From the NCBI GenBank assembly GCA_002917775.1, contig KZ627149.1:599689-663688 (forward strand): DNA of 64,000 nucleotides, read 5' to 3'. The position numbers and the translations under genes were made by a program. A model generated the notes under the pieces. That model saw only the letters and a list, made by a program, of their open reading frames with translations. It had not been told where the DNA came from and did no database searches. Origin of the DNA: Glaciozyma antarctica PI12. Its lineage: Eukaryota; Basidiomycota; Microbotryomycetes; Kriegeriales; Camptobasidiaceae. Positions 1 to 64,000 of the stretch are shown here, piece after piece (the first letter of the stretch is position 1; every line of letters starts with the position of its first letter).

Positions 1-2438
1 AAGCTCGACCAGAATGGGAGTCGTTCGAGCGTCGCTGCGCCTCTAGCATCGCCTCTCGCCGATACCTCAGCAACGTTCCGCCCTCCCCTCTCTCTCCCAC
101 CACTCTCCTCCCCACACCTCTCACCCCATCTCCCACCGCCTCCACCTCGACTCTCTCTTCCTCCCCGACCCTCGTTCCTTCGCCCCCGCCTGCCGTCTCC
201 TCCATCCCACTCTACCCCACCGCTCCCCTTCCCTCAAAGCTACGCTTCCAGGACTACGCCATCAAGCCCGTCCAGCGTATCTGCCGGTACCCGCTCGTAC
301 TGGGACAGGTCCTCAAGAACCTCGGGGATTGTCCGGAGCGGGGAGAGGTCAAGAAGGCGTGGGACGGGTTGAGGAAAGTGGCAGAGGGGGTTGATGATGC
401 GAAGAGGGTTCGCGAGGGAGAGTTGAGGACGAGGATCGTGGCGTCACGGATGGAGTTCCAATCTGTGAGTCGTTTTCTCGTGCTCGTCGTCGCAGTGAAC
501 GCGAACTGATGCGTCGCCGGTGCAGCCCGTCAATTGGGCGTTCTGCGACGTCCTAGGACCGACTCTTCTCATCGGCACTCTCCACGTCCTTCATCGACAC
601 CCTTCGCCCGACCCGCTCAAGGTTCGCTACCTCGGCTGCTTCCTCTATCGCAGTCATCTCGTCATGGTCAAGGTCAAGAAGCGCGATAGCTACGAGCCGA
701 GGGAGTGGCTACCGCTGAGGCTGCTCGAGCTCGGCAACATCGAGGAAAGGGAAGGTGCGTGACACTCCAGCGGGCTTTGTCCAGATTCGCCGACGCTGAT
801 GACGAGTCTTTCTACCCAGGCCTGCTTTCGCACTCGATTCGGCTCTCGCACCGCGACCACCACTTTGAAATCGGCGCCTGCGGACCCGAGGAGAAGGCTC
901 TCTGGCTCTCGCGCCTCATCGCTACGCAAGCAGAAGCTCGACGCGCCTGGGCCGAGCAGCACTTCGACGACAGGGGTGCGCCTACCCTCTTCGACGAAAC
1001 CGTCGTCTCGAGCATCTCCCCCTTCTCCGTCATCGCCTGCTCCCCCGTCTTCTCGACCTCTTCCCTGCCTCGACGCAAGCACCACGGCCGATCCAACAGC
1101 ACCCCGACGCTGGGCATCGAAATCCCTTCCACCATTCCCTCCTTCCAAGACTGCATCGTCTCCCCCTCCGAATCGACCCCCGTCTCCCCCGTCGTCGGCT
1201 CCTTCCCTCCCCTCACCGCCACCCCCAGTACCCTCAGTCGAAACCGCTTCTCGACGACGGCGTCGTCGCTCCTCGGTCGAACGCCCGCAGCTCAGCGCGC
1301 CGCGATCGACTTGCGGTTGGCGGACGTCTTCTCGGAGGAATGCCTTACGGCTCGCGCTCAAGGTCGCTCGAGGCTGCCCACGAGGCCAGCAAGGACTCAG
1401 ACGCTCTCGACGACGAAGAATGCGCTGCTTCCGGGTGCGGCGAAGCGGGATATGGCGAAGGAGAAGCGGAGGATGACGTACGATGAGGGGATGAAGGCGA
1501 AGGCGGAGCAGGAGCTGGATTTCGCGTTCGGTCCGCGAGAGGGAGAGGATAGGAGGTGGACGATTGGCGCGAAGAAGGGGGCTGGGAGGGCGAAGCCTGA
1601 GCTGCCGCCTATCAACGTCGCGGCGGCGGGGTCGGGGCCGAAGCTCAAGTCGCGCACGATGTCGCTTCGAAGAGCGGCGTCGCACTCCTCCATCGACGCT
1701 CGTCCTTCCGCCGCTCCCCTCTCGGCGCCACCTTCTTCCAGCGCCGAAGTCGAGCGCAACAACTCGGTCTCGTCGACGGCCTCCTCATCCGACACGACCA
1801 ACTCCACCTCGTCCCGCCGCCTCGAAACTCCTCCTTCTTCGATCCCTCCCTCTCCCGACGGCGGCACGATCGACCTCGAACACCTCCGTGCGAACCTCCC
1901 CGCCTCCACCGTTCACCCGCCGCGCTGGGGACCTCATGCGATCGCCGACGGCGTGACGAACGTTTTTCGCGTCAAGCGTCGCGGCAGTCGGATGAGCGTG
2001 CGATCAGGAGCGACGACGCCGCCGGTCGAGGGTCCGCTCGAGGTCGACTACTTGACGGCTGGAGGGTCGGGAGATGCGACGCCTCGAGAAGGGCTTCAGC
2101 GACGAACGTCGACGCTGGGAGGGTATTTTCAGAAGCGGGTTCAGTCGTCGCCGACTCTGTCGAGCCTCTTTCAAGCTTCCAACTCGGGCTCGTCGACATA
2201 CCATCGCGCCAAATCGTCACCTGGATCCGCCTCGCACCCCCACCTCCCTTCGTCTACCTCTTCCTCACCCTACTCCAACACCATCTCCCTCCCTTCCTCT
2301 TCCTCCTCCTCCACCGCACCCTCCGTCACCCCGTCCCCCGAACCTCAATCCCACCTCCCCCTCGCCGACGCCCCCGCACCGGGGCGGAACAAGTCGTTGA
2401 GGTTCAGGTTCGCGTTCACGCCGCTCGGGACGGGTTAA
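1..2438 (+). CDS. RhoGEF (DH-PH) protein, 5' end missing
   Basis: A guanine-nucleotide exchange factor for Rho-type GTPases, acting in cell polarity or wall signalling at the membrane. The window opens inside the DH domain: near 240-460 the frame reads KLRFQDYAIKPVQRICRYPL, the last conserved DH helix. Introns 465-525 and 755-819 join exons 1-464, 526-754 and 820-2438. Exons 2-3 form a PH domain (FLYRSHLVMVKVKK; HFEIGACGPEEKALWLSRL). A long Ser/Pro/Thr-rich tail of about 450 residues follows, ending at TGA 2436-2438. The N-terminal part lies upstream of the window. DH followed by PH is the classic Dbl arrangement; which Rho protein it serves cannot be told. The large antisense frames across the tail are codon-bias shadows. 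Confidence 0.88.
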
Positions 2439-2935
2439 TCCCTTTTCTTCGCACCCCACATCTCATGTGTTTATAGCACCCACCCCATCTTGCACACTCT
2501 TCGAACCGCGTTTTTAGCTCGACGGACAGCGGACTCTTATTTTCACCGGACACTACCTTTGCCCCCCTCTCTTCGCATATAGCTCTTTTTGTAACGAATC
2601 TCTGGACTTGCATTTGATTGAACTGGGTACACTCAGCAGCTGCACAGAAATCGAAACCCTCGCACGACGGGAGACGAAGACGAGATCGCCGTCCTCGCTG
2701 AGTGCTCGAGTCGACTTCGTCGCTGCCGGCGTTGCTCCCTCCCACTCCTCGACCTAGGCTTCCCCAAGTAGAGGACACGCGGGCTTCTCAACTTTCCGCT
2801 CGCTCCGTCCTTCCCATCTGCAGAACAGCGCTCGCCCCGCCCCACCTGCAGTCGTCAACCGGCGTCACCTCCAGACCCCCTCCTTCCTCCCAGCCCTCCC
2901 CGTCGCTCGCCCAACTCTCTCCGAAGGTCGGCGCG

Positions 2936-5900
2936 ATGGCTGACGTGGTATACGCTCTACACGACTTTGACGCCGAGAATCCGGACGAGCTATCGTTTGG
3001 AGCTGGGGAGGCGATTGTTGTGCTGGAACGGGACGACCAGTACGGTGACGGCTGGTTCTCGGTACGTGGGATCTCTGCAACTTAGTATTGGAGCTGATCT
3101 CGCTCGCAGGGCCGCAACACGCAAGGCGAAATCGGCCTCTTTCCCCAATCCTACACGTCCCCGTCACCACCCTCCCCGCCGCTCTCCCCCGCCTCCCCCA
3201 CGCGTGGACGATGCCGTTCCCTCTGATCCAGTTCTAGTCGCCACGATGAGCGATGTCCAGCAAGCGCTCGACCAGCTCACAGTCGATCAGGACTCACGAG
3301 CCGACAGCGTCTCAGTCCGCTCCCGCCTCTCGGACAACACGCGTGATGGTTCGGACGACGAGGATGCGGTGCCTAGGGAGAATCTGAGAGCGGTGTTGGC
3401 GGCTAAGGCGGTGGCGAATGCGGAAAAGGTAGGCAGCTGGAAGAGCAGCAGCGGGAAGAGCGGAGGAGGAGGGAGGACGAGGAGGCGTACGAGCGGACGC
3501 GGAGGGAGAATGGTCTGGTGGAGGGGCTGCAGATGAGCGAGGAGAGCGAGAGCGAGGAGGAGGGGAGCAGTCAGCTCGTCCAACAGCTGCCTGCGACCAG
3601 CGAGGTCGTCGAATCCCCGGCCGTCCCTGCAGCCCTCGACAACGCCCTCGACACTCCCGATCCCTCGCCAATCCCTCCTTCCCTTCCAGTCCCTACGAAT
3701 AGCTTCGTGGAGAATCGACCTCGCGCCGACACGACCACCTCCGTCTATCCCGAATCCATCGACTCTTCCAGCCCTCCTCCCCTCCCCATTCTTTCCGTCG
3801 CGCACGAGGCGCCAGTCGTCGAGCCTGACGAGCGCGTCGAGCCGATACTCGACAGCGTCGATCCGGCGGTCAACGGAGACGTCCCCACGAAGTCGAGCTC
3901 CTCGCCAATTGCGGCAGGTGCTGTCGTCGCGGGAATCGCAGGAGTCGCAGGTGCTTCCGCATTCGTCGCTTCATCCTCAACTCGGGAACCCTCCCCTTCG
4001 CCTCCTCTCTCTTCGGCACCCACCTCGACCGCACCAAACGTCTTCCCCACCATCGTCCCTCTTCTCCCCCCTACCCCTCCCAAATTCCCCATTCCAGCAC
4101 CTCTCAAAGCTGTCGGCGGTCAAGCAACCTCGCCACCAACGTCGATCACTTCAGCGAACCAGTCTCGTTCAAGCTCCAGGTTCGGAACTGCTCCTCTCAC
4201 GGCCGACACGAGTCCGCCGGAGAGCGCGGAAGGACCAGGAGGAGCGATTGGGAAGGACTTGCCGTACGACCCGAGGACGTGGGTGGTGGAGGATGTTCTG
4301 GAGTGGGGAAAGCAGAAAGGGTTTGACGCGCTCACGCTCAGCAAGTTCGAAGGTGGGTTAAGTTCCGGAACGAAGGGGAGTGTATTGGGAGGCTGACGCT
4401 TTGTGTGATTCCAGAGCACGAGATCTCGGGCGACATTCTCATCGAAATGGACGTTGCGATGCTCAAGGAGATCGACCTCGTCGCCTTCGGTCGCCGCGTT
4501 CACATTTACAACGCCATCAAGGAGCTCAAGGCCCGCATCTCTCGATCCCTCGACCGATGGTTTCGCCCCCTCTCTCCGGCTTCGAGCCCGACAGCCCAGG
4601 AAGGACGTCGACGATGGCGTCTCCGTACGGCTACTCGCCTTCGATGTTCTCGGAGGGAGATGCTCGCGCGGGCAAGAGGACGAGCGATGCGAGCCAGCCT
4701 CACACTCGCGGACTGGGCTTCGACGAGGATGCCGCGATGATGAGGTCGGCGATGGCGGTACATCTTTCTTCGTGCTCTCCTCTCGGTTGCGATGCTGATC
4801 TCGCGTACCCTCTGCAGGACACTTCGATTACTGTGTTCCCTCGAAGCTCGGTTGATTCGCCGATACACGCCCGATCAGCGACTGGCGAGAGCCAGAGCGC
4901 TAACGTCTCGATTCCCGAGGAGGAGGAGGATAAGCCTGCCGCAGTTTCGTCGCCGTCGTCGGCCTCGGTTCTCCCCATCGTATGTCTTTCGCAGTCGGTG
5001 AGATTTTCCGCTTGGAGCTGATCGTCCTCCCGCAGCCCGTCTTCCCTGCCCCTCCCACCTCCTCTCGCCCTCGCAGCTCAGCTCCTCAAAGTCCGAACCC
5101 AGCCACATCGATCAAGAGCTCCAAGCGAACTACTCCCGCCACGTCCAGCGTCTTCAGCAGCCCCAACACCAGCCGGCCGAAGCCCAAGGCCGAGCGCAGC
5201 TTCTTCGGCGCGACACTGGGACGAACGCGCAAGCCACCGCCTCGTCTTCCCTCGTGCGTGCCATTCCTCCCGTTCTTCCCAGCCTTCAGCTGATGTGTGG
5301 CTTTTCAGCTCGCTCGAACTCAGCGGCAAGAACGCCACCAGCGAGCTCAAGAGCAGCACTCGCAGTCGCGCGTCTATCGACTCGATCGTTCCGAAACGCA
5401 GCACTCGCCTCTTCAGCTCGTTTGGCTCGAACGACAAGGATGCGGAGTCTCGCCGCAAGACGTCGGCGTCGTCGACTCCCGGTTCGCCGCGCGAAGGACC
5501 TTCCTCCATGTCGCCCAAAGAGGTCGACGTTGCGACAAGCGAGATGCATAAGATGCAACCTGCCGTCGTCACGAGCGGGAACCTCCTCGAGAAGATCGGT
5601 ACGCCCGATTACTCGGGCTGGATGCAGAAGAAGGGCGAGACGCGAGGGTGGAAGCAACGCTTCTTCGTCCTCAAGGGCGTGCACTTGTACTACCTTAAAT
5701 CGGAGAACGTGCGTTACTTCCTCGCTGGTCCGGCTGCATTGGCTGACTCCGTACCTTCTCGCAGGAGCAAAAAGTCAAGGGCTTCATCAACCTCGACGGC
5801 TATCGCGTCCTTGCCGACGCCGACATCCACGTCGGAGAGTTCGGCTTCAAGATCGTTCACCGCGTCGACCGAACCCACTACTTCAGCGCGGCGGAGCAGG

Positions 5901-6857
5901 TCACGGTGCGGTCGTGGATGAAGGAGATCATGAAGGCTACGATCGGTCGTGATTACTCTGGTGCGTTGCGCGAAGTGACTCTTCTCGCGACTGCGCACTG
6001 ACACGTCCTCGCAGCACCCGTCGTCTCGTCCTGCGACATCGACACGATGCCGCTGACGGTTGCGCAAAGCATGAACCCTCGACCTCCCTCGCCCGCCAGC
6101 CGAGCTCGCGTTCAGCGGGAACGATGTTCGTTGCCCTCTCCAGCCTGCGTGGTAGACACGAAGCTGATGCCTTCCTCGCCGCAGACGCCGGCTCGAACCC
6201 CAACACTCTGACGCCGTCGGACGCGCAGAAGCTTATGGAGTTCTCGCCCGGCTCTCCGATCGTCCCTTCGAGTCCCGCCAGCAGGCGAGAATCGCCACTT
6301 GTTGCTCCCAGCGAGTCGTTCGTGTCGAGAACGACTGGTCTTCTCCACCGACGACCAAAGAGTGTCGCACGAAGTATTTCGGGCTCGAGCGCTGTCGTGA
6401 GTGTTCCTTCTCGTCTGGGGACGACTCGACTGACACTCTTATTATCCTGCAGACGCCTATCCCGGAACTTTCTGCCCACTCGGAACTCGGAAGACTGGAT
6501 CAACAGCAACCTCCCAGCTTCGACGGCGAAGGCGTCCGAGCTCAGCACCTCCATGCGATCTGGCGAAATCCTCGTTCGGCTCGTCGAGAACCTCAGCGGG
6601 ACCACAAGCGGGATCGACGACGCTGCTTTCGCCAAGTACCGACCTGGGACCGTCGTCGAGTACTTTGACGTCGTCTTCGCCGTCTTCGATTTCTTGACCC
6701 CGTTGGTATCGAGTGCGTCTTTTCCCCCTACCTCTCGTTGACTGCGAGCTGACCTTCTTTCGTAGCCGACGAGATCTCGATGGACGACATGCTCTCCGGG
6801 AACGAGGAGCAGATGATCATCCTGGTCGAGCGCATTCGCACCAAGTTCGCAGCCTGA
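2936..6857 (+). CDS. BOI/Pob1-type polarity scaffold: SH3-SAM-PH plus C-terminal CH domain
   Basis: A cortical scaffold for polarised growth. Domains in order: SH3 at the N-terminus (MADVVYALHDFDAENPDELS, split by an intron after GDGWFS, then GRNTQGEIGLFPQSY); an acidic, Ser/Pro-rich linker; SAM (about 4260-4530, DPRTWVVEDVLEWGKQKGFD then EHEISGDILIEMDVAMLKEI); PH (about 5600-5960, YSGWMQKKGETRGWKQRFFV ... GFINLDGYRVLADADIHVGE); and a C-terminal segment like a calponin-homology domain (about 6490-6857, WINSNLPASTAKASELSTSM, then RSGEILVRLVENLSG). The start is the ATG at 2936, at the edge of the SH3 fold; the stop is TGA 6855-6857. There are about ten short introns. SH3-SAM-PH is the budding-yeast Boi1/2 and fission-yeast Pob1 layout; the CH-like end is an addition to that layout. 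It is probably a formin/exocyst-linked protein at growth sites (family inference). Confidence 0.85.
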
Positions 6858-7116
6858 ATAGACACCCCTTTCTCTTCGCAACCCTCAATACCCTCCCCTC
6901 GTGAATCAGTGTGTATGTAGATGAAAACTTGGAATGCCTCTCTTGACGACTCGAGCGAGCAGGTTGGAGAAGTTTCGGCTCTCGTGAGGGAGCGGAGCTC
7001 GTGCGAGCTAGGGAAGCTGGAAGCTGTCGAACGGCTGCATTGCGCTGGAAAGCTTTGTTCGTATCGTGCGAGTCGTCTGGTCGTTACAAACATGAGAGCT
7101 TGCGAAGTGGGGGGTG

Positions 7117-9061
7117 CTACATCCACTCTTCGGAATGGGTAGAAAGTCGCGAGATGATGTGCTCGACCTGGCGATTGTGGTCAGCGATCCCTCCGCGAGC
7201 TGGCAAACGAGCAAACGCACCTCGTTCCTGAGCTCGGCAGCGATAAGGTCGAGCGGGAGGTCCGAGTCATCGGCACCGAAAGGCTGTGAACCGGCTGCTC
7301 AGCAACGAAACTCCCGCTTCAGTGTCGACGTACCTGCTCGATCTCGCTGGCGATCCCCTCGATTCCCATGAGCGTGAAAGCGCACAGCGAGACGAAGGGG
7401 ACCATCTTCCCTGCATCGCAGAAAGGGATTAGTGGCGAGGTTGGAGAGATTGAGGATCTCGCTCACATCCCATGATCTCAACAAGCGTAAAGGGGAGCGT
7501 AAAGAGGAACCTAAAGTCAGTGTTAGTTGTTCCGTCCCCTCGCACGCGGGTAGCGAAGCGAACAAGGAGACGCATTGCTTGAGATGCTGCAGCGAGAGGT
7601 TAGCTCGACCTGAGATTCGCCTGAAGGAGCGACTCACAATGCCGTAGACTGTCGGAATGCCAATGTTGGCGAGACGTTCGATGGTCGTGCTGGAAACGAG
7701 ATGATAAGCTCCGGCAGCAAGCGAAGCGAGATCGTCGACTCGCAAGTTGTCGATGAGCTGGCTCAGGGCAGTCGCCATCCCATTGTACCCCGCAGGTCCG
7801 ATACTCTCGAGCAAGCCCTTCTTCTTGCACAGAGCAAAATAGAGGTGAAGCTGGTGGCTGACGAGGAGGGGAAGAGGGAGCGAGGGCCGCGACAGATAAT
7901 TCGAGAGGATGACGGCCGAGTCCGTTGAGCATTCACGGTTGAGGAGTGGCGTGCGTTCCCTAAGGTGCCTAAAGCTGAGGTTGCTCCTCGGGCTCTGCGG
8001 CTGGTCCTGCGACGCCGGTTCCGCGGAGAGCCGATCAAATTCGGCCGCTTGACCTTCGCGCAGGTTTCCAATGGTGGGACTGCGATTGGCGTCCGCTTCC
8101 GCTGCTCCATAGCCGTATCCCGTCGTTCCAGCCGATTCCAAGAACTTGGCGGGCAGAATGGACGCGAGGTCTTCGTAATCAGTGCCATATTCTCCCCGAA
8201 CGTGGTGCTTCGTCGCGATGACGAAGGCGACGAGCAGTCGAAGAGCGGTGATTTTGGCTCTATGATCCTTGTCGCTGATATCGGGTCGACCGGTGGTCGG
8301 GGTCGAGGCGCCCACGTTGATCCAGATGCTGCGCGAGAGCGAGCGAACGATGGACGTCTAGTGCGAGAGATTCAGCCCCCGCTCGCAGCTCGAAAAGAAG
8401 GCACTCGCCATGCTACTAAACGCCTTTCGTCCCTCGTCCCATCTCGCGTATGCGGTACTGTTGCGGAAGACGAGGAGGAGACCGACGACGACAGAAAGGA
8501 GCGCTGCGAAGCAAGATGGTTAAGCTCCCGTCGACGCTTCGCGAGCACTGTGCTCACGCGTAACGTTGTTGGTGAGCCCCAATCTGCAGAATTTCAAGGT
8601 CAGGCCTTCGCTTCCAGAGCAGCAAAGGTCAGCCGTACCTGCAGATGGAATCCAGCGTCAGCTCCATTCCTCGCCTTCTCCCAACGAACAACGCACCACG
8701 CACCGTTTACCGTAAGTGAACTCTCCCACAGCTACCAGCATCGACCACAGCGTGACAATCGTGACTGCTCTCCAAATTCGTCCGATAGCCTTCAAAGGAG
8801 ATGGTTAGCTCGCGCCGAGCTCGTCCCTACGAAGCGCGCGCTCGTACCGAACCACGAAGACGCCTGACGTCCACCCACCATCCCAATTTGGAGGGGCGGA
8901 TCCTCCTTGAGTCTTCCTCTTCGGCTTGGAGGAGGAGGTTGAGGGATGAGAAAGGCTGCGCTGGGAGGTGGAAGCCAGGAGTCAGTGCGGGGAAGCTGGG
9001 GAAGGAGAGGCGGCTTACGGAGCGACTTGAGGGTTGGGAGAGTGTTGGTAATAAAGTCCAT
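7117..9061 (-). CDS. Bestrophin-family (UPF0187) anion channel
   Basis: An integral membrane protein of the bestrophin/RFP-TM family, which forms pentameric anion channels. On the minus strand it starts MDFITNTLPTLKSL (ATG at 9061). It continues through a first hydrophobic helix (IGRIWRAVTIVTLWSMLVAV) and the family hallmark LLLVFRNSTAYARWDEGRK (about 8430-8540). Next comes RALRLLVAFVIATKHHV-type sequence with EYGTDYEDL, and then the conserved C-terminal core VPFVSLCAFTLMGIEGIASE, PFGADDSDLPLD. It ends RLSTHSEEWM with TAG at 7117-7119. At least eight introns interrupt it. It is convergent with the BOI gene and divergent from BET3 with 124 bp between start codons. Localisation is uncertain; fungal relatives are found in plasma membrane or organelles. 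Confidence 0.85.
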
Positions 9062-9142
9062 TTCCGCTTAGACTGAACGCCTTCCAGGGAGCAGAAGGCA
9101 GGAGGAAGAGAGGTCCTCGCGTCGTCCCCCTCTTGAGCTTGA

Positions 9143-9968
<826 letters not shown>

Positions 9969-10430
9969 AGCTGTTCTGGGAGGCTATTGTCAGGAGGGTA
10001 ATTGCAACTGTACAGCAGGCAGGACGTAGGGCAGACTGAGGCCCTGAGGAGTTCTTGAAGGCGGCTGCGTGTGCTGGAGCGCTTTCCTGGTCCATGAGGC
10101 CGTTCGTTCCTTCACAACTGCTTTTCGCTCAACAAGTTCGTATCAGTCTACGGTCAGGAGGGGAGTCGCTGCCTCCCCAAGAGCCCCAACTCGCAGGCCT
10201 CCGCTCAGCTTCAGACCAGCACCTCCGACGACGCGACCTCACCGCTGCTGGAAGGTCTAAAAGGTCTTCTCCATTGCCGTACACCGTGCTAGAAGGCAGG
10301 CGTGGAGAGACGAGCGGAGGGGAGACCTCTCCCTGCCGAATCAAAACAACTTCAATCGACGCGACGGCGACGCGCTCTCTCTCTTCCTTCGCTTTCCACA
10401 ACACCCTCTTGCTTCCACTCAAACCACCAA
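9969..10430. other. Intergenic stretch BET3 to coiled-coil gene
   Basis: About 460 bases hold the BET3 3' end and the 5' leader of the next gene. From about 10,370 the plus strand is pyrimidine-rich with short CTCTCT runs, as in many fungal core promoters. I see no convincing TATA box, RNA gene or repeat here. Open frames crossing it have no family resemblance. Confidence 0.4.
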
Positions 10431-11482
10431 ATGGCCACCACTCAGCAAACCCTCAGCTTCGGCCCCAAAGTCGGCGCATCCTCCTCGCCCGCCGTCTCGA
10501 CTCTCAAGCGTCCCGCTCCCTCCTCCCAGCTCCTCACCGTCGGCACCGACCAGATCAACCTAAGCGAGCCTCTCCCCTCTCACCAAGTTCGCGCCGACGT
10601 ACGGTTCCCCTCCTCATCCCTACCTAGCACGCACAGCTAACTCGATCACGTTAGGTCGTCGAAGCTCTCCGCGCGACTATCCTCCGCCTTCAGGTCGAGC
10701 TCGCTAGTACGCGCGAAGCTGCTAAACGCGTCAAAGCCCTCCCTGTGTCCGCTTCGAACGCGGGAGGAGCGTTCGCGTCCACTAGTGCTGCTCCCGTCGC
10801 GTCGGCTGCGGCGCTCAAGGCGCAGGGAAAGGCGGTGGAGAAGAAGAGGAAGAGCCAGTTGAAGAAGCTGTTTGATGGGCTGAAAAGGAGGTTAAGAACC
10901 AGAAATGGCAGGGGGATTCGAAGGTTGCGTTTCTTTGAGGGTCGAGCAGGGGAGGACGAGCTGACGTGACGCCGACAGTTCTCAAGGTGGACGAGGTGCT
11001 CGAGCTGGCTGAGTTTGACGACATCTTTGGACAAGCTGCTGGGACTCAGACGCAGGTACGTCCGCTCCGTCGTGCCAGGCCTTCGACGCGTTCTGACCCT
11101 GCTCCTTCGCAGCCCACGGCGACGAACAAGCCCAGCTCCACGGTCATCATCAAGCACCTTTCCTACGTCCAGATCGAGGCGATCTTTGGGACGGAGTGGA
11201 AGGCCGACGCGCTCAAGGGCTTCGAGTGGACCAAGGGAGGCATCTTTGCGGGAAAGTCGACGAAGCTCAAGGCCGTCACAGTGAGTGAGCTCAACATTCC
11301 TCTCGCTACCGAAGCGCGAGCTGATTGATCTTTCGCCAGTCATCTCGTCGATGGAGATTTCGTACAGCAAGAACACGATGAAGGCCGTCCTCAAGTTCGA
11401 CGTCGATGCTGAGATCCAGAACGGAGGGTGGGGGTACCACTACAACAGGGGGAGCATTTTCAACGACGACGGCGACTGGTAG
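10431..11482 (+). CDS. Uncharacterised basidiomycete protein with coiled coil
   Basis: I do not recognise the family. It starts MATTQQTLSFGPKVG at ATG 10431. A helical, possibly coiled-coil segment follows (VVEALRATILRLQVELASTR), then an Ala-rich linker and a Lys-rich helix (KKRKSQLKKLFDGLK). An acidic stretch comes next (VDEVLELAEFDDIFG), then a folded-looking C-terminal part (STVIIKHLSYVQIEAIFGTE; MEISYSKNTMKAVLKFDVD), ending FNDDGDW at TAG 11480-11482. The frame breaks at the A4 run 10883-10886. One more A there would read LKKEVKNQKWQGDSK and join cleanly to VDEVLEL through an intron ending ...ctcaag. I take this as a probable sequence error rather than a pseudogene. Confidence 0.6.
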
Positions 11483-11604
11483 CTCGCTCCTCCCCTTCCT
11501 CGCTTGGCCTGTATACACCCCATTCGCACCTCTTTTTTCACCTATCCGTATCCGTAATCAAAACAGCGCTTGAATTCCCCACCTCTCGCAAACAATACAC
11601 GCTC

Positions 11605-14057
11605 CTAAAGCTTCGCAGGCACCTTCTCCCCCTTCACCCTCTCCTCCCAAACCAGCGCCAATTCCGCCTTCAACTCCCTCTTGAGCGTCTTCCCATTCGC
11701 GTTCCTCGGCATCGGCTCCTTCCTCACCACCACCAACACCGGGACACAATGTTTCGGCAACGACTTAGAGACGAGAGCGATCAGTTCCGCTTCGGTAACT
11801 TTGCCGTGGTATTCGGGCTTGGTGACCACCACCGCACTGTTGCCGAATTAGCTCGCGCGCAGGAAGGAGGAGAGGAGGGACGTACGCTACTAGTTCGCCG
11901 AGACGGTGATCGGGGACTGGGACGACAGCGGCATCTTTGACGCGGTCGTCTTGGTACAACGCGTCCTCGACTTGGATCGTACTGATGTTCTCTCCGCCGC
12001 GGATGATCTGTGGAGGAGGTTAGTGGAGCTCGTGGGAGAGGATGGAGGGACGAACGATTTCTTTGGCGCGGTCGGAGATGTAGAGGAATCCATCTTGGTC
12101 GAGGTGTCCGATATCTCCACTGCGTAGCGAGTTAGCCAAACCACTCTCGACGAAAACGAGGAGGGACGAACGACTGGAACCACCCGTCGTGCGAGAAAGC
12201 CTCCGCAGTGGCTTTAGGGTTGTTCCAGTACCTGCCACGAAAGCCTCAGAAAGCTTCTTCACCAGTGTGGAACGGACAAACGAATCAGCGACGTTAGGTC
12301 CTTTGAGGTAGATCTCGCCCGTCGTGTGCGGGGGGAGGTCGACGAGCTTGAGAGGGCAGACGATCTTGATTTCGCAGACGGGGGGAGGGATTCCGCACGA
12401 CGTGGGGCCTGCGAAGTGGCGTGAGTTTGATTCTGCGAGAGAGGTGATGAGGGCTTGCGCTCGAGGTAGTCTTCGCCAGAGTGCGAGACGACGACGGCGC
12501 TTGAAGTGAGGGTAAAGTCAGCGAGCGCGAGGAGCGAGAGATGGACGACTCACTTCGTCTCGGTGAGACCGTAAGCGGTCGCAAGCGCCACCTGCGGCAT
12601 CCTCTTCGCGAGGGTAGAAGGAAGCTTGCTAGAAGAAGGAGCGCCACCGAAAGAGAATCCCTCGAGAGTGTGGGACTGGTCCTCGCCGAGCGCGCTGTCG
12701 ATGAGTTCTTGCACCATGTGGGGAACGCCTCCGCTGAAGAAGTCGCAGAGTTAGCGTTGTTGCGGCGGGAGTAGAAGAGCGAGACGTACGCGGTTGTGAT
12801 CTTCTCGCGACGGATAAGCTCGACGGCTTCGGCGAGGCTCCACTTGTGCGTAATAACGAGCTGCGAAGGGAGGATCAGCGAGAGGCTCGGTCGAACTCCA
12901 ACGAGGGGCAAGGAACGAACCTTGCCGCCTGCAGCAGTCATGAAGGACAGGAAAGACTGGTTTCCAGTAACGTGGAAAAGGGGGATAGACTGCAGAGGCG
13001 TGTCAGCTTGTTTAGGAGCCGAGCGAGGAGGAATGTACGCACGAGCAAAACAGCCTTCAGAGCGGTAGGGTCGGGAACAGGCATGTCCTCGCCTCGGCGC
13101 AAGGCTGCTCGCACGGTAGCGTACTTGGTGTTGAGCAGGTTGGAGAGGTACATCCTCTGAGTCGAGAGAACCCCCTTGGGGAGCGCAGTGGTTCCGCTCG
13201 TAAAAAAAGATAACGGCGTTGTCCTTCGATCTCGGCGTCAGCGCTCGCTCCTACAGCTGAGGGAAGAACGCACGTCGGCAGAAATATCGACCTGAGGTAA
13301 GGGCTTGCCCTCGCACCCCTTGAGCGCCTCGACCAAGCTCTCGAATCCGGCTGGGAGCGAAGTAGGTCGAACGACCAAGACGGCCGAGCAACCTGCGGCC
13401 TTGACCTCTTGCAGCGAGGGAATAAGGACTTGGGCGCGCTCGTCGTCGACGATGGCAATCTTGCAGCCCGAGTTGGTGAGGCAGTGGGTGAGGGGTTCGA
13501 GAGGAGACCAGGCGTTGACGGCGACGGCGATGGCTCCGAGGGCGTGGATGGCCCAGAAGCAGGTGATCCATCTGCGCGTGCCGTACGTTAGCTCCAACAC
13601 CTTCTTTGCTTGCTCTGCTGAACTCACTCGGGGTAGTTGCGCATCACAATGGCAACCCGGTCTCCCTTGACCACTCCCCGCCGACGAAAGAGCTCCGCGA
13701 TGGTCTCGACCTGAGCGTGCGCCTGAGCATAGGTGACTCGTTCGTCCTGGTACACGATGTAGTCCCGGTCCCCGAATTGCTAGCAAAGGAAGTGGGGAGT
13801 CAGCTGGCGAGGGGAGGAGCGGAGAAGCGGGCGGACCTTGGTCGAGAGCCAGAAGTCACGAAGGGAAGAGGGAAGCGCCTTGTAGACCTTAGTATCGCGT
13901 CCCTTGATGATCTTGCTCTCCGTTTCCCAGGGTCTGCGAGGGAGAGCGCCGTCAGTGGAGCGTTCCCCGCGCCGACGTGAGGTCGAGCTCACGAGCCAGG
14001 ACGAGTGAGTAAAGCGTCGACCTCTTGGATAGATCGTTTGGCCCAGTTGGACGACAT
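11605..14057 (-). CDS. AMP-dependent acyl-CoA synthetase
   Basis: An ANL-superfamily enzyme that activates a carboxylic acid to its acyl-CoA with ATP. The minus-strand protein starts MSSNWAKRSIQEVDALLTRP (ATG 14055-14057), with an intron before PWETESKIIKGRDTKVYKAL. It then has FGDRDYIVYQDERVTYAQA, WAIHALGAIAVAVNAWSPLE, the P-loop-like TSGTTALPKG (about 13,160-13,200), a C-terminal domain with DRAKEIV, and the catalytic-lysine segment MPRNANGKTLKREL. It ends KGEKVPAKL at TAG 11605-11607. About nine introns. An A7 run (13202-13208, T7 on the coding strand) puts TSGTT out of frame with AVIFF; a T6 run would restore it, probably a sequencing error. It diverges from the AUH-type hydratase over 184 bp, which suggests a fatty- or branched-acid catabolic role. 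The substrate is unknown. Confidence 0.85.
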
Positions 14058-14241
14058 GCTAGAGCAGACTTTGGAGGGATTCGAGGAGAGAGTGATGGTA
14101 CGAGGAAGAGTGAGAGAAAGCCGGAGTGCGCTGAGGCTCTTGCCGACCCGAAGACCGTGGGAACTCTCGAGTCCCCCGGACTTCGACTATTATAGCGCAG
14201 GCCGCAGAGTTGGGCAGCTTCACCTCACGCCGAATCAAACG
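14058..14241. promoter_or_regulatory. Divergent promoter: acyl-CoA synthetase / AUH hydratase
   Basis: Only 184 bp separate the two start codons, so transcription of both catabolic genes must start from this spacer. A TATA-like TATTATAG lies at about 14188-14195, roughly 50 bp upstream of the hydratase ATG. No other motif stands out by eye. Confidence 0.45.
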
Positions 14242-15467
14242 ATGTCACTCTACCGCTTCAAGCTCGTCTTGACCTCCAGTGCACCCGGCCCACTGCGCTT
14301 TGGAACTTCTAGAAGTCTCTCTACCGCCCCCTCCAGTGCGGAAGCATACCTCACCCGTTCCTCCGACGCCGCCAGCGCTGGCATCTCCTTCCTCACCCTC
14401 AACCGCCCCGCCGCCAAGAATGCCATTTCTATGCAGCTTCTCGCCGACATGCGCGCCGCGCTCGAGGAGGTCCGCTTCGATGGGTGCGTCGTTCAACGCG
14501 GGGAACAAGCCGACGGGAGCTTCGGGAGCTGACCCTGCGTTCTCTGGATGGGCAGGACTACGCGCGCACTGATCTTGCAGTCGTCGACGCCCAAGATCTT
14601 TTGCGCGGGAGCGGATCTGAAGCAGCGCAAGACGATGAGCCCGGCCGAGGTCGCCAAGTTCCTTTACACGTTGAGGCAGATGCTGGGAGAGCTGGCGTCG
14701 TTGCCTGTGCCGACTATTGCTGCGATTGATGGAGTCGCATTGGGAGGAGGATTGGAGCTCGCGCTGGCGTGCGATTTGAGGGTGGCTGGTGAGCTGGACT
14801 TGCTTCGGGGAGCGGGAGAGGGAAACTGAAGCTGGGTGCAGGTGCTGGAGCTACAAAGATTGGACTGCCCGAGACTCGGTTGGCCATCATTCCTGGGTGC
14901 GTTATCTTGAGTTCTAAGAGTAGCCAGGCTGACTCTGGTGCAGTGCGGGAGGAACGCAGCGACTCAGCCGACTGCTAGGAGTTTCGCGTGCGAAGGACAT
15001 GATCTTTACTTCGCGACTGCTCTCTGCTTCCCAGGCTGCTGATATCGGTGCGTTCTCATACGGTTTAACCCAGATCCAGCAGCTGAACTTGCCAACGCAG
15101 GTCTCGTCAACTACCTCGCTGCCGACGGACAGACCGCAACTGAACGAGCCATCGCTCTCGCACAGGAGATTCTGCCCGCTGGTCCGTCCTATCTCGCTCT
15201 CTTCGCTGATAATCTGCTGATCTATCGTCCTCGCAGGTCCTCTCGCGATCAAGTGCGCCAAAATGGCGATTGACCGTGGCTCGCAGCTGGATCTGTACGT
15301 TCAATTCTCGATCCTCCGTCGATTCCTTTCGCTCACCACTCATTTACAGCGAGTCGGCACTCGACTTTGAGCAGACGTGCTACCAGACCATCTTGCCGAC
15401 GAGTGATCGGTTGGAGGGGCTCAAGGCGTTCGCTGAGAAGCGCAAGCCGGTGTACGAGGGGAAATAA
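14242..15467 (+). CDS. AUH: Enoyl-CoA hydratase, AUH type (3-methylglutaconyl-CoA hydratase)
   Basis: A crotonase-fold hydratase. The sequence follows the AUH branch closely: [20 protein letters not shown] (oxyanion-hole segment), [42 protein letters not shown] (catalytic glutamate region), [32 protein letters not shown] and the C-terminal [20 protein letters not shown], ending KPVYEGK at TAA 15465-15467. AUH hydrates 3-methylglutaconyl-CoA, the step just after methylcrotonyl-CoA carboxylase in leucine breakdown. The N-terminus ([13 protein letters not shown]..., Arg/Ser-rich, no acidic residues at first) fits a mitochondrial presequence. At least six short introns. Both MCC subunits lie 12-20 kb away in this window. 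Confidence 0.88.
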
Positions 15468-15805
15468 AAGACGTCTGCCCGGAGTATGAGACTAGTCTGT
15501 TAGAGTACCCAGGCTGGAAAGGAAGCTTGCAATAGGTCCTCCGCCCATTCGACCAATCCATCTGCGAAGCTGGCACGGTTCGCTCGCTCAGGACTTGGAC
15601 TCGCCGACGTTCTCCTTCTCCTCCTCCTTCCTCCTCCCTCCCGCCCTTGACGACTACCACGCTCTAACGACCGTCTCCCAAGCCTCCTTCCGCACCGCCA
15701 ACGACCTCAGCCAAACGACGGAACGGGCCCCACGCCTCGCGTCAGACTCCACCGACCCCCTCCTCCCCCTCTCTCCTCCTCAGCGCACCCGCCTAATCCC
15801 TAAAG
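15468..15805. other. Intergenic leader of the AP-2 alpha gene
   Basis: 338 bases between tandem plus-strand genes. The distal half is strongly CT-rich (about 15,610-15,800), typical of a fungal core promoter or 5' leader. I see no gene, repeat or RNA element. Confidence 0.35.
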
Positions 15806-18800
15806 ATGGTTCAAGCCGACATGCGCGGGCTCACCGTACGCTCCTCCCACCGCTCCTGCTCCCACCGCCCCGCTGATCCAACGTCGTTGCACGCAGCAAT
15901 ACATCGCGGACCTACGCGCGTGCCGCGTACGCGAGCTCGAGGAGAAGCGTATCAACAAGGAGATGGCGCACATTCGGCAGAAGTTCAAAGGTGCGCTCGT
16001 GCGCTCTTATGGGAAGGGAGCGGAGCTGATGTGGTGCTGCAGATGGGAACTTGGATGGGCGACAGAAGAAGAAGTGAGCTTGCCTGTGTGCTTGGGAGGA
16101 GTGTGGAGCTGATGCGTGCGCAGGTACTTGAGCAAGATCGTGTTCACGTACATCCTGGGGTATCAGGTCGACGTTGGGCATATGGAGGCGGTCAACCTCA
16201 TCTCGAGTCCCAAGTACTCCGAGAAGCAGATCGTAAGCCCCCGTTTCAGCTATGCTGAAGCTGTGGACGAGAGAGAGCGTGCGTAGGAGTGGTAGCTGAC
16301 GACCTCGTGTCTGCAGGGCTACCTGGCGCTCACTCTCCTCATGCACGAGAACTCTGACCTCGTTCGCCTCGTTATCAACTCGATTCGCAAGGACCTGGAC
16401 GATACGAACGAGACGAACAACTGTCTCGCGCTGCACGCCATCGCCAACATTGGAGGAGCGGAGATGGCAGAAGCGCTCGCGGGAGACGTTCACCGCTTGC
16501 TCATCAGTCCGTGCGTACTGCGATGAAGGAGGGGATGGGCTGCAAGCTGATGGCATGTGGTGCAGGACTTCTCGCTCATTCGTCAAGAAAAAGGCGGCTT
16601 TGACGCTGCTGAGGCTGCATCGCAAGCACCCCGAGGTCATTCCGGCTGCCGAATGGGCTCTTCGCATCATCTCGATTATGGACGACCTGAACCTCGTACG
16701 CGAACGCTCCTTCCCAGCCTCGGAATGCACCACTAACGTGGCTATTGGAACTAGGGCGTCGCACTCGCTGTCACGAGTCTCGTAATGACTTTGGCGCAGG
16801 ACAACCTCGAGGCTTACGCGGTATGCTACCAGAAGGCGGTGGATCGCTTGAGCAAGGTGCGTTCTCGCACCAGATTTGCGAAGAACTTCCTCTGATGGAG
16901 CTTCTACGGCAGATCATCATCGAGAACGAGTACTCGGCGGACTACGTTTACTACAAAATCCCGATTCCCTGGCTTCAGGTCAAGCTGCTGCGACTGCTTC
17001 AGTACTATCCTCCTTCTGGTAAGCTGCTCGAAGTGCGCTTCTCTCGACGAAGCTGACGACTCGCTCGCTCGCTCGCAGAGGACCCGACCCTTCGTCTCGT
17101 ACTCCACAACGTCCTTGAGCGGATCCTCAAGAACTCGCAAGAGGTCCACAAGAACCCTCAGCACAACAATGCTCAGAACGCCGTCCTCTTCGAAGCCATC
17201 AACCTCGCGATCCACCTCGACACGGAATCGACCATCGTCACCGCCTCCGCGACCCTCCTCAGCAGGTTCATCCTCTCCAAGGAGACGAACGTCCGCTACC
17301 TCGGACTCGACACGATGGCTCATCTTGCCGCTCGGAGCGACAGCCTCGACGCGATCAAGAAGCACCAGGACACGATCATCCTCTCCCTCCGCGACAAGGA
17401 CATCTCCGTTCGAAGGCGCGGGCTCGACCTCCTCTACTCGATGTGCGACGTGACCAACTCGAAGGCGATCGTCGGAGAGCTTCTGCGGTACCTCTCTATC
17501 GCGGACTACACCCTTCGCGAGGAGATGGTCCTTAAGATCGCCATCTTGACGGAGAAGTTTGCCGTCGAGTACGAGTGGTACGTCGATACCATCTTGCGCT
17601 TGATGAGTACGGCGGGAGACCATGTCGGCGACGAGGTCTGGTATCGAGTCGTTCAGATCGTCACCAACACAGAGGAGCTTCAGGAGGTGAGCTTCGTTTC
17701 GCGAGCGCCTTTCTGCAATTGCTGACGACTGCTCTCGAATCAGTACGCGGCTCAGAAGGTCTTCAACCATCTCAGCAACGCCACGAGCCACGAGAACGTC
17801 GTGAAGGTGGGCGCCTACGTTCTTGGAGAGTACGGCCACCTCATCGCCGACGAACCCGTTCGTCCTTCCTCTCCACCGCGACGAAGCCCTCACTCACGCC
17901 GAACCTCGCAGGGACGTTCCCCCATCGAGCAGTTCCAGACTCGCTCAGACTCGCGCTCCAACCTTTGCTCGACCGCAACCCGAGCTCTCCTCCTCACGAC
18001 CTACTTCAAGTGGCTCAACCTCTTCCCCGAGATCCGCGAGCAGATCGTCGCCGTCTTCAAGGGCTATTCGCGCGTCCTCGACGCCGAGCTTCAGCAGCGC
18101 GCGTGCGAGTACCTCGCCATCGCGAACCGGCCTGACGACGATCTGCTGCAAGTCGTGGTGGACGAGATGCCTCCCTACCCCGAACGCGAGAGTGCTGTGA
18201 GTTTCAGATGGGCTTCTTCTGCGAGCCCTGGCTGACGTTCTTCGGTACATAGCTCCTCAGTCGCCTGCTCAAGAAAACTGGCGACACCGGCGACAAGCGG
18301 ACGTGGCACATCGGAGGGAAGGAGGTCAACAAGGGTCAGGACGCCGAGCGGTACAAGGGATTCGGACGTCGGAAAGGGAAGGAAGTTGACGACGACGAGC
18401 TCATCGGCGAAGTTGATTTGGCCCCGACCCCCTCGAGCGGTGCCACTTCTGCCGCCGACGACCTCATGTCCTCCCTCGCCGGCCTCGACCTCTCCACTCC
18501 GACTCCCACCGCTGGCGAACTCCCCCGCGTCAAAATCCACCCCCACGTCAAAATTCACCCTCACCCTCCCTCCGACGTCAACCTCGGTGTCGAAAGCCGT
18601 CACCAGCACCTCGAGCCCGACCGGTCGCAAGATGTCGACGCCTCTCACGCATGGAGCGGACAAGTGGCTCTCGCGGCTACTCCTCAGTCCCGAGGGCATC
18701 CTGTACGAGGACGGGCAGCTTCAGATTGGCGTCAAGTGCGAGTTCCACGGGCACCTAGGTCGGATCGCCATCTTCTTCGGCAACAAGATCTCGGTCGCGC

Positions 18801-19456
18801 TCGAGTCGTTCACGGCGACGATCGACGTCGAAGACCCGGACGCCCTCACCGTCACCCTCCCGAAAATCCCTACGTCGACTCTCGGGCCCATGTCGCAAAT
18901 CCAGCAGCTCGTGCACGTCGAGTGCAAGGAAATTTTCGACTCGCCCCCGATTCTTAACATCTCGTACCTCGCCGGCTCGCTCCAAACCATCACTCTCCGC
19001 CTCCCCATCTTCCTCTCCAAATTCGTCGAGCCCGTCCAGCTCGGCGCCACCGACTTCTTCGAACGGTGGAAGCAGATCGGTGGTCCTCCGCGCGAGGCGC
19101 AGAACATCTTTCCGATCAAGTTGCGGCCCGAGGGAGGAGTCGACGTCGCGAGGAACCAGAAGGTCGTCGGAGGGACGGGCTTTGGGCTCCTGGATGGGAT
19201 TGATCCGAACCCGAACAACATCGTCGCTGCTGGCGTGCTGCACATGTCAACGGCGGGCAAGGTGGGATGTCTTCTGCGGCTCGAGCCGAATACCGAAGCG
19301 AAGGTGAGCTCGTTTCTGGCGGATCTCGTCGTAGGATCTGTTCGCTGATCTTCCTCCTCTCTCAACCAGCTGTGTAGGCTGACGATTCGGAGCACGAACG
19401 AGCTGGTGTCGGCGGAGATATTGAAGACGCTAGTGGGAGCGGTTGCGACGAAGTGA
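15806..19456 (+). CDS. APL3: AP-2 complex subunit alpha (alpha-adaptin)
   Basis: The large subunit of the clathrin adaptor AP-2, which recruits cargo and clathrin at the plasma membrane. It starts MVQADMRGLT, an intron, then QYIADLRACRVRELEEKRIN. The adaptin trunk follows (KEMAHIRQKFK, LSKIVFTYILGYQVDVGHME, ISSPKYSEKQ, GYLALTLLMHENSDL, TNETNNCLALHAIANIGG). After a Ser/Thr/Pro-rich hinge comes the alpha ear (LLLSPEGILYEDGQLQIGVK; FHGHLGRIAIFFGNKIS; GVLHMSTAGKVGCLLRLEPN), ending LVGAVATK with TGA 19454-19456. About eleven introns. The hinge changes frame somewhere near 18,520-18,640, next to C-runs and an 18-bp tandem repeat, so a base is probably missing or extra there. Confidence 0.92.
18529..18564 (+). 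repeat. 18-bp tandem duplication in the AP-2 alpha hinge
   Basis: Two adjacent 18-bp copies (18529-18546 and 18547-18564) of the type GTCAAAATYCACCCYCAC differ at two positions. They lie in the low-complexity hinge between trunk and ear, where length change is tolerated. The reading frame of the hinge switches close by. Confidence 0.75.
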
Positions 19457-19846
19457 GGGAGGGAGTGCAGTTGGCCTTGTTGTTCTCCCCTTTCCCTATT
19501 TACCTTTAGCTTCGCAACCATACCCTTTTTCGTCCTGCTACGCTCGAGAAGGTCGCTGTCTTTGCACGCTCCAGAGAGCACCTGAGCTTTGCCCTCGTCG
19601 GGTGGCTCCCGTCTGAGTTCGCGAGTCACTCCTTGCCCTCCCTCCCTCTCTCTCATCGCCCATCCCTGCCGAAATAAGCCATCGCCACCACTGAACCGCC
19701 TCGCACAGCACTCATCTCGCCCTCCCCATCGGAGGTCACCTGTCCGCTCGCAGCCGCGTCAAGTCCCCCACACCTTCGACTCCTCTCCCATCACCTCTCT
19801 CCTACGCCGCAGGCTTCTCAGAGGTATAGCTCCAAGGGCTCTCTCG
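19457..19846. other. Intergenic stretch AP-2 alpha to F-box gene
   Basis: 390 bases between tandem plus-strand genes. From about 19,620 it is CT/CCTC-rich and likely the promoter/leader of the F-box gene. Nothing else is recognisable. Confidence 0.3.
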
Positions 19847-21575
19847 ATGGCCGCCAAGTCGCTGAGCCTGTGGGCGCCGCCCTCTCTCTGTCGTAAGCCC
19901 GGGCCGTTTGCGTCTTTGGCGGAGTGGGGTACTCAAACTGCTTTCACGCAGCATCTCCAACTCCTCCCTTCTCAGACGACGACGACCTGCCTTTCGAAGA
20001 CTGCCTCGAGGAACTCCCGTCCACAACCTCATCCGGCATCGCCCTCCCGCCAGAGCTCATCGAGGAAGTACTTCGCTGGACGCAAGCGGCGGGTTTCGAC
20101 TGCCAGGCCGACCTCCGCCGCTTCTCCCTCGTCTCGCGGGCGTGGGCCCCGCCAGCTCGTAGGATTCTCTTCGGCCAGACGCTCTCGATTGTGGACGAGG
20201 ACGCGGTGCGACGGCTTCGAGCGGCTCTCGTCAGCTCGCCGGAACTGGCTTCGCATGTGCGGCGGATCGACCTCTCGAATTCGAGCTGTACTTGGAGGTA
20301 CCAGAATATGCACGATGTATTTCGTCGAGCGGCGGGGATCCTGCGGCAGACGGTTCGGCTCAAGGAGATCTCGCTACTTCAGATTCCTCTGAGCCCCAAG
20401 GTGCGTCCCCTCTGCGCCTCAGCCTTTGGTGAACGGAGCTGACTTGCGCTATTTTTAGGTGCGAGGGAAGCTCTTTGGAGCTTTGCAGGCGATTGGCGGC
20501 GTCGAGACTGCGTCGTTCTACTCGTCTTCAGGATATCATGGCCGAGGACCGACGACTGCCCTTGACTGTCCCGACGCTTCAGCTCTCGCTCTCCTCCTAT
20601 GTCGATGGAAGAACCTCAAGAGAGTCCCTTAAGTTTCTCCTATGGATCTCAGCGATCCTGACGAACTTATTCGCAGGTCCCTCACTCTCTCCAACTACGC
20701 CGAGTACCCCTTCGCCCTCTGTTCCGACTCCCTCCCAGCGCACACCATTCCCACCTACCATCTTGATGAGCTCAGCATCAGCTCGTCCGACCTCTCCGCC
20801 TCCCTCCTCTGGATCCTCGGAAATTCGCAACACACTCTTCGTCGCCTGCACCTCGCCGCCACTATCGGCCTAACCTCTTCCCTCCTCTCGCACCTCTTCC
20901 TCCTCCTTGGCAACACTCTCACCGACCTCAGTCTCGCCATCGACCGAGACGATTTCGCCACTCCTCCCTCCGACGCCCTCCCCGGCAGCATTCTCGCTCC
21001 CCTCGTTCGCCTGGAGACGCTCTCGGTGACGACGGACTCGTCCTTCAAGGACGACCTCCTCGAATACCTCGGGAGCGTCGAAAAGCTGGAGGTCGTCATG
21101 CTGTGCTTTCCGGCTTTTCGCTACGCTCCGATCGAGGCGTTCCTCCGACGAGATTCTCCTGCGTTGCGCGAATTGACGCTGGACACCTGGTTCGTCCCGC
21201 TTCTCGCTCGAACGGCAAGCGATTGAAATGCTTCTGTCGCACTCGTAGGGATAGCGGAGAGATCTGGACCGATCATCAACGGTTCGTCCTAGCGAGCCTT
21301 TGCGAGAGTAAGCGCGTCGCCATCTTCCTGAACGGCCAGTCCGCTTCGATCAGTACGTGTATCGTTCCCTCTCCTCCGTGTCGTCGCTGATAATCGATTC
21401 TCGCAGTCGAGGACGTTTGGTACGGCGAAGATATCTCGGAGGATTGGGCGGTGATGGAGGAGGGTACTTGGCCTACGCAGTCTACGAGGTACGTCTCTCT
21501 TTCGGTTTGCTGCTGATTGCCGCTGACTTTCCCTCTCCGTATAGTCCGTCGGGCCCGCCTTCGATTGCTTGGTGA
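19847..21575 (+). CDS. F-box/LRR-like protein
   Basis: A probable substrate adaptor of an SCF ubiquitin ligase. It starts MAAKSLSLWAPPSLC. An intron (gtaagc...gcag) leads to an acidic region (FSDDDDLPFEDCLEELP) and an F-box-like motif, IALPPELIEEVLRWTQ ... RRFSLVSRAWAPPARRILF. Leucine-rich, LRR-like sequence follows (LPAHTIPTYHLDELSISSSD; HTLRRLHLAATIGLTSSLL; GNTLTDLSLAIDRDD). In the first frame the protein would stop after LLARTASD near 21,225. A neighbouring frame reads on as RRDSGEIWTDHQRFVLASLC and, across two introns, to PPSIAW with TGA 21573-21575. A single-base slip near 21,190-21,215 would unite them. The target protein is unknown. Confidence 0.65.
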
Positions 21576-21747
21576 GAAGCGGAAGTGGAGATTGTAGAAT
21601 AGGGAAGATTGGAATCGCAAAAGTGCTCTCTCCGAACTCCGGGCCATCGCGCTGCTTAGTGTGAACGATAATGCCATGCAACGCGAATTAAACTACGTCT
21701 GTCCCTCCCCTAGCAAACTCTCCCCCCAGCGAACCCTCCCTCCGCAC

Positions 21748-23653
21748 CTACACATAAACCCTCTGCACCTTCCCCACCGCTTTCAACCACTCGACCTCCT
21801 CGTCCCCTAACCTCTTCCCCCTCTCCTCCCTCTCCTCTCTCACCGGCATCGTCCTCCCAACACTCGAAAGCGGGATCTTGATATTCGCCAACAGCGGTAC
21901 AGGCGGCCATTCCGGTGCGCTCGGGGGCGCGGGATTCCATAATCCTAGGAGCGCGAAGAGCCGCTCGCTTACGAGCCTTTGCGCGCGGGCCAAGCGGCTC
22001 TCCTCGATGAGGACGTCGGGCGAGGAGCGGCGAGGGAGAGAGCCGAAGAGACCTAGTTCCTCGAGGTCTGATGCCATGGCGAGCGTTTGGAGGAGGATGG
22101 AGGAGGGGAGATCGCGGGAGAGGATGTTGGTTGATAGGAAGGGGGTGAGGTGTGGTGGGGGGAGGAGGGAGGGGGGAGGGCGGTGGAGAGGGAGGCGGGG
22201 AGGGGTGGGGAACCGAGGCCGGGGAGCACGGAGAAGAAGATGCCTGAGGCTGCTGTGGGGTGCGTAAGCTTTGAAGATGGGAGAGGAGGATTTGGACGAA
22301 CAGGTGTACAGTGCGTCGGTCCCGCCTTCTGCTCCATCAATCGTGAGCTTGACGACCCCGCGTCCTCCGAGGCCTAACCTCCTCCTCTCCACCCTCTTCT
22401 CCTCGCTCATCTCCTCCCGCCCCAATACCGCCAACTCCCATAAATTCCCCAAACTCAGCCCTCGGCCACCGAGGACGCTAACCTTCCTCAACTCCTTGCA
22501 CCCCGTTCCGACGTCCGATCTCCCGCGTCCGTCGACGAAGATGGGGATGGAAGTGATGTTGGGACAAGCGACGATGACGAGTCGAGTGATACGAGTGAAG
22601 AAGGAGAGGTGGGCTGCGGAAATATCGCAGTGGGATAAGGAGAGGGAGCGAAGAGTGTCATGCGTGGAGAAGGGTGCGAAGGTGGCTGGGTCGGTGGAAG
22701 GGAGGGAGGAGAGGTGGAGTGAGGTGAGGAGGGAGGGGAGGGAGAGGGGGAGGGTGCGGTCGAAGGACCAGGGAGGGACGTCGTGCCGTGGCGTACTGGG
22801 TGGCGCAGAGGCTGAGGAGAGCGAGTCGAGTCGCGCTTCCTTGAGCCTTGGGCACCATGTATCCACGAGCTGCGTTAACCCCGCGCCGATTCCACAGCCC
22901 TCGACGGCTACAAGCTCAAGTCCTTCGCCGCAATGCTCGAGAAAGAAGTCGAGGGTCGAGAGCTTCAACGGCGTCGCGAGGATCTTGAGCGACTTGAGTC
23001 TAAGTCCGGCTCCACCGTTATCTGCAATCACGCGCAGAGTCTTCCCCGCTTCCCCCTCTGGCTCCGGCTCACTGAGCCTCCTCCTCCGAACGCTCTTAAG
23101 GTCCTGTCCGATGATGACGAGGTGGCGTAGTCGAGGCCAGGCGGGAATGAGGGCGGCGAGAGCCGTGTGAGAGAGGTGCGTATGAGAGGTGATGGTGAGC
23201 GTGGTGAGATTGGGCGTGAGGCTGGGGAGGGTCAGGAGAAGGGAGGTTGTTGCTCTTCGTCCTCAATCAGCACGCGGCCTTCTTCTGTACCTGCAACAGC
23301 CGTGCTTACCTAGTGATGTGGAAGCCCCGCACGTAGTGTCCCCTCGTAGCTAGCACCGGAGAGAACTCTGCAACGGCCTCGGCGGTATCCAGGTGGACGT
23401 CCTGGAGGAGCTCCCGGGTCGCGCTATCGCACCACTGGCTTGATACGAGAGCGGCAAAGAGAAGGGCTTCGACGGGTAGCTGTTGTCATAACAAGGAGAT
23501 CAGCTTGGTCTATAGAGTTCTGTAACCTCGACGCACCTGGGCGAAGATGGAGTCAAGGAGGTTTGGGATGGTGAGGCAGGGGGAGACGGTCGTTCGTCGT
23601 GTTGGCTGCAGCTGATCGCTCTCCTTGAGGAGCTGGGAGGCGTAGAGGTCCAT
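21748..23653 (-). CDS. F-box/LRR-like protein
   Basis: Minus strand, starting MDLYASQLLKESDQLQPTRR at ATG 23651-23653 (an upstream in-frame ATG at 23716 is possible). The N-terminus resembles an F-box: PNLLDSIFAQ, intron, LPVEALLFAALVSSQWCDSA. A second intron leads to leucine-rich repeats in one long exon (LPSLTPNLTTLTITSHTHLS; LKSLKILATPLKLSTLDFFL; LELVAVEGCGIGAGLTQLVD; LRSLSLSHCDISAAHLSFFT; ITRLVIVACPNITSIPIF). It ends GKVQRVYV at 21748. The architecture fits an SCF adaptor. It is convergent with the preceding F-box gene, and the two could be diverged paralogues, but I cannot show sequence identity between them by eye. Confidence 0.7.
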
Positions 23654-23918
23654 GGCTGGCTGGCTTGAGATAGTCCCCTTCCAGAGACGGCGAAGGATAG
23701 GCAAACTTGGCCGCAACTCGCAAATCGCCTTCCGCTATCTCGGACGATGACGAGCGCGGCAAGATTCGCGCTTTCACAGCGATGAAAGAAGGCCTTGTAG
23801 GCGACAAGCAAGATCCTCAATGAAACTGGAGCACGAGCGAGTGTAGAACGGCGATTGGTGAATAAGAATCAAATTCCACCCGTTCGTCCGTCGCTCGGTC
23901 TCTGAGAAGACGCGACGC

Positions 23919-24893
23919 TTAGGCGATGAGAGGAGCCTCGTTGGTAGGGCACTCGCGAGCGATGTGTCCCTCCTCCTGGCACTGCGGAGGGATGGGAGAG
24001 GGTCAGCCCGTGTTAATCGCAGGAGCGAGACTGACGCACCTTGTAGCAGGTCTTGGGAGGGCGAGCGATGGCTCCGACTCCTCCAGCCGCGACGATACCG
24101 CCAGCGGTGCACTTTCACAAGGGAATGATGAGGATGCGCCCGCAAAGAACGATGGAATAACGCACAGATCGGGCAAGGTGGTTCAGCTCTCCGCACTGAA
24201 AGAGAGCGTCGCGTCAGCTTCGAGCCCTTCCCATCTCGAACGACGACTCACCTTGTAGCACCTGACAACACGAGGAGGTCCTCCAGCGAATCCACCCCTG
24301 CCAGCAAAGCCTCCGACGAATCCACCGCGGGGAGGAGCAAACCCTCCAATCCTTCCACCAAGTCCGCCACGAGGAGCGAACGCAGGTCCACCGCGGGGAA
24401 CGCCGACGGCTCCGAGGAGAGGCTCCTCGCCGTCGATACCGGCTGCAATGGGGCAAGCGCGGGCGATGTCTGAGTAGGGTCGGGATCAGCGAGTGGGCAT
24501 GCGAGTAGGGGGAGATGCGCGCACGACCGAATTGACCACAGGCGTAGCACTTCTGTCCGCCGGCTTGGTAGCCACTGGATCGGGAGAGGGTTAGCTAGTG
24601 CTTGGGGAGGTGGAGGGAAGAGCGCACCCGACACGAAGGGAGGGACAATCGGCCTGGATATGACCTACTCCTCCACATCCATAGCACTGCTTGCTCTCGG
24701 TCGTCCTGGGGTTGGGGCACGCGTTGGACACATGGCCAGCAGAATGGCAGTTGAAGCAGAGAGGAGACTCGGATGCGCCTGCGGGTTCGGTCAGTCCTGG
24801 CTCCTCTTTCCTCTGCCCGGACGTACAGCTTGCAGCAAGGTGCGAAAGCTCTCCGCACTTGAAGCAGCCTTTGGCGCGAGGAGGTCCAGACAT
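23919..24893 (-). CDS. GIS2: CCHC zinc-knuckle protein, Gis2/CNBP type
   Basis: A small nucleic-acid-binding protein with serial CCHC knuckles. On the minus strand from ATG 24891-24893: MSGPPRAKGCFKCGELSHLA (knuckle 1), ESPLCFNCHSAGHVSNACPN (2), KQCYGCGGVGHIQADCPS (3), KCYACGQFG...ARACP (4), then an RGG-like Gly/Arg/Phe-rich linker (GGFVGGFAGRGGFAGGPPR) and further knuckles (VRCYKCGELNHLAR; CQEEGHIARECP). It ends TNEAPLIA at TAA 23919-23921. Yeast Gis2 and animal CNBP bind translating mRNA and G-rich nucleic acids; seven knuckles is their usual number. The RGG-like block between knuckles 4 and 5 is an addition to the short yeast form. Introns separate most knuckles. It is divergent from the stomatin gene. 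Confidence 0.88.
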
Positions 24894-25392
24894 CTGGAGA
24901 GAGGGAGTGAGCATCGGCCTGGAGGAGAAGGCGCGGGACTGACTGTGAGTGGGTTGGTGTTGGGTGTGTAAGGTGTTCTCTTTTGCTGCTTCGCTCCTGC
25001 TCCTTTCTACTCCTGTCCTCTGCTGCTGGGGCGAAGGGGGCGTTGTCGTGTGGGTGGAAGAATCGAAGTCGGTTCGTGTGGTGGATTTAATTTTTTTGAA
25101 AATTGGGCAAGTGGGTAGACCACCCCAAGTCCGCGGAGGGACCCCCAAGTTGGTAAGGCGAGTTTTTAGTATGACGAGGAGCATAAATAGTTCGGTGTTG
25201 AATCTCGTGATTTCCCAGCCTAGTTCGGACTTGGACGGCAGCGCCGAGACCACTCTCCCCCCGCCATCTCAGTTCCTCTCTCTCCCTCCTACAACCACTC
25301 ACCAACAGTGAGTACTTGACCTCGAGACTCGTTTGGCGCAGCGGCGGGCGTGACCAGCAGCGCTAACCCCTACTCAGGAACCGCCAAGCATC
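24894..25392. promoter_or_regulatory. Divergent promoter region: GIS2-type gene / stomatin
   Basis: Nearly 500 bp separate the two start codons. An unusually AT-rich run lies at about 25085-25105 (taatttttttgaaaatt). Two copies of CCCCAAGT flank a CCGCGG palindrome at about 25124-25154. A TATA-like CATAAATAG at 25182-25190 points to the stomatin side, about 200 bp upstream of its ATG. Which gene each element serves is not determined. Confidence 0.45.
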
Positions 25393-27092
25393 ATGGACCC
25401 ATCCACTTCCTCTAGTACGACTGCTCACGCCGTTCAGGCCCCGAGCCCAAACAAGTACGTGACCGACGACGACTATCAGCCCCAGCCCAGCGCCGCCCAG
25501 CGCCCTCCTCGCTCCAGGGCGCCCAACGGAGACAGGTTCGTTCACCCCCTCTTCGATCGCCAGCTTCCTCTGGTGGATAGATCGTCTAGCTGACCAAGTC
25601 CTCTCTATGAAGCCTGATCACTGTTCAGGTATGTGGCTACGCTCGGTGAAGGAGAGGAGGACTGCAGCTGACCTTTTTATTTCGCAGGTTCGTTGACTCC
25701 CGATGCTCCGCTTTGGAGGAGGGGTACGGCTAGCTAACCTATCTATCCACCAGCCTCTCAAGCGTGGAGACATGCAGCCTTCGTACGCGCAGGACATGGG
25801 AGTCAACTCTGTTGAGCACGGCTGCTATGGATCGATGATCAACTGCCTCGGATCCTTCGCCGGAGCCCTTGGAAGTGTTCCCTGGTACGTCGCGAGAAAG
25901 AAGGGAGGGCGCCGAGCAGCGTGCCTTTGCGACCCCCCGGATCAAGGACTAACGCCTTCTTCGTAGCTGCATCTGTTGCCCCAACCCGTACCGCTCGGTT
26001 CAGCAGGGATCCGTTGGACTGGTTTCGCGCTTCGGACAGTTCTACAAGTCGGTAGACCCTGGGCTTGTCAAGGGTGAATTCATCCGCGCTTCGTGCGATA
26101 ATTCGCGCTGAACTTCGCATCGCAGTCAACCCCTGGTCCGAGAAGCTTCGCGTCGTGGACGTCAAGATCCAGATCGCCAACGTTCCTCGCCAGAATGTCA
26201 TGACCAAGGACAACGTCGCCGTCGACATCGACAGGTGAGCACATTCTGGACGAGTTTCTTGCGAGCTCCGCTGACTCGAACCGACAGCGTCATCTACTAC
26301 CACATCGTCGCTCCCTTCAAGGTCCGCTTCACGTCCCAGTATTCCTCACGAAACGCACTCACCGCGTCTCTCGACAGGCTGCTTTCGGCATCTCCGACGT
26401 CCGCCTGGCCCTCATCGAGCGTGCCCAAACGACGCTTCGCCACGTCGTCGGTTCCCGCAACCTCCAGTCCGTCCTCACAGACCGAGAGGCGGTTGCCGCA
26501 GAGATCGAAGGAATCGTCGAGGGCGTTAGTGAGAACTGGGGAGTATCTATCGAGTCCATCCTCATCAAGGTACGTGTGAAGCGCGAGTCAGAGGGGGAAG
26601 AAACGGCGCTGATTTCTTTCGCGACCGCAGGATATTGTCTTCAGCCAGGAGCTCCAGCAGTCCCTCTCTTCCGCCGCTCAGCAGAAGAGGATCGGAGAGT
26701 CCAAGGTCATCGCCGCTCGTGCCGAAGGTGAGTTTTCCCCTTCACGTGCTGCGCGAACCTCGCTAACGAACTTGCTTCGCAGTCGACGCCGCCAAGCTCA
26801 TGCGTGAGGCTGCCGACATCCTCTCGTCGCCCGCCGCTATCCAGATCCGTCAGCTCGAGGCGCTTCAGAACATGGCTCGTACCGCCAACGCCAAGGTCCG
26901 TTCTTTACCCACGAGCTTTGGAACAGAACTGATGCTGCCTTCTCTTCGCAGTGCGTCTTCGTCCCGATGAACTTGTTCGGTGGCGAGGGAGGCCTCACGC
27001 AGGCCAAGTGCGTCCTTTTCTTTTCTCCCCTCGCATCGTGCTGTTCCTGACGCTTCGTTCCTCTCAGCATGCTCGAGCAGCTCTCCAAGTGA
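25393..27092 (+). CDS. Stomatin/SPFH (band 7) membrane protein
   Basis: A membrane scaffold of the SPFH family. It starts MDPSTSSSTTAHAVQAPSP with a flexible N-terminus. Then come MQPSYAQDMGVNS and a short hydrophobic hairpin segment (MINCLGSFAGALGSVP) followed directly by CCICCPNPYRSV, a cysteine cluster fit for palmitoylation. The SPFH core follows: QQGSVGLVSRFGQFYKSVDP, VDVKIQIANVPRQNVMTKDN, VAVDIDSVIYYHIV, AQTTLRHVVGSRNLQSVLTD, WGVSIESILIKDI, then the helical tail (AAQQKRIGESKVIAARAEVD) and NMLEQLSK at TGA 27090-27092. About ten introns. Fungal stomatins sit at the plasma membrane or mitochondria; the Cys cluster and the absence of a presequence favour a membrane hairpin on a lipid domain. 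Confidence 0.9.
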
Positions 27093-27813
27093 GAAGCTCG
27101 TCGGAACGTCTTCGGTTGTGCTTCCACCCCCTAAATCCCCAGTACTTGGCCCTTAATCCCCTCTTAGTCCTGTAGCCTTTCGACCACTTGTGTGCTGTCA
27201 ATATTTGATTCGCCGACGTCTTCCTTCATCGCTGAGAGAGGGACCCGGGAGAGAGGGAGAACACTCGGTAGCGAGGCTTGCACTGGGTCGAGCTCGAACT
27301 CAAGCGCAGCGAGTAACATCCTACTACACTAGCTCCTCGCTTATCTCTCCGTGCCTCCCATCACGCTACCACGCACTCAGACGACGACAGCAACCAGCGC
27401 GGCTTCAGCAACGAGCTTCGCATTGCAAACGCAGGGAGCTTCGCACTCCTACCACTAAACTAGTTCAACCAGCTTCCCCACAGCTTTCTGAACAGCGAGA
27501 CCTCGAGCAGCAACAGCGAGGAAGTCACAATTGCATGCGCCGCTGCATCGTGTCCAAACAGCGCCGGGTGGCGAGGGAGCATCACCTCGACATTCTCCCA
27601 ATTAGAGGCTTGTGGGACAGCCTGAACTACCCCCACAGAGTTTATACAAGCTCGCGAAGCGTGTACAAGCTTCAGCGACACGGTACTGTCGTCGCAACAA
27701 AGACGACGAGGATGGATTTCCCGCAAACCTCGGTGCGCGAAGCGACGTTCATACTCTTACTCCCTCGTCCTCAATCTCTCGCAGCAGTTTGAAATGTAAC
27801 GAGAAGCTTTTTT
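27093..27813. other. 720-bp convergent intergenic region, no recognisable gene
   Basis: This is the longest gene-free stretch, between the 3' ends of the stomatin and MCC alpha genes. A 200-codon plus-strand frame (27190-27792) crosses it but shows no family resemblance and no intron signals, so I do not call it. An 11-bp match to a Pol III A box lies on the minus strand at 27452-27462, without a clear B box or cloverleaf. The region probably holds both 3' UTRs. Confidence 0.4.
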
Positions 27814-30800
27814 TCATTCTGATGCTGCCTCCTCCTCCTCTACAAACTCGACCAGAACCTTGCCCTCGGGAACCAGCTCTCCGACGGTCGCAATCACCCG
27901 ACTAACGACTCCATCCTTCGGCGCACGCAAGAAATGTTCCTGTGCAGTCGAATTAGCAAAAAAAGCTGCGATCACCTGCGAACGAACTCACAGTCTTCAT
28001 CGCCTCCACCATCACAAGCGGCGTTCCAGCAGTAACGGTCTCGCCGGGCTTGACGAACACTTGAACGATCCTCGAAGCTGTGCATCAATCGTCAGCATCG
28101 AAACCGCTGAACGTAGAGACCATACGCACGCATCGGTGCCCGCGCACTTCCAACGGCGACCGTTCCCGCACCCTTGAGAACCACGAACCACGAAGGCGGC
28201 AAGATATCTACCTCGCCAACGAACGACTCGCCCGTGTTGAACAAACTGAGCTTCTCGCCTCCCGCCGCGCTCTTCCCTGCCTGCGAAACAACATCGACGA
28301 GCGAGAGGTGGTCTTCCAAGAGCGTCGAGATCGAAACGGCGTCTCCGACGTGCGAAACCGGCTTCGCAGCAGGGAACGACGTCGTAGCTCCTGCAAAATC
28401 GACGACCTCGACATCGAAAGCGCCACCGGTCGGCGCGCCGACGGAGACCTGTGCCGTCCGACCTGCCTCTCCGGGCTCCTTGAGCTCGATCGATCGCTTG
28501 AAAGTGTCTACGCCGCCGACACGGAAGCCAGCGAGGGAGATGGAAGCCCAGGGAGTAGAAGGGGAGGCGGAGAAGGAGGATTCGAGGTCGCGGAGAGCGA
28601 CGAAGAGACCTGCTTGTGCGAGGGTTAAGGGAGAGGGGTCGGCGACGGGGGCGAAGAGGGCGTCGTGGTATTTCTGCGCACCAAGAACGGTCAGCACTAT
28701 GAAGAGTGGCACGAAGAATAAGGACGAACGGGAATGAAGCCAGTCTCGACGTCGCCGGCAATGAACGCCTCGTGCTCGGCAAGTCGCTTGAGGAACTCTA
28801 TGTTGGTGTGGGGGCCGACGATCTGGTACTCGGCGAGAGCCTTGCGCAAGATGCGGAGAGCTTCGGTACGCGATGAGCCGTGAACGATGAGCTTGGCGAT
28901 GAGGGGATCGTAGAAGACCTGTTATACGGCGGTCAGCTCCCGAAAGTGCCAGAAGCGAAGTTGCGCACGCTGATTTCGTCGCCCGAGTTGAATCCAGTCT
29001 CCATTCGCACGTTGGGCGAGGTTGCAGGAGGGAGGACGTGTCGCAAAAGGCCAGTGTCGGGAAGGAAGTTGCTGCAAACGCGAAGAACCGTCAGACTTCG
29101 CACCGACTTTGCCAGCTGAACGCAACTCACTTGCGAGGGTTCTCAGCGTAGATGCGGCACTCGAAAGCGTGGCCGGTGCAGGTGATCTCCGACTGCTTGA
29201 GAGGAATGGGGTTTCCCGCTGCGACCTAAGAAGCGGGGGTTAGGATCAGGGAGACGTCAAATTCTCGAAGACGCACCTCGAGCTGCCACTGAACGAGATC
29301 GACGCCGGTGATCGCCTCGGTGATGGGGTGCTCGACTTGCAGACGAGTGTTCATCTCCATGAAGAAGAAGTTCTCGGGCTTGTCGGCATCCATGATGAAC
29401 TCTGAGAGAAAGTTACGCGCATCAGCTTCGGTTCTCGGTGCACGAGCAGTGTCGGACTCACCGACAGTTCCCGCTCCGACGTAGTTGACCGCCGCCGCAG
29501 CCTTCCTCGCTTTGTCGTAGAGGTCCTCGCGAAGTGCGCTCGAGAGTCCAGGTGCCGGTGCCTCCTCGATGATCTTCTGGTGTCGGCGCTGAACGGAGCA
29601 GTCGCGCTCGAAGAGGGAGACGTGGTGACCTTGCGAGTCGGAGAAGATCTGGACCTCGACATCTGTACACATTCACATCAGCAGTGTTCGTCGCCGAATC
29701 GCAAAGGACGAAAAAACGCACGGCGAGGAGTCGAGAGGTACTTCTCCAGCAGCACGGTGTCGTCCCCAAAGCCCTTCATGGCCTCTCGCTTCGCACTCTC
29801 CAGCTGCCCCACAAACTCCTCGCGGTTCTCGATGATCTTCATGCCCTTCCCTCCACCACCGCTGACCGCCTTGATGAGGACGGGGTAGCCGATCTTATCG
29901 GCTTCGAGGATGAGGAACTCGGGGTTCTGGGTGTCAGGATCCTCGGTCGAAGAAGGGTGCCATCCGGGGACGCAGGGAACGCCGGCGCGGAGCATGATCT
30001 GTCCAGCGCGAGTCAGAAACGGTCGCACGAGGAATCAGGAGAAAGAGAAGCGCACATCTTTCGATTCGCTACGAGGGGAAGGCGTCAGCAGGGTCGACCA
30101 ACGACGAGTAATGGGAGGACGCACGACTTGGAACCCATGGAGACAATCGCGCTAGCCGGAGGTCCGATGAAAACGAGTCCCTCCTCCTCAAGTTGCTTCG
30201 CGAACTTTGCGTTCTCGCTGAGGAATCCGTATCCCGGGTGGACAGCCTGCGGACCCCTCGTCAGCTCCAGTCTTCGTCCGCTCTAAGATTGTCTGGCGCA
30301 CCTGAGCTCCACTGAGACGGCAGATCTCGAGAATCTTGTCCGAGCGAAGGTAACTCTCGCTCGAAGGAGCGGGCCCGAGAAGGTACGCCTCGTCCGCCTA
30401 TTCGCAGGAAGGTCAGCATTCCTCTCCCATGCTGAGAGCGATATACGCACCATCTTGACGTGCATGCTGTTGCGGTCCGCCTCGGAGAAGACGGCCACGC
30501 ACTTGATTCCGAGAGCTTGAGCGGTGCGCATAACGCGGCAGGCAATCTCTCCTCTGCGAGAGCGTCAGTGAGAGCAAGCTTTCCTGAGGAGAGAGGACGT
30601 ACCGGTTTGCGATCAGGATCTTGTTAAAGAGAGGTCGGGCGACGGGCGAAGAGGCTGGGACTGGGATCGCAAGGGTCAGTTCGAAGTCTGAACAGAGAGG
30701 GCTGCGAGCGGCTCCCGAGGCACCGTATCGCGCTTCCAAGCTCTGGTTCCCACACGAACAGCTCCCGAGCTACTCGAAGTGTAACCAAGCACAAGCGAGA

Positions 30801-31115
30801 GCTTCCACAACGAGGCGCCAACACCTTGAGCAGTCAGGGTCACGCGGAGAGCCTGCCTTCAGCTCGCCCCCGCTACCCCGCCTTCTCCCTCCACTCTCCT
30901 CCGCTCCCACACCGTGTCCAAGGCTCCAAAAACTCACCAGCAAGTCCCCTCGTCTTCCCCACCATCCTCTCTCCCTGCATCTCGTTCCCCGCGCCGACCC
31001 CGGCCACGAGCCCGCTCGTTTGAGCGCTCGCGGTCCTCAGCTGGCGCAGGATGACCTGGCGCGTAAGAGCGGCTGGCCTTGCGCGCGCGGTCTTGTTGAG
31101 CTGCTTGGAGAGCAT
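27814..31115 (-). CDS. MCCA: 3-methylcrotonyl-CoA carboxylase alpha (biotin) subunit
   Basis: The biotin-carrying subunit of mitochondrial MCC (leucine catabolism): it carboxylates its own biotin with bicarbonate and ATP. From ATG 31113-31115 the presequence is [20 protein letters not shown], rich in Arg/Lys/Ser and without acids. Biotin carboxylase domain: FNKILIANR(GEIA), [18 protein letters not shown], the ATP-grasp loop [10 protein letters not shown] (about 29,835-29,865), [21 protein letters not shown]-terminal biotinyl domain: [19 protein letters not shown], with the biotinyl-lysine codon at 27995-27997 and an intron two codons later, then [12 protein letters not shown]. It ends [10 protein letters not shown] at TGA 27814-27816. 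Well over ten introns. Its promoter and presequence are near-copies of those of the beta-subunit gene just upstream. Confidence 0.94.
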
Positions 31116-31374
31116 CGTCGGTCGTTCCTGTTGAGTGTGGAAAGAGGGCGGGGCGGAGGGAGCAAGGCCCAGCCCGCGCGGGCTGGGACCCGACGGACCA
31201 CGGAGACAGGGAAGAGTTTCCATTTTGCGTGTGGGCTTTTGTGGGCCNTTGGTTAATGCCCAACACGCGCGAAACGACAGGCAAGAATCACCCAAGGCTG
31301 GGCCAGGTCACGCGTGAAGTAGTCGGCGAGAGAGAGGGGTAGCGAGCCTCGCGAAGCCTATTCTCCGACTTCGC
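30984..31374 (-). repeat. MCC promoter-presequence duplication, copy A (MCC alpha)
   Basis: This segment matches 34019-34406. It spans the first 35 codons of MCC alpha, its 5' leader and the promoter. The first 105 coding bases (31011-31115) differ from copy B at only three positions, two of them silent. The leader (31116-31257) is alignable but clearly diverged. The distal block 31258-31346 differs at one base in 89. The single N of the window (about 31,249) lies inside this copy. Confidence 0.9.
31258..31346 (-). promoter_or_regulatory. Conserved upstream block of MCC alpha
   Basis: This 89-bp block begins 143 bp upstream of the MCC alpha ATG and is identical at 88 of 89 positions to the block 34290-34378, which begins 143 bp upstream of the MCC beta ATG. 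Read toward the gene it contains CACGCGTGACCTGG, TTGGGTGATTC and ACGCGCGTGTTGGGC. It is the best candidate for a shared activator-binding region of the two carboxylase genes. Confidence 0.65.
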
Positions 31375-31595
31375 AAGCTGAGTGCTGGAACTGCCGCAAT
31401 GCAGAATGCGGGAAATGCTTTGCGAGGGTGATTCACGACAGAAAGGAGCGGGAGAGAAGCGACCCAGGACGGAGGATCGGACTTGCGGAGAGACGAACTT
31501 CCTCCTCATCGCGGACATTCTCTCGCTTGCGAAGTGGATCTGAACAGGTCTCCCTTTGCAGATACAAGATTCCATTCGCTTTCCGTATGCCCAAA

Positions 31596-31598
31596 TCA
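31596..31598 (-). other. Stop-codon-only final coding exon of MCC beta
   Basis: On the coding strand the sequence runs ...CGC ATG, then gtgagc...(55 nt)...cgacag, then TGA. The acceptor is followed at once by the stop codon, so the last exon contributes no amino acid. The position of the stop after FRM agrees with the C-terminus of the family. Confidence 0.7.
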
Positions 31599-34147
31599 CT
31601 GTCGAAAGCATCAGCATGTTCCCCAGCGCGAACGACCGTGCGAAGCTGCTCACCATGCGGAAAACACCCATGTTGCCTCGTTCCCGGTTCACAGGATCCC
31701 AAGACTTCATCGCGACCGCCAATCCGAGTCCCAAAACCGACCTAGTATCGGAGGGCTTGATGATTCCGTCGTCCCACAGCCGTGCCGAGGCGTAAAGCGG
31801 CGTCGACTGGTGCTCGATCTGCGCCTTGAGCTTCGACGTCTTGGCCGTATCCCTGCGCACGAGTGTCAGAATTGTCTGTAGAAGGAGGGGGAGGAGAGAC
31901 GCACTTGGAAACGGTGGCCATAACGTCCTGCAGCTGATCTCCGCCCATGACCGACACCCTCGCGTTGGGCCACATCCACAAGAAGCGAGGAGAGTACCTG
32001 TGATACGGTCGTCAGCTGCTGATCGCGTGCGGAAAGGCGAGTCGAGAGAGCGAGCAGGTAAAGAAGGACTCACGCTCGTCCGGCCATTCCGTAGTTTCCA
32101 GCTCCGTACGATCCACCGACGATGACGGTGAACTTGGGAACGGTGGTAGCTGCGACAGCGCGAACCATCTTTGCGCCGTTCTTCGCGATTCCCTGCGCGT
32201 CAAGAGTTGTTAGCGTCGACAACAGGAGCGAATACCCGGGGGAGGGAAGCGAGCGAGGAGAAGGGAACACTCACGCCCTTCTCTGCGTCCTTGCCGACCA
32301 TGAATCCAGAAATGTTGACGAGGAAGACGAGAGGGATCCCTCGTTGCTCGCAGAGCTGAACGAACTGCGAAGCCTTGAGGGCAGCGGGGGAGAGTAGGAT
32401 ACCGTTGTTGGCAATCTGCGTCGCAAAGCTTGTCAGCGAAGACCGCTTGTGAAGTAAAATAGGTAACGCACGATGCCGACGGGGTAGCCGTGAATATGCG
32501 CTGAGAATCGTCAGTTCCTGCGAGGTAGGAATGAGCGAGAGGGAACTCACAGAAACCGGTGACGACGGTAGGTCCGTACTCCTTCTTCCACTCGTGGAAC
32601 CGACTGCCATCCACCACGCGCGCCACGACCTCGCGCATATCCCAGTTCTTCTTCAAGTTCGTTCCCACCACTCCTCCGAGCTCCTTGGGATCGTAAAGCG
32701 GCTCCTCGACCTCCTCAGGCTTGACAAACTCGCTCCTCCATCCGAGCGGCTTGTAGCTCAGCGCGCGAACGGCGGAACGAGCGATCGAGAGAGCGTGCGA
32801 GTCCGAGTTTGCGAGATGGTCGACGACACCTGATTCGGTCGCGTGCATGAGGCCTCCACCGAGAGTCTCGGAATCGACTTCCTCGCCGAGAGCGGCCTTG
32901 ACGAGAGGAGGACCGGCGAGGAAGATCGTGCCTTGGTTCTTGACGATGATGTTCTCTGCGAGGGCAAGGTGAGGAGCTGAAAGAGTGGGAGATGGAGAGG
33001 GACGGACCATCAGCCATGGCGGGAACGTAAGCTCCTCCAGCAACACTGATACCGTGAACAACGGCGATTTGACTGCGACGACCTAGTCAGCTCGTGCGAC
33101 GGAGATGGAAGCAGCGAGAGAAATAACGCACGGGATCGCAGCGGCCGACAGCTGAGCCATGTTGTAGAAGATGCGTCCAAAGTGCTCCTTGTCGGGGAAG
33201 ACGTCCGCTTGGTAAGGAAGAGCAGCACCTCCGGACTCGACTGCGAAGGGGAGTTAGGTCGGCGAGAAAGGGAGCTGCGAACGACGTACCGAGGTAGATA
33301 CAGGGAAGCTTGTTCTCCTTTGCGATTTCTTGCGCGCGAAGGTGCTTCTTGACTGGAGACGAGTGCGTTAGGTAGATTCGTGCGAGAAGGACGGAGCGAG
33401 ACGAACCAGTGACGGGGTGGTAGCTCCCTCCCTTGACGGTCGCCTAGTGTCTCGCATCAGCTCTAGCTCAACGCGCGTATCGGGGGAAGAAGCGTACGTC
33501 GTTCGCGACAATCATGCACTCGGTCCTGGAAGTCTCGCGTCAGCTCCCTGCCAGCTCGACAGCACCAGGTCGGGAGGGACTCACCCGCTAATCCTTCCAA
33601 TTCCAGTGATGATTCCAGCAGCTGGCAAAGGTCCGTCGTACATCTCGTGTCCCGCAAAGGGCGACAGCTCCAAGAAGGGCGAGAACGGATCCAGCAGCTG
33701 CTCAATCCTGTTCGCGGCATCAGTTCCCTCCTCGAGTGCATCGCCTGGCTCTCCAACTCACCTCTCGCGAACCAGCAGCTTCCCAGGCACACTGTGCACC
33801 TTGGCCCTCGCCTTCTCTCCTCCTCCCAGCTCCACAACGCGCAACAAGCGCTGCAAGTCGTCCTCGAGTACCTTCATCGCCTCCGCGCGCTCGACGAACT
33901 CTGGAGAGGTCGGGTCGATGGCGGTCGGGAGGGTCGTGGAGAGGTGGGAGGCGGAGGTGGGAGCAACGGAGGTGAAGCCTCGGTTACGGAGGAGAGAGTG
34001 GGATCCAGCTGCCTTGTCCTTCCCCGCGAACTCGGCCATGACCCCGCTCGTTTGAGCGCTCGCGGTCCTCAGCTGGCGCAGGATAACCTGGCGCGTGAGA
34101 GCGGTTGGCCTTGCGCGCGCGGTCTTGTTGAGCTGCTTGGAGAGCAT
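31596..34147 (-). CDS. MCCB: 3-methylcrotonyl-CoA carboxylase beta (carboxyltransferase) subunit
   Basis: The carboxyltransferase subunit of mitochondrial MCC: it moves CO2 from biotin to 3-methylcrotonyl-CoA. From ATG 34145-34147 the presequence [20 protein letters not shown] differs from that of MCC alpha by one residue in the first 35. The mature part follows the family: [131 protein letters not shown] and the terminal MGVFRM. Family members stop right after FRM. Here an intron (31599-31653) follows that ATG codon and the stop codon TGA (31596-31598) is the first triplet of the next exon. Without splicing, about 120 extra codons would be read. About thirteen introns. Confidence 0.94.
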
Positions 34148-34406
34148 CGTCGGTCGATCCTGTTGAGTGTGGAGGGAGGCAAGAGCGCGGGGTCGAAGGA
34201 GCAGCGCCCAAGCCGAGCCGGCTTGGACCCGACGGAGCCACGGAACAGTTTCGACTTTTCGTGTGGCCTTTTTGCTGCCGTGGGTTACTGCCCAACACGC
34301 GCGTAACGACAGGCAAGAATCACCCAAGGCTGGGCCAGGTCACGCGTGAAGTAGTCGGCGAGAGAGAGGGGTAGCGAGATGCAGCGAGCGAGCCCATTCT
34401 CCGAAC
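34019..34406 (-). repeat. MCC promoter-presequence duplication, copy B (MCC beta)
   Basis: This is the counterpart of 30984-31374, about 3 kb away in the same orientation. It covers the promoter, leader and first 35 codons of MCC beta. The homology ends just inside each coding region, where the mature proteins (biotin carboxylase and carboxyltransferase) begin and share nothing. The 89-bp core is 34290-34378. Confidence 0.9.
34290..34378 (-). promoter_or_regulatory. Conserved upstream block of MCC beta
   Basis: The counterpart of 31258-31346, with one difference in 89 bases and the same 143-bp distance to its start codon. This is better conservation than the 142-bp leader between it and the ATG. 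Confidence 0.65.
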
Positions 34407-34612
34407 TTTTGGTCGTTGGTGACTTTGCAGCGCAGCCGCACGACCTGAAAGTGCTTCTGAAGGGGAGCTTTGGTCTGAAGGATCTGTGGGGAGGAGAAAC
34501 GAGCGAGTGTCCGGACTCCGACGCTACCCCGCTTAGGTGACTGTTTAATAAATTCGAGGATAATCGAATTTCGTCGCGTCGAGCGGGCTTGCTCTTCCAG
34601 CCACGAATCACG

Positions 34613-35970
34613 ATGAGTACACCACCAAGAAGGAAGCACGTAGCGCTTCTACCAAGCTGTAAGTCGGCTGCTGCCAGCCAGGACGCCCGCTGATCCGTCC
34701 CCACCAGCTCTGCTCCGTCGCCACAGCTCTCTCCTCAGCACTTCCTGCGCCTCCCCCATCCCCGAACTTGTGAGTCCGCACGGCGGCTCAAACGCCTTGA
34801 GCTAATGCAGAACAGTTGCCCCTTCCCTCTTTTTTCCCTACGAGCCCACAGGCGGCGAAGGCGACGCGCTTCTCGAAGTGCAAAAGGTCGCGCCGGACGC
34901 GGACAAGACGCGTTGCTGGTTCGTCGGCGACGAGATCCTCTCCGGTACGTCGTGTTATCTACCCAACACCCTGCTGACACGCTCAACGAACGTGCAGACG
35001 GCTCTCTCTTCCTCTTCACTCCCTTCGACCCACTCTTCCTCCTCCTCGCCCTCCTCTCCGGCCTACCATATCGCTTCGAAACCTACTCGGATCTCTGGGA
35101 AGCTGTCGCCCATCGCTCTTTTCCCTCCGCGGACTCTTTTGGGGAGAATCGCGAAGGCGAAGGCGCCGAGGACATCAAGCGGCTGGGAGCTCTGGCGTGT
35201 GTGAGGAAGAGGATGGAGGCGGTTTGCGATGTGCAAGGTGCGTTTATCCTTCGCACTCAACGCGAGAAGGATGCGGGAGCTAACAGGGCGGAGCAGTGTA
35301 CGACGGCGAACCTCGCTACTGCCTCTCTCCCTCGCTCGTCCAAGCTGCCCTGAAAGCGAAAGTTGCGCGCCTGACGGACGAGACGACCGGATTATTTGGA
35401 CCTTACGAGAAGGCGACGCTGGGAGAGATGGGAGCCGCGACGGAGGAGACGCCAAAGCCGTTTCCGACGGTTTCGCGTGCGGCGGGGAGGGATGGAGTGG
35501 GAGACGGTAGGGGGGTCGCAGAAGAAGTGCAGCGAGGTGCGTTCTTACTTTCTCCATGTTCTAGGAGGACGAAAAGCTGATTTCTGGATGCAGAAACGAG
35601 GGAGAAAGCGGCCCTGGGGATCCTTGCGAACTACCTTCCTCCAAGCATCCTCGCCGAGCTGATGACCTCTTACGCGTTCGTCTTCCATTTTCTCCTGCAT
35701 CGTCCAAGCTAATCCCCTTGCAGTTTTCCGGCTCTCGAAATCCATCTCTCCTCCCACACGACCTCCTCCGTCCTCTCCTCCACCTACCTCCCCGGCCGTA
35801 ATTCCTCCAACGCTGAAGCCGCTGAAGGAGGGAACGGGTTTGGCGCGGCAGCAGCGAAGGAGAAGAAGCGCAAGGCGGACGCGAAGGGCAGTCAAGGGGT
35901 GGAGGCGCTCAAGAAGGTCAACACGAAGGGGATGAAGAAGTTGACGAGCTTCTTTACTAAGAAGACTTGA
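34613..35970 (+). CDS. RNH202: Ribonuclease H2 subunit B
   Basis: A non-catalytic subunit of RNase H2, which removes ribonucleotides and RNA from nuclear DNA. Family marks: FLRLPHPRT, LFFPYEPTGGEGDALLEVQK, DKTRCWFVGDEIL, DGSLFLFTPFDPLFLLLALL, then VYDGEPRYCLSPSLVQAALK and a basic C-terminus ending NTKGMKKLTSFFTKKT with TGA 35968-35970. The end has the form of a PCNA-interacting (PIP-like) motif, as in human RNASEH2B. About five introns. The start is provisional: ATG 34613 gives MSTPPRRKHVALLPS, but the usual donor (gtaagt) after it does not keep frame with exon 2 (SAPSPQLSPQHFLRLP). A weaker donor 5 nt further on, or a base error, would reconcile them. Confidence 0.82.
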
Positions 35971-36143
35971 GGAGACGAGGGTGCAACCTTTTACATTACG
36001 CGTCGCTTTGCATACGAGAACTTGTACTTATTCGAGAAGAGCTTTGAGGTGTTCAAGCGGAGAGGGGTCGCGCGCGTGGCAGTCGGCGACCTCCCTCTTT
36101 CAGCCTCCTCCACGTCGACCTGGACAGCAGCCAGCCTTCAGCC

Positions 36144-37811
36144 ATGGCTTCAGCTGCTTTTACCGCTCCTTCCAGCGACCCAGCCACCGCCGCTGCCTCC
36201 CAGTACTCCGCCGCCCTCGCTGTTCAGACCGGCGCCCTCCCCGCCATCTCAACCTCTCTGGATCCTGAAACATGCCTCGCAGCCGGGAAAGCTCTCGCTG
36301 GACGCGTAGTAATCATCACCGGTGCGTCTCGCCATGCAGGAAGCGGGAAGGAGCTGACGAATCGTTCAAGGGGCTGCCAGCGGGTTTGGACGAGCGTACG
36401 CCCTCAAAGCGGCGTCGTTTGGGTGAGCGCTCTCTGCGTCGACGACGGGGATGAAGCTGAAGAGGATGGTAGGGCAAAGGTGGTATTGAGCGACTTGCAG
36501 CTTGGGCCGGTAGAGCAGCTCGTCAAGGAGATTCAAGGAGCTGGAGGGTGAGGAGTCGTCTGTCTCGCGACGCAGGGATGGAGCTGAGCTGACGTGCGTG
36601 CAGAAATGCTACTGCGTTCAAGTGCGACACCTCGAGCTGGGATGAGCAGGTCGCGATGTTTGTGCGTCTTGCTCGCCCTCGCTGCTCGTTCGCATGCTCA
36701 TTCCTTACTCGACAGAAACATGCGAGGAGAACGTATGGACACGTCGATGTCGTTTTCCCCAACGCTGGAGTTGGCGAGACTGGGGAGTGGCTCAAGGACC
36801 TCGAGACGCCTTCTGGAGACCCAGTCGTGCGTCCCATTCCTCTGCTTCGCCGACGGCTGCTGATACCGAGCAGAAACCGTCATTCCTTACGCTCGAGGTC
36901 AACCTGATTGGGGCTGCGTACAGTGCGTATTCCTAGAAGGTATCTGCGGCAACGATTAACCAGGAGAACAGCCACGAAGCTCGCCTTTTACCACCTGCGA
37001 CAGAATCCTTCGAAGCGCAAGAAGTCTATCGTCTTCATTGGCTCGATGTGTACGTCTCGACTTTCGCTTCTCATGCGGGTCGAGCTAAGCCCTTTATACC
37101 AGCCTCTTTCATCGGCATTCCTCAAGGGCCCGTCTACTCGATGGTCCGGCTTTCTCTCGCTGTTCTGCGAAACTCGCTAACCGATCGCTGGCAGACGAAG
37201 CACGGTATCCTCGGGCTCTTCCGAAGCGTCTACTACAACGGAGCGGCTGATGGAATCAAGTTAGTCTTCTCCCTCTTCTCTCAACCTGCCCTGACCCTGG
37301 CTTCGCAGCACAAACATCGTCTGCCCCTGGTTCACCGACACTGGAATCCTGGCACCCATGACTCGTCTCGCCGTCCTCGGACTTCCTCTTTGCAAGATCG
37401 AGGACGTCGTCGCCGCCGTTCTCCGGTGCTCGGCCGACGAGGCGTTCAGCGGGAATACGCTTTCAATCGATGCGAAGTGCGGCCTTTCGCCCTCTGGTTC
37501 GCTACATCGTGACTGACGAATGTGCAGAAGTATTCTGTGCATCCCTTTCGAGGCGTTTGGAGCTGGAACGGAGGGATACTACGCCGCTTTCGGAGAGCGC
37601 GCTATCTTCTCCATCAAGTTCGTCCCTTCCGCTCACACAGATCGCGTCGCTCATTAACTTTCACAGCCTGGAGCGAACTCTCAAGGACGTCGGACTGCTC
37701 CTGCGTCAGACGGCGCGATACTGGATGAAGGGGAAGAAGACGCAAGTGCTCCTGCTGGGGACGATGTTCGTGCTGCTGAGGCTCAAGTGGGGGAAGTCAG
37801 GCGGGCCGTAG
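36144..37811 (+). CDS. Short-chain dehydrogenase/reductase with C-terminal membrane anchor
   Basis: A classical-type SDR oxidoreductase. From ATG 36144 an Ala/Ser-rich N-terminus leads to the Rossmann nucleotide-binding loop VVIITGAASGFGRAYALKAA. An intron sits inside this loop and ends at ttcaag, which gives the perfect TGxxxGxG pattern. It continues with AKVVLSDLQLGPVEQLVKEI, the VDVVFPNAGVGETGEW (NAG) motif, a serine strand (IVFIGSMSSF), and the catalytic YSMTK tyrosine/lysine pair. A late intron-rich part reads EGYYAAFGERAIFS, then LLRQTARYWMKGKKTQVLLL and a hydrophobic stretch (GTMFVLLRLKW), ending GKSGGP at TAG 37809-37811. The terminal hydrophobic segment suggests anchoring to the ER or lipid droplets. 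The substrate is unknown; 15-PGDH-like enzymes are the nearest match I can suggest. Confidence 0.85.
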
Positions 37812-37840
37812 AGTGTTACGGGACTCTATTATCTATGTGA

Positions 37841-39536
37841 TTTAGACCAGCGAGAAGCCCTCTGAGAGGACTGCGAGAAGACCTACTGCGAGAAGACCTC
37901 AGGCGAGCTGAACTCAAAGTCGCAAACCCCCTTGCCCTCCTCCCACCACCCTCCCCCTCTGCAACAGCTGCGCTGGGTTACTCCACCGACTTGTTTCTGG
38001 ACCAAGAGCAGGCGGAGGCGTTCGCCTGCTCCATCTGTCAAGAGGTGAGGAGATTCCTCCCTCTCCTCCGCCTTGTTTACTCACTACGTCACGACGTCGT
38101 CCAGGTTCTACAGCAACCGTACCACGTCGGCGACACAGCAGACCACGTCTTCTGCCACAGGTGAGCTTATCCTTACCGCCCAAAGCACCAGGCTAACACG
38201 TCCCCAGCTGCCTTCAAGCGCACATCGGTTCCTCTGGAGCGGGAAGGAACGCGCTTTGCCCGCTCTGTCGCGCGACGATACGACCCGACCAGCTACGCGC
38301 AGGGACCTTCATCAAGAGACAGATCGACCGGCTTCGCGTGCGGTGCGAGGCAGAGGAATGCAGCTGGACTGGCACGCTGGCAGACTCGAGCGCTCATGAG
38401 GGAGCTGTGAGTGCGTTGTGGCAGGGGAGGGAGGGAAGCTGAAGATGCGGCTGCAGTGCCAATACCGGAGGATGGACTGCCCGAATAGGACGGCACATGG
38501 GGCGGTCTGCGAGTGGGAGGGTACGCAGGCGAAGCTCGAGGAGCATCTGGAGAGCTGTGGAGGAACGACGGTGGCTTGTCCTCGGCCAGCTTGTGGGGTT
38601 TCTCTTGCTCGGCGGCAGCTGGTTGGGCACGAAAAGACGTGCGAGGGCTTTCGGTGAGTTCGTGCTTGGGGTGGGAGGAATGCTAGCTGACCGCGACGCG
38701 CCCGCAGATGCCACTACTTCTCCGTCGACGACTGCCCTTTCGTTGGACGTCGTGCAGCTGCGAGAACTCACGAAGATTACTGTAGAGGGCTGCATGAATC
38801 TCTGGCTTCTGTTCCGCGACTAGAGCAGGAGCTGGAGCAGGAGCGAAGCGAGCGCGAGGCTCTCGAAGCTCGTTTGCGGATCCTCGAGAGTGAGCCACAC
38901 CTTCCACCTCTTGTCCATGTACTAACACACTCTGCAAAAGATTCTCAAGACGTTCACCGCGGTTCTCGCACCTCCGACGCCACGAATTCCGTCCTCCCAA
39001 CACGTCCTGCGAAAGCCGCCTCCTCTTCGCCTCTCCCATCTTCACCTCCACCAGCACCTCCCGCCGAGAGAACCTTCAACCTCACTTCAAGCTCCTTCAG
39101 TCTCGGCTCCTTGCCCTTCTTCAGTCGCAGAGGAGCAACCGACAACCCCAAGCCCTCCACCAGCGTCGCAACGACTCTTCCCCCTCCCGTTTCCGACGTA
39201 CCTATGACCTCCGTACCACCGCCAGCATCCGAAGCTCCCACGCCTTTCTACCCCCTCTGCACCACCACCACCTCCCCCGCCATCCCCCCAACAATCCGTC
39301 CCTTCGACCTTACCCCCTCCACCCACCCACCCTCCTTCTCCACCGCTCCTCCCAAACTCCCTCCCTTCGGAAGCCTAGCAAGCTTCTCCCCCCTCCCCAG
39401 CGGACGTCCATTTAACCTCACCGGAGCTCCCATCCCTCCCGTCGTCGAAAGTGGACGACCGTTCAACCTTACTGCTGAGACGAGTCGTCGTCGACCACGT
39501 CCTCGAGCGACGGAGTGGAGCGACGGAGGAGGATGA
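37841..39536 (+). CDS. RING / TRAF-type zinc-finger protein (E3 ligase-like), start not found
   Basis: The RING finger reads FACSICQEV ... HVFCHSCLQAHIG ... ALCPLCRATI. It is followed by cysteine-rich TRAF-type fingers (LRVRCEAEECSWTGTLADSS; LQCQYRRMDCPNRTAHG; HLESCGGTTVACPRPACGVS; HYFSVDDCPFVGRRAAAR), a short coiled coil (PRLEQELEQERSEREALEAR) and a Pro/Ser/Thr-rich tail with four PFNLT-type repeats (TFNLTSS, PFDLT, PFNLTG, PFNLTA). It ends EWSDGGG at TGA 39534-39536. The open frame upstream of the RING extends back to TGA 37838-37840 without any ATG. So either a near-cognate start, an unseen 5' exon or a sequence error hides the start. The role as a ubiquitin ligase is a family inference. 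Confidence 0.72.
37870..37899 (+). repeat. 15-bp tandem repeat at the 5' end of the RING/TRAF gene
   Basis: ACTGCGAGAAGACCT occurs twice in direct succession (37870-37884, 37885-37899). Read in the RING frame it gives LREDLLREDL. It lies in the region where the start codon of the downstream gene should be. Confidence 0.85.
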
Positions 39537-39799
39537 GGACTTGAGGACTTGGGAAAAGTGAGAAAATAAGAGGCCTAGGTTTGATGGGGCGTATCCGAGG
39601 GTGAGTGGTTTCATTGGAGCGAGAGGGCGGCGAGCTGATCCTGCTTCTGCGAGCAGGAGTGGACTGCGAGCGGGTAGAGCGAGGGAAGCAGTCATGGAGA
39701 GCGGCAATGGAGTCCCCAAGCCAGCTCGAGCGAACAACAATGATCGTGTGGTCTATTCCATTGCCCCTCGAGAGCGTGTATAATCCTCCAGATCCTCCC

Positions 39800-41149
39800 T
39801 TAAAGCGTCTTGACTCCGACGGCGGCTCCGCTGACCTTGCTGTAGTAAATAAGGGCGAGAACGACGTAGGCCTCCAGGGCGTCCTTGATTCCGAAGAGGA
39901 GAGCCTGCGAAAGCACCGCCTTGGTGATCTGCGCCTGCATGCCCTGCGTTCCAGATGGGTTAGCGAGCGTTCGTCACGAGGAATGAGGAAGAACGCACCT
40001 GGTACCAGCCTGCGAATCCCTTCTCCTTGTACGTCTGAGTGAGGACGTCGATCGCTCCCGAGTATCGCTCCTTCTTCGACGCCGCGACGGCGTTTCCAGC
40101 TGCGTCGATAGCGGCAGGCGTGTCGTCGGTGTACTTGGCTTGAAGACGAGTCTTGGCCATAATGTAGGGGTAGGTGACCTGCGGAGCGCGTGTTCGTTAG
40201 CTTCGAGCGGAGAGAGAGCTAGCGGAGCGACTCACGACCGTCGCCATCGTCTTGCTGAGCGCACCGAGGACGAACGCCTTGCCGGGAGTCATCTTCTCTC
40301 CATCCTTGAGCACGGCCGTCTTGAGCCTCTCGAACATGCCGTACGTGATGGCGGGGTTGACGGTAAGGACGAGACTCGGCTTGAGTCCGCGCCAAAGTCC
40401 AGTGATGCCGTCGTCGGCGAGGATCGACTTGAGCGTCGCGAGGAACGAGATGCTCTTGTCGGCCAGCTGCTGACGCGTCGCGATCACCGACACGGGGATC
40501 GTGAAGAGTTGAGCGAACGCGGCGGCCAACGCGCCAAGTGCGAGCTCGGTGAGAGTGTTGAGGGAGGCGTTGGGGAGGGTGGGGAAGAAGCGCTTGACGT
40601 AGGTTCGGCGCACGATCGTGTACCAGTAGAAGTAGGCGCTGGAGAGAGCGTAGTGTTAGCTCGCTGAGTCCATCCTTGAGCGCGCGATATCGCATGAAAG
40701 GGCCACTCACAACTGCATGCTGAACGTGTTGAGCATGCTGGCGCCAAAGCCACGGTACAGTCCTGCGACACCCTGCTCCTTGAGGATCTTGAAGAGCATA
40801 CGCCTGGCTCCAGAGCCTTTGGCGAGAGTGAGCTGCCGGGGAGCTCCGGGTCGCTTGAGGGAAGAGGGGGTGGCCGAATCGGCCGACGCGGTGGGAGTCT
40901 GCACCTCGGTTTGAATGCGAGTCTTGATGCTGTAGAAGTCGTGGGTTAGCTGGGGAAAGTCGGGGAACAGCGGGGGCCGGGGACGAACGTGTCGAGAGGG
41001 TAACTGCGATAGAGGATGGTCAGCCGGTGACCAAGATGAAGCGCCAGTGAGGGCGAGGGAGAGGAAACGCACATGACAGAGTTACTGACAACGCCTCCTA
41101 CTGCGCCAGCAAAGGCCATTCCGAAGGGAGAGAGCAAGCTTTTGCTCAT
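39800..41149 (-). CDS. Mitochondrial-carrier-family transporter, peroxisomal PMP47/ANT1 type
   Basis: A six-helix SLC25-family carrier. From ATG 41147-41149: MSKSLLSPFGMAFAGAVGGV, then the first repeat with YPLDT and IKTRIQTE; GAGASML-type helix sequence (GLYRGFGASMLNTFSMQ); second repeat with LGALAAAFAQLFTIPVSVIA, TRQQLA; then GITGLWRGLKPSLVLTVNPA. The third repeat has TYPYIMAKTRLQAKY and ends GVKTL at TAA 39800-39802. TIPVSVIATRQQ, in place of a standard PxD/E-x-x-K/R motif in repeat two, is typical of the peroxisomal adenine-nucleotide carriers (Candida PMP47, yeast Ant1, human SLC25A17). Those supply ATP for acyl-CoA activation in peroxisomes. A peroxisomal location is inferred from this likeness only. 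Confidence 0.8.
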
Positions 41150-41459
41150 GGTTTGACCGAGAGGCTGGGGTAAAGTAAGCGGGGGAGGCGGGGGAAAGGG
41201 CGACGACTGGGCGTGGCGAGCTGGCTGCTGGGGCTGAGCTGGAGGCTGAGCTGGAGGAGAAGTGCTGCTTTTTGGCGTGGTAGACGAAGAGGACCAAGGA
41301 ACGACTTGAGGACGAATCTCGTCAAGTTGGGACCGCCGGCTCTGTGCGCGAATCTGCGCCGGCTCCTCATCTCTACCCGAGGAATCTCCTAATCTCTCTC
41401 GCTGTGAGCTGGGGCAGCCGTTGATAGTCTTAAACAGCAGGAAACGTTGCACATTTTCA

Positions 41460-42833
41460 TCATCTCGCCTCGACCTCGCCCAGATAGATAACACCCACAA
41501 CACCCTCGAGCTCGCGACGACTGGTTCGCGAGGACTCCAGTCCGTCGCAATCACCGTTCCCGTGTGTCCAGGAAGCTGGATACGCGTGTTAGCACGTTCG
41601 AAAGGCGTCGCTCAATGCCGTAGCGACTCACCTTGTAGCGTATCTCCCCGGTAGACGCATCCCACACCGTCAAAGCGCGGTCGGCACCTCCAATCGCGAC
41701 CATCGACCCTCCTCCAGCGACCTGCGTCGAGTGCTTGCTCCACGACGCCTTCCGCAAGAGTCCCTCAAAGCCAGCCGGTGCGCCGTAGAAGCTCCGAATC
41801 AGGCGAGGGTGGAGTGCCGGATTGGCGGTGTTGAGAGTCGGAGCGAAGGGCTGGACGGACCAGATGTGAAGGACGGAATCCATCGAAGAGGTGAGGAGTT
41901 GGGAGGAAGTGGGGCAGAGGGAGAGGGAAGTGATGGTGTCGGTGTGGCCGCGGAGGGTGTAAGAGATGGCGTGTTGGGAGAGGGAGAAGACGTGCACGTC
42001 GTTGTCGACGCCGCCGATGTAGATGGACTGCCCATCCTCGGACCACTTGACCTGATGATCGAGCACTTGGTCAGCTGCAGTCCCAGCTTTAGCGCAGAGA
42101 AGAGAGAGACGCGCACGGTCGTGATAGGATAGCCCAGCTCCACCACCTCGACCTCCTCCTTCGCCTCGGCCGACCAAACCCTCACCGTCCCGTCGTCGCT
42201 CCCAGTTACGATCAACCCCTTCCCTGCTCCACCATGCTGCACGTCCACGCTGTTCACGATGCCCCGGTGTCCTCGGAAGCGACGAATGACCTCGCCCGAC
42301 TTGAGGTTGTAGAGGAAGACGGTGTGGTCGGTGCAGCCAACAACGAGAGTCGTATTGCTGGCGTACGCAAGGGAGGTGGGAGTGCCCTTGGGAAGTCGAA
42401 TGATGCCGTAGCTGAAGGGGAGGGAAGAACAGCACCGTCAGCTCCCTCGTCCCCCACGCGTCCTCCCACCGCAGGAGCACCGCACTCACTTCTCGCAGGC
42501 GCCGTAAACCTTCCATAGCAGGACCGTCTTGTCCGCACTCGCGCTGGCAATGCTCTCTCCGTCGGGAGAGAACTTGAGATCCAACACCTCGCCGCGGTGG
42601 CCCTGTCAACACCCAGTCAGCCCCAATCCTGCCCTCCACAAAGCTTCTCCACGTACCTGCAAGCACATGATGGGCGCCTGGAGACCTGAAGTACGCCGGA
42701 TCGTCTGGATCAGAGCGCCCTTGTTCGCGCTGTTTCCGTCACTCGCGACGACGATTTGTTGCAACGCCGGATCGTCCTCCACACGAGCACGCTTGATGAG
42801 CGACGAAGACTCGCTTCCTGGGCGTTTTGACAT
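41460..42833 (-). CDS. SNRNP40: U5 snRNP 40-kDa WD40 protein
   Basis: A WD40 propeller protein of the spliceosomal U5 snRNP. Minus strand from ATG 42831-42833: MSKRPGSESSSLIKRARVED, RTSGLQAPIMCLQ, then WD repeats beginning GHRGEVLDLKFSPDGESIAS, ASADKTVLLWKVYG, GVDNDVHVFSLSQHAISYTL, RGHTDTITSLSLCPTSSQLL and LPGHTGTVIATDWSPREPVV. The N-terminal KR-rich lead followed by APIM-L-GH is characteristic of U5-40K. The last repeat runs ASSRVLWVLSI in the long frame, but a neighbouring frame gives VIYLGEVEAR with TGA 41460-41462, the expected family ending. A one-base slip near 41,500-41,510 is likely. It diverges from an unknown gene over 169 bp. Confidence 0.87.
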
Positions 42834-43002
42834 GGCGGCGGCGAGGGGAGGGGAGGAGCAGCTGCTGGACGACGACGGCGAAACGAGGTTCTCTCGACGG
42901 TTTCTGCCCTACTTTCAATTTTTGCCTCGGCGGTTCTGCCCCAGGCGACGCCCCTAGCTCAGCTCCCTCTCCTTCCTCCTCTCGTTCAACCCTCTCTCCA
43001 GA

Positions 43003-44370
43003 TGGCTCCACCAGCTCTTCATCCAATTGTGATTCCTCCGATCGTGGCCAGTCAGTTCACCTGCTTTGGTGAAGGCTTGCTGTTCGACGGGCACGCGCGC
43101 GAGAGTCCAGCAGCGTTGAGGGACTTGCTGCTACCCAAGGGGTCGAAGAACGGCCTGGCGGACAGGGACAGACCCAAGTCGTGGTGGCGAGGTGCCTTCC
43201 CCGAATCCTGTTCAGCAGAAGGGACGCCAGCTGACGTTGTTGAACGACTAGGTCAATGCGCGTTCTACGGTCTCCCAACTCCTTCCAGCGCGACGATCAG
43301 TACTCTGCGCGGACCGTTAGAGGATCGTCTGCGTGCGAACTCGCTCGCTTTTTGCTCTCGGAGACGTCGAGCATAAGGCCGCCACCGATTTCCGGAAGCT
43401 GAATTCGAAGGTCCGGGAGGCGACGACGGGAGCTGCGGCGCCCAAGGCAAAGGCGGTGAAGGCGGCGAAAGCACCGGTGGAGAAGAAGGCGATAGCGCCT
43501 CCGAAGGCTGCGAAGGTCGCCTCGACGAGTTCGAAAGCTCCCATCGCCAAAGCTCCCGCCAAAGCTCCTGCGAAAGCTCCCGCCCTCCCCAAACCTCCCA
43601 CCGCCAAAGCTCCTGCCGTCAAGAAGCCTCCAGCTAATCCGAAGCGGAAGGCCAAATTCGACTTCCTCACGGAGACGAAGCCGAAGAAGGTTGCGAAGCG
43701 AGCTCCCGCCAACGCCGTCGCAGGACCCTCTACCTCCTCCCTCTCCATTCCCGCCTCACCCTCCACTTCAACCACCAAACCCAAGCTCCCCAAATCCCCC
43801 TCGAAGCCCGCCCCTCCCCTTCCCTACTCCAGCGACCAAATCTCCGTCGGAGGACTCTGGCGCCTCGACTGCCCCATGATGTCGGACCAGTACTCTCAGC
43901 ACAGCGATCCCTTCCACTTTGTCCTCCGCCAACCTCGTTTCGACGGATTTTTCGAAGGCTCCTTCTCCCTCGGCCTCTTCTTCGGCGCCCTTCGCTCGGT
44001 CCCAGGTCCAGGAACGACGAACGTCGTAGGACAGGGAACGAAGCAGGCGACGTACGTCCATTTTGAATGGCAAGGGCGGGAGGTGAATACTGCCATCTCG
44101 CGAGGGGAGGGGTGGATCCGTTTCTTTGCGACGGGGACGGGGCCGCAGGGAACGACGCTTAAGGGGGTGTTGGACGGGGAGTTTGGGCCGTTCGAGTTTG
44201 AGGGAAGGAGGGATGTAGCGGCGGGGTGGCTGGAGGTGACGGAGGGGATGGAGTGGTGGAATTTCTCGCAGGCGAGGTACGATTGGGACGAGAAGGCGAG
44301 GTGGGGAGGGAGGGGGAGCTGCTATCCTGGTTCGGACAATGGGGAGTCTTGCGTAGTAGCGCCTTGGTGA
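43003..44370 (+). CDS. Uncharacterised protein with Ala/Lys/Pro-repeat linker
   Basis: Not recognised. The N-terminal part (ATG 43003) reads MAPPALHPIVIPPIVASQFT, then one intron, CAFYGLPTPSSATISTLRG and a helical segment. The middle is a low-complexity linker of repeated APAKAPAKAP/APKA units, a basic patch (NPKRKAKFDFLTETKPKK), and Ser/Pro runs. The C-terminal part looks folded: ISVGGLWRLDCPMMSDQYSQ, FHFVLRQPRFDGFFEGSFSL, FGPFEFEGRRDVAAGWLEVT, ending ESCVVAPW at TGA 44368-44370. The N-terminal frame breaks at a T5 run (43349-43353). With one T fewer it would run ANSLAFALGDVEHKAATD into the rest. The basic patch could be a nuclear signal; no function is proposed. Confidence 0.62.
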
Positions 44371-44539
44371 TTCGTGCTCAGCGTTCGTATTCGGTTTAGC
44401 ACTGCAAATTCAGTTGGACAATCAGCAAGGAAGGGGAGAAAGGAAGCGAACGTAAGTGAAGAGGGGTCGACTTGGGCGCCGGCCCTCTTCCTCCTCCCAA
44501 ACGCTTCAACCTGCAAGTCGCCCTACAGCCCAGCTCACC

Positions 44540-45508
44540 ATGCCGCCAACTCTAGCCGAAACCATCGCTCAACTGCTCCCAAACGGACTCGGCGCCAAAG
44601 GCGACGAGGAGCGCTCTCCCCTTGTCTACCCGCAGCGGCACCTGCACGTCCTCCTCGCGACGAGCGGGAGCGTAGCTAGTATAAAATTGCCTCTGATCGT
44701 GCGAGAACTGCTCAAGGTGCGTCGTGCGCGCGTTGCCAGTGGGAGGACGCGAGCTGATGGAGTGCAGTATGAGGGAGTGGTTGTTCAGGTGGTTGCGACG
44801 CAGGCGTCGTTGCACTTCTTTGATGCTGCGACTATTGAGGTGGAGCATGAAGGGAGGGTGAAGGTTTGGACGGACAAGGAGGAGTGGAAGGTGAGCTGAG
44901 GAGGTGGAGCGACTCAGGAGCGCTGCTGAGCTGGTCCCGCGACGTTCGTGCAGGGCTGGAGCAAGATGGGGGATCCTGTTCTACATATCGAGGTGCGCTC
45001 CTTCCTTCTCTGTAGCGCGTGCAAGCTGCTGACCGTTTCGCAGCTGCGTCGGTGGGCCGACATCGTTCTCATTGCTCCCTGTTCCGCCAACACGCTCGCC
45101 AAGATCACGCACGGTATCTGCGACAACATCCTCGTGCGCTCCCTCCGCTACCGTCTAGGTTCTCCGCTGACTCTGTGCCTCAGACCTCACTCCTCCGCGC
45201 CTTGCCCAGCGCCTTGCTCGTCCCCGTCTTCCCAGCGATGAACACGCACATGTTCTCCCACCCTCTTACGGCGAAACAGCTTGAAATGGTGCGCACAGAA
45301 CTGGGGTACGAGATTCATGGACCGATCGGGAAGACGCTGGCGTGCGGAGATATCGGTACGTTTCTCGCTCTTCTCTCTCACGCTGCGATGATTCGCTGAG
45401 ACCTTGTTGCGCGAAGGTATGGGAGCGATGACGGAGTGGTCGGATATCGTCAAGCTTGTCGTAGAGAAGCACGATCTCAAGCTCAAGCAGGACACTGCGG
45501 CGACATGA
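44540..45508 (+). CDS. PPCDC: Phosphopantothenoylcysteine decarboxylase (Hal3/CoaC fold)
   Basis: An FMN-dependent decarboxylase making 4'-phosphopantetheine in coenzyme A synthesis. From ATG 44540: MPPTLAETIAQLLPNG, then HLHVLLATSGSVASIKLPLI (flavin-binding start), VLHIELRRWADIVLIAPCSA with the catalytic histidine, NTLAKITHGICDN, the PAMNTHM motif (VPVFPAMNTHMFSHPLT), and the substrate-flap cysteine segment TLACGDIGMGAMTEWSDIV. It ends KQDTAAT at TGA 45506-45508. All residues expected of an active decarboxylase (His, PAMN Asn, flap Cys) are present. It lacks the long acidic tail of yeast Hal3. Six short introns. Confidence 0.93.
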
Positions 45509-45655
45509 TCTTGCGCCAGAGCAGCGGAGGGCGTCCTGCGAGCCAGTAGCGGCTCGCGAACGCGAACGAGCTCGACAGGACGTAGTTGACGTCCTACCAG
45601 TGACGAAGAGGAGCTGAGCCACAACGGCGCACGGCGTACAATGCGATTCCAGCGG

Positions 45656-46942
45656 TTATTGCGACGAGCCTTCCGTCTCGAGGAACGACAGAATGAAGCC
45701 CGCTTCCAATGCCTCCCCCCATGCGATCCCCAACTGCTCCTGCTCCTCCGCTTTCGTACTCTTCTTCCCCGTAAACCCATCCACCATCAGAATCCTCAGC
45801 TCGAGCAGCTCGCCCTCCATCCTCCGCTCAATGACCGCTTTGACGAGTTGTTGAAGGCTCTGCGGCGTAGGGGGCGGTTGCAGAAACGTTCCCTGAAGGA
45901 GGTTGCGAGGGAGGAATTCGACGAGGCGGAGGGGCCAGTCGAAGAGGTGGAGAGAGCGGAGGGCGTGGCAGTGTTGCAGGACGGTGAGGAACGTGGGGGT
46001 GACGAGGAAGGAGGGGGTGGGGGTGACTCGAAGAAGGGCGACGGAGACTTCTTCGAATGGGATGTGGGGGTAGAAGGTGAGGGCGCGGAGGCTACTGGCG
46101 ACGATGGAGAGGGCGGCAGCGACGTCGAGGGAGGAAAGTTTGGGGCAGCTCTTCACCCTGAGATTCTCGAGCGACCGCGAGTTGTTGACGATGTAGAGGA
46201 GGTTTCCGGGGTCGAGGTCGGTGTTTTCGAGCTCGAGGGTGGTGAGGGAGAGAGGCGGGAAGAAAGGGGAGTGACTTGGGAGCGAGCCGAAGGAGTGATG
46301 CAGGTGGAATTCGGTGAGAGTCCCCATCGACCGCATGAGCGTCGAAGCTAGAGAGACGGTACAGGTGTCGACGCTCAAGCGCGTGACGGTCTGCAACGTC
46401 TCCCCGAGCTCTCGGAGCTGTTCCTCTTCGAGAACGCCTTCAAGGTAGAGGGAGAATCCTCGAATCGCCAACGAGGTGAGGAACTCCAGCTCCTTGAGCC
46501 ACAAGAAGAACGCCTTCTGCCCCTCGTTCGCTCCAGCGTTCGCCCGAAATCGTCCCATCCCCTCGTCGTCCGCAGACATCCCCGGCACCTCGAATCCCGT
46601 CCATAGCTGTACGTCTCCTGGTCGATTCACTACGAGCTCCCGTGGGATTTTGGCCAGCTCTGGCCTGTTGCGGAACGTTCGTAAGACGAGGAGGGCTGTT
46701 GGAGGATCCCAGTGGAAGTAGAGGCGGCGGTAGAGGGTCGACGTCGCCGACTTTGACCAATGCTTTGAGACGAGGCACAGCACGCGCAGTGAGGCGTCGT
46801 CCTTGGCGTTAAGTTCCTCCGTCTGGGTCACCAGTTCGAAGATGATGCTCAACAGCTCTGGGAGGAGATCGGAGGCGAGAGAGGGAGAGCGGGAGGGGGG
46901 AGGGGGAGTTCGGCGAAGGAGGACTGAGTCGTAATCGGCCAT
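45656..46942 (-). CDS. Single-exon F-box/LRR-like protein
   Basis: An intronless 428-residue frame on the minus strand, unusual among such intron-rich neighbours. The N-terminus has an F-box-like segment: LASDLLPELLSIIFELVTQT, then RVLCLVSKHWSKSATSTLYR. Leucine-rich repeats follow (FLTSLAIRGFSLYLEGVLEE; LQTVTRLSVDTCTVSLASTL; SLTTLELENTDLDPGNLLYI; SLENLRVKSCPKLSSLDVAA; LRSLHLFDWPLRLVEFLPRN). It ends FLETEGSSQ. It is probably an SCF substrate adaptor. Its gene structure could mean a retrocopy or simply intron loss. It diverges from NSP1 over 210 bp. Confidence 0.78.
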   Translation of the reverse strand: MADYDSVLLRRTPPPPSRSPSLASDLLPELLSIIFELVTQTEELNAKDDASLRVLCLVSKHWSKSATSTLYRRLYFHWDPPTALLVLRTFRNRPELAKIPRELVVNRPGDVQLWTGFEVPGMSADDEGMGRFRANAGANEGQKAFFLWLKELEFLTSLAIRGFSLYLEGVLEEEQLRELGETLQTVTRLSVDTCTVSLASTLMRSMGTLTEFHLHHSFGSLPSHSPFFPPLSLTTLELENTDLDPGNLLYIVNNSRSLENLRVKSCPKLSSLDVAAALSIVASSLRALTFYPHIPFEEVSVALLRVTPTPSFLVTPTFLTVLQHCHALRSLHLFDWPLRLVEFLPRNLLQGTFLQPPPTPQSLQQLVKAVIERRMEGELLELRILMVDGFTGKKSTKAEEQEQLGIAWGEALEAGFILSFLETEGSSQ

Positions 46943-47152
46943 CGTGGTGCTGCAGCAACAAAGTCGTCAGCCTCTCTGTCTGGCCAGCGCTCTGGGAAGC
47001 AGGCTCACCTGACTTGGAGTGAGGAGTAAAAGGGCGCGCGGATTCCGGCTCACTAGACATTAAATTTGGCTGAGTACCTAGAAAAAGTATTGGTAATTTC
47101 CTGCTTCTCTCGTCCCGCAGGAGTTTGGTTTGCTCCGCCTCTCACACCAACG

Positions 47153-47156
47153 ATGG
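47153..47156 (+). other. Four-nucleotide first coding exon of NSP1
   Basis: ATGG is followed at once by the donor gtgagt. The acceptor ttgcag (ends 47206) joins it to CGTTCAACTTTGG, giving Met-Ala-Phe-Asn-Phe-Gly. No other upstream ATG keeps the FG frame open. Confidence 0.75.
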
Positions 47157-49372
47157 GTGAGTGCGCCTTGGTCTATGAGGGGATTGCACTGACGCTGCTC
47201 TTGCAGCGTTCAACTTTGGCGGAAGTGGCTTCAGCTTCGGCTCAGCTCCAGGTGAGTCGCTCCTCGCGTTCCTCTTGACGGACCGCACTGACAGACGACG
47301 ACAACGCAGCGCAAGCACCGGGCGCCGCTGCACCAGCAAACCTCTTCGGACAACCCGCCACTACCACCGCTCCTCCCTCCACCGGCCTCTTTGGTCAGGC
47401 AGCACCAGCTCCCGCCGCTGCTCTAGCGTTCAGCGGATTCGGCGCCGCCCCTGCCGCAGGAGGATTCGGAGGATTCGGAGCATCAGCACCTGGGACAACT
47501 GCGGGAGCACCGGCGCCTTCGCTCTTCGGTGGAGCTGCCCCGGCGGCGATAGTATGATTGTTTGGAACGCCAGCAGCGAAGCCGCCGACGACGGGGCTGT
47601 TTGGTGCGGCGCCTGCAGCAGCACCTTCGTTCGCCACGCCTGCGCCTAAGCCTGCTGCAGGACTGTTTGGAAGAGGAGGATTCGCGTTGGGAGGAGCGGC
47701 GGGGACGACGACGCCTGCAGGAACACCAGGACCGGCTCTCTCTTTCGGAGCACCAGCAGCAGCAGCCGCACCTGCCACGACGGGCTTCAGTGGGTTTGGG
47801 GCACCAGCGCCGGCCGCCAGCACTACCCCTGCGGCAGCACCGCCAGCGACAAACTTGTTTGGAGGAGGCGCGGGAGGAGGATTGTTTGGGAAGCGAGACG
47901 CGGAGGCGGCTTCGGATGGCGGAGGGAAGAAGCCTGCCTTCTCAGGATTCGGTGGAGCACCTGCGGCGACGACCCTAGCTGCTGCTCCCGCCCTGGGAGC
48001 GACGACGGCCGCCCCCTCACTCTTCGGAGCCCCAGCAGCCGCCACCTCCGCACCCTCCCTCTTTGGCGGACTCGGTGCGTCCGCAACAGCCGCTCCCTCC
48101 GCCCCTCCCTCCACCACCCCTTCCCTCTTCGGCGCAAAGCCCGCCACGACCGCACCAGCGGCCCCCGCTGGCCTTTTCGGCGCCCCCGCATCGACCGCAC
48201 CCCCCGCCGCCACTACCTCCCTCTTCGGCGCTCCTGCCGCCGCCAAACCTCTCTTCGGCGCTTCCCCTACACCCACAGCTTCCACTACTCCCGCTAACAC
48301 CACTCCTGCCGCCACGACGCCTTCTCTCTTTGGCGCAAAGCCAGCAGCCGCCCCCGCCGCAGGTGAGCACGATTTCGGATCATCGCCTTGCGGATCTCAG
48401 CTGATCCTCCTTCATAGCAGCCACCTCCGCCCCCCTCTTCTTCGGTGCCCCTTCCGCCCCTCCCACCGCCTCTTCCGCCCTCACCTTTGGCGCCAAACCA
48501 GCCGCGACGACGGGTCTCGCGCTCGGCAAGCCCGCTGCGCTGGGAGCCACGACTACGGCGGCGCCTGGAGCGACGGCACCGGTTCCGTCGTTGTTGAGGG
48601 GTAAGACGCTCGAGGAGATTGTGAACAGCTGGAGTGGCGAGTTGGAGGAGAGGACGAGGGACTTTACGGATATTGCTGGGGAGGTGAGGGAGTGGGATCG
48701 CGTGCTGAGGGAGAACGGAGAGAAGGTGCGTCCTTTCCTCTCGGGACTTCAAGAAAGGAAGCTGACGATGTCGATCTGAAGATCTCGGAGCTGTACACGT
48801 CCGTCTTGCCGCTGTCGCCGCTGCAGGGACAGATCTCGTCGTCGCTCGACTACGTCGAGAGTCAGCAGAAGGACCTGGCGGCTATCTTGGATAGCTACGA
48901 GGCGCAGATTGGAGACCTTGTGGACCAGAGCTCGACGAGCGCAGGCTGGAGGGGAAACAGCGGACAGGCGGAGAAGGAGCGGGAGAAGGCGTGCGTTCTC
49001 TTCCTCTCCACTTACATCGCGCGTTTGCTGACTTCGCGGCGCAGGTACACCCTCGCCACCTCGCTCTCCAACTCGCTCGACACGACCTCCACCTCCCTCA
49101 CCTCCCTCATCCAAACTCTCAACTCGCTCTCCCCCTCCCTCCGCCCCTCCGCCACCGCCTCAGCGCCCGACGACCCTCTCACCCAGATCGCGGCCATCCT
49201 CAACGCCCACCTTGGCAGCCTCAAGTGGATCGAAGGGACTACGGACAACCTCAGGAAGAACGTGAATGAGCTCGAGGGACGGGTGGGAGAGGTCGGGAGC
49301 AGGATGTCGGCGAGAGCGATGGCGCCTGGGAGGGGAGCGGGGTTGGGAGCTTCGAGTCCTTCGAGGAGGTAG
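47153..49372 (+). CDS. NSP1: Nucleoporin Nsp1 (Nup62 family)
   Basis: An FG nucleoporin of the central channel. The first coding exon is just ATGG (47153-47156). Intron 47157-47206 leads to AFNFGGSGFSFGSAP, and a second intron to AQAPGAAAPANLFGQ. A long Ala/Pro/Thr-rich domain with many SLFG, GLFG and FGA units follows. The C-terminal coiled-coil domain of the Nsp1/Nup62 type begins LRGKTLEEIVNSWSGELEER, continues ISELYTSVLPLSPLQGQISS and ends GASSPSRR at TAG 49370-49372. One in-frame TGA (47555-47557) interrupts the FG domain just before LFGTPAAKPPTTGLFG, where GGA (Gly) would be expected. The frame is the same on both sides, so a base error or a strain-specific nonsense change is possible. 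Confidence 0.88.
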
Positions 49373-49497
49373 TGGGAATACGAGACTTGTTTGGTGTCCT
49401 CGTTCGCTGGAGAGCGAGAGAGAGTCTGTTCCCGATCGTCGAGAGCGGAGCAAGGGGCTTCGAGTTGCGAGTGGTGGTACAGGTTACGAAGGGGTGA

Positions 49498-50007
49498 CTA
49501 CTTGAGACCGAAGGAAGGGGGATCGTGGAAGCCTTCGGGCAGGGGCGTGCCGTTGAGCTTCGATAGGCGCTCCTCCTGCCGAGGGAGGTGGATCAGCTCC
49601 GCTCCTTCGTCTGCCCTCGTCCGAACGTACCTCCTCGTGAGCTGCGAGTGCCTCAAGTCCCATCCTTAGCCGCTCAGTGTGCATGGCGTAGATTCCGTAG
49701 GTTCCGTCTGCTCAATCGAGTCAGCTACGAAACGAAGTAGAAAGGTGCTCCGCTGGTCTTCTCCGAAATGCTGGCCGTCGCCTCCTGCGAAGCCTTGTGA
49801 CGCGCGCCGCCACTCCTGGCATTCCTCCTGGGTCCCTATAGCATGTGGACTCACAGAGAGTGACGCCGAAGAGGGTGGAGACGAGAGCCCTGGGGATCGA
49901 GTAAGTCAGGACCGAGTTGGAAGCCTTGGGATGGGAGTGGCGCGAGCGCAACTCGGCGGGTGGACGTACCTGTGCGCGTAGTCGACGATAGTCAAGCGTG
50001 CTGCCAT
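49498..50007 (-). CDS. COX14: Cox14-like mitochondrial microprotein
   Basis: A protein of only about 74 residues from four exons, easily missed by ORF callers. Minus strand from ATG 50005-50007: MAARLTIVDYAHR, ALVSTLFGVTLY, GTYGIYAMHTERLRMG, LEALAAHEE, ERLSKLNGTPLPEGF, ending HDPPSFGLK at TAG 49498-49500. One transmembrane helix (ALVSTLFGVTLYGTYGIYAM) is preceded by a short amphipathic start with DYAHR, matching the yeast Cox14 layout (DTLHRLTVLTLVGGTLY). Cox14 is an inner-membrane factor coupling COX1 translation to complex IV assembly. Intron 2 (49708-49854) is 147 nt, more than twice the local norm. The assignment rests on this short similarity. Confidence 0.7.
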
Positions 50008-50234
50008 TGTAGATAGATGAGCTGGTAGGAGCGGTGTGGTGGGAGGCAAGAGAGGTTGTCCTGCTCCCGCTGATTTCCTCCCGCTTGACCTCCTCCACCT
50101 CCCCCTCAGCTGCCCACCACGACGTCTGAGAAGCCCTGCTCCCTTGACAGGCACACCTGAACCACCGAGACCACCGTCAACAGCGCACGAACACCGTTCC
50201 GCGTCCACATCGCCCTCTCACCTCCGCCCTCCTC

Positions 50235-51800
50235 ATGGACGACAACCCCTGGGGAGCTCCCTCTCCTTCTCCGGATCCTACACCTCTCACCACTCCTCCG
50301 CCTTTACCACCCCTCGAACTAGCCACCGTCGAGCCAGAATCGAACGATTGGGACGCCAGTCCTGCAACGGCTCTCGTCGACGCCGTCGAGGAGGAGGTGA
50401 AGGAGGAGGAGGCGGAGGAGTCAAAGGTGGAGGACGAAGCGGTTGTTGTGGAGCCGGGGAAGGAGCCAGTAGTGGCGCTAGAGGAGGCGGAAGAGGTTAT
50501 TTATTTAGGGCTGGCAGCTGAGGAGCGCGTCGTGGAGGAGGTGCCAGCGTCTCCTCTCGCACCGTCGTCCGTTCTCCCGCTCGTTCTTCCAGAGAATGAA
50601 GGACCCCCCATGGACGAATTTGACGACGAGCCTTCTTTCGACGCTCCTCCCCCTCCTGCCGGCTCCGACGACGCGACGTTTGGCGACAGCTTCGATGACG
50701 ACTTTGGAGAGCTGGGAGGGGAGGACGACTTTGGGGACTTTGGAGATTTTGGAGGAGATGCAGAGGGAGATGCGGCGGCGTTTGGAGCGGTGCCGGAGGC
50801 GTTTGTGGAGGAGCCGCTGCAGCCCATCGCGTCGACCTCTGCGAGCGCGTATGCTCCTCTGCGGCTCGACCTCTCCAGTCCTACTCGCGATGCGATGGCA
50901 TCTCAGCTGGCACCGTTCTTCGATAGCGCGTACCCTTTCGCAAGGAGCGCGATATCGGACGAGCCGGAGCGACAGGTGGATGGAGTGGGTCAGGTGCTGG
51001 TGAACGATTCCTTGTGAGTGCGAAGTTCTTGAGGTACGAGAGGCGAGGCTGACGCAGATGTGCAGACGAGGACTGCTTTCCACACTCTCCTCCCTACCAC
51101 CATTGCGACCTCTCGACTGGCGACGATCTCGAATTCGGCGTGAGCACCTCATCGCTCTCGGCGTTCCCGTCAACCTCGACGACGCAAGTTCTCTCCCTTC
51201 CTCATCCGGTCTTCTCTGACCCTCTCGTTACTAGTCCGCCGAATCAAAACCCCTCGCCTCCCTCGTCCTCCCCTCTCAACTCCCTCCGCGGAGCGCCTCT
51301 CCCCTCTCCTACGCCTCAGCTCCCGCCACCTCCTCGCCCCTCCCCTTCTCCTCCTCTTCCCGATCCCGCTCCTCAACTCCACGAGGCACGAAACGGGAAC
51401 CCACAATCCCCGTCCCTCCTCCGCTCAACCGCAAACGCGCAGAAGAGGTCTGCGCAGTGGGGGAGGACGACTTGATCCTTATGAGCTTGGACAAGCTCAA
51501 GGCGTTTAAGAGCGAGCTGGAGAGACTCAGTATCGAGGCGAGCGGTCTGCTGACGCATTCGCTCGTGCTGCGGGAGAAGGAGGTCGGAGACGGGGCGACG
51601 TACAACGGCATGATTCAGGTGCGTTCTTCCCCCTTGGTGGTGCTTTTCTTGTTCGCTGACGCAGTGACCTGCAGGATCTCGTTACGGCAGCAGCAAAGAT
51701 GAAGACGACGTCTTCACGAAGTGGAGCGGGGGGTTCGCGCCCGTCGTCGGGGATGGGCTGGACCCGAAAGACGAGTGGGAGCACGAGTTCAGTGAGGTAG
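50235..51800 (+). CDS. Laa2-like AP-1/clathrin accessory protein
   Basis: From ATG 50235: MDDNPWGAPSPSPDPTPLTT, a long acidic, disordered N-terminus (VEEEVKEEEAEESKVEDEAV), then clathrin/adaptor ear-binding-like motifs (DSFDDDFGELGGEDDFGDFG). A compact conserved segment follows, DWRRSRIRREHLIALGVPVN, then LDD. After an apparent GC-AG intron (51184-51234) comes a Ser/Pro linker and a C-terminal helix (DDLILMSLDKLKAFKSELER), then MIQ, intron, DLVTAAAKMKTTSSRSGAGG, ending TSSVR at TAG 51798-51800. DFGDF acidic motifs with an RR-x-LI-LG-PVNLD segment resemble yeast Laa2, which links Laa1 to AP-1 at the trans-Golgi. Family assignment is moderate. Confidence 0.6.
51184..51234 (+). other. Probable GC-AG intron in the Laa2-like gene
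   Basis: The 51-nt segment starts gcaagt, contains a CTGAC branch-site match (about 51,216-51,220) and ends ttactag. Removing it joins PVNLDD to SAESKPLASLVLPS in the same frame as the C-terminal helix. Keeping it gives a stop (SSGLL then TGA). There is no usable GT donor at the position. Confidence 0.65.
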
Positions 51801-51855
51801 ATGGAGGACGCAACACGATGATCGCAACAGCTGCATTTCCTCTTCCTGCCATGTC

Positions 51856-53478
51856 CTAGCGATCTCGCTCCCTGTTCCTCTGCCTCGGCGGACTGCGAGA
51901 CCTCCGCTCATCTCTTCGCTCATCCCTATGCGAACCTCCACCACTCCGCTCTTCCCTCCCTCCACTCCTCCCATACCTCCCTCGATCATCCCTCCTCTCC
52001 GGCGCCCTCCTATCATCCCCTCGTCCCCCGCCACCTCCCCCGCGACTCCCTCGATAACCTCCATCGCGATCCCTATCCCGCTCGTCGATCCGCTCGCGAG
52101 GCCGCTTCCGCTCCTGCTCGTCCGTGTCTCCGAGGTCGAAGACGAGTTCGCGGTCGTCGCGACCTCGACCGTGTGGTCGGGGTGTAGGAGGAGGAGGGGA
52201 TTCGTGGCGACGGGAAGGACCTTTGTTGGGAGGAGGTCGGCCACCCGTCTTTTTGATGACGTGCGCTTCGTGCAGTTTTGATACGGACTGCGTGTGGGAG
52301 TCAGCGAAATATTCGGGAGCAACGGAAAGAACGGAGACGCACTTGGGAGAAATCGACGTGAATCCGACGGTCGTCGACGAGTACGTTGTCCATCTTGGCG
52401 TACGCCCGCTCCGCCTCCTCCTTCTCCTTGAACTCGACAAAAGCATACTGCAGCGAGTCCCCCGTTTTGGCGTCGCAGATGATCTCGCAACTCATGATCG
52501 TTCCAAAGCGCGAGAAGATCAACTCGAGGTCCTCGCTCTTGGTGATCTGGTTGAGCTTGCACACGAAGAGCACATTCTCGGGTGGCGCGACGTCTGCGAA
52601 CGGGAGGTCCCCCACCATCTCGAGCGTGAGAGCTTGCGCGCGTGCGTCCCGCGCTCGACGAACCGCCTCGATAGTATCGGGGTCGCCGGACTCCTCGATG
52701 GACTCTTCGTCGCCGACGCGGAGGGAGGCGAGTTGGGAAGCGGTGGGAACTGGGGAAGAGGGAGGGACGAGGAGGCCTGGTGGGTCGGGGAAGGGATCGT
52801 CTGCGAGGGAGAGGTCAGCTCCGTGTCTCCTCTCGCTCCTCCGACGCGACTCACCCAGAACGATGACATGCCGGATCCTGATATCCCTCAGCGGCTTCCC
52901 CTCGCCATCCGTAAACGCCTCGCTAATCTTTGCCAGCGTATCCTCCCCCTCGACGACCCTCCCAAACGGCGCGTGCTTCCCATCCAGGTAGTCCAGCTCA
53001 GGCGCAAGCGTGAAGAAGAACTGGCTCCCCGCTCCTCGCGCATCCCCATCTCCTGCAATAGCCATCGAGAGTGTCCCCATTGCCGTATGCTTGAGAGTAG
53101 GGTGGAGCTCGGGGACGAAGTACTTGTTGGGAGAGTAGGCGGGCGAGGATTTGGGGAGGAGGTGGAAGATGGAAGCGCCGCCGAGACCAGTGTCGGTAGG
53201 GTCGCCAGTCTGGGCGATAAAGTCCTTGATCACGTTGTGGAAGGAGCAGAAGTTGTAGGTGTACGACTTGCAGAGCTTGAGGAAGTTGAGCGAGGTGCGG
53301 GGGCAGCGGGTCGTTTCGAGGTCGACCTGCGCGGGGAGAGAAGGTGAGCTGGGTGGGGAGCTTGCCAGGTGACGAGTTGCGCACGATGATGTCGCCTAGG
53401 GAGGTCTCGAAGAGGACAGACTGTGGGGAGCTCTTGTCAGGTGGAGCAGCTTGGACTCAGGTCTTTGGGACGTACCAT
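51856..53478 (-). CDS. PPIL4: Cyclophilin-RRM protein (PPIL4 type)
   Basis: A nuclear peptidyl-prolyl isomerase with an RNA-binding domain, linked to splicing. The start codon (53476-53478) is an exon by itself. Intron 53421-53475 leads to [17 protein letters not shown]. Cyclophilin domain: [77 protein letters not shown]. After an acidic linker comes an [63 protein letters not shown]. The tail is RS/RD/RGG-rich ([20 protein letters not shown]) to TAG 51856-51858. The order cyclophilin, RRM, Arg-rich tail defines PPIL4. The 3' ends of this and the Laa2-like gene are 55 bp apart. Confidence 0.93.
53476..53478 (-). other. ATG-only first coding exon of PPIL4
   Basis: Reading on the coding strand: ATG, gtacgt...(55 nt, with cacctgac branch)...ccacag, TCTGTCCTCTTCGAG. 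The join gives Met-Ser-Val-Leu-Phe-Glu-Thr, the usual PPIL4 N-terminus. If the intron were kept, the frame would end at a TGA inside it. Confidence 0.75.
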
Positions 53479-53722
53479 TTGCTTGTGAGCTTAGCTTCCT
53501 GCTTCCTGCTACGCCTGCTTTCGGTTGCTGGTAAAGGGGGGAGGGAGAGCTCCTGTGGAGCGAAGGTGGGAGAGGAAGAGCCTTGGGCAGCGAAGCACCT
53601 CCCCTCGATCCTCCCGCCGCGTGAGTGGAGCCTGTCTTCCTCTTCCCTCACCCTTCGACAGCTCACTTCTTCGTCCAGCTCCTCTAGCCCCTCGAGAGCC
53701 TCTCCCTTCCTGCCAGCCCAGC

Positions 53723-56706
53723 ATGATCCCCTTCTCCCCTTCTCCCCGTCGAATCCATTCCCGTCGAGCAGCGACCCCGCCACGCAGCTGGCCGTCCTCG
53801 TGACTCTCAAGAACGGCTTGATCGGACGCCCAGAAAGGAAGCTCCTGATCCTCCGAGGCGGCGGTATTGAAAGGTGAGGCGAAGTGTGGGGTATTCGGTG
53901 GGTGGGAGCTGACCCGCTTCCTCCCAGCTTGGTGCAGCTCGTGGCAGGTTCAGACCACTTGGCTCTTTGTACACAGGCGTGCACCGTTCTGGGAGCTCTC
54001 TCCTTGCGTGAGTCCCCCTGCTCGACCGACTCGCGAGGAACCATCTGACGCCGCCTCCTCCAGCGACGCCGGAAGCGGTCTCGACCCTCCTCCACTGTCG
54101 TGCTCACAGCGCTCTCGTCTACGCCTTTACGCGCCTACTCGACTCTGCTTCCCTCTTACTCGATCCGGCCCTCGCTCAGGCCACCAAGCTTCTCCAGGCG
54201 TTGCTTCGCGCCATCAAGACGCTGTATGGAGATCTGGTGCGGGTCGTCGGTCCGCGAGCTTGGGGAACGGACGTGATTGGAGCAAGTGTGGGAGTCGGGG
54301 AACGTAAGGATGTGGGGCTTGAATGGGAGGCTTCGTCGGGGAAGGGGAAGGAGCGGGATGCGATGAAGGGTGTCGAGGGAGCTTCGGTCGGAGACGTTCA
54401 CGAGCTCGCGGATCGTGCGATGGACGAGATCTACGCTATGCAAGACGTCGAGGAGGCATCTCCTTCATCCAGCAGAGTCGTCAAGACCAGAGCCCAATCC
54501 CCAGCTCTTCGCCATCTCCTTCACCTCCTCGTCGCCTGCCAATCCTCAGCACACGACTCTTCGCCCTTCATCTCGTACTCGAATCGACTTCAAGTCGCCG
54601 ACACTATCTGCGCCTTCTTCGCAAGCACGGTTCGTAAACCCTGCCAGCGGATCGCGGTCTTCGGAGATCCAGCCACCGCGGGGCCTCTTCTCCAGGCGCT
54701 TTGCCGCCTTACGAGTACGCTGAATGGCAAGGTAGATCACTTTCATACTTTAAGATCAGGCGAATCCCACTAATATCCCTTTCTCAGGCCCAGGAAGCTT
54801 CGCTGAATGCTCTCTCCGTTCTCATTCGCGAGTTCCATCGAATCGCTGCCGAAGCGAACGTCGTGCTGGGATCGCAGTACTGTGATCAGCGTACGTTTTG
54901 CTCCCTGCTCTTTCTGCGTCAGGGGGCTAAACTTTTGCGCAGAACACGATGGAGCCAGGCGCACGAGCCTCGCTGAACTCGTCCAATCTCCGCACCCTCG
55001 CCTACGTCTAGCAGCAGCAACCTGGTGCGTCCTCCCCTCGCCGACGCAATGGCGGCGTCTGATATGGTTTCGACAGTGCGACGATTCTCTACAAGACGCT
55101 ACGCGACAGCCACCCCCCTCTTTCGCCAGCCTGCACGCCCGAATCCTTGCTTCCAGTCCTGCTCGTCCTTCTCGATCGCGAACCCTCCCTCCGCGCTCAG
55201 ACTACGTTTGCACTCGGTGAGCTCCTGCCTCATCGACCCGGCTTCACAAGCTGACCCCCGACCCGCAGCCCACCTCATCGCCGACAACGAGGACCTTCAG
55301 AAGCTCATGGTCAAACAAGGCGGACTTTCGCTTCTTCGCACGATCCTCCAACGGCCTCTCTCGGTCGACCAACCCTACCCTACCGCAATCTCTCTCGAAG
55401 AAAGCAGTCGAATCCACGAAGTGAGTTCCCTTCTCCCCGCTTCCCTCACTCCCTAACGCATCACCCCCAGGGAGCCCTCCTTGTCATCGCCTGCACCACC
55501 GCCTCCCTCGACTCCCTCCGCTCCGAAGTCCTCACCGCCTCCTAAGTCCTCCCCCTCCTCGTCCAATCCCTCTCGCACCCCTCCGCCGGCGTAAGAGCCG
55601 CAGCCTGTCATTCCATCCGGGGTCTCGCGCGCTCCGTGAGCGTCTTAAGGACGAGCCTCGTCAAGGAATCTATGGCGGGGAAAGCGATCTGTGAATTGCT
55701 GAGAGAGGGGGAGGATAGAGTGGTGAGGATTACGGCGGCGGCGCTGGTTTCCAACCTTGTGCTGGAGTTTTCTCCGATGAAGGAGGTGTTGATTGGGCAG
55801 GGGTGTATGGGGAGGATTTGTAAGCTGGCGAGGGAGGGGGAGTTGCTGCTTAAGGTTAATGCGCTGTGGGCGTTGAAGAATGGTGCGTTTCGCTCGGTCG
55901 CTTGTTGAGACGGTTGGGCTGATTTTAGACGCAGCGAGCTATCACAGCAAGACGGTATTCAAGCGATCGATGATGGATCAGCTCGGTTGGTCGTACCTCG
56001 GCGAGTGAGTGGCGAGTCGTTCGTGCGCCTACGGAGCTGACTTGGGTTCAGGTTGATCAGCGACCCGAACGAAGAAGTCTCGGAACAAGCTCTTGGGATT
56101 CTGCGCAACATCACTTGTACATCGGAGGACGACGAGCCGGTCACTGGACTTTCGGGAATGGGCGAGGAGCGAATGTTGTCGTTGCTCGATGAGAGCTTGC
56201 ATTCCAAGTCGGATCGTATCGCTCTTCAGGTGCGTTCAACCCTTCGTTCTAAGCAGATGAGAGTCGCTGACGAGTTCGAGCAGGCGCTTTACGTCGTCGT
56301 CAACCTCGCGACGGGCGACGAGACGGCGAAGCTTGCGATCGTCGCTAGGAACGGCCTACTGGGCTGTCTCGTCTCGCATCTCGTTCGTCGTCGTCCTTTC
56401 TTCTCTCTAGCTCTCACTGACTCTCTCTGCGCCTCAGAGTCATCCTGATGCGGACGTTCGCACGGCAGCCGTCTGGACCATCATGTTCGTCGCGAACACT
56501 CCTCCCGACGCCGCTAATCTCGCTCCCTTGGCAGCAACTTGAGTTACCACAATGGTCACCGCGTACGCAAGCCAGTCGAGATCGTGGGGAAGCTTCGTTC
56601 GCTTGGAGTGGAGGAGAGGCTCAAGGGGATGTCGGGGGATAGTTCGCTGGATGTTCGGGAGAGAGTGAGGGACGCGCTGGAGGCTTTGAGTAGGATTCCC
56701 AGTTGA
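53723..56706 (+). CDS. GID5: Armadillo-repeat GID/CTLH subunit (Gid5/Vid28/ARMC8)
   Basis: An armadillo-repeat scaffold of the GID/CTLH ubiquitin ligase, which controls turnover of gluconeogenic enzymes. Early segment: DPATQLAVLVTLKNGLIGRP, ERKLLILRGGGIE. Repeats: SLVQLVAGSDHLALCTQACT; LQALLRAIKTLYGDLVRV; VRAAACHSIRGLARSVSVLR; VVRITAAALVSNLVLEFSPM; LISDPNEEVSEQALGILRNI; VVNLATGDETAKLAIVARNG; VGKLRSLGVEERLKGM. It ends ALSRIPS at TGA 56704-56706. About a dozen introns. Two anomalies: the ATG at 53723 is out of frame by one base in a C-run (one more C gives MIPFSP then FSPSNPFPSSSD), and an in-frame TAA lies at 55543-55545 in a well-conserved repeat (EVLTAS / VLPLLVQSLSHPSAGVR). The frame is intact on both sides. 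Confidence 0.78.
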
Positions 56707-56879
56707 GGAAATCATCACTCTTCCAAGTCGTTTGGCTCAGCTCTGAGCCTCTGAGGACTCGCCCTCTCTCGCACGGTCCTCGTCTCGAGAATTTTTTCGA
56801 ACGTTGGTCAACTTCTTCGTCCAGTCTCCTCCTCTCTCCTAGCTCCCCGCCATAAGCTAGACGCCAGAAGTTAGACGAA

Positions 56880-59479
56880 ATGGCCACCATCAGAAAGGCC
56901 ATCGCCCCCGTACCAACCGCTCAGGAGTTCTTGGATGGTAAGCGGCGCCCCCCTTGGAGGAGAGAACTCGGCCTCACTTCCTCCCCTCGCACGCAGTTAT
57001 CCTCTCCAAGACTCAGCGCAAGACTCCTACTCAGATTCACAACGGTTTCAAGATCACTCGTATTCGGTCCTTCTACATGCGCAAGGTCAGTAGCACCGAA
57101 AGAGGGAGAGAGGAGGAACTGGGACTAACCTTCGAGTACCGGATTCTCAGGTCAAGTTCACTCAGCAGTCGTTCGAGGAGCGCCTTGAGCAGATCCTTAC
57201 CGAGTTCCCCATCATGGACGTGAGTACCAGTACTCAGCGCGCTGCAGGAGAAGGGGGAAGCTGACCGGACCCTCGTTTGCAGAACCTCCACCCCTTCCTT
57301 TCCTCCCTCCTCAACGTCCTTTACGACAAGAACCACTACAAGCTCGCCCTTGGACAGCTCAACACGGCTCGCCACTTGATCGTCTCGGTCGGCAAGGATT
57401 ACTGCCGTCTGCTCAAGTTCGGAGACAGTCTCTACCGATGCAAGCAGCTCAAGAAGGCAGCTCTCGGACGGTACGTTCACTCTCGCTTTGGGGAAAGGCA
57501 GTAATGATGAGCAGGAGCTGACGGAGCTTTCGTTCTCAGAATGGCCACCATCATGCGTCGCCAGAAGGATCCCCTCGCCTACCTCGAGCAGGTTCGCCAG
57601 CACATGTCCCGTCTCCCTACCATCGACCCTACCACCCGTACCCTCCTCATCTGCGGCTACCCGAACGTCGGAAAGTCGTCGTTCGTCAACAAGGTCACCC
57701 GCGCCGACGTCGACGTCCAGCCTTACGCCTTCACGACCAAGAGTCTTTTCGTCGGCCACATGGACTACAAGTACCTTCGCTGGCAGGTTATCGACACTCC
57801 TGGAGTCCTCGATCACCCTCTCGAGGAGATGAACACGATCGAGATGCAGAGTATCACTGCCCTTGCTCACCTGAGGTCCTGCGTCCTCTACTTCATGGAT
57901 CTCTCCGAGCAGTGCGGCTACACCGTCGAGGCCCAGGTTCGTCCCTGTTCCCTTCTCGCCATCCCGCGACTCGTCCTGACCTCGCTTTCTGCAGTGCCAA
58001 CTCTACGAGTCGATCAAGCCCCTCTTCACCAACAAGCCCACCTTCATCGTCGTCAACAAGATTGATGTCATGCGTCCCGAGGACCTCGACCCCGCGCGCA
58101 AGGCCATGCTCGACGCGATCCTCGCCGACGACGGCGTCTCGCTCCTCGAGCTCTCGTGCGTTTCCGAGGAAGGAGTCATGGACGTTCGCAACGCCGCCTG
58201 CGATGCTCTCCTCGCTCACCGAGTCGAGAGTAAGGAGAAGACGAAGCGTGTCGAGAACGTCGCCAACAGGGTTCGCGTCGCGGTCCCCGTCGCGCGTGAT
58301 GGCGTCAAGCGCGAGCCTTTCATCCCCGCTGGTGTCGCTACTCGCAAGGCGTACGACAATGAGGATCCCGAGAGTAGGAGAATGGAGAAGTTAGGAGAAG
58401 GACGAAGAACGGAGGTGCTGGAGCGTTCTCGGTCGACATGAAGAGTGCGTTTTTCTCGCTTTTTCTTCGCGCGATTCTCCTGAACGCCGTGCTGACTCGG
58501 TTCTCGACTTGCAGAGAACTACCTTCTCAAGAACGACGCCTGGAAGTACGACATCATGCCCGAGGTGCAGGACGGCAAGAACGTCGCCGACTTTATCGAT
58601 CCCGACATCATCGCTCGTCTCGAAGAGCTCGAGGCGGAGGAGGAGAGGCTCGAGGCTGCCGGTTTCTACGACGACGAGGACGACGTGCGTCCTCTTCTCG
58701 TTCTCTCGCTCGTCGAACGGGCATTGACTCGCTTCTTCTCTCCGCACAGCTCGACTCGGACGAGGACGCGATCCGTACCGCCGCTTCGGCGATTCGCGAC
58801 AAGAAGGCGCACATCCGCCTCGTCAACGCGCAGAAGAACAAGCTCCAGAACCGTCCCGTCATTCCTCGCACGGTCCAGACGCGCAACCTGAGCGACATGA
58901 CCAGGAAGCTCACCGAGGCGGGTTACGACCCTTCGAACCTCGAGGAGCGCGCTCGCGTTCTCGCCAAGGCGCGCGGTCTTATTGGCGCCGACAGCCGCAA
59001 GAGGACGGCGGGAGATATGGATGTCGACGAGGATGGCAGCGACGAGGAGTGGGGAGAGGATGGAGAGGATGGAGAGGAGATGGAGGTCGATGGAGATGGA
59101 GTCAGCAGGAAGAGGGCCAAGACGTCTATTGTCTCCAAGGGCAAGCGGACACCGGGGACGGACAGGCAGATTGCGGGTCTCAAGGACGCCGAGGTACGTC
59201 GCGTTCTCGTCGTTGCCCGTCCGGTGGCTGATCTCGCGTTCGTCTTTTACAGCAAGCGACCAAGGCCGTCAAGCTTCGTGCGCTCTACCAGCGTGGACCC
59301 AATCGACTGGCCAAGGCTTCCGAGTCGGATCGTCACATCCGAACCAAGATGCCCAAACATTTGTTCTCGGGAAAGAGTACGTCCTTTCGCTCCTCGTCGT
59401 TTGGAATCGGTTGGGGATTGGTACTGACTCTCGTTTTCTTTCGTTTCTAGGAAAGGCCGGAAAGACCAACCGTCGTTAA
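56880..59479 (+). CDS. NOG1: Nucleolar GTP-binding protein 1 (NOG1)
   Basis: A GTPase of 60S ribosome assembly. From ATG 56880: [83 protein letters not shown]1 [10 protein letters not shown]3 DTPG ([20 protein letters not shown]), G4 NKID ([10 protein letters not shown]), G5 LSCVSEEG. The NOG1C region reads [40 protein letters not shown]. Basic end: [22 protein letters not shown] 59477-59479. Between RRMEK and [11 protein letters not shown] (about 58,385-58,420) the frame shifts by one base; yeast NOG1 has an equivalent NGGAGVFNVDLK, so the shift is probably a sequence error. Seven or eight introns. Confidence 0.93.
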
Positions 59480-59741
59480 GCGGTGGTCTGGTTTGGAGCG
59501 AGGGAGAGGGGAGCGAGGGAGGAGGGAGTTTGGTCTCGAGGACTATTTGTACTTTTCCGCGAGTTTGCTATTACATTTTCCATCAGCTCAGCAGTTCCCA
59601 AGTACGTCCTGAAGCGCGTTCGGTGTTCGCACTTTCGCACAGAGCGAAAGATGGAAGGGGGAAGGGGGAACCGAGGAGAAAGAGCCAAGTGGCTTCGCGC
59701 GCGGCTACTCTTCTCCTCCACCACCCCACTCCCCAGCTCGC

Positions 59742-60562
59742 ATGTCCGCAGCTCCCAGCACAGCAGCCTTCTTCACCGGCACCCCCACGCGCGTCGGTCC
59801 TCTCCTGCCCAACGGCGAACCACTCCTCATCGACCCCGTCGACAACTGGGAACTTCGTCGGGCGGAATGGCTCTCGAGGCATAGGGAGGTTCCGCGTGCG
59901 GCGAGGGAACCGGCGTTCGCTGCGAGGCTGGAAGCGCTGCAGGATATGTTGCGTCCTCCAAATCCTCCTCCGACGACCTCCCAACCTCCTCCTTCGACGA
60001 CCTCACCAGCACCTCGTTTCGGCACGGCGACGGGGGACAAGGGGAAAGGGAAGGAGGAGATGAGGGCTGAGGAGGAGATGGATGGTGGGGAGGTGATTGG
60101 CTCGAGGGGGAGAGGGGATGAGCTGGAGCGGGCGATGGAGAGCGTTCTGGCGGCGTTTAGGCAGGGACGACCGCTCAAGGATCCTTTGCCATTACCTCTC
60201 GTCGTGCGTCCCTTCCTTTCTATACGCTATGAAGGGGGGCTTTGCGCTAGGAGGGGGACAGGGGAGCTGATGATTCTCTCGACGACGCGCAGACGTCCTT
60301 GCTTTATGCGAGCTGGCAAACCGACGGTACGATTCCACCAGAGTTTCTCAAACCAATCTCGCCGCCTCCTCCTTCCTACACTCCCATTTCCGCCTTCCCC
60401 CTCGTACCAAATCACCAGCAGCACCCGGGGTTCGGGACCGTTCCTCCGCCCGTGCAGCGCGTCGTGATAGGCGGCGATGCGAAGGAGAAGAAGAAGAATC
60501 CGCTCAAGGGGAGTCGGTGGAGGACGGAGAAGGAGATTGCGTCGGGGAGTGATGTTATTTAG
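59742..60562 (+). CDS. DUF4050 / Gag1-like clamp candidate
   Basis: From ATG 59742: MSAAPSTAAFFTGTPTRVGP, then NWELRRAEWLSRHREVPRAA. A Pro/Thr-rich spacer and acidic helices (EEMRAEEEMDGGEV) lead to AMESVLAAFRQGRPLKDPLP, LPLV, one intron, and TSLLYASWQTDGTIPPE. The end is Pro-rich, with KEKKKNPLKGSRWRTEKEIA and TAG 60560-60562. The pairing of an early W-x-x-RR-x-x-W motif with a late PLPL(V)-x-x-L-x-x-x-W-x-x-D/G-GT segment resembles DUF4050 proteins (Gag1-like clamp domain). No function is claimed. Confidence 0.55.
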
Positions 60563-60703
60563 CAAGATTGGAGGGAGAGGGGAGAGAGGTGCCGAGGTGT
60601 TGGAGGAGGCAGGGGTGGGGAAGGCGGGCGATGAGAGTGGGATGGGTATAATGAAGGAGGGGGAGGGTATCGAAGGAGTTTCCGTGAGAGGTGGAGGAAG
60701 CGA

Positions 60704-61232
60704 TCATCGCGAGGGAGGAGCGACCTGGAGCAATGAAGGACGGATCAGCCAGTGCTTCGAGTGGTGCAGCCGTCGTTGCGAAGCCATGTTCGCCTTCACG
60801 AAGTACACTACGAGCAGAGAAGAGCAACTCACAAGTACGACTCCGTCCCCGCGAACGAAGAGCATCTCGCAGTTCCTCTTGACGGTCTGGTGAGGAGGAG
60901 CGCCGTCAGCTTCCCTTCCTCGCCCTCCGAGTCCCAGTAGAGTTACTCACCCGCACCACGCTCTGACCAGTCACCTCGGCCACATCCACGACGTAGATAG
61001 TCTCCTCGACATCCGAGAGAACCATGTTCATGTGTCCATCGTACGCCTGCGTGAGGAAGCCGAGTCAGTGCTGCCGTCCAGGCTCGTCTCTTCCCCGCCC
61101 GGCGCCCTGGTGGAGAACACGCACGTGAAGGACTCCTCGAAGCTCTCGGTCTCCCCTCAGCTTGACGAAGACGCGCTCGGAGAGGGATACACGGATGAGG
61201 TCGAAGGGCTCGACGACGGCGTTTTCAGCCAT
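60704..61232 (-). CDS. LSM3: U6 snRNA-associated Sm-like protein LSm3
   Basis: A ring subunit of the Lsm2-8 (U6 snRNP) and Lsm1-7 (mRNA decay) complexes. Minus strand from ATG 61230-61232: [56 protein letters not shown], then [18 protein letters not shown] and, after a 108-nt intron (60725-60832), VAPPSR with TGA 60704-60706. Sm1 and Sm2 motifs ([18 protein letters not shown]) are intact, and the length (about 90 residues) is right. It diverges from the U1-C gene, with 208 bp between the start codons, so two spliceosomal proteins share one promoter region. Confidence 0.93.
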
Positions 61233-61440
61233 CTTGAGGAGCGAGGGGTGGGTTGGCGGAGGGAGAGGAGGCGAGGGTCTCACTGGGCGTCGCTCGGGTG
61301 AGTAAGGAAGCTGAAGGCGAGTTGAGTCGGTTGTTGGAGAGGGCAAAGAGGCGAGCGACGAGAGGAACGCCTCTTGATCCTCCACCACTTCCCCTCCCAG
61401 TTCGTACGCTCCTTGTACGAGGCGTCTAGGCTCGGTTACG
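61233..61440. promoter_or_regulatory. Divergent promoter: LSM3 / U1-C
   Basis: 208 bp separate the start codons of two spliceosome genes. The LSM3 side is rich in GGGAGAGG/CTCCCTC. I see no clear TATA box. Co-regulation is inferred from the arrangement alone. Confidence 0.45.
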
Positions 61441-62638
61441 ATGGGAAAGGTGAGGAATTCCCCCGATAGCACGCAGAGATCCAACTGACCCACCCATCTC
61501 TTCCCAGTGTACGTCCTCCGCCAGCTCTGTCCTTCGCCGCCCCAAACTCACGCTCTCTCTCCTTCTCTGACAGACTTCTGCGACTACTGCGATGTGTACC
61601 GTAAGTCAGGCATGCGTTTTGAGTGGCGTGGAAGGTTATGCGGGGAGGAGGGAGGGGAGGGGACGGCGTGCTGAAGGGGAGGTGATGGAGGAGTGGCAGG
61701 CGCAGCAGAGGCGCGAAGGCGGCAGGAGCAGTACGAACGCGTAAACTGAAACTGACACCTTTCCCTCTTGTACAGTCACGCACGACTCGGCATCAGGTGC
61801 ATAACGGCTGTCTGCGCGAGAGAATGGACGGCGCTTACCTTCGTCTCCACCAGTTCGAAGGGCGCACAACGCAGGACGTAACCACCTCACCAACGTGCGA
61901 GAGTACTACTCGTGTACGTACAGTCACATCCGTCGCGCTTCTTGCGCCAGCTAACCCCCTTCCTTTGCAGCTCTCGGACACGACAAGGCGCAGGACCTCA
62001 TCGACCAGATCACGAAGATGTACGAGTCCGGCGGACCTCCTCCCAACCGTCCCTTCCCCAGCGCACCTATGAGCATGGGACCCGGCCCCCTGAACCCCAT
62101 GGGCGGCATGCCCAGTCCGTCCCATCCCTCTCCTCCCTATCCTCCCACTCACGCGTTCTCGCAGTGCGTCCCCCGTTCGGCGGTCCTCCAGGAATGATGG
62201 GCGGCCCCCCGCAGCAGTTCAACCCCCAGCAGCAGTTCCAGCAACCCCCTCCCTTCCAGCAGCAGCCTCCTCCTTTCGGTCAGAACCCCCCGATGCACTT
62301 TGGTCAAGGCCAGGGCCCTGCCCCGATGGGGCCTCCTCCCATGTTCTTCGGCGGTGGAGGACCACCTCCCATGGCTCCTCCTCCAGGTACGTCATCTCTC
62401 TTTCCCAGCTCAGACGATGCGGGAGCTAACCACCTCGTTCTTCGCAGGCTTCCGCCCTCCGCCTGGAATGGCGCCTCCCCCTGGATTCTTCGGCGCCGGT
62501 GGTCCAGGAGCGACCATCTCGAGTGGACCTAGCATGTCGACGCCTTTGCCTTCAGGCCCACCCGTGTCGGCGAATGGAGATGGGCCGAAGCAGAGTGGGA
62601 TGAACCCTGAGCGCGCACGGATGCTGGGACTTCTTTGA
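61441..62638 (+). CDS. SNRPC: U1 small nuclear ribonucleoprotein C (U1-C)
   Basis: The U1 snRNP protein that stabilises pairing of U1 snRNA with 5' splice sites (Yhc1 in yeast). Coding joins: 61441-61449 (ATGGGAAAG), the single base T at 61508, then 61574-61600 and later exons, giving [19 protein letters not shown], then [20 protein letters not shown] and [20 protein letters not shown]. The C2H2 finger (Cys6, Cys9, His24, His30) is intact. A Pro/Gly/Met-rich tail follows ([38 protein letters not shown]), ending RARMLGLL at TGA 62636-62638. The one-base exon is needed to keep the zinc finger in frame. Seven introns in all by my reading. Confidence 0.9.
61508..61508 (+). other. Single-nucleotide exon of U1-C
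   Basis: Intron 61450-61507 (gtgagg...aactgac...cccag, 58 nt) and intron 61509-61573 (gtacgt...ttctctgacag, 65 nt) leave exactly one base, T, between them. It completes codon 4 (T+AC, Tyr) of MGKY. Removing both introns without the T gives a frameshift ([11 protein letters not shown]...). Keeping the first intron gives a stop. No other acceptor/donor pair in 61450-61573 restores the frame that I could find. Confidence 0.72.
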
Positions 62639-62793
62639 GGGGTTGAGGACCATATATAGGAGGACGGAGGAGGAGGAAAGGTCGCTGGAATGCGTGGTGT
62701 ACTGTATTTCGAAAGCGGGCGTCGAGCGAGGTCAACGAGAGAATACTTGCCAGAGTCGACGCGCGATCGCAGAACGACGACGTGTCTATCGTT

Positions 62794-64000
62794 TCAGACC
62801 TTGGGTCGCTTTGCTCCCTTCTCCGGTGCAGCTCCTCCTCCAGCGCCTGCCGCTACGGGCTTGTTCTTCCACACGCGACCCTTGGTCTCCTTCGGCGCCG
62901 ACTTCCCCGCAGTCGCCGCGTTCTTCTTCTTGTTGTTCTCCTGCTTGTTTCCAAAGCCCTCCGAATGCAGCGACTATCGCACGAACATCAGCAGTGCGTC
63001 GAGAAGTCGGAGAAAGGACGCACCATGTTCGCCATTCGCTTCGCAATTGACACGGCGTTCAGCAGCTCGAGAACGGGTCCTTCGGGTAGCTCCAGCTCTT
63101 CCAGCTGCGTGTCTGCAGAAGCATGTCGAGTTAGCCCTGCGAACAATACAAAACGAGCGAGGGCGACTCACTGATCCTCTCCTCCAGCACATGCACCAAA
63201 TCGACGTCTCCCTCGGTCACGAACGTAATCGACGTTCCCCTCCTCCCCGCACGCGCCGTGCGTCCAACCCGATGCACGTAATCGTCCGCTATCCTCGGTA
63301 CCTCCCAATTGATGACCACGGCCACCTCAGGGATATCGAGTCCTCGACTCCCGACGTCCGTCGCAATGAGGAGCGGAACCGCCTGCTTGCGAAACATGGC
63401 GAGACTCTTGAGTCGTTCGGGCTGAGAGAGGTGGGAGTGAAGTGCGGTGCAGGGGATCGGAGTAGGGAGTTGAGCGAGGAGGGAGGTCATGAGGGCTGCT
63501 GTGCGGCAGTGCGGGACGAAGAGGATCGTTTGAGGCAGTTCGGGCTCAGGGTCCTCCTCTGCGGGACGCTTCGTGCGCTTGTTCGAGTGTCGCTGTCGCT
63601 CTTCGGGTTCGGGAGTGACGCGCGGGTGGAGAGGAGAGGTGTGGGTGAGGGCGCAGAGGTTGAGGAGGAGGTAGACGAGGTAAACTTCGCGGACTTGGGA
63701 AGGGACGAAGACGTAGTGTTGGGTGAGGCCGGCGGGGGTGACGATGCTGCATCGAGTTTCGTTGAGCTTGATTTTCAAGCACATGAAGGAATACGCACGC
63801 TTCGTCGGAGACGTGCATGAACGGGCGAGGCTTGCCCGGCGTCGGTTCCCGTTTTTGAAGAGCGAGGACAGGCTCGGTGAGAGTGGCGGTAAAGAGGAGG
63901 GTTTGACGCTCGGTAGGGAGCTGGTCGATGAGGAAGGAGAGCTCTGGCGCAAAGGTGGGAGTGAGGAGTCGGTCTGCCTCATCGAGTACCTGCCATCGCA
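62794..64000 (-). CDS. DBP8: DEAD-box RNA helicase DBP8/DDX49, N-terminal part beyond window
   Basis: An ATP-dependent RNA helicase of small-subunit ribosome assembly. The window edge cuts the gene just before VLDEADRLLTPTFAPELSFL (motif II, DEAD). Then come LLFTATLTEP (motif III, TAT in place of SAT), QHYVFVPSQVREVYLVYLLL, TILFVPHCRTAALMTSLL, ALHSHLSQPERLKSLAMF, PLLIATDVGSRGLDIPEVAV (motif V), VINWEVPRIADDYVHRVGRT (motif VI), and the tail NKKKNAATAGKSAPKETKGR, ending GAKRPKV at TGA 62794-62796. Spacing and the ARAGRRGTSITFVTEGDVDL segment match DBP8. An insertion with KRTKRPAEEDPEPELP lies between QHYVF and TILFV. Confidence 0.9.

What the first reader, a model, noticed from the sequence alone, without database searches (positions are those of the whole stretch)
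61441..61600. A single-nucleotide exon in the gene for U1-C, the 5'-splice-site recognition protein
Seen: ATGGGAAAG | intron 58 nt | T | intron 65 nt | ACTTCTGCGACTACTGC. Only with the lone T (61508) does the start read MGKYFCDYCD, the invariant U1-C N-terminus; skipping it shifts the frame before the zinc finger. Both flanking introns have good donors (gtgagg, gtacgt), branch-like CTGAC and cag acceptors. Known: U1-C stabilises U1 pairing with 5' splice sites, and a one-base exon has been reported in a plant APC11 gene. Inference: a protein that helps select donors depends on a very demanding splicing event in its own transcript, so correct mRNA output could report on U1 function (a homeostatic loop).
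Basis: partly seen in the sequence, partly recalled or inferred. Interest (0 to 1): 0.92.

Follow-up and report, generated by a model that had tools for sequence, protein, structure and literature searches.

The report
One-letter exon in U1-C gene
The gene for U1-C, a protein that helps cells recognise where introns begin, appears to be readable only if the cell splices in an exon one DNA letter long, an extreme gene structure known so far from a few genes.

Summary
The stretch reads ATGGGAAAG, a 58-nt intron, T (61508), a 65-nt intron, then ACTTCTGCGAC. Of 107 one- or two-intron paths from this ATG to the zinc finger (introns of 30 nt or more), 27 are in frame and only the T path gives the U1-C start MGKYFCDYC with no added residue. 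A gene finder trained on this window alone, free to use exons of any length, picks the T exon locally, 7.9 nats ahead of the next parse and 7.1 when retrained without this region. Of 452 AG-N-GT sites on both strands only this one is this strong; none of 3000 redrawn introns matched it. No RNA or related genome was available.

One-base exons are already reported in plant APC11 and VPS55, Fusarium CYP621A and Candida snoRNA host RNAs, so this is a new member of a known kind, in a core spliceosome gene. Most likely the two introns are removed one after the other. The homeostatic loop is unsupported: as described it would be positive feedback, and the donors are ordinary. One cited element is wrong: CTGAC of intron 2 adjoins the acceptor AG and cannot be its branch point.

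The parts
61441..61449 (+). exon 1, ATGGGAAAG (M-G-K), start codon of U1-C
   Evidence: the only three-codon M-x-[K/R] exon, with or without a final T, followed by GT or GC in 60441-61573
61450..61507 (+). intron 1, 58 nt, GTGAGG...CCCAG, branch CTGAC with A at 61488
   Evidence: total score rank fraction 0.62 of 205 predicted introns, 0.51 of 190 after retraining without the region
61508..61508 (+). exon 2, the single nucleotide T, first base of the Tyr4 codon TAC
   Evidence: only path giving MGKYFCDYC; preferred by 7.9 nats; 1 of 452 AG-N-GT sites
61509..61573 (+). intron 2, 65 nt, GTACGT...GACAG, branch CTCAC with A at 61550
   Evidence: total score rank fraction 0.32 of 205, 0.23 of 190
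61574..61600 (+). exon 3, 27 nt, ACTTCTGCGACTACTGC..., first part of the zinc finger
   Evidence: zf-U1 match
61776..61796 (+). exon 4, 21 nt
61854..61913 (+). exon 5, 60 nt, encodes [20 protein letters not shown]; its start is placed by homology, because the gene finder chose an acceptor 21 nt further on
61971..62114 (+). exon 6, 144 nt
62165..62386 (+). exon 7, 222 nt, proline/glycine-rich tail
62448..62638 (+). exon 8, 191 nt, ends ...ARMLGLL and stop

Best explanation
T61508 is a real internal exon of one nucleotide in the U1-C gene of an intron-rich fungus. The two flanking short introns are each recognised across the intron and removed one after the other, because the acceptor at 61507 and the donor at 61509 are one base apart and can hardly both be occupied. 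In either order the second intron is then ordinary: removing intron 2 first leaves ...CCCAG|TACTTC; removing intron 1 first leaves AAGT|GTACGT, with the same three bases before the donor (AGT). The joined TAC codon restores MGKYFCDYC. Shown: the sequence, the frame, the typical splice signals, and uniqueness among paths and sites. Inferred: that the RNA is spliced this way, and sequentially.
For: Sequence and coordinates. U1-C identity from residue 1. One of 107 candidate paths, 27 of them in frame, gives the conserved start; with introns down to 20 nt, one of 234, 66 in frame. The window-trained gene finder picks it locally: 67.62 against 59.76 with one-base exons forbidden, 48.80 against 41.74 after retraining without the region. 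1 of 452 AG-N-GT sites is this strong; 0 of 3000 redrawn introns. Lengths 58 and 65 fit predicted introns of median 56, quartiles 53-66; introns of 115-133 nt are 4 of 205. 224-codon open gene, introns 2-7 all phase 1. The zinc-finger frame has no ATG between its upstream stop (61486) and the finger, so a Met must come through splicing. Precedents: APC11, VPS55, CYP621A, and one-base exons in Candida snoRNA host RNAs, described from RNA-seq, show that fungal spliceosomes can do it.
Against: No transcript, related genome or resequencing was available. The gene models behind the scores are my own unsupervised predictions, not curated. Intron 2 scores below the median, and slightly below the rival intron 61450-61524 taken alone (rank fractions 0.32 and 0.34; 0.23 and 0.28); it wins as a whole gene parse. 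Under other settings the same program also called a second one-base exon elsewhere, so a call by the program alone is not proof. In the whole-window parse T61508 was used but joined to an upstream exon antisense to LSm3 rather than to ATG 61441.
Confidence: 0.9

Rival explanations
1. Assembly error or strain mutation: a T is missing from the end of exon 1 or the start of exon 3, the true gene has one 124-nt intron, and AG-T-GT inside it is a coincidence.
For: A 124-nt intron GTGAGG...GACAG is itself legal, if weak (rank fraction 0.16 of 205).
Against: Only two exact positions would do, and neither lies in a homopolymer (sequence). The decoy would have to be the strongest AG-N-GT site of the window by chance (1 of 452; 0 of 3000) and also carry T, the only base that makes NAC an aromatic codon. 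Introns of 115-133 nt are 4 of 205.
Confidence: 0.04
2. A single 75-nt intron 61450-61524 is used, giving [25 protein letters not shown], a U1-C with 16 inserted residues; no one-base exon.
For: Canonical GT-AG, in frame, shares the CTGAC branch; total rank fraction 0.34 of 205, a little above intron 2's 0.32; open to the normal stop.
Against: The gene parse scores 7.9 nats less, 7.1 after retraining. zf-U1 falls from 73.5 to 64.3 bits and profile positions 1-4 are lost. The U1-C sequences have no such insert. The retained 49 nt look like an intron end (pyrimidine-rich, CTCAC, CAG). Its acceptor is weak (rank fraction 0.14).
Confidence: 0.03
3. The two introns form a stwintron (nested introns removed inside out) and no base is kept.
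For: Two adjoining introns and consecutive excision are the hallmark of fungal stwintrons (PMC5639578, PMC7138796, passages).
Against: Neither intron interrupts a splice element of the other: GTACGT and CCCAG are both intact, with T between them. Loss of T shifts the frame and stops at nt 219.
Confidence: 0.02
4. A four-base exon CTCT (61525-61528) is used instead, giving MGKLYFCDYC.
For: In frame; one residue longer; zf-U1 69.6 bits.
Against: Its donor GTCCTT scores -0.75 against 5.31 for GTACGT; it inserts a residue before the finger.
Confidence: 0.01

Closest known systems
Single-nucleotide exon of Fusarium CYP621A P450 genes (PMC12940212, 2026)
   Same: Fungal protein-coding nuclear gene with short introns, found because a conserved motif could not be joined in frame; interval more than twice the usual intron (139 nt there, 124 here)
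   Different: Ascomycete, base G (part of both splice consensuses), 20 orthologues in its abstract and RNA reads; here base T, one genome, a spliceosomal protein
Single-nucleotide exon of Arabidopsis APC11 (PMC4674806)
   Same: One base between AG and GT, needed for frame; removal of the two introns one after another proposed
   Different: Plant, 422-nt interval, base A, shown by cDNA and mutant constructs; here two short fungal introns, base T, no transcript evidence
1-nt microexons of plant APC11 and VPS55 (PMC8831610, passages)
   Same: Conserved one-base exons missing from annotations, affecting the N-terminus
   Different: RNA-seq and RT-PCR support and deep conservation; not fungal
Single-base exons in Candida snoRNA host transcripts, clusters II and III (PMC5033589, passages)
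   Same: One base between two nuclear spliceosomal introns in a fungus; splicing order matters
   Different: Non-coding host RNAs, so no frame or protein at stake; seen in RNA-seq
Stwintrons (PMC5639578, PMC7138796, passages)
   Same: Two adjoining short introns removed by consecutive reactions
   Different: There, in the strict sense, one intron splits a splice element of the other; here both elements are whole and one base is kept
Human U1C / U1-70K cross-regulation (PMC3798272, abstract)
   Same: U1-C level linked to splicing of a U1 protein's RNA, with NMD
   Different: Acts on U1-70K through an alternative 3' splice site; not on its own RNA

Membership tests
Single-nucleotide exon (APC11/VPS55/CYP621A kind) | one base flanked by AG and GT, between two usable introns | tested here: met
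   CCCAG T GTACGT; introns 58 and 65 nt with branch sites; total rank fractions 0.62 and 0.32 of 205
Single-nucleotide exon (APC11/VPS55/CYP621A kind) | needed for reading frame and conserved motif | tested here: met
   only path of 107 giving MGKYFCDYC; skipped product has no zf-U1 hit
Single-nucleotide exon (APC11/VPS55/CYP621A kind) | present in transcripts | not testable with these tools
   no RNA data held
Single-nucleotide exon (APC11/VPS55/CYP621A kind) | conserved in related species | tested here: inconclusive
   no relative found, but the collections searched are viral and prokaryotic; own genome not held
U1-C (U1 snRNP protein) | N-terminal U1-type zinc finger starting at residue 1, followed by a proline-rich tail (tail recalled) | tested here: met
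   zf-U1 1.1e-20 over 1-38 of 38; U1-C chains 1.4e-18 to 8e-10, all five aligned from residue 1; tail
Stwintron (strict sense) | an internal intron interrupts the donor, branch or acceptor of an external one | tested here: not met
   both donors and acceptors are whole, one base between
Stwintron (strict sense) | consecutive excision | not testable with these tools
   needs splicing intermediates
Recursive splicing (internal exon of size zero) | AG directly followed by GT, no base between | tested here: not met
   T lies between them; definition as used in PMC5033589

The most novel reading that the evidence does not exclude
The one-base exon is a built-in gauge of splicing: its inclusion needs two precise sequential events whose rate depends on U1 snRNP, so U1-C output, through NMD of skipped or retained forms, follows U1 function. 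As drawn this would be a positive (switch-like) loop; it becomes homeostatic only if high U1-C favours skipping or the 61524 acceptor.
Probability: 0.06. Interest if true: 0.85.

Novelty: new member of a known kind. Interest (0 to 1): 0.48.

Why it matters
One-base exons are the limit of what splicing can do, and my searches showed them in only a few nuclear genes. A case in a core spliceosome gene would widen the known range and give a short natural substrate (124 nt, two small introns) for asking how splice sites one base apart are served and in what order. It also warns annotators: the best parse of my own gene finder without one-base exons gave this gene a false 16-residue insert.

Tried and rejected
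Own genome and relatives: none held or found, so conservation could not be tested. First gene-finder settings were degenerate (658 introns, about 19 one-base exons) and were dropped. Second settings gave 180 introns and two one-base exons, this one and one on the minus strand within 45656-50007 that did not recur under the third settings. Third settings gave 28 genes, 205 introns (177 internal exons) and one internal exon of 5 nt or less, this one, though joined there to an antisense artefact; the local parse gives the structure reported. The settings were changed by hand because genes merged, with this locus in view. The run with the region cut out found no internal exon of 5 nt or less elsewhere. 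The isoform lines used an exon 5 start one base off and are void; one search replaces them. Rfam and tRNA scans gave nothing; tandem repeats gave no row in 60100-64000; NCBIfam gave nothing for U1-C. Stwintron and zero-size recursive exon were rejected on anatomy. The loop was tested only through donor strength and isoform outcome.

Bearing on the 61524 rival: Yhc1 tolerates many single changes, though not Cys6 to Ala (PMC3985668, passages), so intolerance of a 16-residue insert is likely but not proved.

Full report
What is there. The gene is U1-C: the translated N-terminus matches Pfam zf-U1 over the whole profile with 73.5 bits, and all five PDB sequences listed are U1-C and align from residue 1 (1.4e-18 to 8e-10), starting MPKFYC or MTRYYC against MGKYFC here (by PMC3985668, 2VRD is human U1C and the 231-residue protein is yeast Yhc1). 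With eight exons, the second being T61508, the gene is open for 224 codons and ends ARMLGLL-stop; introns 2 to 7 are all phase 1 and intron 1 is phase 0. Exon 5 was placed by homology (61854), since the gene finder took an acceptor 21 nt later that drops VRRAHNA.

Is the T required? I listed one- and two-intron paths (GT-AG, GC-AG, AT-AC) from the ATG to the zinc finger. With introns of at least 30 nt there are 107 paths, 27 in frame without a stop; with at least 20 nt, 234 and 66. In both lists only one path gives MGKYFCDYC; all others add residues. The shortest rival of the first list, a CTCT exon, adds one and needs a donor of score -0.75. The single intron 61450-61524 is in frame but inserts 16 residues and drops zf-U1 to 64.3 bits. 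The zinc-finger frame holds no ATG between its upstream stop and the finger, and no other three-codon M-x-[K/R] exon followed by GT or GC lies in 60441-61573.

Are the introns ordinary? No genome was held, so I trained a simple gene model on the window without labels. The settings used gave 28 genes and 205 introns with median length 56 (quartiles 53-66); GTACGT is the donor in 26 and GTGAGG in 4; CAG is the acceptor in 173; CTGAC is the branch in 80 and CTCAC in 14. Intron 1 has total rank fraction 0.62 and intron 2 0.32; the single 124-nt intron 0.16; the rival 61450-61524 0.34; 4 of 205 introns are 115-133 nt long. T before the donor occurs in 27 of 205. The only CTGAC of intron 2 adjoins the acceptor AG; CTCAC with A at 61550 is the likely branch.

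Is it more than chance? With one-base exons allowed, the local parse scores 67.62 and uses T61508; forbidding them gives 59.76 with the 61524 acceptor. Retrained on the window with 60901-62800 cut out, the figures are 48.80 and 41.74. Of 452 AG-N-GT sites on both strands, 67 of them AGTGT, only this one has acceptor-plus-branch and donor scores at or above its own. Redrawing the interior of the 124-nt stretch 3000 times, first 6 and last 30 bases kept, never gave a one-base exon as good (that model had been trained with the locus included). Against this, other settings called a second one-base exon elsewhere and degenerate ones about 19, so the program alone is not proof; its agreement with protein homology is what decides.

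How it most likely works. The acceptor at 61507 and the donor at 61509 are one base apart, so both can hardly be served at once; removal one after the other is the simplest account, and the one Guo and Liu favour for APC11 (PMC4674806, parts 1 and 2 of 3 read). Either order leaves a normal intron: the three bases before the second donor are AGT both before and after intron 1 is removed. Skipping T, retaining either intron, or retaining both gives early stops with 2 to 6 junctions downstream, so errors would probably be degraded by NMD, if this fungus has it. Use of the 61524 acceptor would instead give a full-length protein with 16 extra residues.

The proposed loop. Donor strengths are ordinary (rank fractions 0.31 and 0.40; 6 and 5 of 9 U1 matches, mean 5.4). 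If low U1-C lowers inclusion, the loop is positive, not homeostatic. The human precedent links U1C to U1-70K (PMC3798272, abstract). I regard the loop as possible but unsupported.

Comparison with what is known. One-base exons are reported for Arabidopsis APC11 (PMC4674806), plant APC11 and VPS55 (PMC8831610, passages) and Fusarium CYP621A (PMC12940212, parts 1 and 2 of 3 read), which its authors call the first in a fungal gene. An earlier paper describes single-base exons between introns of Candida snoRNA host RNAs (PMC5033589, passages). In fungal mitochondria two group II introns flank one base (PMC12308204, passages), and placozoan mitochondrial cox1 has one (PMC5436844, listing only). A 2011 survey noted 1-bp exons in annotations and thought experimental support necessary (PMC3064661, passage). 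Searches seen in full (14 of 14 papers; 11 of 11; 14 of 14) and in part (20 of 233; 20 of 117; 25 of 288; 15 of 493) showed no U1-C or basidiomycete nuclear case by title, abstract start or the passages read; this covers only the open library, and the gene may well be modelled correctly in some database. It is not a stwintron in the strict sense, because neither intron interrupts a splice element of the other.

Limits. No transcripts, relatives or raw reads could be examined.

Noticed in passing
window about 60800-61232, minus strand: LSm3 (U6 snRNA-associated) gene, divergent from U1-C with about 208 nt between the two ATGs, so two snRNP protein genes may share a promoter. Pfam LSM 8.5e-20, best PDB hit LSm3 4.5e-32; start at 61232.
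   Followed up: partly
window 39800-42833 and 51986-53478, minus strand: A WD40 protein that by recall resembles U5-40K, fused by my gene finder to what looks by recall like a mitochondrial carrier, and a cyclophilin with an RRM (Pfam), by recall like PPIL4: possibly more splicing-related genes in one 64-kb window.
   Followed up: partly
window 30938-31223 and 33762-34147, minus strand: The first exons of two neighbouring genes, one with a carboxyl transferase domain and one that by recall is its biotin-carboxylase partner (methylcrotonoyl-CoA carboxylase), share an almost identical stretch [14 protein letters not shown][A/T][20 protein letters not shown], as if a targeting presequence had been copied.
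   Followed up: no
window 61450-61524: An in-frame alternative acceptor at 61524 would give a U1-C with 16 extra residues before the zinc finger; it may be a minor isoform or an annotation trap.
   Followed up: partly
window 45656-50007, minus strand: Under one parameter setting the gene finder called another one-base exon here; it did not recur under the next settings and may be a chance rescue of a frame break.
   Followed up: no
window 61441-62638: Introns 2 to 7 of the U1-C gene are all phase 1 and only intron 1 is phase 0, which might mean that intron 1 is the later arrival next to an older phase-1 intron.
   Followed up: no
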